Shown in pieces: positions 1 through 64,000 of a stretch of 64,000 bases of DNA. Every line of letters begins with the position of its first letter. Position 1 is the first letter of the stretch. The notes below the pieces were generated by a model, which saw nothing but the letters and a program-made list of their open reading frames with translations, was not told where the DNA came from and did not search any database. This DNA comes from Rubrivivax sp. Lineage in GTDB: Bacteria > Pseudomonadota > Gammaproteobacteria > Burkholderiales > Burkholderiaceae_C. The stretch lies in contig JAIXWM010000184.1 in assembly GCA_027491255.1 (NCBI GenBank), positions 30,669-94,668 of the forward strand. The letters run 5' to 3'. Position numbers and translations under genes: made by a program.

Positions 1-1
1 G

Positions 2-790
2 AGCTGGCACACCTTCGCGCTCGTCGCCCGCCGTGGCGTCGTCGTCACGCTCGACGGGCAGGGCGCCGACGAGGAACTCGCCGGCTACAGCCGCTACTTG
101 CGCAACTGGCTGGTGCACGCGCCCCTTGGCGCGGCACTGGCCGAGGCGCGGGCGCTGCTGGGCGCGATGCAGGGCTTCGGCGCGGCGGTGGGCATCGGTC
201 TGGGCGGCGCGCTGCTGCGCCGCGTGGCCGGGCGCGGCGCCGTGCACGCGCTGGCACGGCACCTGCGCATGGGCGCCGACCCGTCGCCCACACTGGCGCA
301 GGCCCTGGCCGATGACTTCGAGACCCACCTGCGCAACCTGCTGCTCTATGCCGACAAGACGGCCATGGCCTGGTCGGTGGAGTCGCGCATGCCCTTCATG
401 GACTACCGCATCGTGCAGTTCCTTGCTGGCGTGCCCCCGGCCTACAAGATCCACGGCGGCTGGACCAAGTGGCTCGGCCGCCATGCGACGGCCGGCCACC
501 TGCCCGACCAGGTGGTCTGGCGGCGCGACAAGATGGGCTGGGCCATCCCCGAGCCGGTGTGGTTCGAGGGGCCGCTGCGGTCCTGGCTCGCCGGCAAGCT
601 GGCGGCCAGCGCCTTTGCGACCGATGTCGCGCGCCAGGCCGGCGTCGACCCGGCCGCCGCGCCGCTGTCCCAACGCCTGCGCCTTCTCAACCTCGCCACC
701 TGGCACCGACTGTTCTTCGAGGAGGCGGGGCGCCCGGGCCGCGCACTCGGCCGCGGGATGCAGCTCGGACCGCGGGAGGCCGCGCCGTGA
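2..790 (+). CDS. asparagine synthase (glutamine-hydrolysing), C-terminal part, truncated by window edge
   Basis: Open frame from base 2; LDGQGADEELAGY matches the asparagine-synthase ATP-binding SGGxDS/GxGADE-type region; later ADKTAMAWSVESRMPFMDYRIVQF is typical. Confidence 0.88.
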   Translation, partial: SWHTFALVARRGVVVTLDGQGADEELAGYSRYLRNWLVHAPLGAALAEARALLGAMQGFGAAVGIGLGGALLRRVAGRGAVHALARHLRMGADPSPTLAQALADDFETHLRNLLLYADKTAMAWSVESRMPFMDYRIVQFLAGVPPAYKIHGGWTKWLGRHATAGHLPDQVVWRRDKMGWAIPEPVWFEGPLRSWLAGKLAASAFATDVARQAGVDPAAAPLSQRLRLLNLATWHRLFFEEAGRPGRALGRGMQLGPREAAP

Positions 791-1917
791 GCCGCGTCGT
801 TCACGTCACCACCGTGCACCCGCGCGACGACATCCGCATCTTCCGCAAGGAGTGCGTTTCGCTGGCGCGCGCCGGCTACGAGGTGGTGCAGGTCGTCGGT
901 GACGGGCAGGGCGCCGCGGTGGTGGACGGTGTTCGCACCGTCGACATCGGCGCGCGCCCGGCGGGCCGGCTCGCGCGCATGCGCCGGCAGCCGGCCGCCG
1001 CGCTGGCCGCGGTGCGCCGGGAGCGGCCGGCGCTGGTGCATCTCCACGACCCGGAGCTGCTGCCGCTGGGCGTCGCACTGGCGCGCGAAGGCCTGCCGGT
1101 GGTCTACGACGCGCACGAGGACGTGCCGCGCCAGATCCTCACCAAGCAGTGGATCCCGGCCGCGCTGCGCCCGGGGGTCTCGCGCGCCTTCGAGGTCTAC
1201 GAGAACCGGCAGGTGCGCCAGCTCGCGGCGGTGAGCGCGGCCACGCCGCACATCGCCGAGCGCTTCGCGCAGGTGGCCAGGCTGGCCGTGAATGTCGGCA
1301 ACTACCCCTTCGAGGACGAGCTCGCGCCAGCCGCCGGTGCCCGGCCGCGCGAACGCATGGTCTGCTACGTCGGCGGCCTGATGCGCACGCGCGGCCTGCT
1401 GCAGATGGTGCGCGCCGTGGCGCTGGTGCCCGGGCTGCGCCTCGTGCTGTGCGGTCGCTTCGAGGACGCCGCCCTCGAAGCCGCGGTGCGTGCCGAGCCG
1501 GGCTGGGGGCGGGTGCAGTGGCTGGGGCAGGTGGGGCGCGAGCAGGTGCGCGAGGTGATGGCGTGCGCCAGCGCCGGGCTGGTGACGCTGCTGCCCATGC
1601 CCAGCTACCTCGACGCGCTGCCGATCAAGATGTTCGAGTACATGTCGGCCGGGCTGCCGGTGGTGGCCTCGGACTTCCCGCTGTGGCGCGGCATCGTCCA
1701 GCGCCACCGCTGTGGCGTGGTCGTCGATCCGGCCGACCCGGCCGCCATCGCGGCGGCCATCGGGTCGATCCTGGACGACCCGGCGCGTGCCCAGGCCATG
1801 GGCGAGGCGGGCCGTGCGGCGGTCCTCACCGCCTACCGCTGGCCCGTGGCCGAGCGCGAGCTGCTCGCGCTCTACGATCGCCTCATCGGGCCGCCGTCGA
1901 CGGCCGCCGCGCGATGA
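787..1917 (+). CDS. glycosyltransferase (GT4-like)
   Basis: GTG start overlaps previous stop by 4 nt; HLHDPELLPLG, VYDAHEDVPRQ and late KMFEYMSAGLPVVASDFPLWR are GT-B features. Confidence 0.88.
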   Translation: MSRVVHVTTVHPRDDIRIFRKECVSLARAGYEVVQVVGDGQGAAVVDGVRTVDIGARPAGRLARMRRQPAAALAAVRRERPALVHLHDPELLPLGVALAREGLPVVYDAHEDVPRQILTKQWIPAALRPGVSRAFEVYENRQVRQLAAVSAATPHIAERFAQVARLAVNVGNYPFEDELAPAAGARPRERMVCYVGGLMRTRGLLQMVRAVALVPGLRLVLCGRFEDAALEAAVRAEPGWGRVQWLGQVGREQVREVMACASAGLVTLLPMPSYLDALPIKMFEYMSAGLPVVASDFPLWRGIVQRHRCGVVVDPADPAAIAAAIGSILDDPARAQAMGEAGRAAVLTAYRWPVAERELLALYDRLIGPPSTAAAR

Positions 1918-3209
1918 ACATCCTCTACCTCAACCACTACGCCGGCACACCCGGGCTGGGCATGGAGTACCGGCCCTACCACCTGGCACGCGAATGGGTG
2001 CGCCTCGGACACCGTGTGCAGGTGCTGGCGGCCGACTTCTCGCACGTGCGCACCCGCCAGCCCGCCGCCGGTGACGAGACGATCGCAGGCATCGCCTGGC
2101 GCTGGTACCGCACCCCGGCCTACCAGGGCAACGGCCTGGGCCGCGCGCGCAACATCGCAGCCTTCCTCGGTGCGGTGTGGCGCGACACGCCACGGCTCGT
2201 GCGCGATTTCCGGCCCGACGCGGTGATCGCCTCCAGCACCTACCCGATGGACTTCTGGATCGCGCGCCGCATCGCGCGCCGTTGCGGTGCGCGTCTGGTG
2301 CACGAGGTGCATGACCTGTGGCCGCTGTCGCCCATCGAGCTGTCGGGCATGTCGCCGCGGCACCCGTTCGCGCTGCTGTGCCAGGCGGCCGAGGACGCCG
2401 CCTGCCGCGACGCCCACCTCGTCGTCTCGGTGCTGCCCCGGGTGCACGAGCACCTGCGCGCGCGCGGGCTCGACCTGCGCCGCCTGCTGATCGTGCCCAA
2501 CGGCATCGACCCGCAGGAGTGGGCCGGCCCGTCCGAGCCGCTGCGCGCCGACGTGGCGGCCGTGCTGGCCGACAGCCGCGCCGCCGGCCGCACGGTGGTC
2601 GGCTACGCGGGTTCCATGGGTCTGCCCAACGCGCTGGACACGCTGCTCGATGCCGCCGCGCTGCTGCGCGGCGAGGCGGTGCAGATCGTGCTCGTCGGTG
2701 ACGGGCACGAGCGCCAGCGGCTGGCCGGCCGGATCGCGGCGCAGCAGCTTGTGGGGGTGAGCCTGCTGCCTGCCATCCCGAAAGCGCAGGTGCCGGCCTT
2801 CCTCGGCGCGGTCGACATCGCCTACCTCGGCTGGCGGCGTCAGCCGCTGTACCGCTTCGGCATCGCGCCGAACAAGCTGATGGACTACATGATGGCGGGC
2901 TGTGCCGTGCTGCACGCGGTGGAGGCCGGCAACGACCCGGTGGCCGAGGCGGGCTGCGGCCTGACCGTCGCGCCGGAAGATCCCGGTGCCGTCGCGCGCG
3001 GGGTGCTCGAACTGGCCGCGCTGCCGCTGGCGCAGCGCCGGGCGCTGGGCGCGCGCGGCCGTGCGCATGTGCTCGCGCACCACACCTACCCGGTGCTGGC
3101 ACGGCGCTTCGCGCAGGCCCTGGCTGGAGAAGACGCGCAGCCGCCTCCCGTGTTCCTGTCCCCCTCGGGGAGAGAGCCGGGCGCAGCCCGGCCCGGGAAG
3201 CGCCCGTGA
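1914..3209 (+). CDS. glycosyltransferase (GT4-like)
   Basis: ATG overlaps previous stop (ATGA); MNILYLNHYAGTPGLGMEYRPYHLAREW..., IVPNGIDPQEW, APNKLMDYMMAG. Confidence 0.88.
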   Translation: MNILYLNHYAGTPGLGMEYRPYHLAREWVRLGHRVQVLAADFSHVRTRQPAAGDETIAGIAWRWYRTPAYQGNGLGRARNIAAFLGAVWRDTPRLVRDFRPDAVIASSTYPMDFWIARRIARRCGARLVHEVHDLWPLSPIELSGMSPRHPFALLCQAAEDAACRDAHLVVSVLPRVHEHLRARGLDLRRLLIVPNGIDPQEWAGPSEPLRADVAAVLADSRAAGRTVVGYAGSMGLPNALDTLLDAAALLRGEAVQIVLVGDGHERQRLAGRIAAQQLVGVSLLPAIPKAQVPAFLGAVDIAYLGWRRQPLYRFGIAPNKLMDYMMAGCAVLHAVEAGNDPVAEAGCGLTVAPEDPGAVARGVLELAALPLAQRRALGARGRAHVLAHHTYPVLARRFAQALAGEDAQPPPVFLSPSGREPGAARPGKRP

Positions 3210-3967
3210 AACCCCGGTCCGAGACCGAGGCGGTGGCCGAGCGCTATGCGCGTCGGGCGGCGACGGGCCTGTACGACCCGGCCCGCCCCGAAGTGCGCCA
3301 CATGCTCGATGAGCGCGAGCGTGCGCTGCGCCGCCGCTTCGCGCGTCTGGGATGGCACGACCTGGACGAGCGGCGTGTGCTGGAGGTCGGCTGCGGCGCC
3401 GGTGGCAACCTGCAGCGGCTGCTGCAGATGGGATTCCGCGCCGAGCACCTGGCCGGCGTCGAGCTGCTGCCAGGGCGCTTCGAGCTTGCGCGCGCGGCGC
3501 TGCCGGCGCCCGTCCGCCTCATCCAGGGCGATGCCTGCGAGCTGGACTGGCCCGCGCACAGCGTGGACGCGGTGCTGGTGGCCACGGTCTTCTCCTCGCT
3601 CCTGGACGAGGCCTTCCAGCGGCGCCTGGCCACGGCCTTGTGGCGCTGGGTCCGGCCTGGCGGCGGCGTGCTCTGGTACGACTTCACCGTCGACAACCCG
3701 CGCAACCCCGACGTTCGCGGCGTGCCGCTGCGGCGCATCGCCGCGCTCTTCCCCGAGGGGCGGCTGGCGCACGAGCGGGTGACCTTGGCCCCGCCGCTGG
3801 CGCGTCTGGCCTGCCGCATCCATCCCGGCGCCTATGGCGTGCTGAACGCGCTGCCCTGGCTGCGCACCCACGTCCTGGCCTGGGTGGAAAAGCCCGACAA
3901 TCGAGGCTTGGCCTCCACTCCCGCTGGGCGGCCCACCGCGTCCGACGCCGGGCGCTCCTCGCCGTGA
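3206..3967 (+). CDS. class I SAM-dependent methyltransferase
   Basis: [19 protein letters not shown] motif I; GTG start with 4-nt overlap. Confidence 0.85.
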
Positions 3968-5133
3968 ACCGCCCCGCCGTCCCTGCCGACTTCCTGCCCT
4001 TTGCCTTGCCCGAGATCGGCGAGGAGGAGATCGCCGAGGTCGTGGACACGCTGCGATCGGGCTGGATCACGACCGGGCCGAAAGCGCGCCGCTTCGAGTC
4101 CGACTTCGCCGCCTTCCTGGGCGAGCCGGGGCTGCACTGCGTGGCGGTGAATTCGGCCACCGCCGGCTTGCACCTCGCGCTCGAGGCCTTGGGCATCGGT
4201 CCCGGCGACGAGGTGTTGACGACGACCCACACCTTCACCGCCACGGCCGAGGTCGCGCGCTACCTGGGCGCGGACGTGAAGCTGGTCGATTGCGACGCGG
4301 CGACACTGAACATCGACCCGGCGGCGGTGGAGGCGGCCGTCGGCCCGCGCACGAAGGCGCTGGTGCCGGTGCACTACGCGGGGCTGGCGGCCGACATGCC
4401 GCGGCTGCTGCAGATCGCGCGTCGGCACCGGCTGAAGGTGGTCGAGGACGCGGCGCACGCGCTGCCGGCCACCAGCGGCGGCCGTCTCGTGGGCACGCTG
4501 GGCAGCGATGCCACGGTCTTCAGCTTCTACGCCAACAAGACCATCACCACCGGCGAGGGCGGGATGCTGGTCACGCGCGATGCGCAGATCGCGGCGCGCG
4601 CGCGCGTGATGCGCCTGCACGGCATCAGCCGTGACGCCTTCGACCGCTTCAGCGCCCAGGTGCCGAGCTGGTACTACGAGATCGTCGCACCGGGCTTCAA
4701 GTACAACCTGACCGACATCGCCGCAGCCCTGGGGCTGCACCAGCTGCGCCGCACACGCGAATTCCAGCGCCGGCGCCAAGGACTCGCGCAGGCCTACGAC
4801 GCCGCGCTGTCGGGATTGCCGCTGCAGTTGCCGGCGCAAGCGCCCCAGGGCGAGCAGCACGCCTGGCATCTGTACGTCGTGCGCCTGGCCGACGATGCGC
4901 GCGTGGCGCGTGACCGGGTGATCGAGCGGCTCTACGCCGCGGGCATCGGCTGCAGCGTGCACTACATTCCCCTGCACCTGCAGCCCTACTGGCGCGAGCG
5001 CTACGGCCTGCAGGCCCGGCACTTCCCTCGCAGTCAGCGTGCCTTCGAGCGCATGATCAGCCTGCCGCTGTACACGCGCATGCGCGAGACCGACGTCGAG
5101 CGCGTGGCGCAGGCCCTGCGGGCCGTGCTCTAG
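3964..5133 (+). CDS. DegT/DnrJ/EryC1/StrS family PLP aminotransferase
   Basis: [59 protein letters not shown]. Confidence 0.93.
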
Positions 5134-5265
5134 CGGCGCCGGGCGCGCGCTGCGGCGCGTTGCTGCTCCAGTGCTGCGCAAGCGCAAGCGCTGTCCCGCC
5201 GTCCGCCCCGAACATGAAGCCGTCCATCGACAAGCCGCGTCGTCGCGACGCACGGAGCCGACTTC

Positions 5266-5706
5266 ATGAACCGCAAGCCTTCCCTTTCCCTGGCCGCCGC
5301 GCTTGTGCTGGCTGCCACGGCCACCCTCGCGCAGTCCCAGTCCCCTGCGCCCAGCGCTGGCGCCATGACGCGCCAGGAGGTCAAGATCGAGCGCGACGAA
5401 TTCATGCGCTCGCACCAGTGGGACAACGCCTACGGCAACTGGGTCCTCAAGCCCGGCTTCGAGGCTCCGGCCGGGATGAAGACACGCGCGGAGATCAAGG
5501 CTGCGCGTGACGAATTCCTGCGCACGCACCGCTGGGATCCCTCGGGTGACGTCTGGCAGCCGATTCCCGAGGGGCCGCGCGAACTCAGCAAGCTCACGCG
5601 CGAGCAGATGCGCATCGAGACCCGGGAGTTCTTGCGCACGCACGACTGGGACGTGGCCGAGGAACGCTGGGTCGACAAGCGGCCGGCCAAGGCGCGCAAG
5701 CGGTGA
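5266..5706 (+). CDS. small secreted/periplasmic protein with three internal TRxE...RxEFhRTHxWD repeats
   Basis: Signal peptide-like N-terminus MNRKPSLSLAAALVLAATATLAQ; three approx. 40-aa repeats visible by eye. Confidence 0.75.
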   Translation: MNRKPSLSLAAALVLAATATLAQSQSPAPSAGAMTRQEVKIERDEFMRSHQWDNAYGNWVLKPGFEAPAGMKTRAEIKAARDEFLRTHRWDPSGDVWQPIPEGPRELSKLTREQMRIETREFLRTHDWDVAEERWVDKRPAKARKR

Positions 5707-6054
5707 CATTGCAGGTTCTGGGGCCCCCGCCAACTGGGCTGCCCTGTGGTTCTGACGGGCACGCAGTCCCATGGAGGCAAGATCGGCTGCGTGCACCGCA
5801 CCGTGTCCAAATGGGCGAGTCGGACCAGGGCGCGACGGTGGTGGGGGGACTATGTTGGAGATGGCCACGCTGCGCTTGGAGCCCCTGTCCACGATGATCG
5901 GGAGATGCAATGTCTGCACTGCGTCCCGCCGGCACAAGCCGAGGCAAACTACGGTCGTCACCCCACCGCGCAGCTTGAAGCGGCGGGTGAACTGACCCCT
6001 TGTCTCAACGAGCCGCTGCGGACACCGCAGCGGCTCACTTGCCGATGACTCACC

Positions 6055-6657
6055 GTGTGCAAGCGTGGATTCGATCTGCTCCTGGCCGCGGCCGGCCTGC
6101 TGCTGCTGAGCCCGCTGTTCCTGGTGGTGGCGCTCTGTATACGGCTCGACTCTCCAGGTCCGGTGTTCTTCCGCCAGGAGCGGGTGGGCCGGGGCGGCAG
6201 GCTGTTCCGCATCCACAAGTTCAGGACCATGGTGGCCGATGCGCCGGCACGAGGGCCCGGCCTGACGATCGGTGCCGATCCGCGCGTCACCCGCGTCGGC
6301 CGGTGGCTGCGGCGGACCAAGATCGATGAACTGGCCCAACTGCTGGACGTGCTGGCCGGACAGATGAGCTTGGTCGGGCCGCGCCCGGAACTGCCGCGCT
6401 ACGTGGCGTTGTACCCGCCGCTCTTGCGTGAACAGCTGCTGGGCGTGCGCCCCGGCATCACGGACCCCGCGTCGCTGAAGTACGCCGACGAGGCGAGCTT
6501 GCTCGCCGCCGCTGCCGATCCCGAACGTGAGTACACGCAGGTGCTGCTGCCCGCCAAGCTGCAGGCGTCGGCCGACTATCTGCGCAGCGCGACGCTGGCC
6601 AGCGATATGGCTGTGCTGGCCCGCACCGCCGCGCTGCTTTTCGGCCGGCGCCGTTGA
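6055..6657 (+). CDS. polyprenyl-phosphate sugar-1-phosphate transferase (bacterial sugar transferase family)
   Basis: KRGFDLLLAAAGLLLLSPLFL, SPGPVFFRQERVGRGGRLFRIHKFRTM, KIDELAQLLDVLAGQMSLVGPRPELP. Confidence 0.93.
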   Translation: MCKRGFDLLLAAAGLLLLSPLFLVVALCIRLDSPGPVFFRQERVGRGGRLFRIHKFRTMVADAPARGPGLTIGADPRVTRVGRWLRRTKIDELAQLLDVLAGQMSLVGPRPELPRYVALYPPLLREQLLGVRPGITDPASLKYADEASLLAAAADPEREYTQVLLPAKLQASADYLRSATLASDMAVLARTAALLFGRRR

Positions 6658-6682
6658 ACACGCCGGCGGGCCCGCCGAGTCC

Positions 6683-7450
6683 TCAATGGAAAGGCGCGGT
6701 GGGGTAGGGCCGAAGATCCGCCGGCTCGATCTTCAGCCAGGCGGTGCTGTTCTGCACCCGGGCCTTGCGCTCGACCATGTGCATCAGCGTGTAGCGGCTG
6801 CGGCGCACCTGCTGCCACAGCGCTTCGTGCTGGTCGGGGGCCGTCGTTCGCAGCAGCATGCCCGGCACCTTGCCCGCGTTCAGCTGTGCGGTCAGCAATT
6901 CCAGCAGCGCATACGACGGGAACGAGGTCGATGCCGAGTCGATGAAGATCGAGCTGCTGTCGGCCATGCGTGGCATGAAGTGGCCCAGGATCTCCAGGAT
7001 GTCGTTCGGGCCGTGCCGGAAGTCCGAGAACAGCCAGTCCAGCTTCTGTCCGAGCACGGGGTAGGGCGGCATCGTGCGGCCGATGAACTCGAGATGGTCC
7101 TGCAGGCCGAAGCCCGCGACGATGTCGGCCATGTAGCCGGCGAAGTCCATGCCCCGCTGCGCCTGGGTGAACAGATCGGGCGAGTGGCCCAGGATTGCAG
7201 GCCAGTCCTGGCCGCTGTCGATGGTCCAGATTCTTCCGACGCCGACTTCCTTCATCGCCTGCGCGACCCACAGCGCCGTCGCGCCCAGGCCCGTGCCGAG
7301 TTCGACCACGGCCAGCGGCGTCTGCATCTTCACCAGCGCGTACAGGAACATCGACCAATCCTCGGTGCCGTAGACCGGACCGATGCGGTCGGTATGGGCC
7401 TTCAGGCGGGCGAAGGACTGGGCTTGCGCGAGGGCGGTGTCGTCGTTCAT
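6683..7450 (-). CDS. class I SAM-dependent methyltransferase (O-methyltransferase-like)
   Basis: AVVELGTGLGATALWVAQAM...IWTIDSGQDW. Confidence 0.75.
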   Translation of the reverse strand: MNDDTALAQAQSFARLKAHTDRIGPVYGTEDWSMFLYALVKMQTPLAVVELGTGLGATALWVAQAMKEVGVGRIWTIDSGQDWPAILGHSPDLFTQAQRGMDFAGYMADIVAGFGLQDHLEFIGRTMPPYPVLGQKLDWLFSDFRHGPNDILEILGHFMPRMADSSSIFIDSASTSFPSYALLELLTAQLNAGKVPGMLLRTTAPDQHEALWQQVRRSRYTLMHMVERKARVQNSTAWLKIEPADLRPYPTAPFH

Positions 7451-7469
7451 CGGTGCACTCGGCGGGGGT

Positions 7470-8819
7470 TCAACGGGTCGCGCCCGGGCGCGCAGACAGA
7501 TCGAAGGCCAGGCTCAGGCGCGGTTGCGCACTGGAAAACGGCACGGTGTGGTGCCATTGCCAGGCCGGGAAGATGACGAGCATGCCCGGCTGGGGGGCGA
7601 TGCCGAAAGGCTCCGGCGGTGCATCGAGCGGGAACAGCGGGTCGGGCTCACCAAAGCACAGCCGGCCGGCGTCGCCTTCGCCGCGCGCCACGATCTCGGG
7701 CACGGCCGGGTAGTAGACCGCGCTGAGCAGACCGCCTGGGTGGATGTGCGGCGTCTCATAGCCTCCGTCGTGCATCAGCACGGCCCAGCCGCGCAGTTCG
7801 AGCGTGGCATCGACGAGCCGGCCCAGCGGATGCGGGCGGCTCCGCATCCCGTCCAGGTAATCGCGCAGCCGGTCCAGGATCCACCACGCCAGGGGCGGGA
7901 TCGGGCCGGACGCGTTCTCGAGCAGGTTCTCGATGCGCCGGCCGTTGTGCGTGGCCTGGCCGCGGTGCGAGCCGAGTTCGGGGTGGGCCTGGACATGCTG
8001 CAGGATGGCCGCGTTGAAGGACGGCACGTCGGCCCATCCTGCAGGGGCCTGTTCGAGCCGGTGCACGCGCAGCCAGCGCCGGCTGTCGTCGACTTCCGCG
8101 GCCTCCTCGGTGCGGCCGAGCTGGCGCAGCGCGATGCAGCGCAGCGCGATGTCGTAGCCGTCGTAGGCCCGCTGCCGGCGATGGGCCTCGACGAGCGCCA
8201 GCGCCTGCGCCGCCTCACCGCGCTTGAGGTGCAGTCCCACCAGAGCCTGGTATGCCGCATCCTGCCGCGGGTCCAGGCGCAGGCACTCGCGAAGGTGGGT
8301 CTCGGCCTCGGTGAGCCGGCCCTGGACCAGCCGCGTGTGCCCGAGGTGGTACTGCGCTGCCGACAGCTGCGGCCAGCGGCGCGTGATCATCGCGTAGCCT
8401 TCGGCGGCGGCGTCCAGGTGCCCCAGGTCCTGCGCCAGGAGCCAGCGGTTGAGCTGCACCAGCGGGTCGTCGGGCAGGCGCGACGCGGCTTCGATGGCCA
8501 GGGCGAGCGCCTGGTCCATGCGCCCCAGCACCCGCAGCAGTCCGGCCAGATTCGTGGCGGCCAAGGGGTCGTGCGGCGCCAGGTGGCGGGCCTGCCCCAT
8601 GGCTTGCAGCGCCAGGGGATAGCGCTTCTGCTCCATGGCGACCGCGCCCAGACCGAGCCAGGCCTGCGCGTTTCCGGGGTCGGCCCGCGCCGCCGCCGCG
8701 AATGCGCGTGCGGCGGCGTCCCACTGCCGGCGGCCGGCAGCCTCGGCGCCCGCCTCCATCAACGCCGCTGGCTGTTCGGCCACCGCCAGAGCGGAATCGG
8801 GCGGAGCAGCATTGGCCAT
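7470..8819 (-). CDS. TPR-repeat protein with C-terminal putative 2OG-Fe(II) oxygenase domain
   Basis: Alanine-rich TPR helices, then YETPHIHPGGLLSAVYYPAVP...GMLVIFPAWQWHHTVPF with His/Asp/His-type metal residues. Confidence 0.78.
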   Translation of the reverse strand: MANAAPPDSALAVAEQPAALMEAGAEAAGRRQWDAAARAFAAAARADPGNAQAWLGLGAVAMEQKRYPLALQAMGQARHLAPHDPLAATNLAGLLRVLGRMDQALALAIEAASRLPDDPLVQLNRWLLAQDLGHLDAAAEGYAMITRRWPQLSAAQYHLGHTRLVQGRLTEAETHLRECLRLDPRQDAAYQALVGLHLKRGEAAQALALVEAHRRQRAYDGYDIALRCIALRQLGRTEEAAEVDDSRRWLRVHRLEQAPAGWADVPSFNAAILQHVQAHPELGSHRGQATHNGRRIENLLENASGPIPPLAWWILDRLRDYLDGMRSRPHPLGRLVDATLELRGWAVLMHDGGYETPHIHPGGLLSAVYYPAVPEIVARGEGDAGRLCFGEPDPLFPLDAPPEPFGIAPQPGMLVIFPAWQWHHTVPFSSAQPRLSLAFDLSARPGATR

Positions 8820-8849
8820 CGGGCGTGGACGGTAGGCCTCAGCCCATGG

Positions 8850-9965
8850 CTACGCGCGTCGTGGCAGGAGCCGGCGACGTGCGGCGTGGAGCCAGCCCGG
8901 TGAGCGGAAGCGCACGATGCGCCAGTACAGGGCGAGGTAGAACACGATGAAACCGGCCAGCGCCGCCATGATGAGGGGCGTGTCGTTCCAGAACAGCATG
9001 GCCGGGATGACGCCGAGCATGCACAGGAACCACAGGTAGGGCGAGGTCATCGAATTGCGCCGGGTCATTGCGCGCGTGCTGCGGTCACGGATGGCCCAGC
9101 GCAGCACACGGCGGTAGATCAGCGAGTGCAGGTGAATGCCGTCAGGCTGTCCCGGTGAGGACCCACGGCGGCGGCGGCGATAGATGGAGAAAAGGGTTTC
9201 GAAGACCGGGTAGATGCAGATCAGCAGCGGGCACAGCGGCGACACCTCGCCGGGGTTGCGCACCAGCAGCAGCAGCGCCAGTTCCGCGAACCAGAAGCCC
9301 AGGAAGTACGCGCCACCGTCGCCCAGGAAGATGAGTCCGGCCGGAAAATTCCAGACGAAGAAGCCGAGCGTGGCGCCGACACCGGCCAGTGCCATCGTCA
9401 TGATCAAGGGGTCGCCGACCTGATAGGCCACATAGGCCAAGGCGGCGAGCATGATCACGGCGCACATGGACGCCAGGCCGTTGAAGCCGTCGATGATGTT
9501 GACGGCGTTGGCGATGCCGGCCACCGCGAAGACCGACAGCGCCACTGCGAAAACGCTGAAGCTCACGACCCAGTCCAGCACGGGAATGCCGGTCTCGACG
9601 ATCACGGCACCCAGCAGCCAGCAAGCCAGCAGCGCCGACGCCATCGTCGCCAACAGGCGCGGCAGCGGGCCGATCCTCTTGAGCAGGTCTTCGGCCAGCC
9701 CGAAGGCAAAAGCGGGCGTGGCGCAGACCATCAGCCACCAGGCGGCACGCAAGTCCTGCTGGTTGGTGAGGGTGAGCACGCCCAGCGCAGCCGCCACGCC
9801 CCAGGTGATGGCAAGGCCACCAGTGCGCGGCACCGGAACGGCATGGAATTTCTGCGGCCCGTCGAGTTCCTTGTCCATGGCCTGGCCGTCTCGCACGTGC
9901 GCGGCCCGGATCAGCAGGAGACTGGCCACCAGCGCGGCGACGAAGGCAATCAGGACCGTGGTCAA
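8850..9965 (-). CDS. MraY/WecA-family undecaprenyl-phosphate glycosyl-1-phosphate transferase
   Basis: NIIDGFNGLASMCAVI, VWNFPAGLIFLGDGGAYFLGF, polytopic membrane protein. Confidence 0.9.
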   Translation of the reverse strand: MTTVLIAFVAALVASLLLIRAAHVRDGQAMDKELDGPQKFHAVPVPRTGGLAITWGVAAALGVLTLTNQQDLRAAWWLMVCATPAFAFGLAEDLLKRIGPLPRLLATMASALLACWLLGAVIVETGIPVLDWVVSFSVFAVALSVFAVAGIANAVNIIDGFNGLASMCAVIMLAALAYVAYQVGDPLIMTMALAGVGATLGFFVWNFPAGLIFLGDGGAYFLGFWFAELALLLLVRNPGEVSPLCPLLICIYPVFETLFSIYRRRRRGSSPGQPDGIHLHSLIYRRVLRWAIRDRSTRAMTRRNSMTSPYLWFLCMLGVIPAMLFWNDTPLIMAALAGFIVFYLALYWRIVRFRSPGWLHAARRRLLPRRA

Positions 9966-10195
9966 GATGGGATCGGCTGTCGATTGCCGTCAAATGAATG
10001 TAAGGGTATTTTTGATTCTAGGGGTTCCGCAGGATGATGGTCCGCCGGGCTTGCGGGATTGCGCAAGCGGCAGGCAGCGACCGGCAAGCGCCAGCCCGAG
10101 CCCGCCGTTGGGTCACCACCGAGCGGGGTGACGAGCGCAACGCCGCCCGGGTGGACGGGCTCGCGGCGTGGACCGTCGACGGGGCCTGAGGTGCC

Positions 10196-10813
10196 TCAGG
10201 AACCGACCTCGGCTGTCGCGTCGAGTTCGCCCGGCTCGACGGCGCGCAGCGCGGCCACCGGCACCGGGAGGCGCGCCTGTTTCTGGAGCAGTTCGATCAG
10301 AACCAGCGCCCGCGCCTGACCATCGGACATGTCGAAGACAGCGCGCACCCCGGCAAATGGCCCGGTCAGGATCTTGACCGTCTGCCCCGGGGTGAACTGC
10401 GGCACCACGGCGGATTCCCGGCGCCGCGCTTCCTCCTCGCGCAGGGTCTCCAGCACGCCCGGGGGAATCCGTGCCGCGACACCGCCGAACCGCACGATGG
10501 TCGACACGCCGAGGGTGCTGCGCACGGGCGCCCAGTTGATGCCGGGCGGCAGATGGATGAACAGGTAGCGCGGGAACAACGCCTCGTCGACGATGACGAG
10601 CTTGCGCTGGCGCACCTTCTCGACCCTCAACCGCGGCAGCCAGCACTCATAGCCCTGGTTGAACAGGTTGTCGAGAGCCCGCTGCTCCTGGCGGGGTTTG
10701 GTGTGAACAAGGTACCAGCTCACATCGAGATGCCCGGCATACCCGGGAGTTGGTTCATCGGTCGCAGCGCCCGACCTTGCAGCCGCGAAGTCCTGCCGGC
10801 ACCGCGGCTGCAC
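10196..10813 (-). CDS. rfaH: RfaH/NusG-family transcription antiterminator (true start may be the GTG at about 10723)
   Basis: WYLVHTKPRQEQRALDNLFNQGYECWLP, LFPRYLFIHL, GQTVKILTGPFAGVRAVF (NGN plus KOW). Confidence 0.85.
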   Translation of the reverse strand: MQPRCRQDFAAARSGAATDEPTPGYAGHLDVSWYLVHTKPRQEQRALDNLFNQGYECWLPRLRVEKVRQRKLVIVDEALFPRYLFIHLPPGINWAPVRSTLGVSTIVRFGGVAARIPPGVLETLREEEARRRESAVVPQFTPGQTVKILTGPFAGVRAVFDMSDGQARALVLIELLQKQARLPVPVAALRAVEPGELDATAEVGS

Positions 10814-10897
10814 ATGAACGAAGATGCTACCTCAGCACTGGCTCCGCCCGGCCGTCGGCAGGGCGCTCGACGCCCTGCGTGAGCAGGGCGGGGGCCC

Positions 10898-12982
10898 TCA
10901 GGAGCCTGCCGTGCGCAGCGTCAGGTAGGCCTCGCGCAGGCGCGGCAGATGATTGCGCAGGTGGGCCGGGCCCAGCCGCCCGGCATCCAGGCTGCGCAGT
11001 TCGATGTCCCAGGCCGGGGCGTACTCGCGCACCGCGTCAGGTTCCACCCAGTTGCCCGCCGATTGCTTGTCCGTGATGCGCGTGCGCAGACCCTGCCGCC
11101 ATTGGGAGGCCCCGAGGATCTGGACGGGGCCGGTGCGCGGCGCGGCGCGCGGCGTCAGCGGTACCGACAACTCCAGGCCGGCGAACTGGCGCATGCCGCC
11201 CTTGCGGTACACCAGGTGCGCGCCCAGGTCCCCCCACCAGCGGCTGATCGTGACCAGAGGCCCGTGGCTGCGGTCGGAGTACCGTTGGGCTCCGAACTCG
11301 ACCCAGACATTGCTCAACCAGCCGTCGCCGTCAGGCACCCAGCGGTAGCTGATCCACTGCTGGAAATCCGCCCCCTTGGGCATTCCCGGCTGGGTGACCA
11401 GTTCGCGCCCGCGCAGGCGCAGCACGTCATCGCGGCCAGGCACGAACAGCAGGGCCTCGCCTTCGACTCCCGGGGCGTCGTACTCGAAGACACCTGCCGC
11501 ACCGCCGAGCATGACGTGCCGGCCGAGCCACAGGGACTGGTGCAGCGCCAGCGCGCGCAAGCCTTCGGGCTGGCGCAGCGAAGCGAAGGCGCCGCTCGTG
11601 GTGGCCTGATCGGACACGGCGAGCCGCGTCATCGCGTTGGCCAGCAGTTGCGCGCCGGTCCACAGCGGCACCGTGATCGAGGTGCGCGCCGCGAGCGAGT
11701 AGTCGAAGGCGCCGTACTCCGTGCCCACGGCGTAGCGCAGATCCGGCCAGAGGCGCACCTGCAAGGCGGTGGCCGGGCCGGGTTGGTCGGAGATCCAATC
11801 CACACGCCGGTCGTCGGTCCGGCCCCCGCGTTGGACTTGCAGCGCTGCGCGTGCCGGCCCGGCGCGGCCGTCGCGCATGAAGTCGCGCCAGGCCGCCGCG
11901 GCCACATCGACGCTGAGGACCGCCTGGCCGGTCTTGAGCGCGGTGACGACGATGCGTTGAACCTCGGCCGGCGCCGTCGCGGCCGCGTGACCGAGGACGA
12001 CGCCGAGGGCGTCGAGTTCTTGCCGGCCGTAACGGTGGTTCTGGTATTCGATGACCCAGGTCCCGTTGTCGGCCTGGCCCACGCGCATCTTCTCCAGGCC
12101 CAGGCCGACCAGTGTGTCCTTCAGGCGGCCCAGGCGTGCTGGCCCGCTGTCGCTGGCAGCCTGCGGCACGTCGGACGCCGCGGAAGCTGCCGCCACCACC
12201 GGCTCCGCGGCGGGCTTGTCTTCGTCGAAAGGCACCGAGACGAAGAAGCCGACGGCGGTGGCTGCGGCCATGGGGCCGCGCGGCGCCGTGCGGTGAGCCG
12301 ACGCGGTGAACTGGGCGCCGCCGAGCGCTGCCAACGGGGGCGAGGCCCACCGAGCCCCCGCCAGGGGCTGCCGCCCGTCGTGCTCGGCCGACAGCGTCAG
12401 GGTGCCGAGCCTCTGACTGTGCGTCAGGCGGTAGTCGATGCCGCCAAAGATGCCATCGAGCGCGCGCCGCGTACCGGGCGTCTGCCGCGCCTGGCTGCTG
12501 CCCGCGCCCAGGGTGAGGCTCCAGGGTCCCCAGGGCTGGGTGGCGACGGCGTAGGCGGCGCGGAAGTTGACGGCCCCGCCGCGAAAGTCGTTCACGCCGA
12601 CGGCCACCCGTGGCGCGTCATCACCCCGGCCGATCGCTGTCGAGAGCTTGACGTTGGCCGAGAGGTCGCTGATGCCGCCCAGGGCCAGGCCTGTGGCGTC
12701 GCGCGTGCTGTACTCGGCGAGCCGGCCCACGATGTCCAGGCCCGGGGCCAGGCCCACGCCGAGCAGATAGGACACGCTGCGCTGGGACTGCCGGACCACC
12801 TGCGGCTCGCGCGGATTGCCCAGGCCCAGGGCCAGCGTGCCGCTGCCCAGCGGTCGGGCGTCCGGGATGGACAGCCCGCCGACCACACCGGTGGCATTCA
12901 GCCCCTGGGCGAGTGAGCAGGTGGCCCAGAGCCATCCTGTGGCCGCCAAGGCGAGTGGACGTCTTGAGCTGGGGTGTGTCAT
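10898..12982 (-). CDS. YjbH-domain exopolysaccharide-associated outer-membrane lipoprotein-like protein
   Basis: VVGGLSIPDARPLGSGTLALGLGNPREPQVVR...SYLLGVGLAPGLDIVGRLAEY; long beta-rich protein with signal peptide. Confidence 0.75.
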   Translation of the reverse strand: MTHPSSRRPLALAATGWLWATCSLAQGLNATGVVGGLSIPDARPLGSGTLALGLGNPREPQVVRQSQRSVSYLLGVGLAPGLDIVGRLAEYSTRDATGLALGGISDLSANVKLSTAIGRGDDAPRVAVGVNDFRGGAVNFRAAYAVATQPWGPWSLTLGAGSSQARQTPGTRRALDGIFGGIDYRLTHSQRLGTLTLSAEHDGRQPLAGARWASPPLAALGGAQFTASAHRTAPRGPMAAATAVGFFVSVPFDEDKPAAEPVVAAASAASDVPQAASDSGPARLGRLKDTLVGLGLEKMRVGQADNGTWVIEYQNHRYGRQELDALGVVLGHAAATAPAEVQRIVVTALKTGQAVLSVDVAAAAWRDFMRDGRAGPARAALQVQRGGRTDDRRVDWISDQPGPATALQVRLWPDLRYAVGTEYGAFDYSLAARTSITVPLWTGAQLLANAMTRLAVSDQATTSGAFASLRQPEGLRALALHQSLWLGRHVMLGGAAGVFEYDAPGVEGEALLFVPGRDDVLRLRGRELVTQPGMPKGADFQQWISYRWVPDGDGWLSNVWVEFGAQRYSDRSHGPLVTISRWWGDLGAHLVYRKGGMRQFAGLELSVPLTPRAAPRTGPVQILGASQWRQGLRTRITDKQSAGNWVEPDAVREYAPAWDIELRSLDAGRLGPAHLRNHLPRLREAYLTLRTAGS

Positions 12983-13157
12983 GGCGACAGGCCGTGGGCA
13001 CGGCAAGGAAGGTGACCGGAAAGTCTAGCTGTCGCCGTGACCCGGGCCGCGTTGCCGGCGGGTGCAGCGTCGTCTCGAGACAACGAAGTCGCGCCAGTCG
13101 CGCCCGGCCGACTCGATGCTTGTCGTCGCGGCGCCGGCACTCAGGGATAATCCCGAG

Positions 13158-14594
<1,437 letters not shown>

Positions 14595-14682
14595 GCGGCT
14601 GGGAGTCTGTCCCGGCCCCCCGCCTGGCGCACGGTGCGGGCACGCCGGAAGCATCCTCACTCGCTGAGGATTGCTGGCGGCC

Positions 14683-15516
14683 TCAGCGGCGGATGCGCCG
14701 CTCCACGGTGGCGAGCAAGGCTTCCGGCGACACCGGCTTGCGCAGTGTGACCAGGTTCGGGTGATTGCGGGCCGCATGTGCGGCCGCTTCGTCCCCGGAG
14801 ATCAGCACGGCCGGTACCTCCACTTGCGGGAAGGCCGCGCGCAGGCGCTCCAGCGCATGGAGCCCGGTGCCCGAGGCACCCAGGTGGAAATCGACGAGCG
14901 CGAGCCCTGGTCGTACGCGTGTGCCCCCGGCATCGAGCCAGCGTTCGAGCTCGTCGATGCTGCTGAGCTCCATCACCCTTGCTCCCCAGGCTTCGAGCAG
15001 CACGGCCGTGCTGAGGCGGGACCCCGGGTCGTCGTCGATGACCACGATCAGCGGCGTCGCATCGGCATCCTGCGCCTGCCCATGCCCCTCGCCTGAAGCG
15101 CTGTCGGCATCCGCCTCGCGCTCGGCGGGCGCGCTCGGAAGCGATGCCCATGGGGGCACAGCGTCGGGCGGACCGGCCCGGGCTGCTTCCCAGCCCGGTG
15201 CCGGGGACACCTTGGCGCCTGCCGACGATGTGTTCGCGGCCTCGTGCCTGGCTTCCTCGGCGGCCCAGGCGTCGATCAGGGCTTCCAGCGCCGCCACCGC
15301 ATCTGCAATGCCCTGCGCCAGCGGCTGCTCTGCCGGGCCGAGCGGCCGTGCGCGCAGCGCGGCGCAGAACAGTCCCAGCGCGTTCAGCGGCTGGCGCAGG
15401 TCGTGGTGGCGGCTTCGCCAGTCAGCGCGTGCCGGGCTCAGCGCACCGGGTGTGGTGGCATCGGCGACGAGTGGTGTGTCGGGCGCTGCGCCGACGGGCC
15501 TGTGCGCCTCAGCCAC
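14683..15516 (-). CDS. DHp (HisKA-like) plus receiver protein without visible HATPase domain
   Basis: HHDLRQPLNALGLFCAALRAR H-box, then IVVIDDDPGSRLSTAV...ALVDFHLGASGTGL...LISGD...LRKPV receiver. Confidence 0.8.
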   Translation of the reverse strand: MAEAHRPVGAAPDTPLVADATTPGALSPARADWRSRHHDLRQPLNALGLFCAALRARPLGPAEQPLAQGIADAVAALEALIDAWAAEEARHEAANTSSAGAKVSPAPGWEAARAGPPDAVPPWASLPSAPAEREADADSASGEGHGQAQDADATPLIVVIDDDPGSRLSTAVLLEAWGARVMELSSIDELERWLDAGGTRVRPGLALVDFHLGASGTGLHALERLRAAFPQVEVPAVLISGDEAAAHAARNHPNLVTLRKPVSPEALLATVERRIRR

Positions 15517-16213
15517 GCCGCCCTCGGCGCCATGAAAAGCCGGCGAGGTGCTCGTTCTGCATCTGCGTGACGGCCACGATGGCCTGGGTGCGTGTGGACA
15601 CGTTCAGCGCCCGCAGCACCGAGGCCACATGCACCTTCACCGTTTCCGTCGACAGGCCGAGTTCGCGCGCAATGAGCTTGTTGGGCAGCCCGCGGACCAT
15701 GCCGGCCAGCACGTCGGTCTGCCGGGACGTCAACCCCAGGCGCTCGATCAGGCTGGGCGCGATGCGCTGGCCACCGGTGGGCGTGGCCCCGTTGCCCGCG
15801 GCACCACCGGCCTCGCCCGACCCGAACAGATGGGTCGGGATGTGCATGCCGCCCGACATCACGGTGCGCAAGGCCTCCACCAGCGCTTCGTTGCTGCTGC
15901 GCTTGGTGACGTAGCCCATCGCTCCCAGATCGAGCGACTGCAGCACGTCGCTCTTGCTCTCCGAGGCCGACAGCACGACGACCGGCACGCCGGGATGGTC
16001 TTGCCGCATCTGTGCAAGCAGGTCGAAACCGTGCGCGTCGCCCAGTGTGAGGTCGAGCAGCACGAGTTCGACGTCCGGGTGCTCGCGCAGCCGCTCGCGC
16101 GCCTGCGCAGCGCTCTGCGCGCAGGTGACCCGGTCGTCGTTGCCGAAACTGGCGATCACGGCCTGCAGCGCGGCCAGGATCAGCGGATGGTCGTCGACGA
16201 GCAGCAGGTTCAT
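15509..16213 (-). CDS. LuxR/NarL-type response regulator
   Basis: MNLLLVDDHPLILAAL, LVLLDLTLGD, K in YVTKRSS, GLTSRQTDVLAGMVRGLPNKLIARELGLSTETVKVHVASVLRALNV. Confidence 0.93.
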   Translation of the reverse strand: MNLLLVDDHPLILAALQAVIASFGNDDRVTCAQSAAQARERLREHPDVELVLLDLTLGDAHGFDLLAQMRQDHPGVPVVVLSASESKSDVLQSLDLGAMGYVTKRSSNEALVEALRTVMSGGMHIPTHLFGSGEAGGAAGNGATPTGGQRIAPSLIERLGLTSRQTDVLAGMVRGLPNKLIARELGLSTETVKVHVASVLRALNVSTRTQAIVAVTQMQNEHLAGFSWRRGRRG

Positions 16214-16307
16214 GCGAAGAATTCCCTGTGAGTTACGTTTCTATTCTGGGCCATCGGCGATACATCAGCGATAAATTTCCAAAGGCCACACACGGGAATT
16301 CAGGGCG

Positions 16308-16334
16308 AAAAAAAGCCGCGTCAGCGACGCGGCT
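16308..16334 (-). terminator. intrinsic terminator of the Ig-like lipoprotein gene
   Basis: On minus strand AGCCGCGT-CGCTG-ACGCGGCT followed by a 7-T run; perfect 8-bp stem. Confidence 0.85.
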
Positions 16335-16362
16335 CTTGCGTGACGGGCTCGCCGCCGGCGGG

Positions 16363-17691
16363 TCAGAACGTGGCGCCGGTGGCTCCCGTGGTCCGGGTGA
16401 AGGTGAGTGTGACCGAGAGGCTGGCCGTCTGCCGTCCGTCCGACACCGTGATGGAGTAGGTGCCGGTGCCGGAGGCCGTCGGAACGCCGGTGATCGCACC
16501 GGTGAGCGGGTTGAAGGTCAGGCCCGGAGGAATGGCCTTGCTGCCGGTGATCGACAGGGTCAGCAGGTCGCTTTCCGCGTCGGCAACCGTGGGCGTGTAC
16601 GTGAACGCCACGCCGACGGTCCCGGACGCCGATGCGGCGCCGGTGATGGTCGGGGCGGTGTTGGTCGGCGGTGTCACCGTCACCGTGACACCCTGCAGCG
16701 CTTGTTGGGCGGCGCTGGCAGAAGTCTGTGTTTCGATGGCGGCGGAGACGTTCTGGGTGACGATCTGTGCCTCGGGTTTGATCGAGGCCGCGGTGTTTGC
16801 CAGGGACACACCGGGGGCCCCTGCGATCGCGTCCACGACCGTGGTCGTCGACGTGGCCACGGATTGCGCCACCTGGCTGATCGCGGCATTGTTGAGCGCC
16901 AGTGTCACGCCCCCGGCCTTGCTCGAGTCCGCCGCCATGGCCGTGACGGCGGATGTCGTGGCCGCCTGGGTGATCGAGGCGATCTCGGCTCCGGTGTCCA
17001 GCTGGGTCGCTGTCTTGCCCACCAGGTTCGTGGCCAGCGCCGCCAGGACTTCGGTCTGGACCGACTTCACCGCCTGCGTCGAGAGCAGGCGCGTGTTGTC
17101 GTTGCCGCCGGCGGCCGTGTTCAGAACTTCGACCACCATGCTGGCGGTGGTCGTCACCGCCTTGACCAGCGCCGCCGCCGCCGGGGTGATCCCCTCGTCG
17201 ATCTTGGCGTTGTAGGCCACGCCCAGCGACTGGATCGTGGTCTTCAGGGCGGCGCGGTTCGCCTCGGGCGTGAGTTGCACCAGCGTCGTCAGCGGCGTGA
17301 CAGCCTGGCTGGTGACCGTCTGGCCGGCCTTGCCGCCCTCGGCCCGCATCGTGATCGCGGGCTGGCTGGTGATGGTGTCGGTGCCGCCGAGACTGACGAT
17401 CTCGTAGTCATAGGTCGGCACCGCGGTGAGCTTCCAGTTGCCGGTCGAGTCGGTCGTGGTCGAGTAGGCCTTCTCGTCAGCATCGACGATGCCGTTGCCC
17501 CGGACCTGGCCCGCAGGTATCCTGTCTGCGAACACGATGGCGCCACTGACCGGCCCCTGCACCACCGCTCCTCCGGGCGCGGCCACGGTCACCGGGTCGT
17601 CTTCCTTCAAGCCGCATCCGACTACTAGGGCCGCCGCGGCAGCCACCGCGGCCAGTCGGGTCGCGGCATGGAGAGAACGCTTTTCCATCAT
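16363..17691 (-). CDS. putative lipoprotein with C-terminal putative-Ig/cadherin-like domain
   Basis: MMEKRSLHAATRLAAVAAAAALVVGCG lipobox; C-terminal APTITGAASASGTVGVAFTYTPTVADAESD...LTFNPLTGAITGVPT; SD GGAG upstream of start. Confidence 0.75.
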   Translation of the reverse strand: MMEKRSLHAATRLAAVAAAAALVVGCGLKEDDPVTVAAPGGAVVQGPVSGAIVFADRIPAGQVRGNGIVDADEKAYSTTTDSTGNWKLTAVPTYDYEIVSLGGTDTITSQPAITMRAEGGKAGQTVTSQAVTPLTTLVQLTPEANRAALKTTIQSLGVAYNAKIDEGITPAAAALVKAVTTTASMVVEVLNTAAGGNDNTRLLSTQAVKSVQTEVLAALATNLVGKTATQLDTGAEIASITQAATTSAVTAMAADSSKAGGVTLALNNAAISQVAQSVATSTTTVVDAIAGAPGVSLANTAASIKPEAQIVTQNVSAAIETQTSASAAQQALQGVTVTVTPPTNTAPTITGAASASGTVGVAFTYTPTVADAESDLLTLSITGSKAIPPGLTFNPLTGAITGVPTASGTGTYSITVSDGRQTASLSVTLTFTRTTGATGATF

Positions 17692-18077
17692 CAGTACTCC
17701 TCGAGAAACGAAACGACGGCGCACACCCGCCATGAAACGACTGAAAACGCGACCGGCCGGGACTCCTGGGGCCCTTGCTTGAACCTCATGGCCCGCCGGC
17801 CTCAGGTTTCGCACGGAAGGCCGTTGTCCTGGTCGAATCGAGCGCGTGTTGACCATAGGCTGGGTTCGTCAGCAACCCTTACATTCATGATAAACCCATA
17901 TGGGCGGTGATGCCACTTCCGCCAGTTACCGATTGCGCTACCGTCGTCGCATTGACGCGGAAGTTTTGGTCTGCGGCTGAGGAACCCGGCAGGGTCGTGC
18001 TGCGCCTCGGCAATCGAAGCCGGCCGCAACCGGCCGGCATGAGCGAAGTGAAGAAAGACGCTCAGCCTCTGCGGCGC

Positions 18078-18878
18078 TCAGCCGGCGAGCCCGTCCCACA
18101 GCAGCTTGGTCCCGGTCAGGGCCATGCCGGTCCAGGCGAGCCGGTAGAACCAGGTCGGCGCGATGCGCCTCGTCAGGCGCACGCCGATCCAGACGCCGAC
18201 GGGCGCCAGCGGCAGCAACACGAGCGCGGTGGCCATGTTGGGCAGGTCGATCAAGCCCAACCAGGCGTACGGCACCCACTTCGAGGCATTGAGCGCGGCG
18301 AAGAACACCGCCATCGTGGCGCTGAAGACCAGCGGCGGCAGTTTCTGCGGAAGCAGGTAGGCGACCACGGGCGGGCTGCCGGCATGGGCGACGAAGCTGG
18401 TGAATCCGGAGGCCGTGGCGCATACCGCGCCGACGCTGTCGGGTGCGACGCGCCGACCTGTGGGGCGCCACAGCAGTTGCCAGGCGACGAAAGCCAGGGC
18501 CAGCGCGCCCGTCAGCGTCGCCACCCAGGCTGAGGGCAGCAGCCCGAACACGGCCCAGCCCAGCAGCGAGCCGGCCAAGCCCCACGGAAGCAGCAGCCTC
18601 AGCAGACGGCGGTCAGGGTGGTGGCGCAAGCGCCTCAGTGCGGCCACGTCCATGGTCAACAGCAGCGGCATCATGATCGCGGCGGCTTGCGGTACGGGCA
18701 CGGTCAGCGCCAACAGCGGCACGGCCAGGGCGCCGAAGCCGGTGGCGAAACCACTCTTGGACAGACCCATCAGCAGCACCGCGGGTATCGCAACCGCATA
18801 GAACAGCGGATCCCCGATGAGCCAGCCATTGGCCATGATGAGCCCGGTCTCAGTGGTCGCGACGGACAATGTGGACAT
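18078..18878 (-). CDS. TauE/SafE (TSUP) family sulfite/anion exporter-like membrane protein
   Basis: GLSKSGFATGFGALAVPLLAL, GFTSFVAHAGSPPVVAYLLPQKL, GVWIGVRL. Confidence 0.88.
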   Translation of the reverse strand: MSTLSVATTETGLIMANGWLIGDPLFYAVAIPAVLLMGLSKSGFATGFGALAVPLLALTVPVPQAAAIMMPLLLTMDVAALRRLRHHPDRRLLRLLLPWGLAGSLLGWAVFGLLPSAWVATLTGALALAFVAWQLLWRPTGRRVAPDSVGAVCATASGFTSFVAHAGSPPVVAYLLPQKLPPLVFSATMAVFFAALNASKWVPYAWLGLIDLPNMATALVLLPLAPVGVWIGVRLTRRIAPTWFYRLAWTGMALTGTKLLWDGLAG

Positions 18879-19341
18879 GTTTCAGCCTTCGCAACATGAC
18901 GTGCGCCGCTTCTTCTGCCAGGTCTGGCGCCGCCGGAAGCAGGGCCTGGCGCTGGATCCGATGCAGGCACAGGCGGCGACCTGGGTCGCCGAGCATCCTG
19001 AGTACGACGCCGACCTGGCGGACGAGGAGGCAGCGCTCGGGGCCGACTACCGGGTCGAGAACGGCCGCGGCAACCCCTTCCTGCACCTGAGCATGCACCT
19101 GAGCATCAGCGAGCAGATCGCCATCGACCAACCGGCGGGCATCCGGCAGGCGGTGCATCTGCTGGCGGCGCGGCGGGGCTCCTTGCACGCGGCCCATCAC
19201 GAGGTGATGGAGTGTCTGGGCGAGATGCTGTGGACGTCCCAGCGCAGCGGCATGCCGCCCGATGGGCCGGCCTATCTCGAGGCGGTTCGCCGTCGCGCGC
19301 GCGGTCCGGCCGAAGGGAGTCTGCCTCAGCGGCAGGGGTAG
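18877..19341 (+). CDS. DUF1841 family protein
   Basis: MFQPSQHDVRRFFCQVWRRRKQGLALDPMQAQAATWVAEHPEYDADL...GNPFLHLSMHLSISEQIAIDQPAGI. Confidence 0.85.
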   Translation: MFQPSQHDVRRFFCQVWRRRKQGLALDPMQAQAATWVAEHPEYDADLADEEAALGADYRVENGRGNPFLHLSMHLSISEQIAIDQPAGIRQAVHLLAARRGSLHAAHHEVMECLGEMLWTSQRSGMPPDGPAYLEAVRRRARGPAEGSLPQRQG

Positions 19342-19520
19342 CCTGCTTGCGCCAGCGCGACGGCGAAATCCTGTGCCGGCTGCTGTGAATCGATGGTCAC
19401 GCGGTGCGCCGGCAGGTCGATCGAGAGCGCGGCTTGCGGGTCCGTCTTCCTGACGGTCTCGGTGACCACACGCACGCAGTGCTGGCAGCTCATGTCCGGC
19501 AACTCCAGGTCGATCGTCAT
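19326..19520 (-). CDS. heavy-metal-associated (HMA) domain protein, CopZ-like
   Basis: MTIDLELPDMSCQHCVRVVTETV: MxCxxC metal-binding motif, 64 aa. Confidence 0.85.
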   Translation of the reverse strand: MTIDLELPDMSCQHCVRVVTETVRKTDPQAALSIDLPAHRVTIDSQQPAQDFAVALAQAGYPCR

Positions 19521-19582
19521 CGCAATCCTCGGTGCAGCGGTGCCGGTCGGGGCTGTGCGTGGCGGGCCGGTGGCAGCTGCTT

Positions 19583-20227
19583 TCAGCGGAAGCGCGACTG
19601 CGGCACCGTCTTCAGGTCGCCAGGCAGCGAACCGAGGTAGGCTGCCATCGCCTTGAGTTCGGCGGGCTTGAACTGCTGAACCTGTGCGCCCATGATGGCG
19701 TTGTTGCGACCGATGTGCGGGTTGCCTTGGACCTTGTAGGACTTGAGCGCCACGAACAGGTAGTCTGCGTGCTGGCCGGCGAGCTTGGGATAGGAGGGGT
19801 CAACCGGTTTGGCGAAGTCTGCGCCGTGGCAAGAAGCGCACGCGCCCTTGTCGAGCAGGGCCTTGACGTCGGCAGAGGGCTGCTGCACGGTCTGGGACAC
19901 GGCTGCCACACTGCTCCTGCCGTGCTGCTCATAGAAAGCCGCCAGATCGGCCATGTCCTGTTCGGTCAGGGAGGCGGAGATGACGCGCATGGTGGGGTGC
20001 TTGCGGTCGCCCTTCTGATAGGCCAAGAGGGACGCCACGATGTACTTGGCATTCTGGCCGGAGATCTTGGGCACCCGGTGGACTTCGGGGAAGCTCGCCT
20101 GGTAACCGGCGATGCCGTGGCAGCCGATGCACATCGCGGCTTTTTTCTCACCCGCCTTGACGTCCTGGGCGAGAGCCGTAGAGCACAGGCCCGCCAGGGC
20201 CAGCGACAGAGTGAGCGCTTTCATCAT
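19583..20227 (-). CDS. c4-type dihaem cytochrome
   Basis: Signal peptide plus two haem sites CIGCH and CASCH in duplicated halves. Confidence 0.9.
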   Translation of the reverse strand: MMKALTLSLALAGLCSTALAQDVKAGEKKAAMCIGCHGIAGYQASFPEVHRVPKISGQNAKYIVASLLAYQKGDRKHPTMRVISASLTEQDMADLAAFYEQHGRSSVAAVSQTVQQPSADVKALLDKGACASCHGADFAKPVDPSYPKLAGQHADYLFVALKSYKVQGNPHIGRNNAIMGAQVQQFKPAELKAMAAYLGSLPGDLKTVPQSRFR

Positions 20228-20446
20228 GATTTATGTCTCGGCAAAGCCACCTCGAGCGCGACCGGCCTCTCCTCGAACGGCCTGGGTCGCAGGGGTCCTT
20301 CGATTATAGGGGGGGCCTTATACTGATTCGAGGGGGTGGCCGGCTGTCCGGCGGCCTTGATGCCATCGGGCAAGAGGCCGCGCAGCGCGCCTGTGGTGCT
20401 TGCCGGTCTGCCGCGTGTCCGCGGCGCCCTGACGAGAGCTTCGAAG

Positions 20447-21289
20447 ATGAAATTCCAGGGTTCAGAGCAGTACGTTGCCACGCAGGATCTGATGCTGGCG
20501 GTCAACGCGGCCATCACGCTGAGGCGACCGCTGCTGGTCAAGGGCGAGCCGGGCACGGGCAAGACCATGCTGGCCGAGGAGGTGGCGGGTGCCCTCGGGC
20601 TGCCGCTGCTTCAATGGCACATCAAGAGCACCACCAAGGCGCAGCAGGGGCTGTACGAGTACGACGCGGTCAGCCGCCTGCGTGACAGCCAGCTCGGCGA
20701 CGAGAAGGTGCGCGACATCCAGAACTACATCGTGCGCGGCGTGCTGTGGCAGGCCTTCGCTGCCGAGCAGCCCGTGGCGTTGCTGATCGACGAGATCGAC
20801 AAGGCCGACATCGAGTTTCCGAACGACCTGCTGCGCGAGCTCGACCGCATGGAGTTCCACGTCTACGAGACGCGCGAGACGGTGCGCGCGCGTCACCGGC
20901 CTGTGGTCTTCATCACCTCCAACAACGAGAAGGAGCTGCCTGACGCCTTTCTGCGTCGCTGCTTCTTCCACTACATCAAGTTCCCGGACGCCGACACGAT
21001 GCGCGCCATCGTCGACGTGCACTTCCCGGGCCTGCGCAAGGAACTGCTGGCCGCGGCCCTGAAGACCTTCTACGATGTGCGCAACCTGCCCGGCCTGAAG
21101 AAGAAGCCCAGCACCTCCGAATTGCTGGACTGGCTCAAGCTGCTGGTGGCCGAGGAGATCCCGGCCGAAGCCCTGCAGAGCCGTGACGACAAGGTCAGCG
21201 TGCCGCCGCTGGTGGGCGCGCTGCTGAAGAACGAGCAGGACGTGACCTTGTTCGAGAAGCTCGTTTTCATGCAGCGCAACCATCGCTGA
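20447..21289 (+). CDS. MoxR-type AAA ATPase
   Basis: LLVKGEPGTGKTMLAEEVA, LLIDEIDKAD, ITSNNEKELPDAFLRRCFFHYI. Confidence 0.92.
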   Translation: MKFQGSEQYVATQDLMLAVNAAITLRRPLLVKGEPGTGKTMLAEEVAGALGLPLLQWHIKSTTKAQQGLYEYDAVSRLRDSQLGDEKVRDIQNYIVRGVLWQAFAAEQPVALLIDEIDKADIEFPNDLLRELDRMEFHVYETRETVRARHRPVVFITSNNEKELPDAFLRRCFFHYIKFPDADTMRAIVDVHFPGLRKELLAAALKTFYDVRNLPGLKKKPSTSELLDWLKLLVAEEIPAEALQSRDDKVSVPPLVGALLKNEQDVTLFEKLVFMQRNHR

Positions 21290-21328
21290 TCCGTCGGGAG
21301 GCCGGCCTGCCGGCCCTGGAGCGCCGCG

Positions 21329-22513
21329 ATGTTGATCGACTTCTTCTACACCTTGCGCTCGGCAAGGTTGCCGGTGTCCGTCAAGGAGTACCTCACGCTG
21401 CTGGAGGCCTTGAAGGCGGGCGTGCTGGACGACGACGGCGGGCCGAGCGTGGACAAGTTCTACTATCTGGCCCGCACCGCCCTGGTGAAGGACGAGTCGC
21501 ACTTCGACCGCTTCGACCGCGCCTTCGCCGCCTACTTCAAGGGCGTGGAGTCGGCCGCCGACTTCACGCAGGACCTGCCGCTGGATTGGCTGCGCAAGAC
21601 CCTCGAGCTCGAGCTCAGCCCCGAGGAGAAGGCGGCCATCGAGAAGATGGGCTGGGACGAGCTCATGCAGACGCTGAAGAAGCGTTTCGAGGAGCAGAAG
21701 GAGCGCCACGAGGGCGGCAACCGGATGATCGGCACCGGCGGCACCAGTCCCTTCGGGGCTTGGGGCTACAACCCGCAGGGCATACGGATCGGCCAGGACA
21801 AGGGCCGTCATCGCAGCGCCGTCAAGGTCTGGGATCAACGCGCCTTCAAGGACTACGACGACACCAAGGAACTGGGCACGCGCAACATCAAGGTCGCGCT
21901 GCGCCGCTTGCGCCGCTTTGCGCGCGAGGGCACCGAGGAGGAACTCGACCTCGACGACACCATCCACAGCACGGCCGCCAACGCCGGCATGCTCGACATC
22001 AAGATGGTGCCCGAGCGCCATAACCGCGTGAAGGTGCTCCTGCTCATGGACGTGGGCGGCACGATGGACGAGCATGTGCACCGTGTCGAGGAACTGTTCA
22101 GCGCGGTCAAGAGCGAGTTCAAGCACCTGGAGTTCTACTACTTCCACAATTGCGTCTATGACTTCATGTGGAAGAACAACCGCCGCCGCTTCAGCGAGAA
22201 GTTCCCCACCTGGGACGTCATCCGCAAGTACAACAAGGACTACAAGCTGATATTCGTCGGCGATGCGACGATGAGCCCGTACGAGATCCTCCAACCCGGC
22301 GGCAGCGTCGAATACAACAACGAGGAGCCGGGCGCTCAGTGGCTGCAACGCCTGACGCAAGCCTTCCCGAAGCACGCCTGGATCAACCCCGAGCCGCAAG
22401 GTGTGTGGCAGTACCGGCAGAGCATCTCGATCGTCCAGCAGCTGGTGAGCCAGCGCATGTTCCCGCTGACGCTGGCCGGTCTGGAGGGGGCGATGCGGCT
22501 GATGAGCAAATGA
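21329..22513 (+). CDS. VWA-domain protein, CoxE-like, partner of MoxR
   Basis: VKVLLLMDVGGTMDEHVHRVEELFSAVKSEF...YFHNCVYDFMW; directly downstream of moxR-like gene. Confidence 0.88.
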   Translation: MLIDFFYTLRSARLPVSVKEYLTLLEALKAGVLDDDGGPSVDKFYYLARTALVKDESHFDRFDRAFAAYFKGVESAADFTQDLPLDWLRKTLELELSPEEKAAIEKMGWDELMQTLKKRFEEQKERHEGGNRMIGTGGTSPFGAWGYNPQGIRIGQDKGRHRSAVKVWDQRAFKDYDDTKELGTRNIKVALRRLRRFAREGTEEELDLDDTIHSTAANAGMLDIKMVPERHNRVKVLLLMDVGGTMDEHVHRVEELFSAVKSEFKHLEFYYFHNCVYDFMWKNNRRRFSEKFPTWDVIRKYNKDYKLIFVGDATMSPYEILQPGGSVEYNNEEPGAQWLQRLTQAFPKHAWINPEPQGVWQYRQSISIVQQLVSQRMFPLTLAGLEGAMRLMSK

Positions 22514-24444
22514 GCCTTGCGCGCTCCCGACGCGACGGCCCTTGCGCATGCGGGTGGCTGCGGCCCTTGATGGCGGCGTTCGGGGCGGCGCTCGCCCTGG
22601 GCCTGGCCGGCTGTGCCGCCCTGACCGAGATGGTCACCGGGGTGGCCGGGGGCGTGCAGCAAGTGGCGGGTGGCGTGCAGCAGGTCGCGCAAGGTGCGCT
22701 GGCACCTGCGCCCAGTCCGATGCCGGTGATCGAGGTGGAGATACTGGCTCCGCCGACGCTGCGGCCGGTCCTGGAAAGGCACCTGGATCTGGTCCGCCTT
22801 TCGCGGCTGGCGCGTGGTGAATCGGTGAGCGATAACGAACTCGACCGTCTGGTCGAGGCCGCGCCCGCCCAGGTGCGCGATCTGGCGCAGACTGAAGGCT
22901 ACTTCGAGCCGGTGTCGCGTGTGGCGCGCGCGGCCCCGGAGAAGCCGGCAGGGGCGGTGCGGGTCAAGGTCGAGGTCGAGCCGGGCCGACGTGTCGCGGT
23001 GGAGCGCGTGGACATCGAACTGCGCAGTGCAGCGGGCGACCCGGCGCGGCCCGCAGACGCCGCGCTCGCGAGCCAAACCCTCGACACGCTTCGCCTGGCC
23101 TGGCCCATGAAGCCGGGTAGCGCATTCCGCAACGAGGCCTGGGTTGATGCCAAGGCGGCCACGCTGGCGCGTCTTCGTGCCGCAGGCTACCTCGCGGCGG
23201 TGTGGAACGCGACGGCGGCAGACGTCGACGTGGCCCGGGCGCAGGTGCGGCTGCTCCTCGTCGCCGACCCCGGCCCCCTGTTTCGCAGTGGCGAGATCGA
23301 CGTCGAGGGCCTGCAATTGCACGACCGCCGCACGGTGGAACATCTGGCCAACTTCGCCGCGGGCACCCCCCTGACAGAGACCCTGCTGCTGGACTTCCAG
23401 GACCGGCTGCAGAAGTCGGGCCTGTTCGAGCGCGCCACCGTCTCCGTCGATGCCGACCCGGCGCAGGCCCAGGCCGCGCGGGTGCGGGTACGCGTGGAGG
23501 AGTCGTCGAGGCAGCAGGTCGTGCTGGGTGTGGGCATCAGCGCCAACACCGGCCCCCGCGCCACTTTCGAGCACGTGGACCGGCGGCTGTTCGGTGCGGC
23601 GCTCAGTTCGCACAACCGGTTCGAGCTCGGTCGGTCCAGGCAGGCTTGGGACGGGGACCTGAGCACGCACGCCGGCCCCGGGCTGTACCGATGGATCGCC
23701 GGCGGCACGCTGGAGAGGCTGGAGTCGAGCGTCGACGTCGTCCAGACCCAGCGCCTGCGAGCGGGACGCGCGCAGGATGCGCCCCGTATCGAGCGCCTGT
23801 ACTTCGTCGAAGCCGACCGGTCGACGCGCCGCACCTCTGTGGCCAGCGATGTGGGCGTGGCCTACTCGCTCAACTATCACTGGAGCTGGCGCGACGTCGA
23901 CAATCCCGTGCTGCCGACGCGGGGCTTGACGGTCGCTTTGCAGGCGGGTGTGGGCACGGCGCGCGAGAACGGCGGCGCCAGCGGGGGCTTCACGCGCCTG
24001 TGGGCTCGCTTGACGGGCTACCACCCTCTGGGTGACCGCTGGTACGCGCAGGGCCGTGTCGAGGCCGGCTCCATCGTCACACGCGAGGGCCTGAACCTGC
24101 CGGACGCACTGCGCTTTCGCGCCGGTGGTGACGATTCGGTGCGAGGCTATGCCTATCGTTCGTTGGGGCCACCGACCGCAGGCGTTGCCGGCAGCGGCGA
24201 CGCTGTGATCACGGGCAGCATCGAATTGGCGCGCCCCTTCAGCGCGGATCTGCCGCAGTTCTGGGGCGCTGTCTTCGTTGACGCCGGCAATGCTGCCGAG
24301 TCACTGGCCGACATCCGCGCAGTATGGGGCAGCGGCATCGGCCTGCGCTGGCGCAGCCCCGTCGGCCCGCTGCGCCTGGACTGGGCCTACGGGCAGGAAG
24401 TCAAGCGCTCGCGCCTGCACTTCAGCGTTGGCATCGTGTTCTGA
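22510..24444 (+). CDS. tamA: BamA/TamA-family outer-membrane assembly protein
   Basis: POTRA-like repeats then RFRAGGDDSVRGYAYRSLGP and C-terminal SRLHFSVGIVF beta-signal; ATGA overlap. Confidence 0.85.
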   Translation: MSLARSRRDGPCACGWLRPLMAAFGAALALGLAGCAALTEMVTGVAGGVQQVAGGVQQVAQGALAPAPSPMPVIEVEILAPPTLRPVLERHLDLVRLSRLARGESVSDNELDRLVEAAPAQVRDLAQTEGYFEPVSRVARAAPEKPAGAVRVKVEVEPGRRVAVERVDIELRSAAGDPARPADAALASQTLDTLRLAWPMKPGSAFRNEAWVDAKAATLARLRAAGYLAAVWNATAADVDVARAQVRLLLVADPGPLFRSGEIDVEGLQLHDRRTVEHLANFAAGTPLTETLLLDFQDRLQKSGLFERATVSVDADPAQAQAARVRVRVEESSRQQVVLGVGISANTGPRATFEHVDRRLFGAALSSHNRFELGRSRQAWDGDLSTHAGPGLYRWIAGGTLERLESSVDVVQTQRLRAGRAQDAPRIERLYFVEADRSTRRTSVASDVGVAYSLNYHWSWRDVDNPVLPTRGLTVALQAGVGTARENGGASGGFTRLWARLTGYHPLGDRWYAQGRVEAGSIVTREGLNLPDALRFRAGGDDSVRGYAYRSLGPPTAGVAGSGDAVITGSIELARPFSADLPQFWGAVFVDAGNAAESLADIRAVWGSGIGLRWRSPVGPLRLDWAYGQEVKRSRLHFSVGIVF

Positions 24445-24461
24445 TCCCGAGATTTTTCGAT

Positions 24462-25031
24462 TCAGTCTGCCACTCGCGCCTGAAGGCGTGGCGCCGCCGC
24501 ATCCTTCGGCGCCACCTTCGGTGTTCCTCCGGCGCGTTCCAGCGGCCAGGCGACCGCCAGCGTCGGGTCGTCCCAGGCGATCGTGCGCTCGCAATCGCGC
24601 GCGTAGACGTCAGTGGTCTTGTAGAGGAAATGCGTGTCGTCTTCCAGTGCGATGAAGCCGTGCGCCAGGCCCTCCGGAATCCACATCTGCAGGCGGTTGG
24701 CCGCTGACAGTTCGATGCCCACCCATTGCCCGTAAGTGGCCGACTGCGGCCGGATGTCGACAGCCACGTCCCAGACCGCGCCGTGCACGACGCGCACGAG
24801 CTTGCCCTGCGGGTGCGGATCGGCCTGGTAATGCAGTCCGCGCAGCACGCCGCGCGCGCTGCAGGAGTGGTTGTCCTGCACGAAGGGGCGTGGTGCAGGC
24901 AGTCCGAGCGCCGCGAGCTCGCGGTGAAAGCGTGGTTGGTTGTAGGTCTCCATGAACCAGCCGCGCTCGTCGCCGAAGACCGTGGGCTCGACGATGACGA
25001 CGCCGTCGATGCGGGTGGGAACCAGCTTCAT
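24462..25031 (-). CDS. rfbC: dTDP-4-dehydrorhamnose 3,5-epimerase
   Basis: ERGWFMETYNQPRFHRELAAL, QDNHSCSARGVLRGLHYQ, VRVVHGAVWDVAVDIR. Confidence 0.96.
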   Translation of the reverse strand: MKLVPTRIDGVVIVEPTVFGDERGWFMETYNQPRFHRELAALGLPAPRPFVQDNHSCSARGVLRGLHYQADPHPQGKLVRVVHGAVWDVAVDIRPQSATYGQWVGIELSAANRLQMWIPEGLAHGFIALEDDTHFLYKTTDVYARDCERTIAWDDPTLAVAWPLERAGGTPKVAPKDAAAPRLQARVAD

Positions 25032-25925
25032 TCAGAAGGCCTTCTCGCGCAGCACGCGCATCAGGTACTGGCCATAGCCGTTCTTGAGCATGGGCTGAGC
25101 CTGGCGCTCGAGCTGCTCGGCGCTGATCCAGCCGGCGCGAAAGGCGATCTCCTCGGGACAGGCCACCTTCAGGCCCTGACGCTTTTCCAGCGTGGCGATG
25201 AATTGCCCGGCCTCCATCAGGCTGTCGTGCGTGCCGGTGTCGAGCCAGGCGTAGCCGCGGCCCATGATCTCGACGTCGAGCTGGCGCTGTTCGAGATAGC
25301 GCGCATTCACGGTCGTGATCTCGAGCTCGCCGCGCGCGCTCGGGCGGATGTCTGCAGCGATGTCGCAGACCTGGCGGTCGTAGAAGTACAGGCCGGTCAC
25401 CGCGTAGTTGCTCTTCGGTGCGAGGGGCTTCTCCTCGATGCTCAGCGCCCGGCGCGCGGCGTCGAATTCGACCACGCCGTAACGCTCGGGGTCGTGCACG
25501 TGGTAGGCGAAGACCGTGGCGCCGTCGGTGCGTTCGGCCGCGCGCCTGAGCATGGGCTGCAGGTCGTGGCCGTGGAAGATGTTGTCGCCCAGCACCAGGG
25601 TGCTGGGCGCGCCGTCGATGAAGTGCCGCCCGAGGATGAAGGCCTGTGCCAGCCCGTCGGGGCTGGGTTGGACGCAGTAGCTCAGGTGGATGCCCCACTG
25701 CGCGCCGTCACCCAGCAGCGCCTCGAACCGCGGCGTGTCCTGCGGCGTGCTGATGACCAGCACGTCGCGGATGCCCGCGAGCATCAGCGTGGTGAGCGGG
25801 TAGTACACCATCGGCTTGTCGTAGACCGGCAGCAACTGCTTGCTGACGGCCAGCGTGGCCGGGTGCAGCCGGGTGCCGGCGCCGCCGGCGAGGATGAGGC
25901 CTTTGCGTTGCATGGGCGTGGGCAT
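25032..25925 (-). CDS. rfbA: glucose-1-phosphate thymidylyltransferase
   Basis: [37 protein letters not shown]. Confidence 0.96.
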
Positions 25926-25983
25926 GGAGTGGGGTCTCGGACCGGAAAGGGGTCGTGGCCTGGTCATGGTGGGCCGACTGAGG

Positions 25984-26883
25984 TCAGCGCCCGTGGATCT
26001 CGCGCAACATCCGCTCTACCCCTTGTTCCCAGGGCGGCAGGTTCAAGCCGAAGGCGGCCCGCAGCTTGCGCGTGTCCAGGCGCGAGTTCAGCGGCCGTCG
26101 CGCCGGCGTCGGGTAGGCGGCCGTGGCAATCGGGCGCAGCGCCTGCGGGGCCACGCGCACAGGCTGGCCGTGCGCGCGTGCCCAGTCGATGACGAACCGC
26201 GCATAGCCGAACCAGCTCGTCTGCCCCGCGGCCACGCAGTGGTAGGTGCCCTGCAACTGCGGCTGCGCTTGCAGTGAGCGGATCGCGTGCGCGGTCACGT
26301 CGGCCAGCAGGTCGGCCCCTGTGGGTGCGCCCACCTGGTCGTCGATGACGTTCAGTGCCTCGCGCTCAGCCGCCAGGCGCAGCATCGTGCGCGCGAAGTT
26401 GCCGCCCCGCGCCGCGTAGACCCAGCTCGTGCGCAGGATCAGGTGCGTGCAGCCGCTGTCGCGGATCGCCTCCTCGCCCTCGAGCTTGGTACTGCCGTAG
26501 ACGCTCAGCGGGCAGGGGGCGGCGTCCTCGGATCGCGGCAGCTCGCCACTGCCATCGAAGACGTAGTCGGTGCTGTAGTGCACGAGCAGGCTGCCGAGCG
26601 CTCGCGCCTCGCGCGCCAGCACGCCGGGTGCGGTCGCATTGATCGCCCGGGCGAGCGCGGGCTCGGACTCGGCCTTGTCGACGGCGGTGTGCGCTGCGGC
26701 ATTGACGATGACGTCGGGGCGCAGGCGGCGCAGCAGCGGCCCGAGGCTGTCGGGGTCGGAAAAGTCGGCCCGCCGCTCGCCCTCGGCGTCGAAGTCGCAG
26801 GCGGTCACGGCACCCAGCGGCGCCAGCGCGCGCTGCAATTCCCAGCCCACCTGCCCATTGCAGCCCAGAAGCAGAAGATTCAT
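25984..26883 (-). CDS. rfbD: dTDP-4-dehydrorhamnose reductase
   Basis: [43 protein letters not shown]. Confidence 0.95.
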
Positions 26884-26914
26884 CGTCGTCGCTCCGCCCG
26901 AAGGCGCCCCTTGG

Positions 26915-27985
<1,071 letters not shown>

Positions 27986-28094
27986 GGGAGGCTGCCTGGT
28001 GAATGGAGTTACCGCGATGGCTTGACAGTGGGTGATTGTCGGGCCGGGACGGCGATCGCGATGGGCGGAGATGGCCGTCCCGGGCCGACACCTG

Positions 28095-28874
28095 TCAGCC
28101 CAGCAGGCAGAACACGGCGGGCAGCGTTCGCCACGGCGCAGGTTCCCGACCCTCGGCGGCCACCCAGCGGCGCCAGCCTTCGACCGTGTCGCTGCGCTGG
28201 CTGCCGGCCGGCAGCGTCAGCCCCCAGCTGATGGCCAGCCGGGTCGAGGGCGCGAGTGTGGTCAGCAGGGCCTGCAGCATGGCCTCGTTGCGGTAGGGCG
28301 TCTCGATGAAGACCTGGGTCTGGCGCTGCCGACGCGACAGCGATTCCAACTCGCGCAGGCGTGCCGCTCGCGCCGCCGGCTCCTGCGGCAGGTAGCCGAC
28401 GAAGGCGAAGTTCTGGCCCTCGAGCCCGCTGGCCGCCAGGGCCAGCAGCAGTGCGCTCGGGCCGGCCAACGCCTGCACGCCCAGCCCGGCGCGGTGGGCT
28501 GCGGCGACGAGCCCGGCACCGGGGTCGGCCACGGCGGGCAGGCCGGCCTCCGACATCAGCCCCAGGTCCTCGCCGTCCAGGGCCGGGCGCAGCAGGGCCG
28601 TCCAGTCGGCATCAGGCACCGTGGCGCCCGACCCCTTGCGCGGGCGCGGCAGCTCGCGGATGTCGAGCTGCTGCAAGGGCAGGGTCAGCGGATGCACCGC
28701 ACCCACGCGCTTGAGGAAGGCCCGTGCGCTGCGGGCGTCCTCGACCACCCAGCGCGTGATGCGGGCCGCGCGGGCCAGCACCCCGTCGGGCAGCACCTCG
28801 CGGATGTCCACCGGCTCGGCGCCGAGGTCCAGCGTGCCCGGCACCAGCCACAGCGTGCCGCCAGCCGGCCTCAT
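28095..28874 (-). CDS. RsmI-like tetrapyrrole-methylase-fold SAM methyltransferase
   Basis: [54 protein letters not shown]. Confidence 0.88.
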
Positions 28875-29479
28875 GCGCGCGCTCCGCCCGCGCTGTGCAA
28901 GGGGTCCAGGCCGGCCTCGCGCAAAAGGCGGCAGGTGCGGATCAGCGGCAGCCCGACGAGCGCTGTCGGGTCGTCGGACTCGATGGCCGAAAGCAAGGCA
29001 ATGCCCAGAGACTCGCTGCGCGCGCTGCCGGCGCAGTCGTAGGGCGTCTCCACGCGCAGGTAGTGCTCGATCTCGGCGTCGTCCAGGTCACGGAAGGTCA
29101 CCGCCACGGCGGCCAGATCCCGGCCCGCGTGGTCCCGGTCATGCCGCACCACGGCCACTGCGGTCTGGAAGACGACGCGGCGCCCGCGCATCAGGCGCAG
29201 TTGCTCCACGGCCCGCTCGTGACTCCCGGGTTTTCCGAGCGCCAGGCCGTCGAGGTCGGCCACCTGGTCCGAGCCGATGACGATGGCGTGCGGGTGCCGT
29301 GCCGCGACGGCAAGCGCCTTCTCCAGCGCCAGGCGCTGGGCCAGGGCTGCCGGTGTCTCTGCGGCCAGCGGGGTTTCGTCCACGCCCGGCGCCTCGACGC
29401 TGAAAGGCAGGCGCAGGCGCGTCATCAGCTCGCGCCGATAGCGAGAGGTCGAGGCCAGGATCAGGGCAGGGCGGGTCAT
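28871..29479 (-). CDS. Maf-family nucleotide pyrophosphatase
   Basis: LILASTSRYRRELMTRL, VIGSDQVADLDG, YDCAGSARSESLGI. Confidence 0.93.
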   Translation of the reverse strand: MTRPALILASTSRYRRELMTRLRLPFSVEAPGVDETPLAAETPAALAQRLALEKALAVAARHPHAIVIGSDQVADLDGLALGKPGSHERAVEQLRLMRGRRVVFQTAVAVVRHDRDHAGRDLAAVAVTFRDLDDAEIEHYLRVETPYDCAGSARSESLGIALLSAIESDDPTALVGLPLIRTCRLLREAGLDPLHSAGGARA

Positions 29480-29579
29480 GCAGGGGCGGATGGTTGCGAC
29501 AGCTGCGCTATTGTCCCGCGACGTTCCGCCAGGCCTGCCCGCTCCGGGGCTCTGGTTTCCGCTCTCCTACACTGCTGCC

Positions 29580-30146
29580 ATGAAGAAGAAGGCCGCGCAC
29601 CAGCCCGGACACCTCGACGTGGCCGCTTTCGCGCGGGAGCGCGGGCGGCTGGAAGGAATGCAGCCCGTGGCAGGCATGGTCCGATTGAGCGAAGGCCTGG
29701 ACCCGCCCGCCGACGCGCCTGCTCCGCAGGTGCAGTGGTCTGCCGAAGGCCTGTGGTCACAGCCCTTGGGAGACCAGCCCCAGCCCAAGCTGCGCCTGCG
29801 CGCGCAGACCACCGTCTGGCTGACCTGCCAGCGCTGCCTGCAGCCCGTGGCCCTGCCGCTGGAAATCGACCGGACGCTGCGCTTCGTGCGCGACGAAGAC
29901 GAAGCCGCGCGCCTGGACGAGGAGGAGGAAGAGGAGGACGTGCTGGCGCTGACGCGCGCGCTCGACCTGCCCGCGCTGCTGGAGGACGAACTGATCCTCG
30001 CGCTGCCCATCGTTCCCCAGCACGAGACCTGCCCGCAGGCCCTGCCATGGAGTGGGGAGCCCGCGGTGCCGCCGGGCGGCGTCCCTGATGTCGACGCACC
30101 GGAGCATCCTTTTGCCGTGCTGAAGCAGCTGAGCCGCAAGGAGTGA
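29580..30146 (+). CDS. yceD: YceD/DUF177 family protein
   Basis: LTCQRCLQPVALPLEI and acidic stretch; immediately upstream of rpmF. Confidence 0.88.
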   Translation: MKKKAAHQPGHLDVAAFARERGRLEGMQPVAGMVRLSEGLDPPADAPAPQVQWSAEGLWSQPLGDQPQPKLRLRAQTTVWLTCQRCLQPVALPLEIDRTLRFVRDEDEAARLDEEEEEEDVLALTRALDLPALLEDELILALPIVPQHETCPQALPWSGEPAVPPGGVPDVDAPEHPFAVLKQLSRKE

Positions 30147-30192
30147 ACGCGTGCGCCTGCCGACCCGCGGGGCAGGCTTTGCGCCGGGGATC

Positions 30193-30198
30193 TACAAT
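30193..30198 (+). promoter_or_regulatory. -10-like TACAAT upstream of rpmF leader
   Basis: TACAAT in an otherwise GC-rich gap about 165 nt before the rpmF start. Confidence 0.35.
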
Positions 30199-30360
30199 AC
30201 AGGGTTTTGTTCGTCCTGAGGCGTGATTGCGTGGCTGCAATCGCGTGGGGTGGCGGGCTTCCTGCACTTGCGGGCAGGCCGGCCTGCAGCGGGGCGGACA
30301 TTCATATCGATGCACAGATCCACGAGGGCCCGCCTCGCGGAGGCCCTCCAGGAGTTCACC

Positions 30361-30543
30361 ATGGCCGTTCAGCAGAACAAGAAGTCGCCCTCGAAGCGCG
30401 GCATGCACCGTTCGCACAATGCGCTCGCCGCGCCGGGCACTGCGATCGAGCCGAACACCGGCGAGATCCACCTGCGTCACCACATCAGCCCGACCGGCTT
30501 CTACCGCGGGCGCAAGGTGCTGAAGACCAAGGCTGACGCCTGA
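30361..30543 (+). CDS. rpmF: 50S ribosomal protein L32
   Basis: [22 protein letters not shown]...[17 protein letters not shown]. Confidence 0.98.
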
Positions 30544-30681
30544 GCCTCGCGCACGGCGCCCTCGCCCGGCCCGGGATCGCCATGACGGCCGCCGCCGCGG
30601 GCGTGATGAAACGTGGGACATCCGTGCGGTGAACTGTGGTGAACGCATGGCACCCTGGATGAATTCTGTGCGGCGTGCTCG

Positions 30682-31764
30682 ATGAGCGATCGAGCCGAGC
30701 GCCGAGCGGTGGTCCGTCTGGCTGTCGATTGCATGGGCGGTGATCACGGCCCTGCGGTCACCTTGCCAGCGTGTCGCGCCTTCCTCGACAGCCATCCGGA
30801 CGCTGAACTGCTGCTGGTCGGCACACGGCAGGCCTTGGAGCCGGCCGTTGGCTGGCCGCGGTGCCGACTCGTCGAGGCGACCGAGGTGGTCACGATGGAT
30901 GACCCGGTCGAAGTGGCATTGCGGCGCAAGAAGGATTCGTCGATGCGCGTAGCCATCGCGCAGGTCAAGGCGGAGGCGCAGGACGCGCTCGCGGCCGATG
31001 CCTGTGTCTCGGCGGGCAACACCGGGGCGCTGATGGCTGTCGCGCGCTATGTGCTCAAGACCCTCGACGGCATCGACCGCCCGGCGATCGCCACCGTGAT
31101 GCCCAACCGCCTGGGCGGCTACACGACCGTGCTGGATCTCGGCGCCAACGTGGACTGCACCCCGGAGCACCTGTTGCAGTTCGCGCTGATGGGCAGCGCG
31201 TTGGTCAGCGCCGTCGGCGGCCGCGACGAGCCCACGGTGGGCTTGCTGAACGTCGGCGAAGAGGTGATCAAGGGCAGCGAGACGATCAAGCGCGCCGGCG
31301 AACTGCTGCGCGAGGCGCACGCTGCCGGTCGCCTGCGCTTCCACGGCAATGTCGAAGGCAATGACATCTTCAAGGGCACCACCGACATCGTCGTGTGCGA
31401 CGGCTTCGTCGGCAACGTGCTGCTGAAGACGGCAGAGGGCCTGGCTTCCATGATGGGCGAGTTCATCCGCGAGGAGTTCTCGCGCGGCTTCGGCAGCCGC
31501 ATGGCGGCGCTGCTGGCGCTGCCCGTGCTGCGGCGCTTCAAGGCGCGTGTGGACCACCGGCGCTACAACGGCGCCGCCCTGCTCGGGCTGCGCGGCCTCG
31601 TGTTCAAGAGCCACGGCTCGGCCGACGCCTACGCCTTCGAGCAGGCCCTGGGCCGCGCCTATGATGCGGCCCGCAATCGTCTGCTGCAGGGCGTGCAGGC
31701 GCGCATCGCCGCGGCCTCCATGCCCACGTCGGCGGCCGTGCCCGCAGCCGTCCCCGCTTCCTGA
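30682..31764 (+). CDS. plsX: phosphate acyltransferase PlsX
   Basis: [56 protein letters not shown]. Confidence 0.97.
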
Positions 31765-32750
31765 TGAACGCCCCTTCCAGACACTCCCGCATCACCGGCA
31801 CCGGCGGGTTCCTGCCGCCGCGTCGCTTGTCCAATGCCGACATGGTGGCGCTGCTGGCGCAGCGCGGCGTCGAGACCAGTGACGACTGGATCGTCGAGCG
31901 CACCGGCATCCGCGCGCGCCACTTCGTCGGCGATGGTGTCCATGCCAGCGACCTGGCCACGGCAGCGGCCCGACGTGCCCTCGAGGCGGCGCAGCGCGAG
32001 GCCTCGGACGTCGACCTGATCATCGTCGCGACCTCGACGCCGGACATGGTCTTCCCGTCCACCGCCGCCATCGTCCAGCACAAGCTGGGCATCGCCGGCT
32101 GTCCGGCCTTCGACTTGCAGGCCGTCTGCTCGGGTTTCGTCTACGCGCTGACGGTGGCTGACTCGATGATCCGCGCCGGCAGCGCCCGCTGCGCCCTGGT
32201 CATCGGCGCCGAGGTCTTCTCGCGCCTGCTCGACTTCGACGATCGCACGACCTGCGTGCTCTTCGGCGACGGCGCCGGCGCCGTGGTCCTGGAGGCGAGC
32301 CCGACGCCTGGCATCGTCGCCACCGAATTGCACGCCGACGGGCGCCACGTGGGCATCCTGTGTGTGCCCGGCACGGTGGCGGGCGGGCAGGTCCTCGGCG
32401 ATCCGCTGCTGAAGATGGACGGGCAGGCCGTGTTCAAGCTTGCCGTCAGCGCGCTCGAGGGCGTGGCGCGCTCGGTGCTCGCGAAGGCCGGCTGCGAGGC
32501 CGGTGACATCGACTGGCTCATCCCGCACCAGGCCAATATCCGCATCATGCAGAGCACGGCGCGCAGGCTCGGGCTCGCGCCCGAGAAGGTCGTCGTCACC
32601 GTCGGCGACCACGGCAACACCTCCGCCGCCTCGGTGCCCCTGGCCCTGGACGTGGCCGTTCGTGACGGGCGCGTGCGCCCCGGCCACCGCGTCATGCTCG
32701 AGGGCGTGGGTGGCGGCTTCACCTGGGGCGCGGTCCTGCTGGACTATTGA
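31764..32750 (+). CDS. fabH: beta-ketoacyl-ACP synthase III
   Basis: [53 protein letters not shown]. Confidence 0.97.
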
Positions 32751-32945
32751 GACCGAGAGCCGCCGAGCCTGTCCCCCATGCCCGCCTTGCACGCCAAGAC
32801 GCCCAGCCCCGTCGTCGCCAACTCGCGCCACAGCCCGAGCGTGGGCTGCGGCATGGGCCTGGAGCCAGGGTGCCTAGACGCGCTTGTCGGCCACGGCGCA
32901 AGCACTCGCAGGCCCTGAGACCAAGACCACCTCACGACCACTCCG

Positions 32946-33884
32946 ATGAAGCCCTTTGCATTCGTCTTCCCCGGCCAGGGTTCGCAGTCCGTCGGCATGC
33001 TGGACGCCTGGGGCGACCACCCTGCCGTGCGCGCCACGCTGGACGAGGCCTCGCAGGCCCTCGGCGAGGACCTCGCGCGCCTGGTCCGCGAGGGCCCGAA
33101 GGAGGCCCTGGACCTGACCACGAACACCCAGCCGGTGATGCTGACGGCGGCGATCGCCTGTTACCGGGCCTGGCTCGAGGAAGGGGGCGGCGAGCCTTCA
33201 GCGGTGGCCGGTCACTCGCTGGGCGAGTACAGCGCCCTCGTCGCGGCCGGCGCGCTCACGCTGTCCGACGCCCTGCCGCTGGTGCGGCTGCGCGCGCAGG
33301 CGATGCAGGAGGCGGTACCGGTGGGCGTCGGCGCGATGGCGGCCATCCTCGGCCTGGACGCGTCAGCCGTGCGTGCCGGTTGCGAGCAGGCTGCGTCTGC
33401 CACGGGCGAAGTCGTCTCGGCAGCAAACTTCAACGACCCGAAGCAGACGGTGATCGCCGGCACCAAGGCCGGCGTGGACAAGGCCTGCGAGTTGCTGAAG
33501 TCCGCCGGCGCCAAGCGTGCCCTGCCGCTGCCGGTGTCCGCCCCCTTTCACTGCGCGCTGATGAAGCCCGCCGCCGAACGGCTGCGCGAGCGCCTGGTCG
33601 GCGTGCCTCTGGCTGCGCCCCGTATCGCGCTCGTCAACAACGTCGACGCGGCGGTCCAGACCGAGCCCGCAGCGATCCGTGACGCGCTGTACCGCCAGGC
33701 CTTCGGGCCGGTGCGCTGGGTCGAGGTCGTGCAGTCGCTGCGTGCGCGTGGCTTGCAGCACATCTTCGAATGCGGGCCGGGCAAGGTGCTGTCGGGGTTG
33801 GTCAAGCGCATCGACTCCGACGCCACGAGCCTGTGCGTGCTGGACCCGGCCACGCTGGCCGAGGCCCGGGGGGTGCTGGCATGA
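32946..33884 (+). CDS. fabD: malonyl-CoA:ACP transacylase
   Basis: FAFVFPGQGSQSVGML, VAGHSLGEYSALVAAGAL. Confidence 0.97.
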   Translation: MKPFAFVFPGQGSQSVGMLDAWGDHPAVRATLDEASQALGEDLARLVREGPKEALDLTTNTQPVMLTAAIACYRAWLEEGGGEPSAVAGHSLGEYSALVAAGALTLSDALPLVRLRAQAMQEAVPVGVGAMAAILGLDASAVRAGCEQAASATGEVVSAANFNDPKQTVIAGTKAGVDKACELLKSAGAKRALPLPVSAPFHCALMKPAAERLRERLVGVPLAAPRIALVNNVDAAVQTEPAAIRDALYRQAFGPVRWVEVVQSLRARGLQHIFECGPGKVLSGLVKRIDSDATSLCVLDPATLAEARGVLA

Positions 33885-34627
33885 CCAACGCCGCTGCACC
33901 GTTGCAGGTGGCCCTGGTCACCGGCGCGAGCCGTGGCATCGGCCGCGCGATCGCGACCACGCTGGCCGCGCAGGGCTTGCGCGTCATCGGCACTGCCACC
34001 ACCGAAGCCGGTGCGCAGGCCATCGGCGCGGCGCTGGCGGCGCACGGGGGACACGGCCTGGCCCTCGACGTCAATGATGCCGCCGCGGTGGAGGCCGCTG
34101 TCGACGGCGTCGTCAAGACCCACGGCGGCCTGCACGTGCTGGTCAACAACGCCGGCATCACGCGTGACACACTGGCTCTGCGCATGAAGGACGAGGATTG
34201 GGATGCCGTCCTCGGCACCAACCTGAAGGCTGTGTTCAGACTGTGCCGCTGCGCGATGCGGCCGATGATGAAGCAGCGCTGGGGCCGCATCGTCAACATC
34301 ACCTCGGTCGTCGGAGCCAGTGGCAACGCCGGTCAGGCCAACTACGCGGCGGCCAAGGCCGGGGTGGCAGGAATGACGCGTGCGCTGGCCCGCGAGCTCG
34401 GCAGCCGTCAGATCACGGTCAACTGCATCGCCCCCGGCTTCATCGCCACCGACATGACCGAGGTGCTGCCCGAGGCGCAGAAGGCTGCACTGCTCGGGCA
34501 GATCCCGCTCGGCCGCCTGGGCGCACCCGAGGAGATCGCCCACGCCGTGGCCTTCCTCGCGTCGCCGCTGGCTGGCTACGTCACCGGCGTCGAACTGCAC
34601 GTCAATGGTGGCATGTACATGACTTGA
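33881..34627 (+). CDS. fabG: 3-oxoacyl-ACP reductase
   Basis: [57 protein letters not shown]. Confidence 0.97.
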
Positions 34628-36213
<1,586 letters not shown>

Positions 36214-36245
36214 GCATGTGATGCGGCAACGGCGCCATCCGTTGC

Positions 36246-36794
36246 GTGCTTTCGGGGCGAACTGAGCAGCCGACGGCGGACACCGTGACGCGCACGCCGC
36301 CGCCCGTCGGTATCGACATCCGTTCTGAACCGGCTTGGCTGGCCGTCCAGTGTTGGGTATTCGGCTTGACCGTCTCCGTGGTTGGCGCCTGGGCCGCGGC
36401 CTTGGGCGATCTTCCGACGCCATGGCGGTGGACTGCCGCCGCCGCGGGTCTGCCCATGGCCTGGCTGGCAGGCATCGCGGCCAAGGCGCTGGGACACCAT
36501 CGGGATCCGGTGCGCGTGATCTTCGACGGTCAGGCGTGGTCTTTTTCCGTGCCGGGGCCGCATCCGAGGCCTGGACGCTGCGCGCCCGTGGTGGCCATGG
36601 ACCTCGGCCACTGGATGCTGCTTCGCCTGGACCCCGCGCTGCCCGCGGCAGAGTCCGTTCCCTCCGGGTGGGCGCACCGAATCATGCGTCGGCGCTGGGT
36701 TGCCCTGTCCCGCCGGAGTGCCGCTGCGCACTGGCATGGTTTGCGCGTCGCGCTATATTGTTCCGAATCCGGGACAGACCGGCCGTCCGGCTGA
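36246..36794 (+). CDS. hypothetical two-TM membrane protein, YgfX/CptA-like in layout
   Basis: Two hydrophobic segments then soluble tail ending RRWVALSRRSAAAHWHGLRVALY; located between fabF and rpoE. Confidence 0.6.
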   Translation: MLSGRTEQPTADTVTRTPPPVGIDIRSEPAWLAVQCWVFGLTVSVVGAWAAALGDLPTPWRWTAAAAGLPMAWLAGIAAKALGHHRDPVRVIFDGQAWSFSVPGPHPRPGRCAPVVAMDLGHWMLLRLDPALPAAESVPSGWAHRIMRRRWVALSRRSAAAHWHGLRVALYCSESGTDRPSG

Positions 36795-36813
36795 AGGACG
36801 GCCCCAGTGATGA

Positions 36814-37422
36814 ATGGCCGATGCCGATCCCGACACCCTGCTCGTCGAGCGCGCCCGCACGGGCGATGCGCGCGCCTTCGAGATGCTGGTCGTGAGGTAC
36901 CGGCGCCGCATCGAGCGTCTGATCGGCCGCATGACGCGCGACGACGCGTTGATCCAGGACCTGGCGCAGGAGACCTTCCTGCGGGCCTGGCGTGCGCTGC
37001 CGCAGTTCCGGGGCGAGAGTGCGTTCTACACCTGGCTTTACCGGATCGCCGTCAACACCGCGCGCAAGTCACTGGCCGAGGCGCGGCGTGACCCCGTGCT
37101 CACCGAATCCGAACTCACGCCTGTCGGCGATGAGGATGAAACTTTCCGCCCCGAGTCGGAACCAATCAACAACGACACGCCTGAGGGCTTGCTGGCCACG
37201 CGCCAGATTGCCGCCGCCGTCAACGCTGCGGTCGACAGGTTGTCGGAAGACCTGCGCCAGGCCGTGGTGCTTCGCGAGATCGAAGGGCTGAGCTACGAGG
37301 AGATCGCCGAGATCATGAACTGTCCGGTAGGCACGGTGCGCTCGCGCATCTTCCGCGCACGCGAGGCGATCTCGCAACGGCTGCGCCCGCTGCTCGATAC
37401 CCGCGATGGCCGACGCTGGTAG
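36814..37422 (+). CDS. rpoE: RNA polymerase sigma factor RpoE/AlgU
   Basis: RARTGDARAFEMLVVRYRRRIERLIGR, DLAQETFLRAWRALPQFRGESAFYTWLYRIAVNTAR. Confidence 0.95.
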   Translation: MADADPDTLLVERARTGDARAFEMLVVRYRRRIERLIGRMTRDDALIQDLAQETFLRAWRALPQFRGESAFYTWLYRIAVNTARKSLAEARRDPVLTESELTPVGDEDETFRPESEPINNDTPEGLLATRQIAAAVNAAVDRLSEDLRQAVVLREIEGLSYEEIAEIMNCPVGTVRSRIFRAREAISQRLRPLLDTRDGRRW

Positions 37423-37479
37423 GCGGTGAGATCGCCCCCACTTGCAGTTCTGCCGATCACCATTCCTGCGCCCCGAATC

Positions 37480-38082
37480 ATGCAATCTCCCTTGTCCACG
37501 CGCCCGGATGACGACGACCTGCCCTCGGTGGCGCTGGCACTGTCGGTGCTCTGCGACGGCGAGGCCAGCAGCCGTCAGGTCGACATTGCCCTGGCGGCGT
37601 GGTCTGCGGACGCTGTTTCTCGCCAATCCTGGCAGGACTGGCATCTGATCGGCGACACGCTGCGCTCCGATGAACTGGCGCAGGGTCGCCGCAGCGACGA
37701 AGCCTTTCTCGGCGAACTGCGCACGCGCATCGCTGCCGAGCAGGCGCAGCCGTGGCGGGCGGCGCGTCCCGCCTGGGTCCCAGGCGGTCTGGCCCGGCGG
37801 GGCCTGCGTTGGACCGGCATGGCGTTGGCCGCCGGCGTGGTGGGCGTGATCGCGCTCGGGGGGGTGTGGCAACTGGCCCCCGCAGTGCTGGAAGACACGG
37901 TCGTGGCGCAGGCCTTCCAGGCGGTCGGCTGGAGCCAGGATCCCACGGCCTTGCAGGCGGCCGACGGCGCGCTGATCCGTGATGCTCAACTCGACGCCTA
38001 CCTGCGCGCCCACCGCGCGGGTGCCCCGGCCCTGCCGGGTGGGGCCACCGGGCGCTTCGAAACGGTGGCACTGGAGCGGTGA
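37480..38082 (+). CDS. rseA: anti-sigma factor RseA/MucA-like
   Basis: VALALSVLCDGEASSRQVDIAL...WQDWHLIGDTLRSDEL plus single TM; between rpoE and rseB. Confidence 0.88.
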   Translation: MQSPLSTRPDDDDLPSVALALSVLCDGEASSRQVDIALAAWSADAVSRQSWQDWHLIGDTLRSDELAQGRRSDEAFLGELRTRIAAEQAQPWRAARPAWVPGGLARRGLRWTGMALAAGVVGVIALGGVWQLAPAVLEDTVVAQAFQAVGWSQDPTALQAADGALIRDAQLDAYLRAHRAGAPALPGGATGRFETVALER

Positions 38083-39251
38083 TGGGCGGATCGAAGGGTG
38101 CGATCAATGTTCTCTCTGCCATGACGAGGGCTCACGACCCCTCGGCGTCGCGGCGCCGGTCTGTCTGGATCGCGTCCGTCATGTGCGCCCTGTGCACCGT
38201 TGCGCAGGCCCAGGTCTGGGCTGTGGTGGGACCGGGCGAGCCTGCGGCCACCGAGAACGCCGGTGTCTGGATCGAGCGGCTGCAGTCCGCGGCCACGAGC
38301 CAGAGCTACGAGGGCACGCTCGTGTTCAGCGCCGGGTCGGTGGTCTCGAGCTCCCGCGTCGCGCACTATGCGCACGATGGCCAGGCCTGGGAGCAGATCG
38401 AGGCCCTGGATGGTCGAGCCGCACGCAGCTACCGCTACAACGACTCGGTGGTGTCGTTCTGGCCTGACAAGAGGGTCGTCACCATCGGGCAGCGCGACGA
38501 AACCTGGGCCAGCCCGCTGCGCTCGGTGCCGCACGAGCGCCTGCAGGCGCACTACGACGTGCGCCTGGTAGGCACCGACCTCGTCGCAGGTCGGCGCGTC
38601 CAGGTCTTGCTGCTGTCGCCGCGCGACGAGTGGCGTTACGCGCGACGCCTGTGGCTCGATGCCGCCAGCGGCCTGATGCTGCGCGCGGACGTGCTCGGCG
38701 CTCGTGGCGAGGTGCTCGAGTCCTCGTCCTTCAGCGCGATCGAGATCGGCGTGCGTCCGCAGGCCGAGACCGTGCGCACGGCGATGCGCCGTACCAGCGG
38801 CTGGCAGGTCTTGGCCATGCCCTCGGTGCCGGTGCGATTGCAGTCTGAAGGTTGGTCGCTGGGTACAGGCTTGCCGCCAGGCTTCCAGCTCACCGGCTGC
38901 GTGCGCAAGCCGGTGGTGGTGCCGGCCACCGAGCCGCGGTCGCCTTCCGAGCCTGGCGCGGCGGCGGTCGTGGCGGCGGCGACGTCGGGCCTGCACGCTG
39001 CCGGCGCCACCGCGCGCGCCGAGCGTCCTGCGGCGGACACCTTGCATGCGGTCTTCTCCGACGGCCTGACACGCGTGTCGATGTTCATCGAGGTGCAGCC
39101 TGCGGGCCGGCCGGCGCAGACCATTGCCACGCGGCTGGGAGCCACGCACACGCTGGTGCAACCGCTGGGCGAGCAGTGGCGCCTGGTCTTGATGGGCGAG
39201 GTACCCGTCACCACCTTGAGGCGGTTCGCTTCCGCGCTGGAGCGCCGCTGA
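38079..39251 (+). CDS. rseB: MucB/RseB-like sigma-E regulatory protein
   Basis: WIERLQSAATSQSYEGTLVFSAGS...VAHYAHDGQAWEQIEALDG. Confidence 0.9.
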   Translation: MMGGSKGAINVLSAMTRAHDPSASRRRSVWIASVMCALCTVAQAQVWAVVGPGEPAATENAGVWIERLQSAATSQSYEGTLVFSAGSVVSSSRVAHYAHDGQAWEQIEALDGRAARSYRYNDSVVSFWPDKRVVTIGQRDETWASPLRSVPHERLQAHYDVRLVGTDLVAGRRVQVLLLSPRDEWRYARRLWLDAASGLMLRADVLGARGEVLESSSFSAIEIGVRPQAETVRTAMRRTSGWQVLAMPSVPVRLQSEGWSLGTGLPPGFQLTGCVRKPVVVPATEPRSPSEPGAAAVVAAATSGLHAAGATARAERPAADTLHAVFSDGLTRVSMFIEVQPAGRPAQTIATRLGATHTLVQPLGEQWRLVLMGEVPVTTLRRFASALERR

Positions 39252-39353
39252 TCCTTGTCAAGGCTCCGTCGGCCCCTGCCGAGGCGCTCCCTGCCCTTTC
39301 ACTGTTCCCTCCTGCCTTGCGGCAGGCCCACTCTTGAACACCGGAGACCGCTC

Positions 39354-40847
39354 ATGATCTCTTGTCCCGTTTCCCGCCTCGACTTCCGGCGCGACATGCC
39401 GCGATCGCTGCCACGCGGCCTCGCTGCAGCGGTGCTGGGTGCTGCTCTCGGACTCGGTCTGCCCGCCACCGCGCCTGCGCAGCCCCAGGCCGCGACGCCG
39501 CAGGTCATGCTGCCCGACTTCAGCGAACTTGCCGAACGTGTCGGCCCGTCGGTCGTCAACATCCGCACGCTCGAGCGCGGGCGTCAGGCCGCGCGCGGTC
39601 AGGGCGAGATGGACCCCAACATGGAGGAGTTCTTCCGCCGCTTCGGTATCCCCTTGCCCGGCCGGCCGACGCCCCGCCCGGGCCCTCGCGGTGACGAAGA
39701 GCCGCAGCAGCGCGGTGTGGGCTCGGGATTCATCCTGACCGCTGACGGCTTCATCATGACCAACGCCCACGTGGTCGACGGCGCCGACGAGGTCATCGTC
39801 ACGCTGACGGACAAGCGGGAGTTCAAGGCCCGCATCGTCGGCACCGACCGCCGCACCGACGTGGCCGTGGTCAAGATCGAGGCCGGCGGGCTGCCTTTCG
39901 TGAAGGTCGGCGACGTCAACCGCCTGAAGGTCGGCGAATGGGTCATGGCCATCGGCTCACCCTTCGGGCTGGAGAACACCGTGACGGCCGGCATCGTCAG
40001 CGCCAAGCAGCGCGACACCGGCGACTACCTGCCCTTCATCCAGACCGATGTCGCGATCAACCCGGGCAACTCCGGCGGACCGTTGTTGAACCTGCGCGGG
40101 GAGGTGGTGGGCATCAATTCGCAGATCTACAGCCGCTCGGGCGGCTTCATGGGGATCAGTTTCGCGATCCCGATCGACGAGGCGATGCGGGTGTCCGACC
40201 AGTTGCGCGCCAGCGGGCGCGTGATCCGCGGCCGCATCGGTGTCCAGATCGCTCCGGTGACCAAGGAGGTGGCCGAGTCCATCGGCCTGGGCAAGCCCGC
40301 TGGGGCCCTGGTGCAGAGCGTGGAGTCCGGCGGCCCGGCCGACAAGGCGGGTGTCGAGGCTGGCGACATCATCACCCGGGTCGACGGCAAGGTGGTCGAG
40401 AAGTCGGGCGACCTGCCGCGCCTGATCGGTGCGACCAAGCCCGGCTCGAAGGCGGCACTGCAGGTCTATCGCCGTGGCGCGACGCGTGAACTGACGGTCA
40501 CGGTGGCGGAGTTCGAGGCCGACCGGCCGACCCGGCGCGCGCAGGCCGAGCCCGGCTCGGCGCCGGCGCCCAAGAATGCATTGGGCATTGCGGCGTCGGA
40601 CCTGACCGAAGCGCAGAAGCGCGAGCTCAATCTCAAGGGCGGGGTGCGCGTCGAGTCGGTCGAGGGCGCCGCGGCCCGGGCCGGGTTGCGCGAGGGCGAC
40701 GTGATCCTGTCGGTGGGCAATACCGAGGTCGGCGACATGAAGCAGTTCACCGCGGCGATGGCCAAGGTCGAGGGCGCGCGCGCCGTCAGCGTGCTGGTGC
40801 GGCGCGGCGAGTGGGTCAACTACCTGGTGATCCGGCCAGGCCGCTGA
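39354..40847 (+). CDS. mucD: Do/MucD-type periplasmic serine protease
   Basis: GSGFILTADGFIMTNAHVVDGADEV, TDVAVVKIEA, INPGNSGGPLLNLRGEVVGIN, two PDZ segments. Confidence 0.95.
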   Translation: MISCPVSRLDFRRDMPRSLPRGLAAAVLGAALGLGLPATAPAQPQAATPQVMLPDFSELAERVGPSVVNIRTLERGRQAARGQGEMDPNMEEFFRRFGIPLPGRPTPRPGPRGDEEPQQRGVGSGFILTADGFIMTNAHVVDGADEVIVTLTDKREFKARIVGTDRRTDVAVVKIEAGGLPFVKVGDVNRLKVGEWVMAIGSPFGLENTVTAGIVSAKQRDTGDYLPFIQTDVAINPGNSGGPLLNLRGEVVGINSQIYSRSGGFMGISFAIPIDEAMRVSDQLRASGRVIRGRIGVQIAPVTKEVAESIGLGKPAGALVQSVESGGPADKAGVEAGDIITRVDGKVVEKSGDLPRLIGATKPGSKAALQVYRRGATRELTVTVAEFEADRPTRRAQAEPGSAPAPKNALGIAASDLTEAQKRELNLKGGVRVESVEGAAARAGLREGDVILSVGNTEVGDMKQFTAAMAKVEGARAVSVLVRRGEWVNYLVIRPGR

Positions 40848-40950
40848 GGCTTCTCCGCGCCACCCTGGCGCGGCGCACGGCCGCCCCGGCAGCCCGGTCT
40901 CGCGGGGCGGCGGCGCTAGAATGCCAAGTTGGCTGTACAAGCCTGAGGCC

Positions 40951-40983
40951 GGGGCGCATCGATGAAGGGATGCGCCCCTTTTT
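40951..40983 (+). terminator. intrinsic terminator upstream of lepA
   Basis: GGGGCGCATC-GATGAAGG-GATGCGCCCC then TTTTT; perfect 10-bp stem. Confidence 0.9.
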
Positions 40984-41034
40984 CGTGCTGCACAGCCCCT
41001 GAACTGCGCCTGTGCGGACCACGCGACGTCCCCC

Positions 41035-42843
41035 ATGGACCATATCCGCAACTTCTCCATCATCGCCCACATCGACCACGGCAAGAGCACGTTGGCCGAC
41101 CGCATCATCCAGCGCTGCGGCGGGCTGTCTGATCGCGAGATGGAGGCCCAGGTGCTCGACTCGATGGACATCGAGCGCGAGCGTGGCATCACGATCAAGG
41201 CCCAGACCGCGGCCTTGCGCTACGTCGCGCGCGATGGCCGCAGCTACAACCTGAACTTGATCGACACGCCGGGGCACGTGGACTTCAGCTACGAGGTCAG
41301 CCGCTCGCTTTCGGCTTGCGAAGGTGCGCTGCTGGTGGTCGACGCGAGCCAGGGTGTCGAGGCGCAGACGGTGGCCAACTGCTACACGGCGCTCGACCTC
41401 GCGGTAGAGGTCGTGCCGGTGCTCAACAAGATGGATCTGCCCCAGGCCGATCCCGAGCGCGCCAAGCAGGAGATCGAGGACGTGATCGGCATCGACGCGA
41501 CCGATGCCATCCCCTGCTCGGCCAAGACCGGCGAGGGCGTCGACGACATCCTCGAAGCCGTGATCGCCCGCATGCCCGCGCCGCGTGGCAACCCCGAGGG
41601 CGCGCCGCGGGCGATGATCATCGACAGCTGGTTCGACAACTACGTCGGTGTCGTCATGCTGGTGCGCGTGGTCGACGGCCTGCTGCGGCGCGGTGACCGC
41701 GTCAGGATGATGGCGACGAACGCGGTCTACGGCATCGAGCAGATGGGGGTGTTCACGCCGAAGTCGATGCCGCGCGACGAGTTGAATGCGGGCGAGGTCG
41801 GCTTCGTCATCGCCGGCATCAAGGAGTTGAAGGCGGCCAAGGTCGGTGACACGATCACGCTCGAGAAGAAGCTGCCCAACAACGCCGGCCCCGCCACCGA
41901 GCCGCTGCCCGGCTTCAAGGAGATCAAGCCCCAGGTCTTTGCCGGGCTCTATCCCACCGAGGCGAGCGAGTACGACTCGCTGCGCGATGCGCTCGAGAAG
42001 CTGCAGCTCAACGACAGCTCGCTGCGCTTCGAGCCCGAGGTGAGCCAGGCCCTGGGCTTCGGCTTTCGTTGCGGTTTCCTCGGCCTGCTGCACATGGAGA
42101 TCGTGCAGGAGCGCCTGGAGCGCGAGTTCGATCAGGACCTGATCACCACCGCACCGAGCGTGGTCTACCAGGTCGAGCTCGGCGACGCAGAGGTCATCGA
42201 GGTCGAGAACCCGAGCAAGATGCCCGACCAGGGGCGCATCCGCGAGATCCGCGAGCCCATCGTCACGGTCCACCTCTACATGCCGCAGGACTTCGTCGGC
42301 CCGGTGATGACGCTGGCCAACACCAAGCGTGGCGTGCAGATCAACATGGCCTATCACGGGCGCCAGGTCATGTTGACCTACGAGCTGCCGCTGGCCGAGA
42401 TCGTGCTCGACTTCTTCGACAAACTGAAATCCGTCTCGCGCGGCTACGCCTCCATGGACTACGAGTTCAAGGAGTACCGCGCTGCCGATGTGGTCAAGGT
42501 CGACATGCTGATCAACGGCGACCGCATCGATGCCCTCAGCCTGATCGTGCACCGCGGCCAGAGCCAGTACCGCGGGCGCGAGGTCGCGGCCAAGATGCGC
42601 GAGATCATCCCGCGGCAGATGTACGACGTTGCGATCCAGGCCGCCATCGGCGCCAACATCATCGCGCGCGAGAACATCAAGGCGCTGCGCAAGAACGTGC
42701 TGGCAAAATGCTACGGCGGTGACATCACCCGCAAGCGCAAGCTGCTCGAGAAGCAGAAGGCCGGCAAGAAGCGGATGAAGCAGATCGGCTCCGTCGAGGT
42801 GCCGCAGGAAGCCTTCCTGGCCATCCTCCAGGTCGATGATTGA
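41035..42843 (+). CDS. lepA: elongation factor 4
   Basis: [53 protein letters not shown]. Confidence 0.98.
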
Positions 42844-42855
42844 CGGGGATCCCCG

Positions 42856-43824
42856 ATGAGTGCACTGACCGCGGCGCTTTACGGCGCGCTGGCCGTCTAC
42901 CTGGGAGGCTGGTTCTTCGGCTTTTGGGTAGGCAATTTCGCGCTCGTGCTGTTCCTGCTGTCCTTCGTGACGGGCTTGTTCTGGCTCGCCGAGCGCTTCC
43001 ACTTCCAACCGGCGAGGTTGCGCGCCGCCGCGGCGCTCGAGAGCCAGCAAGCCGCGCGGCGCGCGGAACTGAACAAGCTCGGGATCACGCAGGTCGACGG
43101 CGATGTGGCGCAGGCGCGGGCAGCGTTGCTCGCCCAGCCCTGGTGGCTCGACTGGACGGCCGGGTTGTTTCCGGTCATCGCTGCCGTGTTCCTGCTGCGC
43201 TCCTTCCTGTTCGAGCCGTTCAAGATCCCTTCGGGTTCCATGGTGCCCACGCTGCTCGTGGGCGACCTGATCCTCGTGAACAAGTTCGAGTACGGCGTGC
43301 GCCTGCCGGTGGTCAACACCAAGGTCATTGCCAACGGCAACCCGCAGCGTGGTGACGTCGTCGTCTTCCGCTACCCGCCCGACCCGCGTCTGGACTACAT
43401 CAAGCGCGTGGTCGGTGTGCCTGGCGACGAGATCGTCTACGCCGCTCAGAAGCTGAGCGTCAACGGCCAGGCGGTGCCGCTGCAGGCGCTGGGCGAGTTC
43501 TACGACGAGGACAGCCTGCGTTATGCGCCCCAGTTTTCCGAGAAACTTGGCACCGTCGAGCACCGCATCCTGGTCGACCCGAAGCGGCCGTCGTACTTCG
43601 GTGGCCAGACGCCCAACTTCCCGGGTGCGGAGCACTGCCGCTACTCGGTCGAGGGCCTGACGTGCAAGGTCCCGGCCGGGCACTATTTCGTCATGGGTGA
43701 CAACCGCGACAACTCGCAGGACTCGCGCTATTGGGGTTTCGTGCCCGACGAGAACCTGGTCGGCCGTGCCTTCTTCATCTGGATGAATTTCGGCAACTTC
43801 GGTCGCATCGGGAGCTTCCGTTGA
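42856..43824 (+). CDS. lepB: signal peptidase I
   Basis: SFLFEPFKIPSGSMVPTLLVGDLILVNKFEYG, YFVMGDNRDNSQDSRYWGFVP. Confidence 0.97.
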   Translation: MSALTAALYGALAVYLGGWFFGFWVGNFALVLFLLSFVTGLFWLAERFHFQPARLRAAAALESQQAARRAELNKLGITQVDGDVAQARAALLAQPWWLDWTAGLFPVIAAVFLLRSFLFEPFKIPSGSMVPTLLVGDLILVNKFEYGVRLPVVNTKVIANGNPQRGDVVVFRYPPDPRLDYIKRVVGVPGDEIVYAAQKLSVNGQAVPLQALGEFYDEDSLRYAPQFSEKLGTVEHRILVDPKRPSYFGGQTPNFPGAEHCRYSVEGLTCKVPAGHYFVMGDNRDNSQDSRYWGFVPDENLVGRAFFIWMNFGNFGRIGSFR

Positions 43825-43825
43825 G

Positions 43826-44578
43826 GTGGTGAACGCGCTGCGCACCACCGGGCCGGCCTCGCCGCTGGATGCCCTGCAGGATCGCCTGGGGCACCGCTTC
43901 GCGCAGCCGCAACTGCTGCAGCGCGCGCTCACGCACCGCAGTTTCGGCGTCGCCCACAACGAGCGCCTGGAGTTCCTCGGCGACGCGGTGCTGAACCTGG
44001 CGGTCTCGACCTTGCTGTACGGTCGCTACGCCGACTCTGCCGAGGGCGATCTCACCCGCGTGCGCGCGCACCTCGTGCGCGAGGACAGTCTGCACCGGGT
44101 GGCGCTGAACCTGGGGCTGCCGCAGGTGCTGCGTCTGTCCGAGGGCGAGGCCCGCGGTGGTGGCGCGCAGCGTCCGTCCATGCTGGCCGATGCGGTCGAG
44201 GCGCTGATCGGCGCCGTGCATCTGGACGCCGGCTTCGGTGCAGCCCAGGCCCTGGTGCAGCGCCTGTTCGGCGCCCTGATCGACGCCAGCGAAGCCGCGC
44301 AGTGGAGCAAGGACGCGAAGACCGAATTGCAGGAAATACTGCAGGCGCGCCGCCTGCCGGTGCCGGCCTATCGCATCCGCGGCACGCGCGGGCAGTCGCA
44401 CGCACAGGTCTTCGAGGTGGAGTGCGAGGTGTCCTCGCTTGGCCTCGTGGAGGCGGCCGAGGGCCGCTCGCGCCGCGCTGCAGAGCAGGGGGCGGCGCAG
44501 CGCATGCTCGCCCGCCTGAAGGCCCCACAGGGATCCTCGCCGGTGCGCGCCGGCCAGAGCGCAGGCCATGAACGCTGA
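43826..44578 (+). CDS. rnc: ribonuclease III
   Basis: [30 protein letters not shown] dsRBD. Confidence 0.96.
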
Positions 44579-45482
44579 AACCCACTCTCCTGAAGGCGGC
44601 CCGCCGCGTCGCTGCGGCCTCGTGGCCATCGTCGGCCGGCCCAATGTCGGCAAGAGCACGCTGCTGAACGCGCTCGTCGGCCAGAAGATCAGCATCACCT
44701 CGCGCAAGGCGCAGACCACGCGCCACCGCATCACCGGCATCCGCACGGTCGGCGCGGCGCAGTTCGTGTTCGTCGACACCCCCGGCTTCCAGACCCGGCA
44801 TGGCACGGCGCTGAACCGCACGCTCAACCGCACCGTCCTCGCCTCGCTGTCCGATGTCGACGTCGTGCTGTTCGTCGTCGAAGCCGGCCGCTTCGGGCCG
44901 GACGATGCGAAGGTGCTGGCCCTGATGCCCGAGGCCAAGCCGGTGCTGCTGGTGGCCAACAAGTTCGACGCGCTGACGCGGCGCCAGGACGTGCTGCCCT
45001 GGCTGAAGGACATGCAGGAGCGGCACGCCTTCACCGAGTACGTGCCGATGTCGGCACGGCGCGCCGGCGACATCGAACGCCTGCTGTCCATCGTCGAGCC
45101 CTACCTGCCCGAGCAGCCCTGGTTCCACGAGGAAGACGCGCTCACCGACCGCAGCGAGCGCTTCCTCGCCAGCGAGCTCATCCGCGAGAAGCTTTTCCGC
45201 CTGACCGGGGACGAACTGCCCTACAGCTCGACCGTGGTCATCGACCGTTTCGAGGAGGAGGGCGGCCTGCGGCGCATCGCCGCCACCATCGTGGTCGAGC
45301 GCGACGCGCACAAGGGCATGGTCATCGGCGCCCAGGGCGAGCGCCTGAAGCGCATCGGCAGCGAGGCTCGCCAGGAACTGCAGGCCCTGCTCGACGCACG
45401 CGTGCACCTCGAGCTCTGGGTCAAGGTCCGCAGCGGCTGGGCGGACGACGACCAGCACCTGCGCAGCTACGGCTACGAATGA
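44568..45482 (+). CDS. era: GTPase Era
   Basis: [40 protein letters not shown]. Confidence 0.97.
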
Positions 45483-46333
45483 GCCCGGTCGGCGCGGCCC
45501 GTCCACGCGCTTCCACGGCGCTGCTGGCCTACGTGCTGCACCGTCATGACTGGAGCGAGAGCAGTCTGGTGCTGGACCTGTTCACGCGCGAGCGTGGCCG
45601 GCTGGTGGTCGCGGCCAAGGGGGCGAAGCGACCGTACTCGCAATTGCGCCCGGTGCTGCTGCCCTTCCAGCGCATCGCGGTCACGCTGGCGCGCGCGCCT
45701 GCAGACGAGGCTGCCGAGGTGCTCGGGCTGCGCCAGGCCGAGTGGGCTGGCGCGTTGGCGCCGCTGCGCGGGCAGGCCTTGTTCGCGGGCTTCTACCTCA
45801 ACGAGCTGTTGATCCGACTGCTGCCGCGCCAGGATGCGCATCCGGCGCTGTTCGATGCCTACGTCGACGCCCTGGCGGTGCTGTCTGCGCCCGAGGAGGC
45901 GCAGCGCCAGGCGGCCCTGCGCGCCTTCGAACTGCGCCTGCTGCGCGAGACGGGCGTGCTGCCGGAACTGGCGACGGTCACGGCGACGCAGCGTCCGGTG
46001 CGCGACGAGGCGGTCTACAGGCTCGACGCCGAGGCCGGCGTCGTCGGCACGGCCCCGGCGCGAGGCGATGACCCGGGCGGCGAGTCGGTGCTGGGCGGCG
46101 CGTCACTGCGCGCGCTGGAGGAGGCCCTGGCGCTGGCGGGGCAGGCGGACGGCGCGCAGGCGCTGCGCAGCGCCTGCGTCGCGTCGGGCCCGGGTCTGCG
46201 CCTGCTGCTGCGCCCGCTGCTTCACTATCATCTGGGCTCGTCGAGGCTGCGCACGCGTGAGGTCATGCAGAGCGTGCGCCGGCTGCTCGATGCCGCCGCG
46301 CCGCCTTCAACTTCCGACACTGCCGCACGATGA
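45479..46333 (+). CDS. recO: DNA repair protein RecO
   Basis: [36 protein letters not shown]. Confidence 0.94.
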
Positions 46334-47133
46334 ATCCGCTCGTCGCCCCTGAATCCTCCGCATCGGTCACCCATGGGGCCGGCCGGACCGCGCTGTCCGT
46401 CAACGTCAACCGCGTCGCGCTGCTGCGCAACTCGCGTCCGGTGGGGCTGCCCAAGGTCGTGCACCTGGCCACGATCGCGCTGGCGGCCGGTGCCGACGGC
46501 ATCACCGTGCATCCACGGCCCGACGCGCGCCACATCACCACGCAGGACGTGCACGAACTGGCAGCGCTGCTGGCGGGCTGGCCGCAGGCCGAGTACAACA
46601 TCGAGGGCAACCCCTTCCACAACCTGATGCCGCTGCTGCGCGCGGTGCGCCCGCACCAGGCCACCTTCGTGCCCGACAGCGTCGAGCAGGCGACCTCCGA
46701 CCACGGCTGGGACCTCGCGCGCGACGGCGCGCGCCTGCGGCCGCTGATCGACGAACTCCATGCGCTGGGCGTGCGTGTCAGCTTGTTCATGGATCCCGAG
46801 CCCGCGGCCATGGCCTTGGCGCGAGAGGCCGGCGCCGATCGTGTCGAGCTCTACACCGAGGCCTATGCGCGCGGGCACGGCACGCCGCAGCAGGCCGCGC
46901 TGCTGCAGCGCTATGCCGCCGCCGCGCAGGCGGCGCATGCCGCCGGCCTGGGGGTCAACGCCGGGCACGATCTGAACCGCGACAACCTCGGTGACTTCCT
47001 GCGTGCCGTGCCCGCCGTGGCCGAGGTCTCGATCGGCCACGCGATCGCTGCCGATGCGCTCGAGTTCGGCATGGCCGAGACGGTACGCGCGTATCAGCGC
47101 TGCATCCGTCTCGCACAGGCGCCCGGTAAGTGA
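46330..47133 (+). CDS. pdxJ: pyridoxine 5'-phosphate synthase
   Basis: [50 protein letters not shown]. Confidence 0.97.
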
Positions 47134-47567
47134 TCTACGGCGTCGGCACCGACCTGTGCGACGTGCGCCGCATCGACGCCGCGCTGCAGCGGCGCGGCGA
47201 GCGCTTCGCCGCCAAGGTGCTCGGGCCGCACGAACTCGAGGTCTTCCGTGCCCGTCTGGCGGCGGTGCCGGCGCGCGGTGTGCGCTACCTGGCCACGCGC
47301 TTCTCGGCGAAGGAAGCCTTCTCCAAGGCCATCGGCCTGGGCCTGCGCATGCCGATGACATGGCGCGCCTGCGAGGTCGTCAAGGCGCGCAGCGGCAAGC
47401 CCGAGATCGCGCTGCACGGCGAGTTGGCGCAGTGGTTCACGCAGCGCCGCCTGCGCGCCCACCTGAGTCTCACCGACGAGTCCGACTACGCAGCGGCTTT
47501 CGTCGTCGTCGAGACCGTCGACGAACCGCCTTCGAGCGGCCCCGATCGGGCCTTCCGGGCGGGCTGA
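47130..47567 (+). CDS. acpS: holo-ACP synthase
   Basis: [34 protein letters not shown]. Confidence 0.96.
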
Positions 47568-47601
47568 ACCCCTTGTTCAACCGAAACGCCGAGTCCCTGC
47601 G

Positions 47602-48660
47602 ATGACCCACGCCCCCGTCGTTCTCGACACCGCCGGCCCCGAACTGAGTGCCGATGACCGCCGCCGAATTCAGCACCCCTTGACTGGTGGGCTGATCCTG
47701 TTCGGCCGCCACTGGAGCGATCGCAGCCGCCTGACGGCGCTGGTGGCCGAGGTCAAGGAACTGCGGCCCGACCTGCTCGTCTGCGTCGACCATGAGGGGG
47801 GGCGCGTGCAGCGCTTTCGCACCGACGGCTTCACCCACCTGCCCCCGATGCGGCGTCTGGGCGAGTGGTGGATGCGCGACGCGCTGGCTGCCACCGATGC
47901 GGCCACCGCGGCAGGCTACGTGCTGGGTGCCGAGTTGCGGGCCTGTGGCCTGGACTTGAGCTTCACCCCTGTCCTCGACCTCGACCATGGGCCGAGCGGC
48001 GTCATCGGCGACCGGGCCTTCCACCGCGACCCGCGGGTGGTGACCATGCTGGCCAAGAGCGTGATGCACGGGCTGCTGCTGTCAGGCATGGCCAACTGCG
48101 GCAAGCACTTTCCCGGCCATGGCTTCGTTGCGGCCGACAGCCACCACGAGGTGCCGGTGGACCGGCGCGGCCTGAAGGCCATCCTGGCCGACGACGCCGC
48201 GCCCTATGGCTGGCTGTCGACCAGCCTGGCCAGCGTCATGCCCGCGCACGTGGTCTACCCCCGCGTCGATCGCCGTCCCGCGGGCTTCTCCTCGCGCTGG
48301 CTGCAGGACGTCCTGCGCGGCCGGCTCGGCTTCCAGGGTGCCGTCTTCAGCGACGATCTGAGCATGGCTGGCGCGCGCCAGGTCGATGGGCAAGAGCTCG
48401 GCTATGCCGCGGCGGCGTCGCTCGCGCTCGGAGCCGGATGCGACCTCGTGCTGCTGTGCAACCAGTCCGCGAGCGACGGCGGGCGTGCCCTGGACGAGTT
48501 GCTCGACGGCCTGGCCGACCTGCAGGCGCAGGGTGCCTGGCAGCCGAGCACGCACAGCGAGTCCCGACGCCTGGCTCTGCTGCCCCAGACGCCACCGCTG
48601 ACCTGGGACGAGCTGATGCACCTGCCGGCCTACCAGCACGCGCTGGCCCGCCTGCCCTGA
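47602..48660 (+). CDS. nagZ: beta-N-acetylhexosaminidase NagZ
   Basis: LVCVDHEGGRVQRFR, NCGKHFPGHGFVAADSHHE, GAVFSDDLSMAGA. Confidence 0.96.
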   Translation: MTHAPVVLDTAGPELSADDRRRIQHPLTGGLILFGRHWSDRSRLTALVAEVKELRPDLLVCVDHEGGRVQRFRTDGFTHLPPMRRLGEWWMRDALAATDAATAAGYVLGAELRACGLDLSFTPVLDLDHGPSGVIGDRAFHRDPRVVTMLAKSVMHGLLLSGMANCGKHFPGHGFVAADSHHEVPVDRRGLKAILADDAAPYGWLSTSLASVMPAHVVYPRVDRRPAGFSSRWLQDVLRGRLGFQGAVFSDDLSMAGARQVDGQELGYAAAASLALGAGCDLVLLCNQSASDGGRALDELLDGLADLQAQGAWQPSTHSESRRLALLPQTPPLTWDELMHLPAYQHALARLP

Positions 48661-48692
48661 GAAAGCCCCTCGGCGGATTTGCCGAATCGGCT

Positions 48693-48715
48693 GGCGCCCG
48701 CCAGTGGCGGGCGCC
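48693..48715. terminator. hairpin between convergent nagZ and rne (bidirectional terminator candidate, no clear T tract)
   Basis: GGCGCCCGCC-AGT-GGCGGGCGCC perfect 10-bp stem. Confidence 0.55.
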
Positions 48716-48724
48716 GACCTTCGT

Positions 48725-51700
48725 TCAGGTCGTGGTGGCGTCGCGCCCGGTGGACGCCTGCTCGAACGGGAGCTTCAGCTGCGACAGGTCCTTGCGCGTC
48801 TCCACCAGCACCAGCGGGCCTTCGTCGACCACGACCACGGGCTTGCGCTCCCGGGGCACGTGCGCAGGCTTGGGCTCGGCGGCGATGGCGGCCTGTACCG
48901 CAGCCACCTTCGCAGTGTCGGAGTTGACCCACTCCAGGCCACAGTCCTGCGCGATGCGCTCCAACTCGGCCAGCGGCAGCACGTAGGGCTCGACGACCGC
49001 CGGCGCGACCGGCGTCGGGGTGGGCGCAGGCGCCGCGGCGACCGTGGTTTCAAGTGTGGCTGCCGCGGTGGCCGGCACCTCCGGCAGCAGCTCCTCGCCA
49101 GCCTCGACCCGAGCAGTGGGCTCGCCGTTGGCCGGCGCGGCGCTCTGGGCATCGGCCAGCCCGGCGGCCTCCACCGTCTCGCCGTCGCCGTCGCCACGCC
49201 GCTCGCGCCGCAAGCGGTCCCGACCTCGACGGCGGCCACCTTCGCGCTCGCCGCGCTCCTCGCCTGCACCGGTCTCGGTGCCGTCGGCAGCAGCCCCGGC
49301 CTGTGGCGTGAGGTCGCCACCGGCCTCACGGGCTGCCAGGGCAGCGCCCTCGCCGTCGACCGTGGTGTCGCCAGCCTCGAGCTCGGCACCGGTCTCGTCG
49401 CGCCGGCCGCCCCGGCCGCCGCGACGGCGGCGACGCCGGCCCTCGCCTTCGGCCGCTGCGCCCGTGTCGGTGGCGGGCAGGGTTGTCGTCACCGTGCCTT
49501 CGGCGACTGCCTCGACCTGCTCGGGGGCCTGGCCCTGGGCACGTGGCACGTCATCCCGAACCGGGCGGCGTTCGCGGCCCTCGCGGCCCTCGCGGCCTTC
49601 CCGGCCCTCGCGATCCCCGCGGGCCTCACGACCCTCGCGGCTCTCTCTCGGCTCGCGACCTTCGCGTGTCTCGCGTCCCTCGCGGCCTTCACGAGGAGCG
49701 CGCGCCTCACGGCCTTCCTCGATCGCTGCGTTGCCAGTGGCGTCGCCGGGGCGGCGACCCTCGCGGTTTTCGCGGCCCTCGCGGGGGCCGCGATCGCCTC
49801 GGTCACCACGATCGCCGCCGCGCCCGCCGCGGCCACCACGGCGACCGTCACGCCCCTCGCGGCTGTCGCGTGCTTCCCTGGGCTGTTGCTCCGTGGCGGG
49901 CTGCAATGGTGCGGGGGCAACTGCCACCGCAGGCGCTGGGCTTGGCACGACGGGTGCTGGCGCAGGCGCGCCTGCGAAAAGCTTGCGCACCCAGCCGAAG
50001 AATCCGCTGCCGGCTTCGGGCGCTGGCGCTGCGGGTGCCGCAGGCGCGATGGCCGGTGCCGGCGCCGCAATGGCCACAGGGGCTGCGGCGGGCGCCGGGG
50101 CCAGCGGTTCGGGCGCCGGCCTGGCCGTCGGGGGCGGGGCCGGCTGGTCGGGCAGCACGCCCTTGATCATCGGCTCCTGGCGCGCCTTGGTCTTCTCGCG
50201 TCGTGTGATGCCGACCTCGTCCTGCGCCTCCTCGATCATCGTGTAGCTGGCGCGGTAGCTCTCCAGCCGCGGATCGTCGTGGCGCAGACGCTCGAGGCGG
50301 TAGTTCGGCGTCTCCAGGTGCTTGTTCGGCACCAGCAGCACGGTCACGCGCTGCTTCAGCTCGATCTTGGTGATCTCGTTGCGCTTCTCGTTCAGCAGGA
50401 AGGAGGTCACCTCCACCGGCACCTGGACGTGCACCGCGGCGGTGTTGTCCTTCAGCGCCTCCTCCTGGATGATGCGCAGGATCTGCAGCGCCGAGCTCTC
50501 GGTGTCACGGATGTGGCCGGTGCCGTTGCAGCGCGGGCAGGTGATGTGGTTGCCCTCGGACAGCGCCGGGCGCAGGCGCTGGCGCGACAGCTCCAGCAGG
50601 CCGAACTTGCTGATCGAGGAGAACTGCACGCGCGCGCGGTCATTGCGCAGCGCGTCGCGCAGGCGCTGCTCGACCTCGCGCCGGTTCTTGCTCTCCTCCA
50701 TGTCGATGAAGTCGACGACGATCAGGCCGCCCAGGTCTCGCAGTCGCATCTGGCGTGCGATCTCGTCGGCCGCCTCGAGGTTGGTGCGGGTGGCGGTTTC
50801 CTCGATGTCGCCGCCGCGCGTGGCGCGCGCGGAGTTCACGTCCACGGCCACCAGGGCTTCGGTATGGTCGATCACGATCGCGCCGCCCGAGGGCAGGTTG
50901 ACCGTGCGACTGAAGGCGGTCTCGATCTGGTGCTCGATCTGGAAGCGCGAGAACAAGGCCGCGTTGTCACGGTAACGCTTGACGCGATGCCCCATGTCGG
51001 GCATCACGTGGTCCATGAACTGGTGGGCCTGGTCGTAGATGTCGTCGGTGTCGATCAGGATCTCGCCGATGTCGGCGGTGAAGTAGTCCCGGATCGCGCG
51101 GATGACCAGGGAGCTTTCCTGGTAGATGAGGAACGCGCCCTTGCCCGCCTTGGAGGCGCCGTCGATGGCGTCCCAGAGCTTGAGCATGTAGTTCAGGTCC
51201 CACTGCAACTCGGGCGCGCTGCGCCCGATGCCGGCAGTGCGCGCGATCAGGCTCATGCCCTTGGGGTACTCGAGCTGGTCGAGGGCCTCCTTCAACTCCT
51301 CGCGGTCCTCGCCCTCGATGCGCCGGCTCACGCCGCCGCCGCGCGGGTTGTTGGGCATCAGCACCAGGTAGCGCCCGGCCAGGCTGACAAAGGTGGTCAA
51401 CGCCGCGCCCTTGTTGCCGCGCTCCTCCTTCTCGACCTGCACCAGGAGTTCCTGGCCTTCCCGGATCGCGTCGCTGATCTTGGCCGTTCGCACGTCCACG
51501 CCCTCGCGGAAGTAATTGCGCGAGATCTCCTTGAACGGCAGGAAGCCGTGCCGGTCTTCACCGTATTCGACGAAGCAGGCCTCGAGCGCGGGCTCGACCC
51601 GGGTGACGACGGCCTTGTAGATGTTGCCCTTGCGCTGCTCGCGCCCCTCGATCTCGGTCTCGAAGTCGACCAGCTTCTGGCCGTCGACGATTGCCAGGCG

Positions 51701-51742
51701 CCGCTCTTCCGGCTGCGTGGCGTTGATCAGCATGCGTTTCAT
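48725..51742 (-). CDS. rne: ribonuclease E
   Basis: [61 protein letters not shown]; long RE/G-rich C-terminus. Confidence 0.96.
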
Positions 51743-52528
51743 TGCCCGTGAACTCCGCGGGCCGCTTGCGCGGCCCGATGGCCCCCCACGCCGTGCCGTA
51801 TGGGCACGCCGTGGCGGCACGGCGGGACAGGCGCTGTGCGCCACCCGCCTTGCGGGCCGAGGCGCCGGACTTACCGGTCGCACCGACCCTGGACGATGCA
51901 CGAGTCAGGAGGGAAGAACCGAGGGATCGAACCGCCCTGGGCTGTCTGCGGGTCCGGCGCGCCGCCTGCTGCCATGGGCAGCCAGGACGCATCGGTATCA
52001 GCAGGGCAGCGTTGGCGCAGGCGTCAGGACCGAACCTGCGCCGACATGTCGTACCCGACGCTCCACACCGGCACAGGGCGCGGCGGTCTCAGGCCCGCGG
52101 CGCGCCGCGGGCCGGCCGCACGCTGGCGGCTCGGTCGCGGGGCGCCCGGATCGGGCGAGGGAGGGTGGTGGGATCATGCCGAGAGGCTTTCGGACCTGAG
52201 GCCAGGTCCAGCCCGCCGCCCGTCGAGGCGCTGCAGGCTGAACCCTGGGATCTTTCGTTGCAGCCCCGCATTGTGCGGAGCAGGTTCTGCCGTTCCGTAT
52301 CTCTTCCGCCTGCGCCGCCCGACCCGCCAGTCACTGTGGGACCTGGCACTGCCTGACGCCTGCCGGCGTTGCATCAACGCTTGTGACCGCGAGAGGCGCC
52401 GCCGTCGGTCCAGACCGATACCAGAGATCGGAGATGTGGCCCGAGGGCTGCAAACAACCCGCAGCCGCCCCGCTGAGGAAGGGCTGCCGGGTACACTCGA
52501 CCGCGTTTCACTGCCCGTCATCCTCTGC

Positions 52529-53581
52529 GTGGAGTCGCCGATTGTAAGGGCCGATGCAGCCCGGCTCGACACCGGCCGTCAGTCCGCGGCCCCCGGGGAA
52601 ACCCGCGTCCGCCGGTTACGCGTGGATGAGGAGTCGGCCGGCCAGCGGCTGGACAACCTGCTGCTGCGCCTGCTCAAGGGCGTGCCCAAGACGCATGTGT
52701 ACCGGGTGATCCGCTCGGGCGAGGTGCGCCTCAATGGGGGCCGTGTCGCGGCCGACACGCGGGTGCAGGCCGGTGACGAGATCCGGCTGCCGCCGGTGCG
52801 CCTGCCGCAGCGTGAGGCTGCGGCGCCGGCGCCGGCGCGAGAGTTCCCGCTGTTGCTCGAGGACGAACATCTGCTGGCGATCGACAAGCCTGCCGGCGTG
52901 GCCGTGCACGGCGGCAGCGGCGTCAGCTCGGGCGTGATCGAGCAGTTGCGCCAGGCGCGCCCGCAGGCACGCTTCCTGGAACTGGTGCATCGGCTGGATC
53001 GTGAGACTTCCGGCATCCTGCTCGTGGCCTGCCGACGCAGTGCGCTGACGCGGCTGCAGGATCAGTTCCGCGCCCGCGGCGTGGCTTCGGCGGTGGGCAA
53101 GACCTACGCCGCGCTCGTCGTCGGCGACTGGCCGGCGAACCTGAAGGTGCTCGATGCGCCCTTGCACAAATACCTCACGGCCGAAGGCGAGCGGCGCGTG
53201 CGCACCACGACCGCGGCCGATGCCGAGGGCCGGCAGGCCTTGACGCTGGTGCGGGTGGTGCAGCGACTGCCGGGCTACACGCTGCTGGACGTGACGATCC
53301 GCACCGGGCGCACGCACCAGATCCGCGTGCACCTGGCCGCCGCCGGCTACCCGATCGCCGGCGACGACAAGTATGGCGATTTCACGCTGAACAAGCAGCT
53401 TGCGCGGGGCGAGGGCGGGCCGGCCCGGCTCGAGCGCATGTTCCTGCACGCGCGCCGACTGCGATTCGAGCATCCGGCCACGGGGGCGACGGTCGAGCTC
53501 GAGTCGCCCTTGCCCGAGGACTGCGCACGCTTCCTGCGCGCGCTCCAGAATGCGGGCAGCACCCGCCGCAACGCACCATGA
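52529..53581 (+). CDS. rluC: 23S rRNA pseudouridine synthase RluC (start approximate)
   Basis: AGQRLDNLLLRLLKGVPKTHVYRVIRSGEVRLNG, LVHRLDRETSGILLVA, GRTHQIRVHLAAAGYPIAGDDKYGD. Confidence 0.92.
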   Translation: MESPIVRADAARLDTGRQSAAPGETRVRRLRVDEESAGQRLDNLLLRLLKGVPKTHVYRVIRSGEVRLNGGRVAADTRVQAGDEIRLPPVRLPQREAAAPAPAREFPLLLEDEHLLAIDKPAGVAVHGGSGVSSGVIEQLRQARPQARFLELVHRLDRETSGILLVACRRSALTRLQDQFRARGVASAVGKTYAALVVGDWPANLKVLDAPLHKYLTAEGERRVRTTTAADAEGRQALTLVRVVQRLPGYTLLDVTIRTGRTHQIRVHLAAAGYPIAGDDKYGDFTLNKQLARGEGGPARLERMFLHARRLRFEHPATGATVELESPLPEDCARFLRALQNAGSTRRNAP

Positions 53582-54234
53582 CCCGACGCTTCGACCTGAT
53601 CGCCTTTGACTGGGACGGCACCTTGTTCGACAGCACGGCGTTGATCGTGCGCGCCATCCAGGCCGCCTGCCGCGACGTCGGCACCACGGTGCCGACGCAC
53701 GAGCGTGCGGCCTACGTGATCGGGCTGGGGTTGCGCGACGCGCTGGCCCATGCCGCGCCCGACCTGCCGCCCGAGCGCCACGCCGAGCTTGGACAGGCCT
53801 ACCGACGTCACTACGCCGCAAGCCAGCACGAACTGGTGCTGTTCGACGGTGTGCTGCCCATGCTGCACGGGCTCAAGACGCGCAACCACTGGATCGCGGT
53901 GGCCACCGGCAAGAGTCGGCGCGGACTGGACGATGCGCTGGCCACGGCAGCGCTCAAGGGTGTGTTCGACAGCACCCGCACGGCCGATGAGACCGCCTCC
54001 AAGCCCGACCCGCTGATGCTGCGAGAGCTGATGGCCGAGCTCGGCGTCGACCCCGGGCGCACGCTGATGATCGGCGACACCACCCACGACCTGCAGATGG
54101 CCCGCAACGCGGGGACCGCCTGTGTCGGCGTGAGCTACGGCGCGCACGACCATGCGAGTTTCGACGCCTTCGGGCCCTTGTTCGTGGCCCACTCGGCGCG
54201 CGAGCTGCACGGATGGTTGGTGGACCATGGCTGA
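53578..54234 (+). CDS. HAD-superfamily hydrolase, phosphoglycolate-phosphatase-like
   Basis: LIAFDWDGTLFDST, GDTTHDLQMARNAGTACVGVSYG. Confidence 0.9.
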   Translation: MTRRFDLIAFDWDGTLFDSTALIVRAIQAACRDVGTTVPTHERAAYVIGLGLRDALAHAAPDLPPERHAELGQAYRRHYAASQHELVLFDGVLPMLHGLKTRNHWIAVATGKSRRGLDDALATAALKGVFDSTRTADETASKPDPLMLRELMAELGVDPGRTLMIGDTTHDLQMARNAGTACVGVSYGAHDHASFDAFGPLFVAHSARELHGWLVDHG

Positions 54235-54655
54235 TCCGCTGGTCTGCGACATGGCGACGGCGACTGCGCCCGAGCGTCTTTGCGAGGCGGCCGCGCTGCA
54301 GGACGGTGGCCGCGCGTTCGTCTTCGATGTGCTCGAACGTGGCCGGCCGGCCCGCGCCTTCGTGCTGCGCTGGCGCGGTGCCGTGGTCGCCTACCTGAAC
54401 CGCTGCGCCCACGTGCCCGCCGAGATGGATTGGCAGGAGGGCGAGTTCCTCGACGCCGAGCGGCGCTTCATCGTGTGTTCCATCCACGGTGCCAGCTACG
54501 AGCCGGCCGACGGCCGGTGCGCCGGTGGGCCCTGCGGTCGTGGGCGTCTCATGGCCTTGACCGTGCGCGAGGAGAGCGACGGGGTGTATTGGTATCCTAG
54601 CGACACGATCCGTCCGGTGACTTTCGATGCGCCGGCCGCAGGAACCCCCGCATGA
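54227..54655 (+). CDS. Rieske [2Fe-2S] domain protein
   Basis: NRCAHVPAEMDW...FIVCSIHGASYEPADGRCAGGPC: CxH...CxxH. Confidence 0.9.
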   Translation: MADPLVCDMATATAPERLCEAAALQDGGRAFVFDVLERGRPARAFVLRWRGAVVAYLNRCAHVPAEMDWQEGEFLDAERRFIVCSIHGASYEPADGRCAGGPCGRGRLMALTVREESDGVYWYPSDTIRPVTFDAPAAGTPA

Positions 54656-55725
54656 ACGACCAACCCGAGCCGACGCCGCAGGCGCCTGCACCGGCACCGG
54701 CACCGGCGGCTGCCGTTGCCGCTGCGCCCGAGCCAGACGCCGCCACGGCGGCCGCCGCCCCGGCACCGCCGGCTGCGGCCGCGCCGCTGCCGCCGCAACC
54801 GAGCGCGCTCGAGGCCAGCGTCGACCGGCTGGCTGCCGAGTTGCTGCGCGAGCGTCGCACCGAACGGCGCTGGCGCATCTTCTTCCGCCTGGCCTGGCTC
54901 GGGCTGGCGTTGGCCGTGGCGTGGGCACTGTTCGCCCAGCGCGCGCGGCACGTGACCGCGCCGTCGACCCCGCACACGGCGCTCGTCGAAGTGCGCGGTG
55001 AGATCGGGCCCGAGGGGGAGGCCAGCGCCGAACTGCTGGTGACGGCGCTGCGCGAGGCCTTCAGGGACCCGGGGGCGCAGGCGGTGGTGCTGCGCATCAA
55101 TTCCCCCGGCGGCAGCCCGGTTCAGAGCGGCATCGTCAACGACGAGATCAAGCGCCTGAAGGTCCTGCACCAGAAGAAGGTCTACGCCGTCGTCGAGGAG
55201 ATCTGCGCGTCGGCGGCCTACTACATCGCGGTGTCCGCCGACGAGATCTACGTCGACAAGGCCAGCCTCGTGGGGAGTGTGGGCGTGCTGATCGACGGCT
55301 TCGGCTTCACCGGCCTGATGGAAAAGCTCGGTGTCGAGCGCCGGCTGCTGACAGCCGGCGAGAACAAGGGCATGCTGGACCCGTTCAGTCCGCAGAGCGC
55401 CAAGGAACGCGCCTATGCCCAGGCCATGATCGACCAGATCCACCGCCAGTTCATCCAGGTCGTCAAGGAAGGCCGGGGCCCACGTCTGAAGGAGACGCCC
55501 GACACCTTCTCGGGGCTGTTCTGGAACGGCGAGGAAGCGGTCCGGCTGGGCCTGGCCGACCGCTATGGCAGCCTGGACTTCGTGGCGCGCGAGGTTGTCA
55601 AGGCCGAGGACATCGTCGACTACACGCCGCGCGAGAACGTGGCCGAACGCCTGGCCAAGCGCTTCGGCGCGGCCCTCGGTGCCGGGGCCGTGAAGGCCCT
55701 GCGCGAGTCGGCGACGCTGCGCTGA
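54652..55725 (+). CDS. S49 family peptidase (SppA-like)
   Basis: LRINSPGGSPVQSGIV, VYAVVEEICASAAYYIAVSADEIYVDKASLVGSVGVL; Ala/Pro-rich N-terminus. Confidence 0.93.
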   Translation: MNDQPEPTPQAPAPAPAPAAAVAAAPEPDAATAAAAPAPPAAAAPLPPQPSALEASVDRLAAELLRERRTERRWRIFFRLAWLGLALAVAWALFAQRARHVTAPSTPHTALVEVRGEIGPEGEASAELLVTALREAFRDPGAQAVVLRINSPGGSPVQSGIVNDEIKRLKVLHQKKVYAVVEEICASAAYYIAVSADEIYVDKASLVGSVGVLIDGFGFTGLMEKLGVERRLLTAGENKGMLDPFSPQSAKERAYAQAMIDQIHRQFIQVVKEGRGPRLKETPDTFSGLFWNGEEAVRLGLADRYGSLDFVAREVVKAEDIVDYTPRENVAERLAKRFGAALGAGAVKALRESATLR

Positions 55726-56606
55726 TGTCCGATCGGCTTCGCGTACTGCCCCAGTACCTGCTGCCCAAGCAGGGGCTGACGCGCCTGATGGGTCGCCTGG
55801 CGGGCCTGCGGGGTGGCGCGGTGACGACGGCCGCGGTGCGTGCTTTCGTGCGCCGTTATGGTGTGGACCTGGGCGAGGCCGCACAGTCCGACCCAGCCGC
55901 CTACCCGACCTTCAACGACTTCTTCACCCGGCCCCTGCGCACAGGCGTGCGTCCGCTGGCGCCTTCGGGTCTGGTCTGCCCGGTGGATGGCGCGATCAGC
56001 CAGTGCGGCCCGATCGATGGTGAACTGATCGTGCAGGCCAAGGATCACGCCTACACCACCCGGGCGCTGTTGGGCGGAGATGCTGCGCTGGCGGCGCACT
56101 TTCACGGCGGTCGCTTCGCGACGCTTTACCTCAGCCCCAAGGATTACCACCGCATCCACATGCCCTGCGCCGGCCGCCTGCTGCGCATGATCCACGTGCC
56201 GGGCGACCTCTTCTCCGTCAACCCGCTCACGGCCCGTGCCGTGCCCGGCTTGTTCGCGCGCAACGAGCGGGTGGTCTGTGTCTTCGACGGTGCTGGCGGC
56301 CCTGACGGTGTACGCGGGCCGTGGGCGCTGGTGCTGGTGGGGGCCACCATCGTCGGCAGCATGGCCACCACCTGGCACGGCGTGGTCAACCCGCCGCGCC
56401 CTGGCATCCTGCGGCATTGGGACTACGCCGGGCAGGAGGTGCGGCTCGAGCGCGGCGCCGAGATGGGGCGTTTTCTGCTCGGCTCGACCGTGGTGCTGCT
56501 TTTCGGCGCCGACGCCGGCGGCGGCGGCAGTCCGCCTGCCTTCGAGCCGGGTTGGGTGCCTGGCGCGCCGGTGCGCATGGGCCAAGCGATGGCGCAGATC
56601 GCGTGA
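55725..56606 (+). CDS. psd: phosphatidylserine decarboxylase
   Basis: PTFNDFFTRPLRTGVRP, KDYHRIHMPCAGRL, terminal cleavage motif LLGSTVVLLF. Confidence 0.95.
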   Translation: MSDRLRVLPQYLLPKQGLTRLMGRLAGLRGGAVTTAAVRAFVRRYGVDLGEAAQSDPAAYPTFNDFFTRPLRTGVRPLAPSGLVCPVDGAISQCGPIDGELIVQAKDHAYTTRALLGGDAALAAHFHGGRFATLYLSPKDYHRIHMPCAGRLLRMIHVPGDLFSVNPLTARAVPGLFARNERVVCVFDGAGGPDGVRGPWALVLVGATIVGSMATTWHGVVNPPRPGILRHWDYAGQEVRLERGAEMGRFLLGSTVVLLFGADAGGGGSPPAFEPGWVPGAPVRMGQAMAQIA

Positions 56607-57526
56607 AAGAGCAGCGCTGGGCGCTGGCGCTGGTCTGGATCGTGCCGGCACTGTGGTCCTCGAACTATGTCATCGCGCGGCTGGCGGGCGGGGTGATTTC
56701 GCCGCACCTGCTGGCCTTCGGCCGCTGGGGGGTGGCGCTGGCCCTGATGCTGCCCTTCGTCGGCGGGGCGCTTTGGCGCGACCGCGCGGCGCTGCGCCGG
56801 GAGTGGCGCCAGCTGCTCGTGCTCGGCGCCTGCGGCATGTGGATCTGCGGCGCCATCGTCTACCTCGGCGGGCAGACGACGACAGCCACCAACATCGCGC
56901 TGATCTATGCCGCCACGCCGGTGGCCATCGCGGTGCTGGGCGTCAAGCTGCTGCATGAGCGCATGACCGGTGCGCAGCAGTTGGCGGTGGCCTGCGCCCT
57001 GCTCGGGGTGCTGGTGGTCATCGCGCGCGGCGATCCGCGGGTGCTGATGGAGGTCCGCTTCACCGCGGGCGACGGCTGGATCGTGCTGGCGGCGACCTCG
57101 TGGACGGTGTATTCGGTCCTGCTCAAGCGCTGGCCTTCCGCGCTGGCGCCGGGCCCCCGGCTGGCGGCGATCGCCGCCGGCGGGCTGCTGGTGCTGCTGC
57201 CCTTCACGCTTGCGGAATGGGTCTGGACGGAGATCCCGCCGCTGGGCTGGAAGGCGGCCGGTCTCGTGCTCGCCGCGGCCGTTCTGCCGGGCGTGCTTTC
57301 CTACGGTGCCTATTCGTACATGCAGCGCGCCATCGGAGCGGCGCGCACGGCACTGATCATGTACCTGTCGCCGGTCTACGCCGCTGTCATCGGCTGGGTC
57401 TTGCTCGGTGAGGTGCCCGGCTGGCACCACGCACTCGGCGCGGCGCTGATCCTGCCCAGCATCTGGCTCGCGACGCGGCCGGCGCCGGCTCCCGTCAGGC
57501 AGCCAACAGACCCCGGGTCTCGATGA
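56603..57526 (+). CDS. EamA/DMT family transporter
   Basis: Ten hydrophobic segments; [18 protein letters not shown] start with 4-nt overlap to psd. Confidence 0.88.
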
Positions 57527-58142
57527 AGCGCACCACCTCGGGCAGACCCGAGCGTGTCTTCAGGTTCGTCATCACATAGGGACGGGTGGGCCGCATGCGC
57601 TTCGTGTCGGCCTCCATCACCGCGAGGTCGGCACCGACATGGGGGGCCAGGTCGGTCTTGTTGATGACGAACAGGTCGCTCTTCGTGATGCCGGGACCGC
57701 CCTTGCGCGGGATCTTCTCGCCGGCGGCCACGTCGATGACGTAGATCGTCAGGTCCGACAGTTCTGGGCTGAAGGTGGCGGCGAGGTTGTCGCCGCCGGA
57801 CTCGATGAAGACGATGTCGGCGTCGGGAAAGCGCGCGAGCATGCGGTCCACGGCCTCGAGATTGATCGAGGCGTCCTCCCGGATCGCGGTGTGCGGGCAG
57901 CCGCCGGTCTCCACACCCATGATGCGCTCGGGCTCGAGCGCGCCGGCCACGGTGAGCAGGCGCTGGTCTTCCTTGGTGTAGATGTCGTTGGTGACGACGA
58001 CGAGGTCCCAGCGCTCGCGCATCGTCTTGCACAGCATCTCCACGAGCGTGGTCTTGCCGGAGCCGACGGGCCCGCCGACCCCTACACGCAGCGGAGGAAG
58101 CTTCTTCGAGCGGCCGGGGATGGCGTGCAGCGGGCTGGTCAT
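57495..58142 (-). CDS. ureG: urease accessory GTPase UreG
   Basis: [50 protein letters not shown]. Confidence 0.98.
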
Positions 58143-58176
58143 GGCATTCGTTGTCTGGCGTGGGGGTTGGCGGACT

Positions 58177-58866
58177 TCAGGATCTGAACAGACGCGAGTA
58201 CTGCGCCTCGTGCCGCGACGACAGGATGGCGAGCATGGGTGCGTGGGCCTGCAGCGCGTCGTCGGGCCGCGCCAGCGCCTCCTCCACGACGGCGGGGATG
58301 GCCTGGGCCAGCCGGGCGAGCATGCGCTGGGCCGCGGCCTGGCCCAGCGGCACCGCCTTCATCGCCGCCTGCGTCATGTTCTCGGCCCAGCCGAAGGCGC
58401 AGGCCAGCAGGGCCTCGCGCGCATCGGCCTGCGCCAGCACGGTGGCCAGCGCGTAGGCCACGGGCCAGGCGGGCGCCGGCTGCAGGCGGGCGCAGGCGGC
58501 CACGCGCGGGTCGGCGGCCTGCTCGCCGTTGCGCAGCCACTCGACGAGCGAGCGGCCCATCTGCTCGGCCTGCAGGCGGAACTCGGCGCTCTCGCGCGTG
58601 GCGAGCACCCAGTCGTTCAGGGCCGCTGCTCGGTCCACCTTGCTGTCGCGCCATGCGGCGTGCGCGTGCGCGAGCACCGGCAGGTCGGCGCGCGCCAGCG
58701 CCAAGTGCAACTGGTCGAGCAGCCAGCCGGCGGCCTGGGCCTCGGTGCCGACGCGGCCGGCATCGACCGCGGCCTCCAGACCCTCGGAATAGCTGAAGCC
58801 GCCCACCGGCAGGGCCGGCGAGGCCAGCCAAATCAGGCGCAGCAGGGTGGCGGGGCTGTCGGCCAT
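58177..58866 (-). CDS. ureF: urease accessory protein UreF
   Basis: [30 protein letters not shown]. Confidence 0.96.
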
Positions 58867-58905
58867 TGGCGCTGTGCTCGGGACGTCCGGTCGGGCGCGG
58901 CGCCG

Positions 58906-59679
58906 TCAGGAATGGTTGTGGCCAGGGTGGTGGCCGTGACCATGGTGGTCGTGGTGGTCGTGACCGCAGCCGTGCGCGTGCTCGTGCGCATGATCGTGTT
59001 CGTGCTCATGCTTGTGGTCATGCGCAGGTTCGTGTCCGTGTGCATGAGCATGAGCATGCCCGTGATCGTGGCCATGCGCGCAGACCTGCCCGCCGCCGTG
59101 GTCGTGCCCGTGTTCATGCCCGTGGTGGTGGCCATGGCCGTGGCCGTGGGAATGGCCGCCATGGGCATGTTCGCGCTCGGCGCCATGGTCGTGGCCGTGC
59201 TCGTGCCCATGACCGTGTCCGTGTCCGCCCGAGTAGGCACCCCCTTCAGGCTCGAACGGCCCGGCCTCCTGCGTGACGATGAGGTGCATGCGCTCGAGCA
59301 TCTCGCCCAGCACGTGGTCGGGCTCGATCTTCAGGTGGTCGGGCTTCAGCTCGATCTGCACGTGCCGGTTGCCCAGGTGGTAGGCCGCCCGCGTCAGGTC
59401 GAAGGGCGAGCCGTGCTGCGGGCAGTGGCGCACCACCATCACCGGCTGGGGCGCAGCCTCCACGCGCACCAGCGAGCCGTCCGCGGCCACCAGCACATCG
59501 CCGCCGCGCACCGCCGTGCCGCGCGGCAGGAAGACCGCCAGCGTCCGGCCGGCGGAGTCGACGGCGTCGAAGCGGCTCTTCTGCCGCACGTCCCAGTCCA
59601 GCGCCACGGTGGTGGCACGCTTCAGCAGCACCGGCGCCAGGCCGCGGCCGGCGGGGATGAGTTTGTTGAGGGTCAGCAT
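58906..59679 (-). CDS. ureE: urease accessory protein UreE with very long His-rich C-terminus
   Basis: MLTLNKLIPAGRGLAPVLLKRATTVALDWDVRQKSR...LPRGTAVRGGDVL, then about 107-aa H/G/D/E tail. Confidence 0.95.
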   Translation of the reverse strand: MLTLNKLIPAGRGLAPVLLKRATTVALDWDVRQKSRFDAVDSAGRTLAVFLPRGTAVRGGDVLVAADGSLVRVEAAPQPVMVVRHCPQHGSPFDLTRAAYHLGNRHVQIELKPDHLKIEPDHVLGEMLERMHLIVTQEAGPFEPEGGAYSGGHGHGHGHEHGHDHGAEREHAHGGHSHGHGHGHHHGHEHGHDHGGGQVCAHGHDHGHAHAHAHGHEPAHDHKHEHEHDHAHEHAHGCGHDHHDHHGHGHHPGHNHS

Positions 59680-59772
59680 GGCAGGGGCCTGGTCAAAAAT
59701 GTCAGCGGGGCGGTATTATCACCTTTGTAATAACAGCGTCCGCCCGAAGACGCTGCTGCGAAAGGCTGCAAC

Positions 59773-59997
59773 ATGACCGCACTGAAACTCACCCAGATCG
59801 GCAATTCCGTGGGCGTCGTGCTGCCCAAGGAGATCCTGGCCCGCCTGAAGGTTGTCAAGGGCGACACGCTCTTCGTCACCGAAGCCGCCAACGGCCTGAT
59901 GCTGACGCCTTACGACCCCGCGCTGGACGAGCAATTGGCCTTGGGCCGTGAGTTCATGCGCGAGTACCGCGACACCTTTCACCAGCTGGCCAAGTAG
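59773..59997 (+). CDS. AbrB/MazE-type antitoxin
   Basis: MTALKLTQIGNSVGVVLPKEILARLKVVKGDTLFVTE swapped-hairpin AbrB motif. Confidence 0.92.
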   Translation: MTALKLTQIGNSVGVVLPKEILARLKVVKGDTLFVTEAANGLMLTPYDPALDEQLALGREFMREYRDTFHQLAK

Positions 59998-60381
59998 GTG
60001 GGCTGGCGCTGGATCAGCCGCCAGGCGCTCGAGCTTTTGCACGGGGAGAGCCTGGCCGAGCATGGCGGCGCTGCCGGCCTGCGTGACGAGGGCCTGCTGG
60101 AGTCGGCCCTGGCCCGACCCGTCAACCTGGCTGCATACGGGCAGCCCGATCTCGCGGATCTGGCCGCCTGCTATGGCGTGGGCCTGGCGAAGAACCATCC
60201 CTTCGTCGACGGGAACAAGCGCGCCGCCTTCCTGTCGGTCGGTCTGTTCCTGGCCCTGAACGGCCATCGATTGAGGGCGACGCAAGTGGAGGCTACCCTC
60301 ACGATGCTCGCAGTGGCAGCCAGTGACATGGACGAGTCCTCCTTCGCTGTCTGGATCCGGTCCCACCTGGTGCCCCGTTGA
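59998..60381 (+). CDS. Fic/Doc-family (death-on-curing) toxin
   Basis: KNHPFVDGNKRAAFLSVGLFLALNG Fic/Doc motif; starts with GTG immediately after antitoxin stop. Confidence 0.92.
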   Translation: MGWRWISRQALELLHGESLAEHGGAAGLRDEGLLESALARPVNLAAYGQPDLADLAACYGVGLAKNHPFVDGNKRAAFLSVGLFLALNGHRLRATQVEATLTMLAVAASDMDESSFAVWIRSHLVPR

Positions 60382-60393
60382 AGCACGCGGGGT

Positions 60394-62121
60394 TCAGAAC
60401 AGGAAATACCGCTGCGCCATCGGCAGCACGCTCGCCGGCTCGCAGGTGAGCAACTGGCCGTCGGCGCGCACGCTGTAGGTCTGGGCGTCGATCTCCATCA
60501 CCGGCGTGTAGGCGTTGTGCACCATGTGGGCCTTGCGCACCGTGCGGCAGCCGCGCACGGCCACCATGGTGCGGCGCAGGCCCAGGCGCTCGGGCACCCC
60601 GGCCTCGAGTGCGGCCTGGCTGACGAAGGTCATAGAGCCGCGCGCCAGCGCGCCGCCGAAGGCGCCGAACTGCGGCCGGTAGTGCACCGGCTGCGGCGTC
60701 GGGATGCTGGCATTCGGGTCGCCCATCGCGGCCAGCGCGATGAAGCCGCCCTTGAGCACCAGGCTGGGCTTGACGCCGAAGAAAGCCGGCTTCCACAGCA
60801 CCAGGTCGGCCCACTTGCCGACCTCGACCGAGCCGACCTCGTGCGCGACGCCGTGCGTCAGCGCCGGGTTGATCGCGAGCTTGGCCACGTAGCGCTTGAC
60901 GCGCGCGTTGTCGTGGCGAGCGCTGTCGCCGGGCAGGCCGCCGCGCTGCGCCTTCATCTTGTGCGCGGTCTGCCAGCAGCGCAGCACGACCTCGCCGACC
61001 CGGCCCATGGCCTGGCTGTCCGAGGAGAACATGCTGATCGCGCCCAGGTCGTGCAGGATGTCCTCGGCGGCGATGGTCTCGCGCCGGATGCGGCTCTCGG
61101 CGAAGGCCAGGTCCTCGGCGATCGACGCGTCGAGGTGGTGGCACACCATCAGCATGTCCAGGTGCTCGTCCAGCGTATTGACGGTGTACGGGCGCGTGGG
61201 GTTGGTGGAGGAGGGCAGCACGTTGGCCTCGCCCACCACCTTCATGATGTCGGGCGCATGGCCGCCGCCGGCGCCTTCGGTGTGGAAGCTGTGGATCGTG
61301 CGGCCCTTGAAGGCGGCGATCGTGTCCTCGACGAAGCCGCTCTCGTTGAGCGTGTCGGTGTGGATCGCGACCTGGGTGTCGGTCTCCTCGGCCACGGCCA
61401 GGCAGTTGTCGATGGCCGCGGGCGTGGTGCCCCAGTCCTCGTGCAGCTTCATGCCGATGGCGCCGGCCTCCACCTGCTGGCGCAGCGCCTGCGGCCGGCT
61501 GGCGTTGCCCTTGCCCAGGAAGCCGAGGTTCATCGGAAAGGCCTCGGCCGCGGCCAGCATCCGGGCGATGTTCTCGGGCCCGGGCGTGCAGGTGGTGGCG
61601 AAGGTGCCGGTGGCCGGCCCGGTGCCGCCGCCGATCATCGTCGTCACGCCGCTGGCCAGCGCCTCGTCGATCTGCTGCGGACAGATGAAGTGGATGTGGG
61701 TGTCGATGGCGCCGGCCGTGACGATCATCCCCTCGCCGGCGATGATCTCGGTGCCCGGGCCGATGACAATGTCCACGCCCGGCTGCACATCGGGGTTGCC
61801 GGCCTTGCCGATGGCGCAGATGCGCTGGCCGCGGATGCCGATGTCGGCCTTGACGATGCCCCAGTGGTCGATGATCAGCGCATTGGTGATCACGCAGTCC
61901 ACCGCGTCGCCAGCTCCGGGGCCGTTGACGCGCTGGCCCTGGCCCATGCCGTCGCGGATGGTCTTGCCGCCGCCGAACTTCACCTCCTCGCCGTAGCCGC
62001 CAGCCCGCAGCGTGAAGTCCTGCTCGACCTCGACGACGAGGTTGGTATCGGCCAGCCGCAGACGGTCGCCCACCGTGGGGCCGAACATCTCTGCGTAGGC
62101 GCGTCTTCCGATCGTGGCCAT
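60394..62121 (-). CDS. ureC: urease subunit alpha
   Basis: [42 protein letters not shown]. Confidence 0.99.
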
Positions 62122-62192
62122 GTCAGATTCCTACTAAGGTAGGGGGGTGCCCGCAAGACCTCGCGGGCGTGGGGCGGCGGGGTGCCCTGCTG

Positions 62193-62228
62193 CGCTCATG
62201 CCGGGCGCACTTGCGCCCGGCATGAGCG
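62193..62228. repeat. perfect 17-bp inverted repeat between ureB and ureC
   Basis: CGCTCATGCCGGGCGCA-CT-TGCGCCCGGCATGAGCG. Confidence 0.95.
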
Positions 62229-62296
62229 GAGGGGGGCTCCCGCACCTCTCGGCCCGCGAGGCGCTAGCGTGCGGCCATGGGCAACTCGGTCTCACC

Positions 62297-62602
62297 TCAA
62301 AGCCCCCCCTGCACCAACCCACGGAAGCCCCAGACCTCGCGCGCACCCGCATAGTCCACCAGCTCGACCGTGCGCTGCTGGCCCGGCTCGAAGCGCACCG
62401 CGGTGCCCGAGGCAATGTTCAGCCGCATGCCGCGCGCCGCCGCGCGGTCGAACTTCAGCGCCGCATTGGTCTCGGCGAAGTGGTAGTGCGAGCCGACCTG
62501 GATCGGCCGGTCGCCGCCGTTCTCCACCACCAGGGTCAGCGTGCGCCGGCCGGGGTTCAGCACGAGCTCGCCCGGCTCGGCCAGCAGTTCACCCGGCACC
62601 AT
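62297..62602 (-). CDS. ureB: urease subunit beta
   Basis: [53 protein letters not shown]. Confidence 0.97.
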
Positions 62603-62766
62603 CACTTGCGCCCCCGCCACCAGACCACCGCGGCCAGCACCGCGACCAGGGCCACGAAGCCGAAGGCATCGGTGGCGTGCCAATGGCCGCCCGACAGCCC
62701 ATGCCCATCATGGGCGTGGGCCGTCGCAGCGACGGCACTCGTCAGGAACCATGGAAGCATCTTCAT
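62602..62766 (-). CDS. 54-aa His-containing membrane microprotein, unlisted in ORF track
   Basis: Hand translation: [59 protein letters not shown] overlap with ureB start. Confidence 0.78.
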
Positions 62767-62839
62767 CGGGGAACCTCGTGGGGGCGGTGGGTGCAGGCTC
62801 CGCAGACCATGCCCCTGGCAAGAGCATGGTCTTGGTGCG

Positions 62840-63142
<303 letters not shown>

Positions 63143-63154
63143 GGGGCGATTTCA

Positions 63155-63170
63155 AGCAGGTTTGGTGCCA
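63155..63170 (-). promoter_or_regulatory. near-consensus sigma-54 -24/-12 element directed to ureA
   Basis: Minus strand TGGCACC-AAAC-CTGCT; GG and GC in correct spacing, two deviations from TGGCACG-N4-TTGCW. Confidence 0.45.
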
Positions 63171-63253
63171 TCGTAAGCCCGGCGTCGCGGCGCGCCAAGT
63201 GGCGCGTGGCGGCGGCGAGACCTTCACCCGGTCCGCTCCAGGCCCGGGTTGCT

Positions 63254-63269
63254 GGCATGGGGATTGCTC
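63254..63269 (+). promoter_or_regulatory. sigma-54 (-24/-12) promoter of urtA
   Basis: TGGCATG-GGGA-TTGCT, exact GG/GC spacing of TGGCAYG-N4-TTGCW. Confidence 0.8.
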
Positions 63270-63315
63270 CGGGTTCCTCCGTAGCCCTTCCCCACCCAAC
63301 CCTGGAGCCCTTGAC

Positions 63316-64000
63316 ATGTCCGTCCTGAATCCTCGCCGCCGCGCCGGCCTGAAGTCCCTGGCCGCCGCCCTCGTCGCCGCCGGCCTCGCCACCCCAGTGC
63401 TCGCCCAGAACACCATCAAGGTCGGCGTGCTGCACTCGCTGTCGGGCACGATGGCGATCTCCGAGACCGTGCTCAAGGACACGGTGCTGATGGCCATCGA
63501 CGAGATCAACGCCAAGGGCGGCGTGCTCGGCAAGAAGCTCGAGCCCGTGGTCGTCGACCCGGCGTCCAACTGGCCGCTGTTCGCCGAGAAGGCCAAGCAG
63601 CTGATCACGCAGGACAAGGTGGCCGTCGTCTTCGGCTGCTGGACCAGCGTGTCGCGCAAGTCGGTGCTGCCGGTCTTCGAGGAGACCAACAGCCTGCTCT
63701 TCTACCCCGTGCAGTACGAGGGCGAGGAACTGAGCAAGAACGTCTTCTACACCGGCGCCGCGCCCAACCAGCAGGCCATCCCGGCGGTGGAATACCTGAT
63801 GAGCAAGGACGGCGGCGGCGCCAAGCGCTTCGTGCTGCTGGGCACCGACTATGTCTACCCGCGCACGACGAACAAGATCCTGCGCGCCTTCCTGAAGTCC
63901 AAGGGCGTGGCCGACGCCGACATCATGGAGGAGTACACCCCCTTCGGCCACAGCGACTACCAGGGCATCATCGCCAAGATCAAGAAGTTTGCCGGCGAGG
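63316..64000 (+). CDS. urtA: urea ABC transporter substrate-binding protein, truncated by window edge
   Basis: Hand translation [97 protein letters not shown]. Confidence 0.95.

Follow-up and report, generated by a model that had tools for sequence, protein, structure and literature searches.

Apparent in situ exchange of two AbrB-Doc toxin-antitoxin types at the ureC-ureE junction of Rubrivivax and related bacteria

The window, a stretch of 64,000 nucleotides from a Rubrivivax sp. contig, was analyzed around the ureC-ureE junction, and the features located there are presented in Table 1. An open reading frame check of positions 58906-62121 placed abrB and doc on the + strand, flanked by ureE and ureC on the - strand, and confirmed the antisense AbrB-Doc module which the earlier note had described between ureC and ureE, along with its coordinates. 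The GTG start codon of doc was likewise seen to abut the TAG of abrB directly, with a spacer of 0 and in the same frame. The module start had been placed at 59714; this coordinate falls within the promoter and operator region (59690-59734), and the antitoxin starts at 59773. At the ureE end (window 58906-59240) a very long histidine-rich tail (GHGHGHEHGHDHG...) is encoded, which is probably nickel binding.

Table 1. Features of the abrB-doc locus and its urease gene flanks (positions in the window)
Feature	Position	Strand	Basis
ureE, operator-side flank	58906-59679	-	NF009762, 273 bits
Promoter-like site of abrB-doc, TGGTCA, 18 nt, TATTAT; -10 overlaps operator	59690-59719	+	Consensus scan, 1 found vs 0.1 expected in shuffles
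Putative operator ATTATCAC-CTTT-GTAATAAC, two octamers, degenerate copy of GTNATNAC-N4-GTNATNAC	59715-59734	.	Family consensus
Short inverted repeat AGCGTC...GACGCT in leader	59735-59754	+	Sequence
abrB antitoxin, AbrB/MazE fold, type A	59773-59997	+	74 aa; TIGR02609 doc_partner, PF04014; diagnostic residues
abrB codons 1-40, putative DNA-binding half	59773-59892	+	Tracks flanking ure genes; A/B signal absent
abrB codons 32-37, identity break in exchanged relatives; no breakpoint seen in the window itself	59866-59883	+	Mismatch maps G006/G007, G056/G057
abrB codons 41-74, putative toxin-binding tail, type A (F61, E64, Y65, T68, F69)	59893-59994	+	
doc toxin, type A (L14, S18, L79, G82, R91, Q96)	59998-60381	+	127 aa; TIGR01550, PF02661
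Fic/Doc motif HPFVDGNKR, Doc residues 67-75	60196-60222	+	Alignment
ureC, doc-side flank; convergent with doc, stop codons 12 bp apart	60394-62121	-	NF009686, 1040 bits

The antitoxin belongs to NCBIfam TIGR02609 doc_partner (69.4 bits, cut-off 55.9), which we take to be a family defined as a recurrent Doc partner, and the toxin, with its HxFxDxNKR-type motif, belongs to TIGR01550 DOC_P1 (54.5 bits, cut-off 38.65). Pfam agreed with NCBIfam for both proteins, the antitoxin being assigned to PF04014 MazE. No Phd family match to the antitoxin was obtained with NCBIfam or Pfam, setting it apart from the Phd fold of P1 Phd-Doc. A profile of toxin relatives identified P1 Doc (3k33) as the closest solved structure (E 3.1e-16) and also retrieved E. 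faecalis Doc (9vzc), and an AbrB gene lay directly upstream of Doc at each of the 80 database loci that the Doc profile retrieved. Using PADLOC models, Doc produced weak matches to PDC-M59B (26 bits) and others, and the antitoxin matched none. A Fic/Doc search of the genome from which the window derives recovered no second copy of the window Doc; three further Fic-domain matches were located in open frames of 351-393 aa. Within types, the dN/dS of Doc was 0.04-0.14, and values for Doc and AbrB in close pairs were mostly 0.02-0.14, indicative of purifying selection; the low within-type Doc values argue against chance open reading frames. The pair is almost certainly an AbrB-Doc module. A suggestion that an AbrB-Fic pairing would be non-classical is not supported, as AbrB is the commonest Fic/Doc neighbour (Makarova et al., PMC2701414) and a composite mazE-doc TA, TasA-TasB of Bacillus thuringiensis pGI1, was reported in 2006, with TasB toxicity deduced from cloning (PMC1626090).

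At most loci, tandem octamers GTNATNAC with 4-bp spacing were observed 10-25 bp before the abrB start codon. All 12 fixed operator bases were matched in 40 of 115 loci, compared with a shuffled mean of 6-7, and likewise in 23 of 30 further ureC-ureE loci. The family tandem octamers provide the conserved operator of a type II AbrB-Doc TA system. The window copy is more degenerate, and farther from the start codon, than is usual in the family, with an operator-to-ATG distance of 38 bp versus 12-23 bp in most relatives. By analogy with the family, AbrB would bind this octamer operator. Just one promoter-like site was found upstream of the window abrB in a consensus scan; a bidirectional promoter at the palindrome that would also serve ureE was considered and set aside, since this motif is found at non-ure loci too.

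The distribution of the module was determined in a genus sample of 81 genomes and a family sample of 301 genomes, in which Doc was present in 38 and 90 genomes, respectively. In 20 of the 81 genus genomes the module was found next to ureE at the ureC-ureE junction, in antisense orientation. Seventeen of these copies lie directly between ureC and ureE, two (G009, G039) remain beside ureE at a doc-to-ureC distance of 4-5 kb, and one (G025) is beside ureE on a contig which does not hold ureC. Some relatives lack the module: the junction comparison revealed empty ureC-ureE gaps of 8-132 bp in 14 genus genomes, 6 of which carry the module elsewhere. In G071, whose ureC is the most similar to that of the window (95%), a type A module survives as broken ends, and G043 retains a broken type B doc start (the two types are described below). 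Outside the genus, 81 Doc loci were checked, of which 30 were within 6 kb of ureE, every one antisense to it, and 26 were within 600 bp of ureE, representing 18 genera. Named records of Polaromonas, Rhodoferax and Comamonadaceae show the same arrangement. Since it occurs in approximately 19 genera, the local insertion event first proposed is not supported. Phage records contained distant Doc only (at most 41% identity), and Doc from plasmid records was mostly below 60% (best 65%), so that no nearby plasmid or phage donor was found in these records.

A role for the module in stabilizing the urease locus, or in regulating urease by antisense transcription across ureE, was raised in the earlier note. 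It would be consistent with the antisense placement within an operon, with an abrB operator approximately 10-100 bp from the ureE start, and with a scan of the window in which no intrinsic terminator was detected between doc and ureC. However, loss or decay of the module with retention of urease is frequent, as in G071, G043 and the empty junctions, and the reverse case is provided by G036, which has no ureC or ureE match and keeps a module among ureF and ureG remnants; the stabilizer idea is therefore weak. The octamer operator motif also occurs at non-ure loci and is thus not ure-specific. We consider a urease-related role unlikely. In G036, AbrB-Doc is located between a ureF C-terminal fragment and the joined ureG ends, in the same sense (L087 5734-6852).

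In an AbrB+Doc tree, the copies split into type A, the window type, and type B with support of 100/100 (99 with more rows), and each type included ureC-ureE copies as well as copies elsewhere. On a ure-gene tree of 24 loci, type A needed 8 changes, 7 of which were imposed by supported branches; shuffled labels needed as many, and a single clade was rejected (AU p 1.2e-60). When 52 occupied loci were used, A/B needed 16 changes, at least 14 of them forced, where shuffled labels gave a mean of 17.8, and on a recA+gyrB tree 10 changes were needed, at least 9 of them forced. The recA+gyrB tree also supported the ure-tree sisters G014/G064, G142/G330, G300/G210 and G266/G340 and the grouping of G006/G007/G008. 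Both types were found in five other sampled genera, opposite types were present in sister genomes with flanks 96-99% identical, and no genome in the genus and family samples held both types together at one junction. As A and B are scattered on both the ure and the recA+gyrB trees, what has switched is the module itself, rather than its host or the urease genes. The two types are best read as deep, ancient specificity types at one site.

Type-diagnostic positions were identified at AbrB 51-71 and at Doc 8-18, 76-82 and 91-100. The combination R65/E82/D96/Q18 was carried by 41 of 41 B copies and Y or F65/G82/Q96/S18 by 52 of 56 A copies, with no clear A/B hybrid seen among them. At AbrB 64 and Doc 91 the charges are opposite in the two types, with E/D and R/K, respectively, in A and K/R and E/D in most B. 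The window-type A pair is AbrB E64/Doc R91 and the B pair is K64/E91, and the lone B copy with AbrB D64 carries Doc R91. In P1 and Salmonella Phd, the Doc-binding residues are approximately 52-73 (PMC9207808), and in the E. faecalis antitoxin toxin binding is assigned to residues 52-79 and DNA binding to 1-55 (PMC13034048). By sequence, the diagnostic residues would fall in the expected antitoxin-toxin interface. Together with the charge reversal, the residue pattern suggests two incompatible specificities, and we lean towards types A and B being incompatible, without cross-neutralization.

To locate the change of type, pairwise alignments were inspected by eye for breakpoints. Between G006 (type B) and G007 (type A), ureE is 98% identical and the ureC 3' end 99%. 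The operator and AbrB codons 1-36 are 97-100% identical, after which identity falls to 81, 53 and 55%, with 63-75% in Doc; mismatches are dense only in the stretch that begins at AbrB codon 37 and ends shortly after doc. The corresponding dS was 0.82 for Doc versus 0.17 for ureC and 0.09 for ureE. This profile was repeated in G014/G064, G009/G056-G057, G251/G140-G328 and G113/G323-G245, and the exchange pattern recurs in approximately 10 sister groups. Because many of the genomes are metagenome assemblies, single A/B pairs could be misassembled, although G006 lies on a 598-kb contig. Two type A genomes, G056 and G057, differ by 1 mismatch in a tract of approximately 970 bp that starts at AbrB codon ~33, spans doc and ends in ureC, compared with 5-7% outside it, and dS was 0.01 for doc versus 0.15-0.22 for ureC and ureE. 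Both the tract and the low doc dS point to a recent exchange whose left border matches that of the A/B pairs.

Over all pairs, the type effect was -0.1 to 0.2% for AbrB codons 1-40, which follow the flanks, and 24-30% for codons 57-72. Among A x B pairs, AbrB codons 1-33 correlated with the flanks (rho 0.75, permutation p 0.0005), whereas for the AbrB tail the correlation was not significant (rho 0.24, p 0.08). Whole-Doc identity also correlated with flank identity in these pairs (rho 0.67), a result which probably stems from the most distant rows. A type effect was absent from Doc codons 33-40 and 105-120, and the exchanged unit may thus be mosaic or saturated. These comparisons suggest that the type change begins inside abrB near codons 33-37, with the operator and the predicted DNA-binding half following the host and the predicted toxin-binding tail and doc following the type. 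It is very probable that A and B were exchanged in situ at the ureC-ureE junction.

The mechanism which we propose, and regard as probable, is that a type II AbrB-Doc module has spread, and been exchanged at its resident site, through homologous recombination, with neutralization domain and toxin travelling together as one matched cassette. Judging from the family, the AbrB half of the antitoxin would bind the promoter-overlapping tandem octamer operator and repress the pair, the C-terminal helix would neutralize Doc, and Doc, by homology, would act as an EF-Tu kinase. The module has no mobility gene and is placed antisense at a widely shared, old site between ureC and ureE; its spread, replacement and loss would occur mainly through homologous recombination in the conserved neighbours. 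The recombination arms would be ureE, the operator and the abrB 5' half on one side and the ureC 3' end on the other, such that an exchange between A and B replaces the antitoxin neutralization tail together with the toxin and leaves the resident operator and DNA-binding half in place. Moving as a unit, tail and toxin would stay matched as a cognate pair. The likeliest reason for the site being favoured is that conserved ureE and ureC offer long homologous arms. More tentatively, the junction may represent a long-lived two-type polymorphism of mutually incompatible TA specificities, common to several genera and under negative frequency-dependent selection of the kind seen at self-incompatibility and bacteriocin-immunity loci, with the recombination break preferred between the antitoxin halves.

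Both types also occur elsewhere in genomes, and the genus has empty junctions alongside copies at other sites, as would be expected were the junction an insertion hot spot at which A and B modules arrived independently many times. We consider this improbable, as the junction copies all have one orientation and similar boundaries, and the operator and AbrB codons 1-40 are common to sister genomes across types, which is unexpected from fresh insertion. In addition, sister A/B pairs share synonymous sites in the abrB 5' half and operator but not in the tail. Differential loss in each lineage from an ancestral tandem A+B array would account for both types at one site in the same orientation, but given that no genome has both at the junction, and that near-identical abrB 5' halves in sister A and B genomes are unexpected without recombination, such hidden paralogy is very improbable. 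Although ure clusters are in general transferable, movement of the ure genes between genomes with a vertically inherited module is scarcely credible, as recA+gyrB backs the ure-tree sisters and A/B is equally scattered on that tree. Repeated convergent interface change in place, with which the concentration of type signal at interface positions would agree, is just as hard to credit, given that G006 and G007 differ along the entire doc gene, at silent sites as well (dS values above).

The AbrB-Doc pairing is already known; what is new is the presence of two deep junction types whose distribution follows neither the tree of the neighbouring ure genes nor that of recA+gyrB. TasA-TasB and the TIGR02609/TIGR01550 families share with our module a widely distributed arrangement in which an AbrB/MazE-like gene is directly upstream of, and translationally close to, a Doc-like toxin, but a fixed ureC-ureE site, two specificity types and in situ exchange were not reported for TasA-TasB (PMC1626090). 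P1 Phd-Doc (3k33, 3dd7) likewise has a Doc with a Fic-type motif, tandem operator sites and an antitoxin composed of an N-terminal DNA-binding part and a C-terminal helix neutralizing Doc; it differs in its Phd antitoxin fold, in contrast to the AbrB/MazE fold and chromosomal module here. The E. faecalis Phd-Doc (9vzc) has an AbrB-related DNA-binding region and a toxin-binding tail resembling the split described here, but a single palindromic operator and another sequence family, and the passages on it in PMC13034048 describe no allele exchange. A chromosomal TA system of E. coli (Mine et al. 2009, via PMC7167474) similarly occupies a fixed intergenic site with empty and decayed versions in relatives, although the review passages on it describe no swap between two cognate types with a breakpoint within the antitoxin gene. 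In antitoxin domain partner swapping (PMC10440598), antitoxins also combine domains with different toxins, but it is the toxin family which changes, as opposed to alleles of one family at one chromosomal site. Literature on urease with TA or Doc yielded nothing on a ureC-ureE AbrB-Doc arrangement, and no direct precedent was found in that on TA allele exchange, gene conversion and balancing selection. A TA pair without a mobility gene is here common to approximately 19 genera at one site, with exchange readable from near-identical flanks. The breaks recur in one part of the antitoxin gene, which gives an uncommon insight into the spread of selfish pairs and into how their two partners remain matched. 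Such exchange would show how toxin and antitoxin can change together, avoiding a lethal mismatch, and in matched A/B pairs the specificity switch is small enough for direct testing (AbrB 61-71, Doc 14-18 and 79-100).

Additional genes were observed at several of the loci. In PBB3 a GNAT acetyltransferase gene (PF00583) is located between doc and ureC (L121 5396-5896, - strand); a similar open reading frame occupies this place in Rhodoferax (L114 5387-5854, - strand), from which it appears that the junction accepts further genes. The distance between doc and ureC in G009 and G039 contains open frames of approximately 1150-1170 aa (L053 5087-8515, L054 4712-8233). Away from the junction, at a distance of 6.8 kb from ureE, the type A module of G017 adjoins a gene for an ABC-transporter ATPase, with urt-like genes downstream (L078 5072-7567). 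Non-junction modules of G012 (type A, L075 6360-7733) and G013 (type B, L076 6343-7782) are both beside a UDP-glucose dehydrogenase gene, and this neighbourhood may be another shared site at which both types occur. In the genome of the window itself (G000:C62:31653-35852), gyrB matches were obtained in two pieces within one 1448-aa frame, separated by an insert of approximately 570 aa near model position 495, which is probably a GyrB intein.
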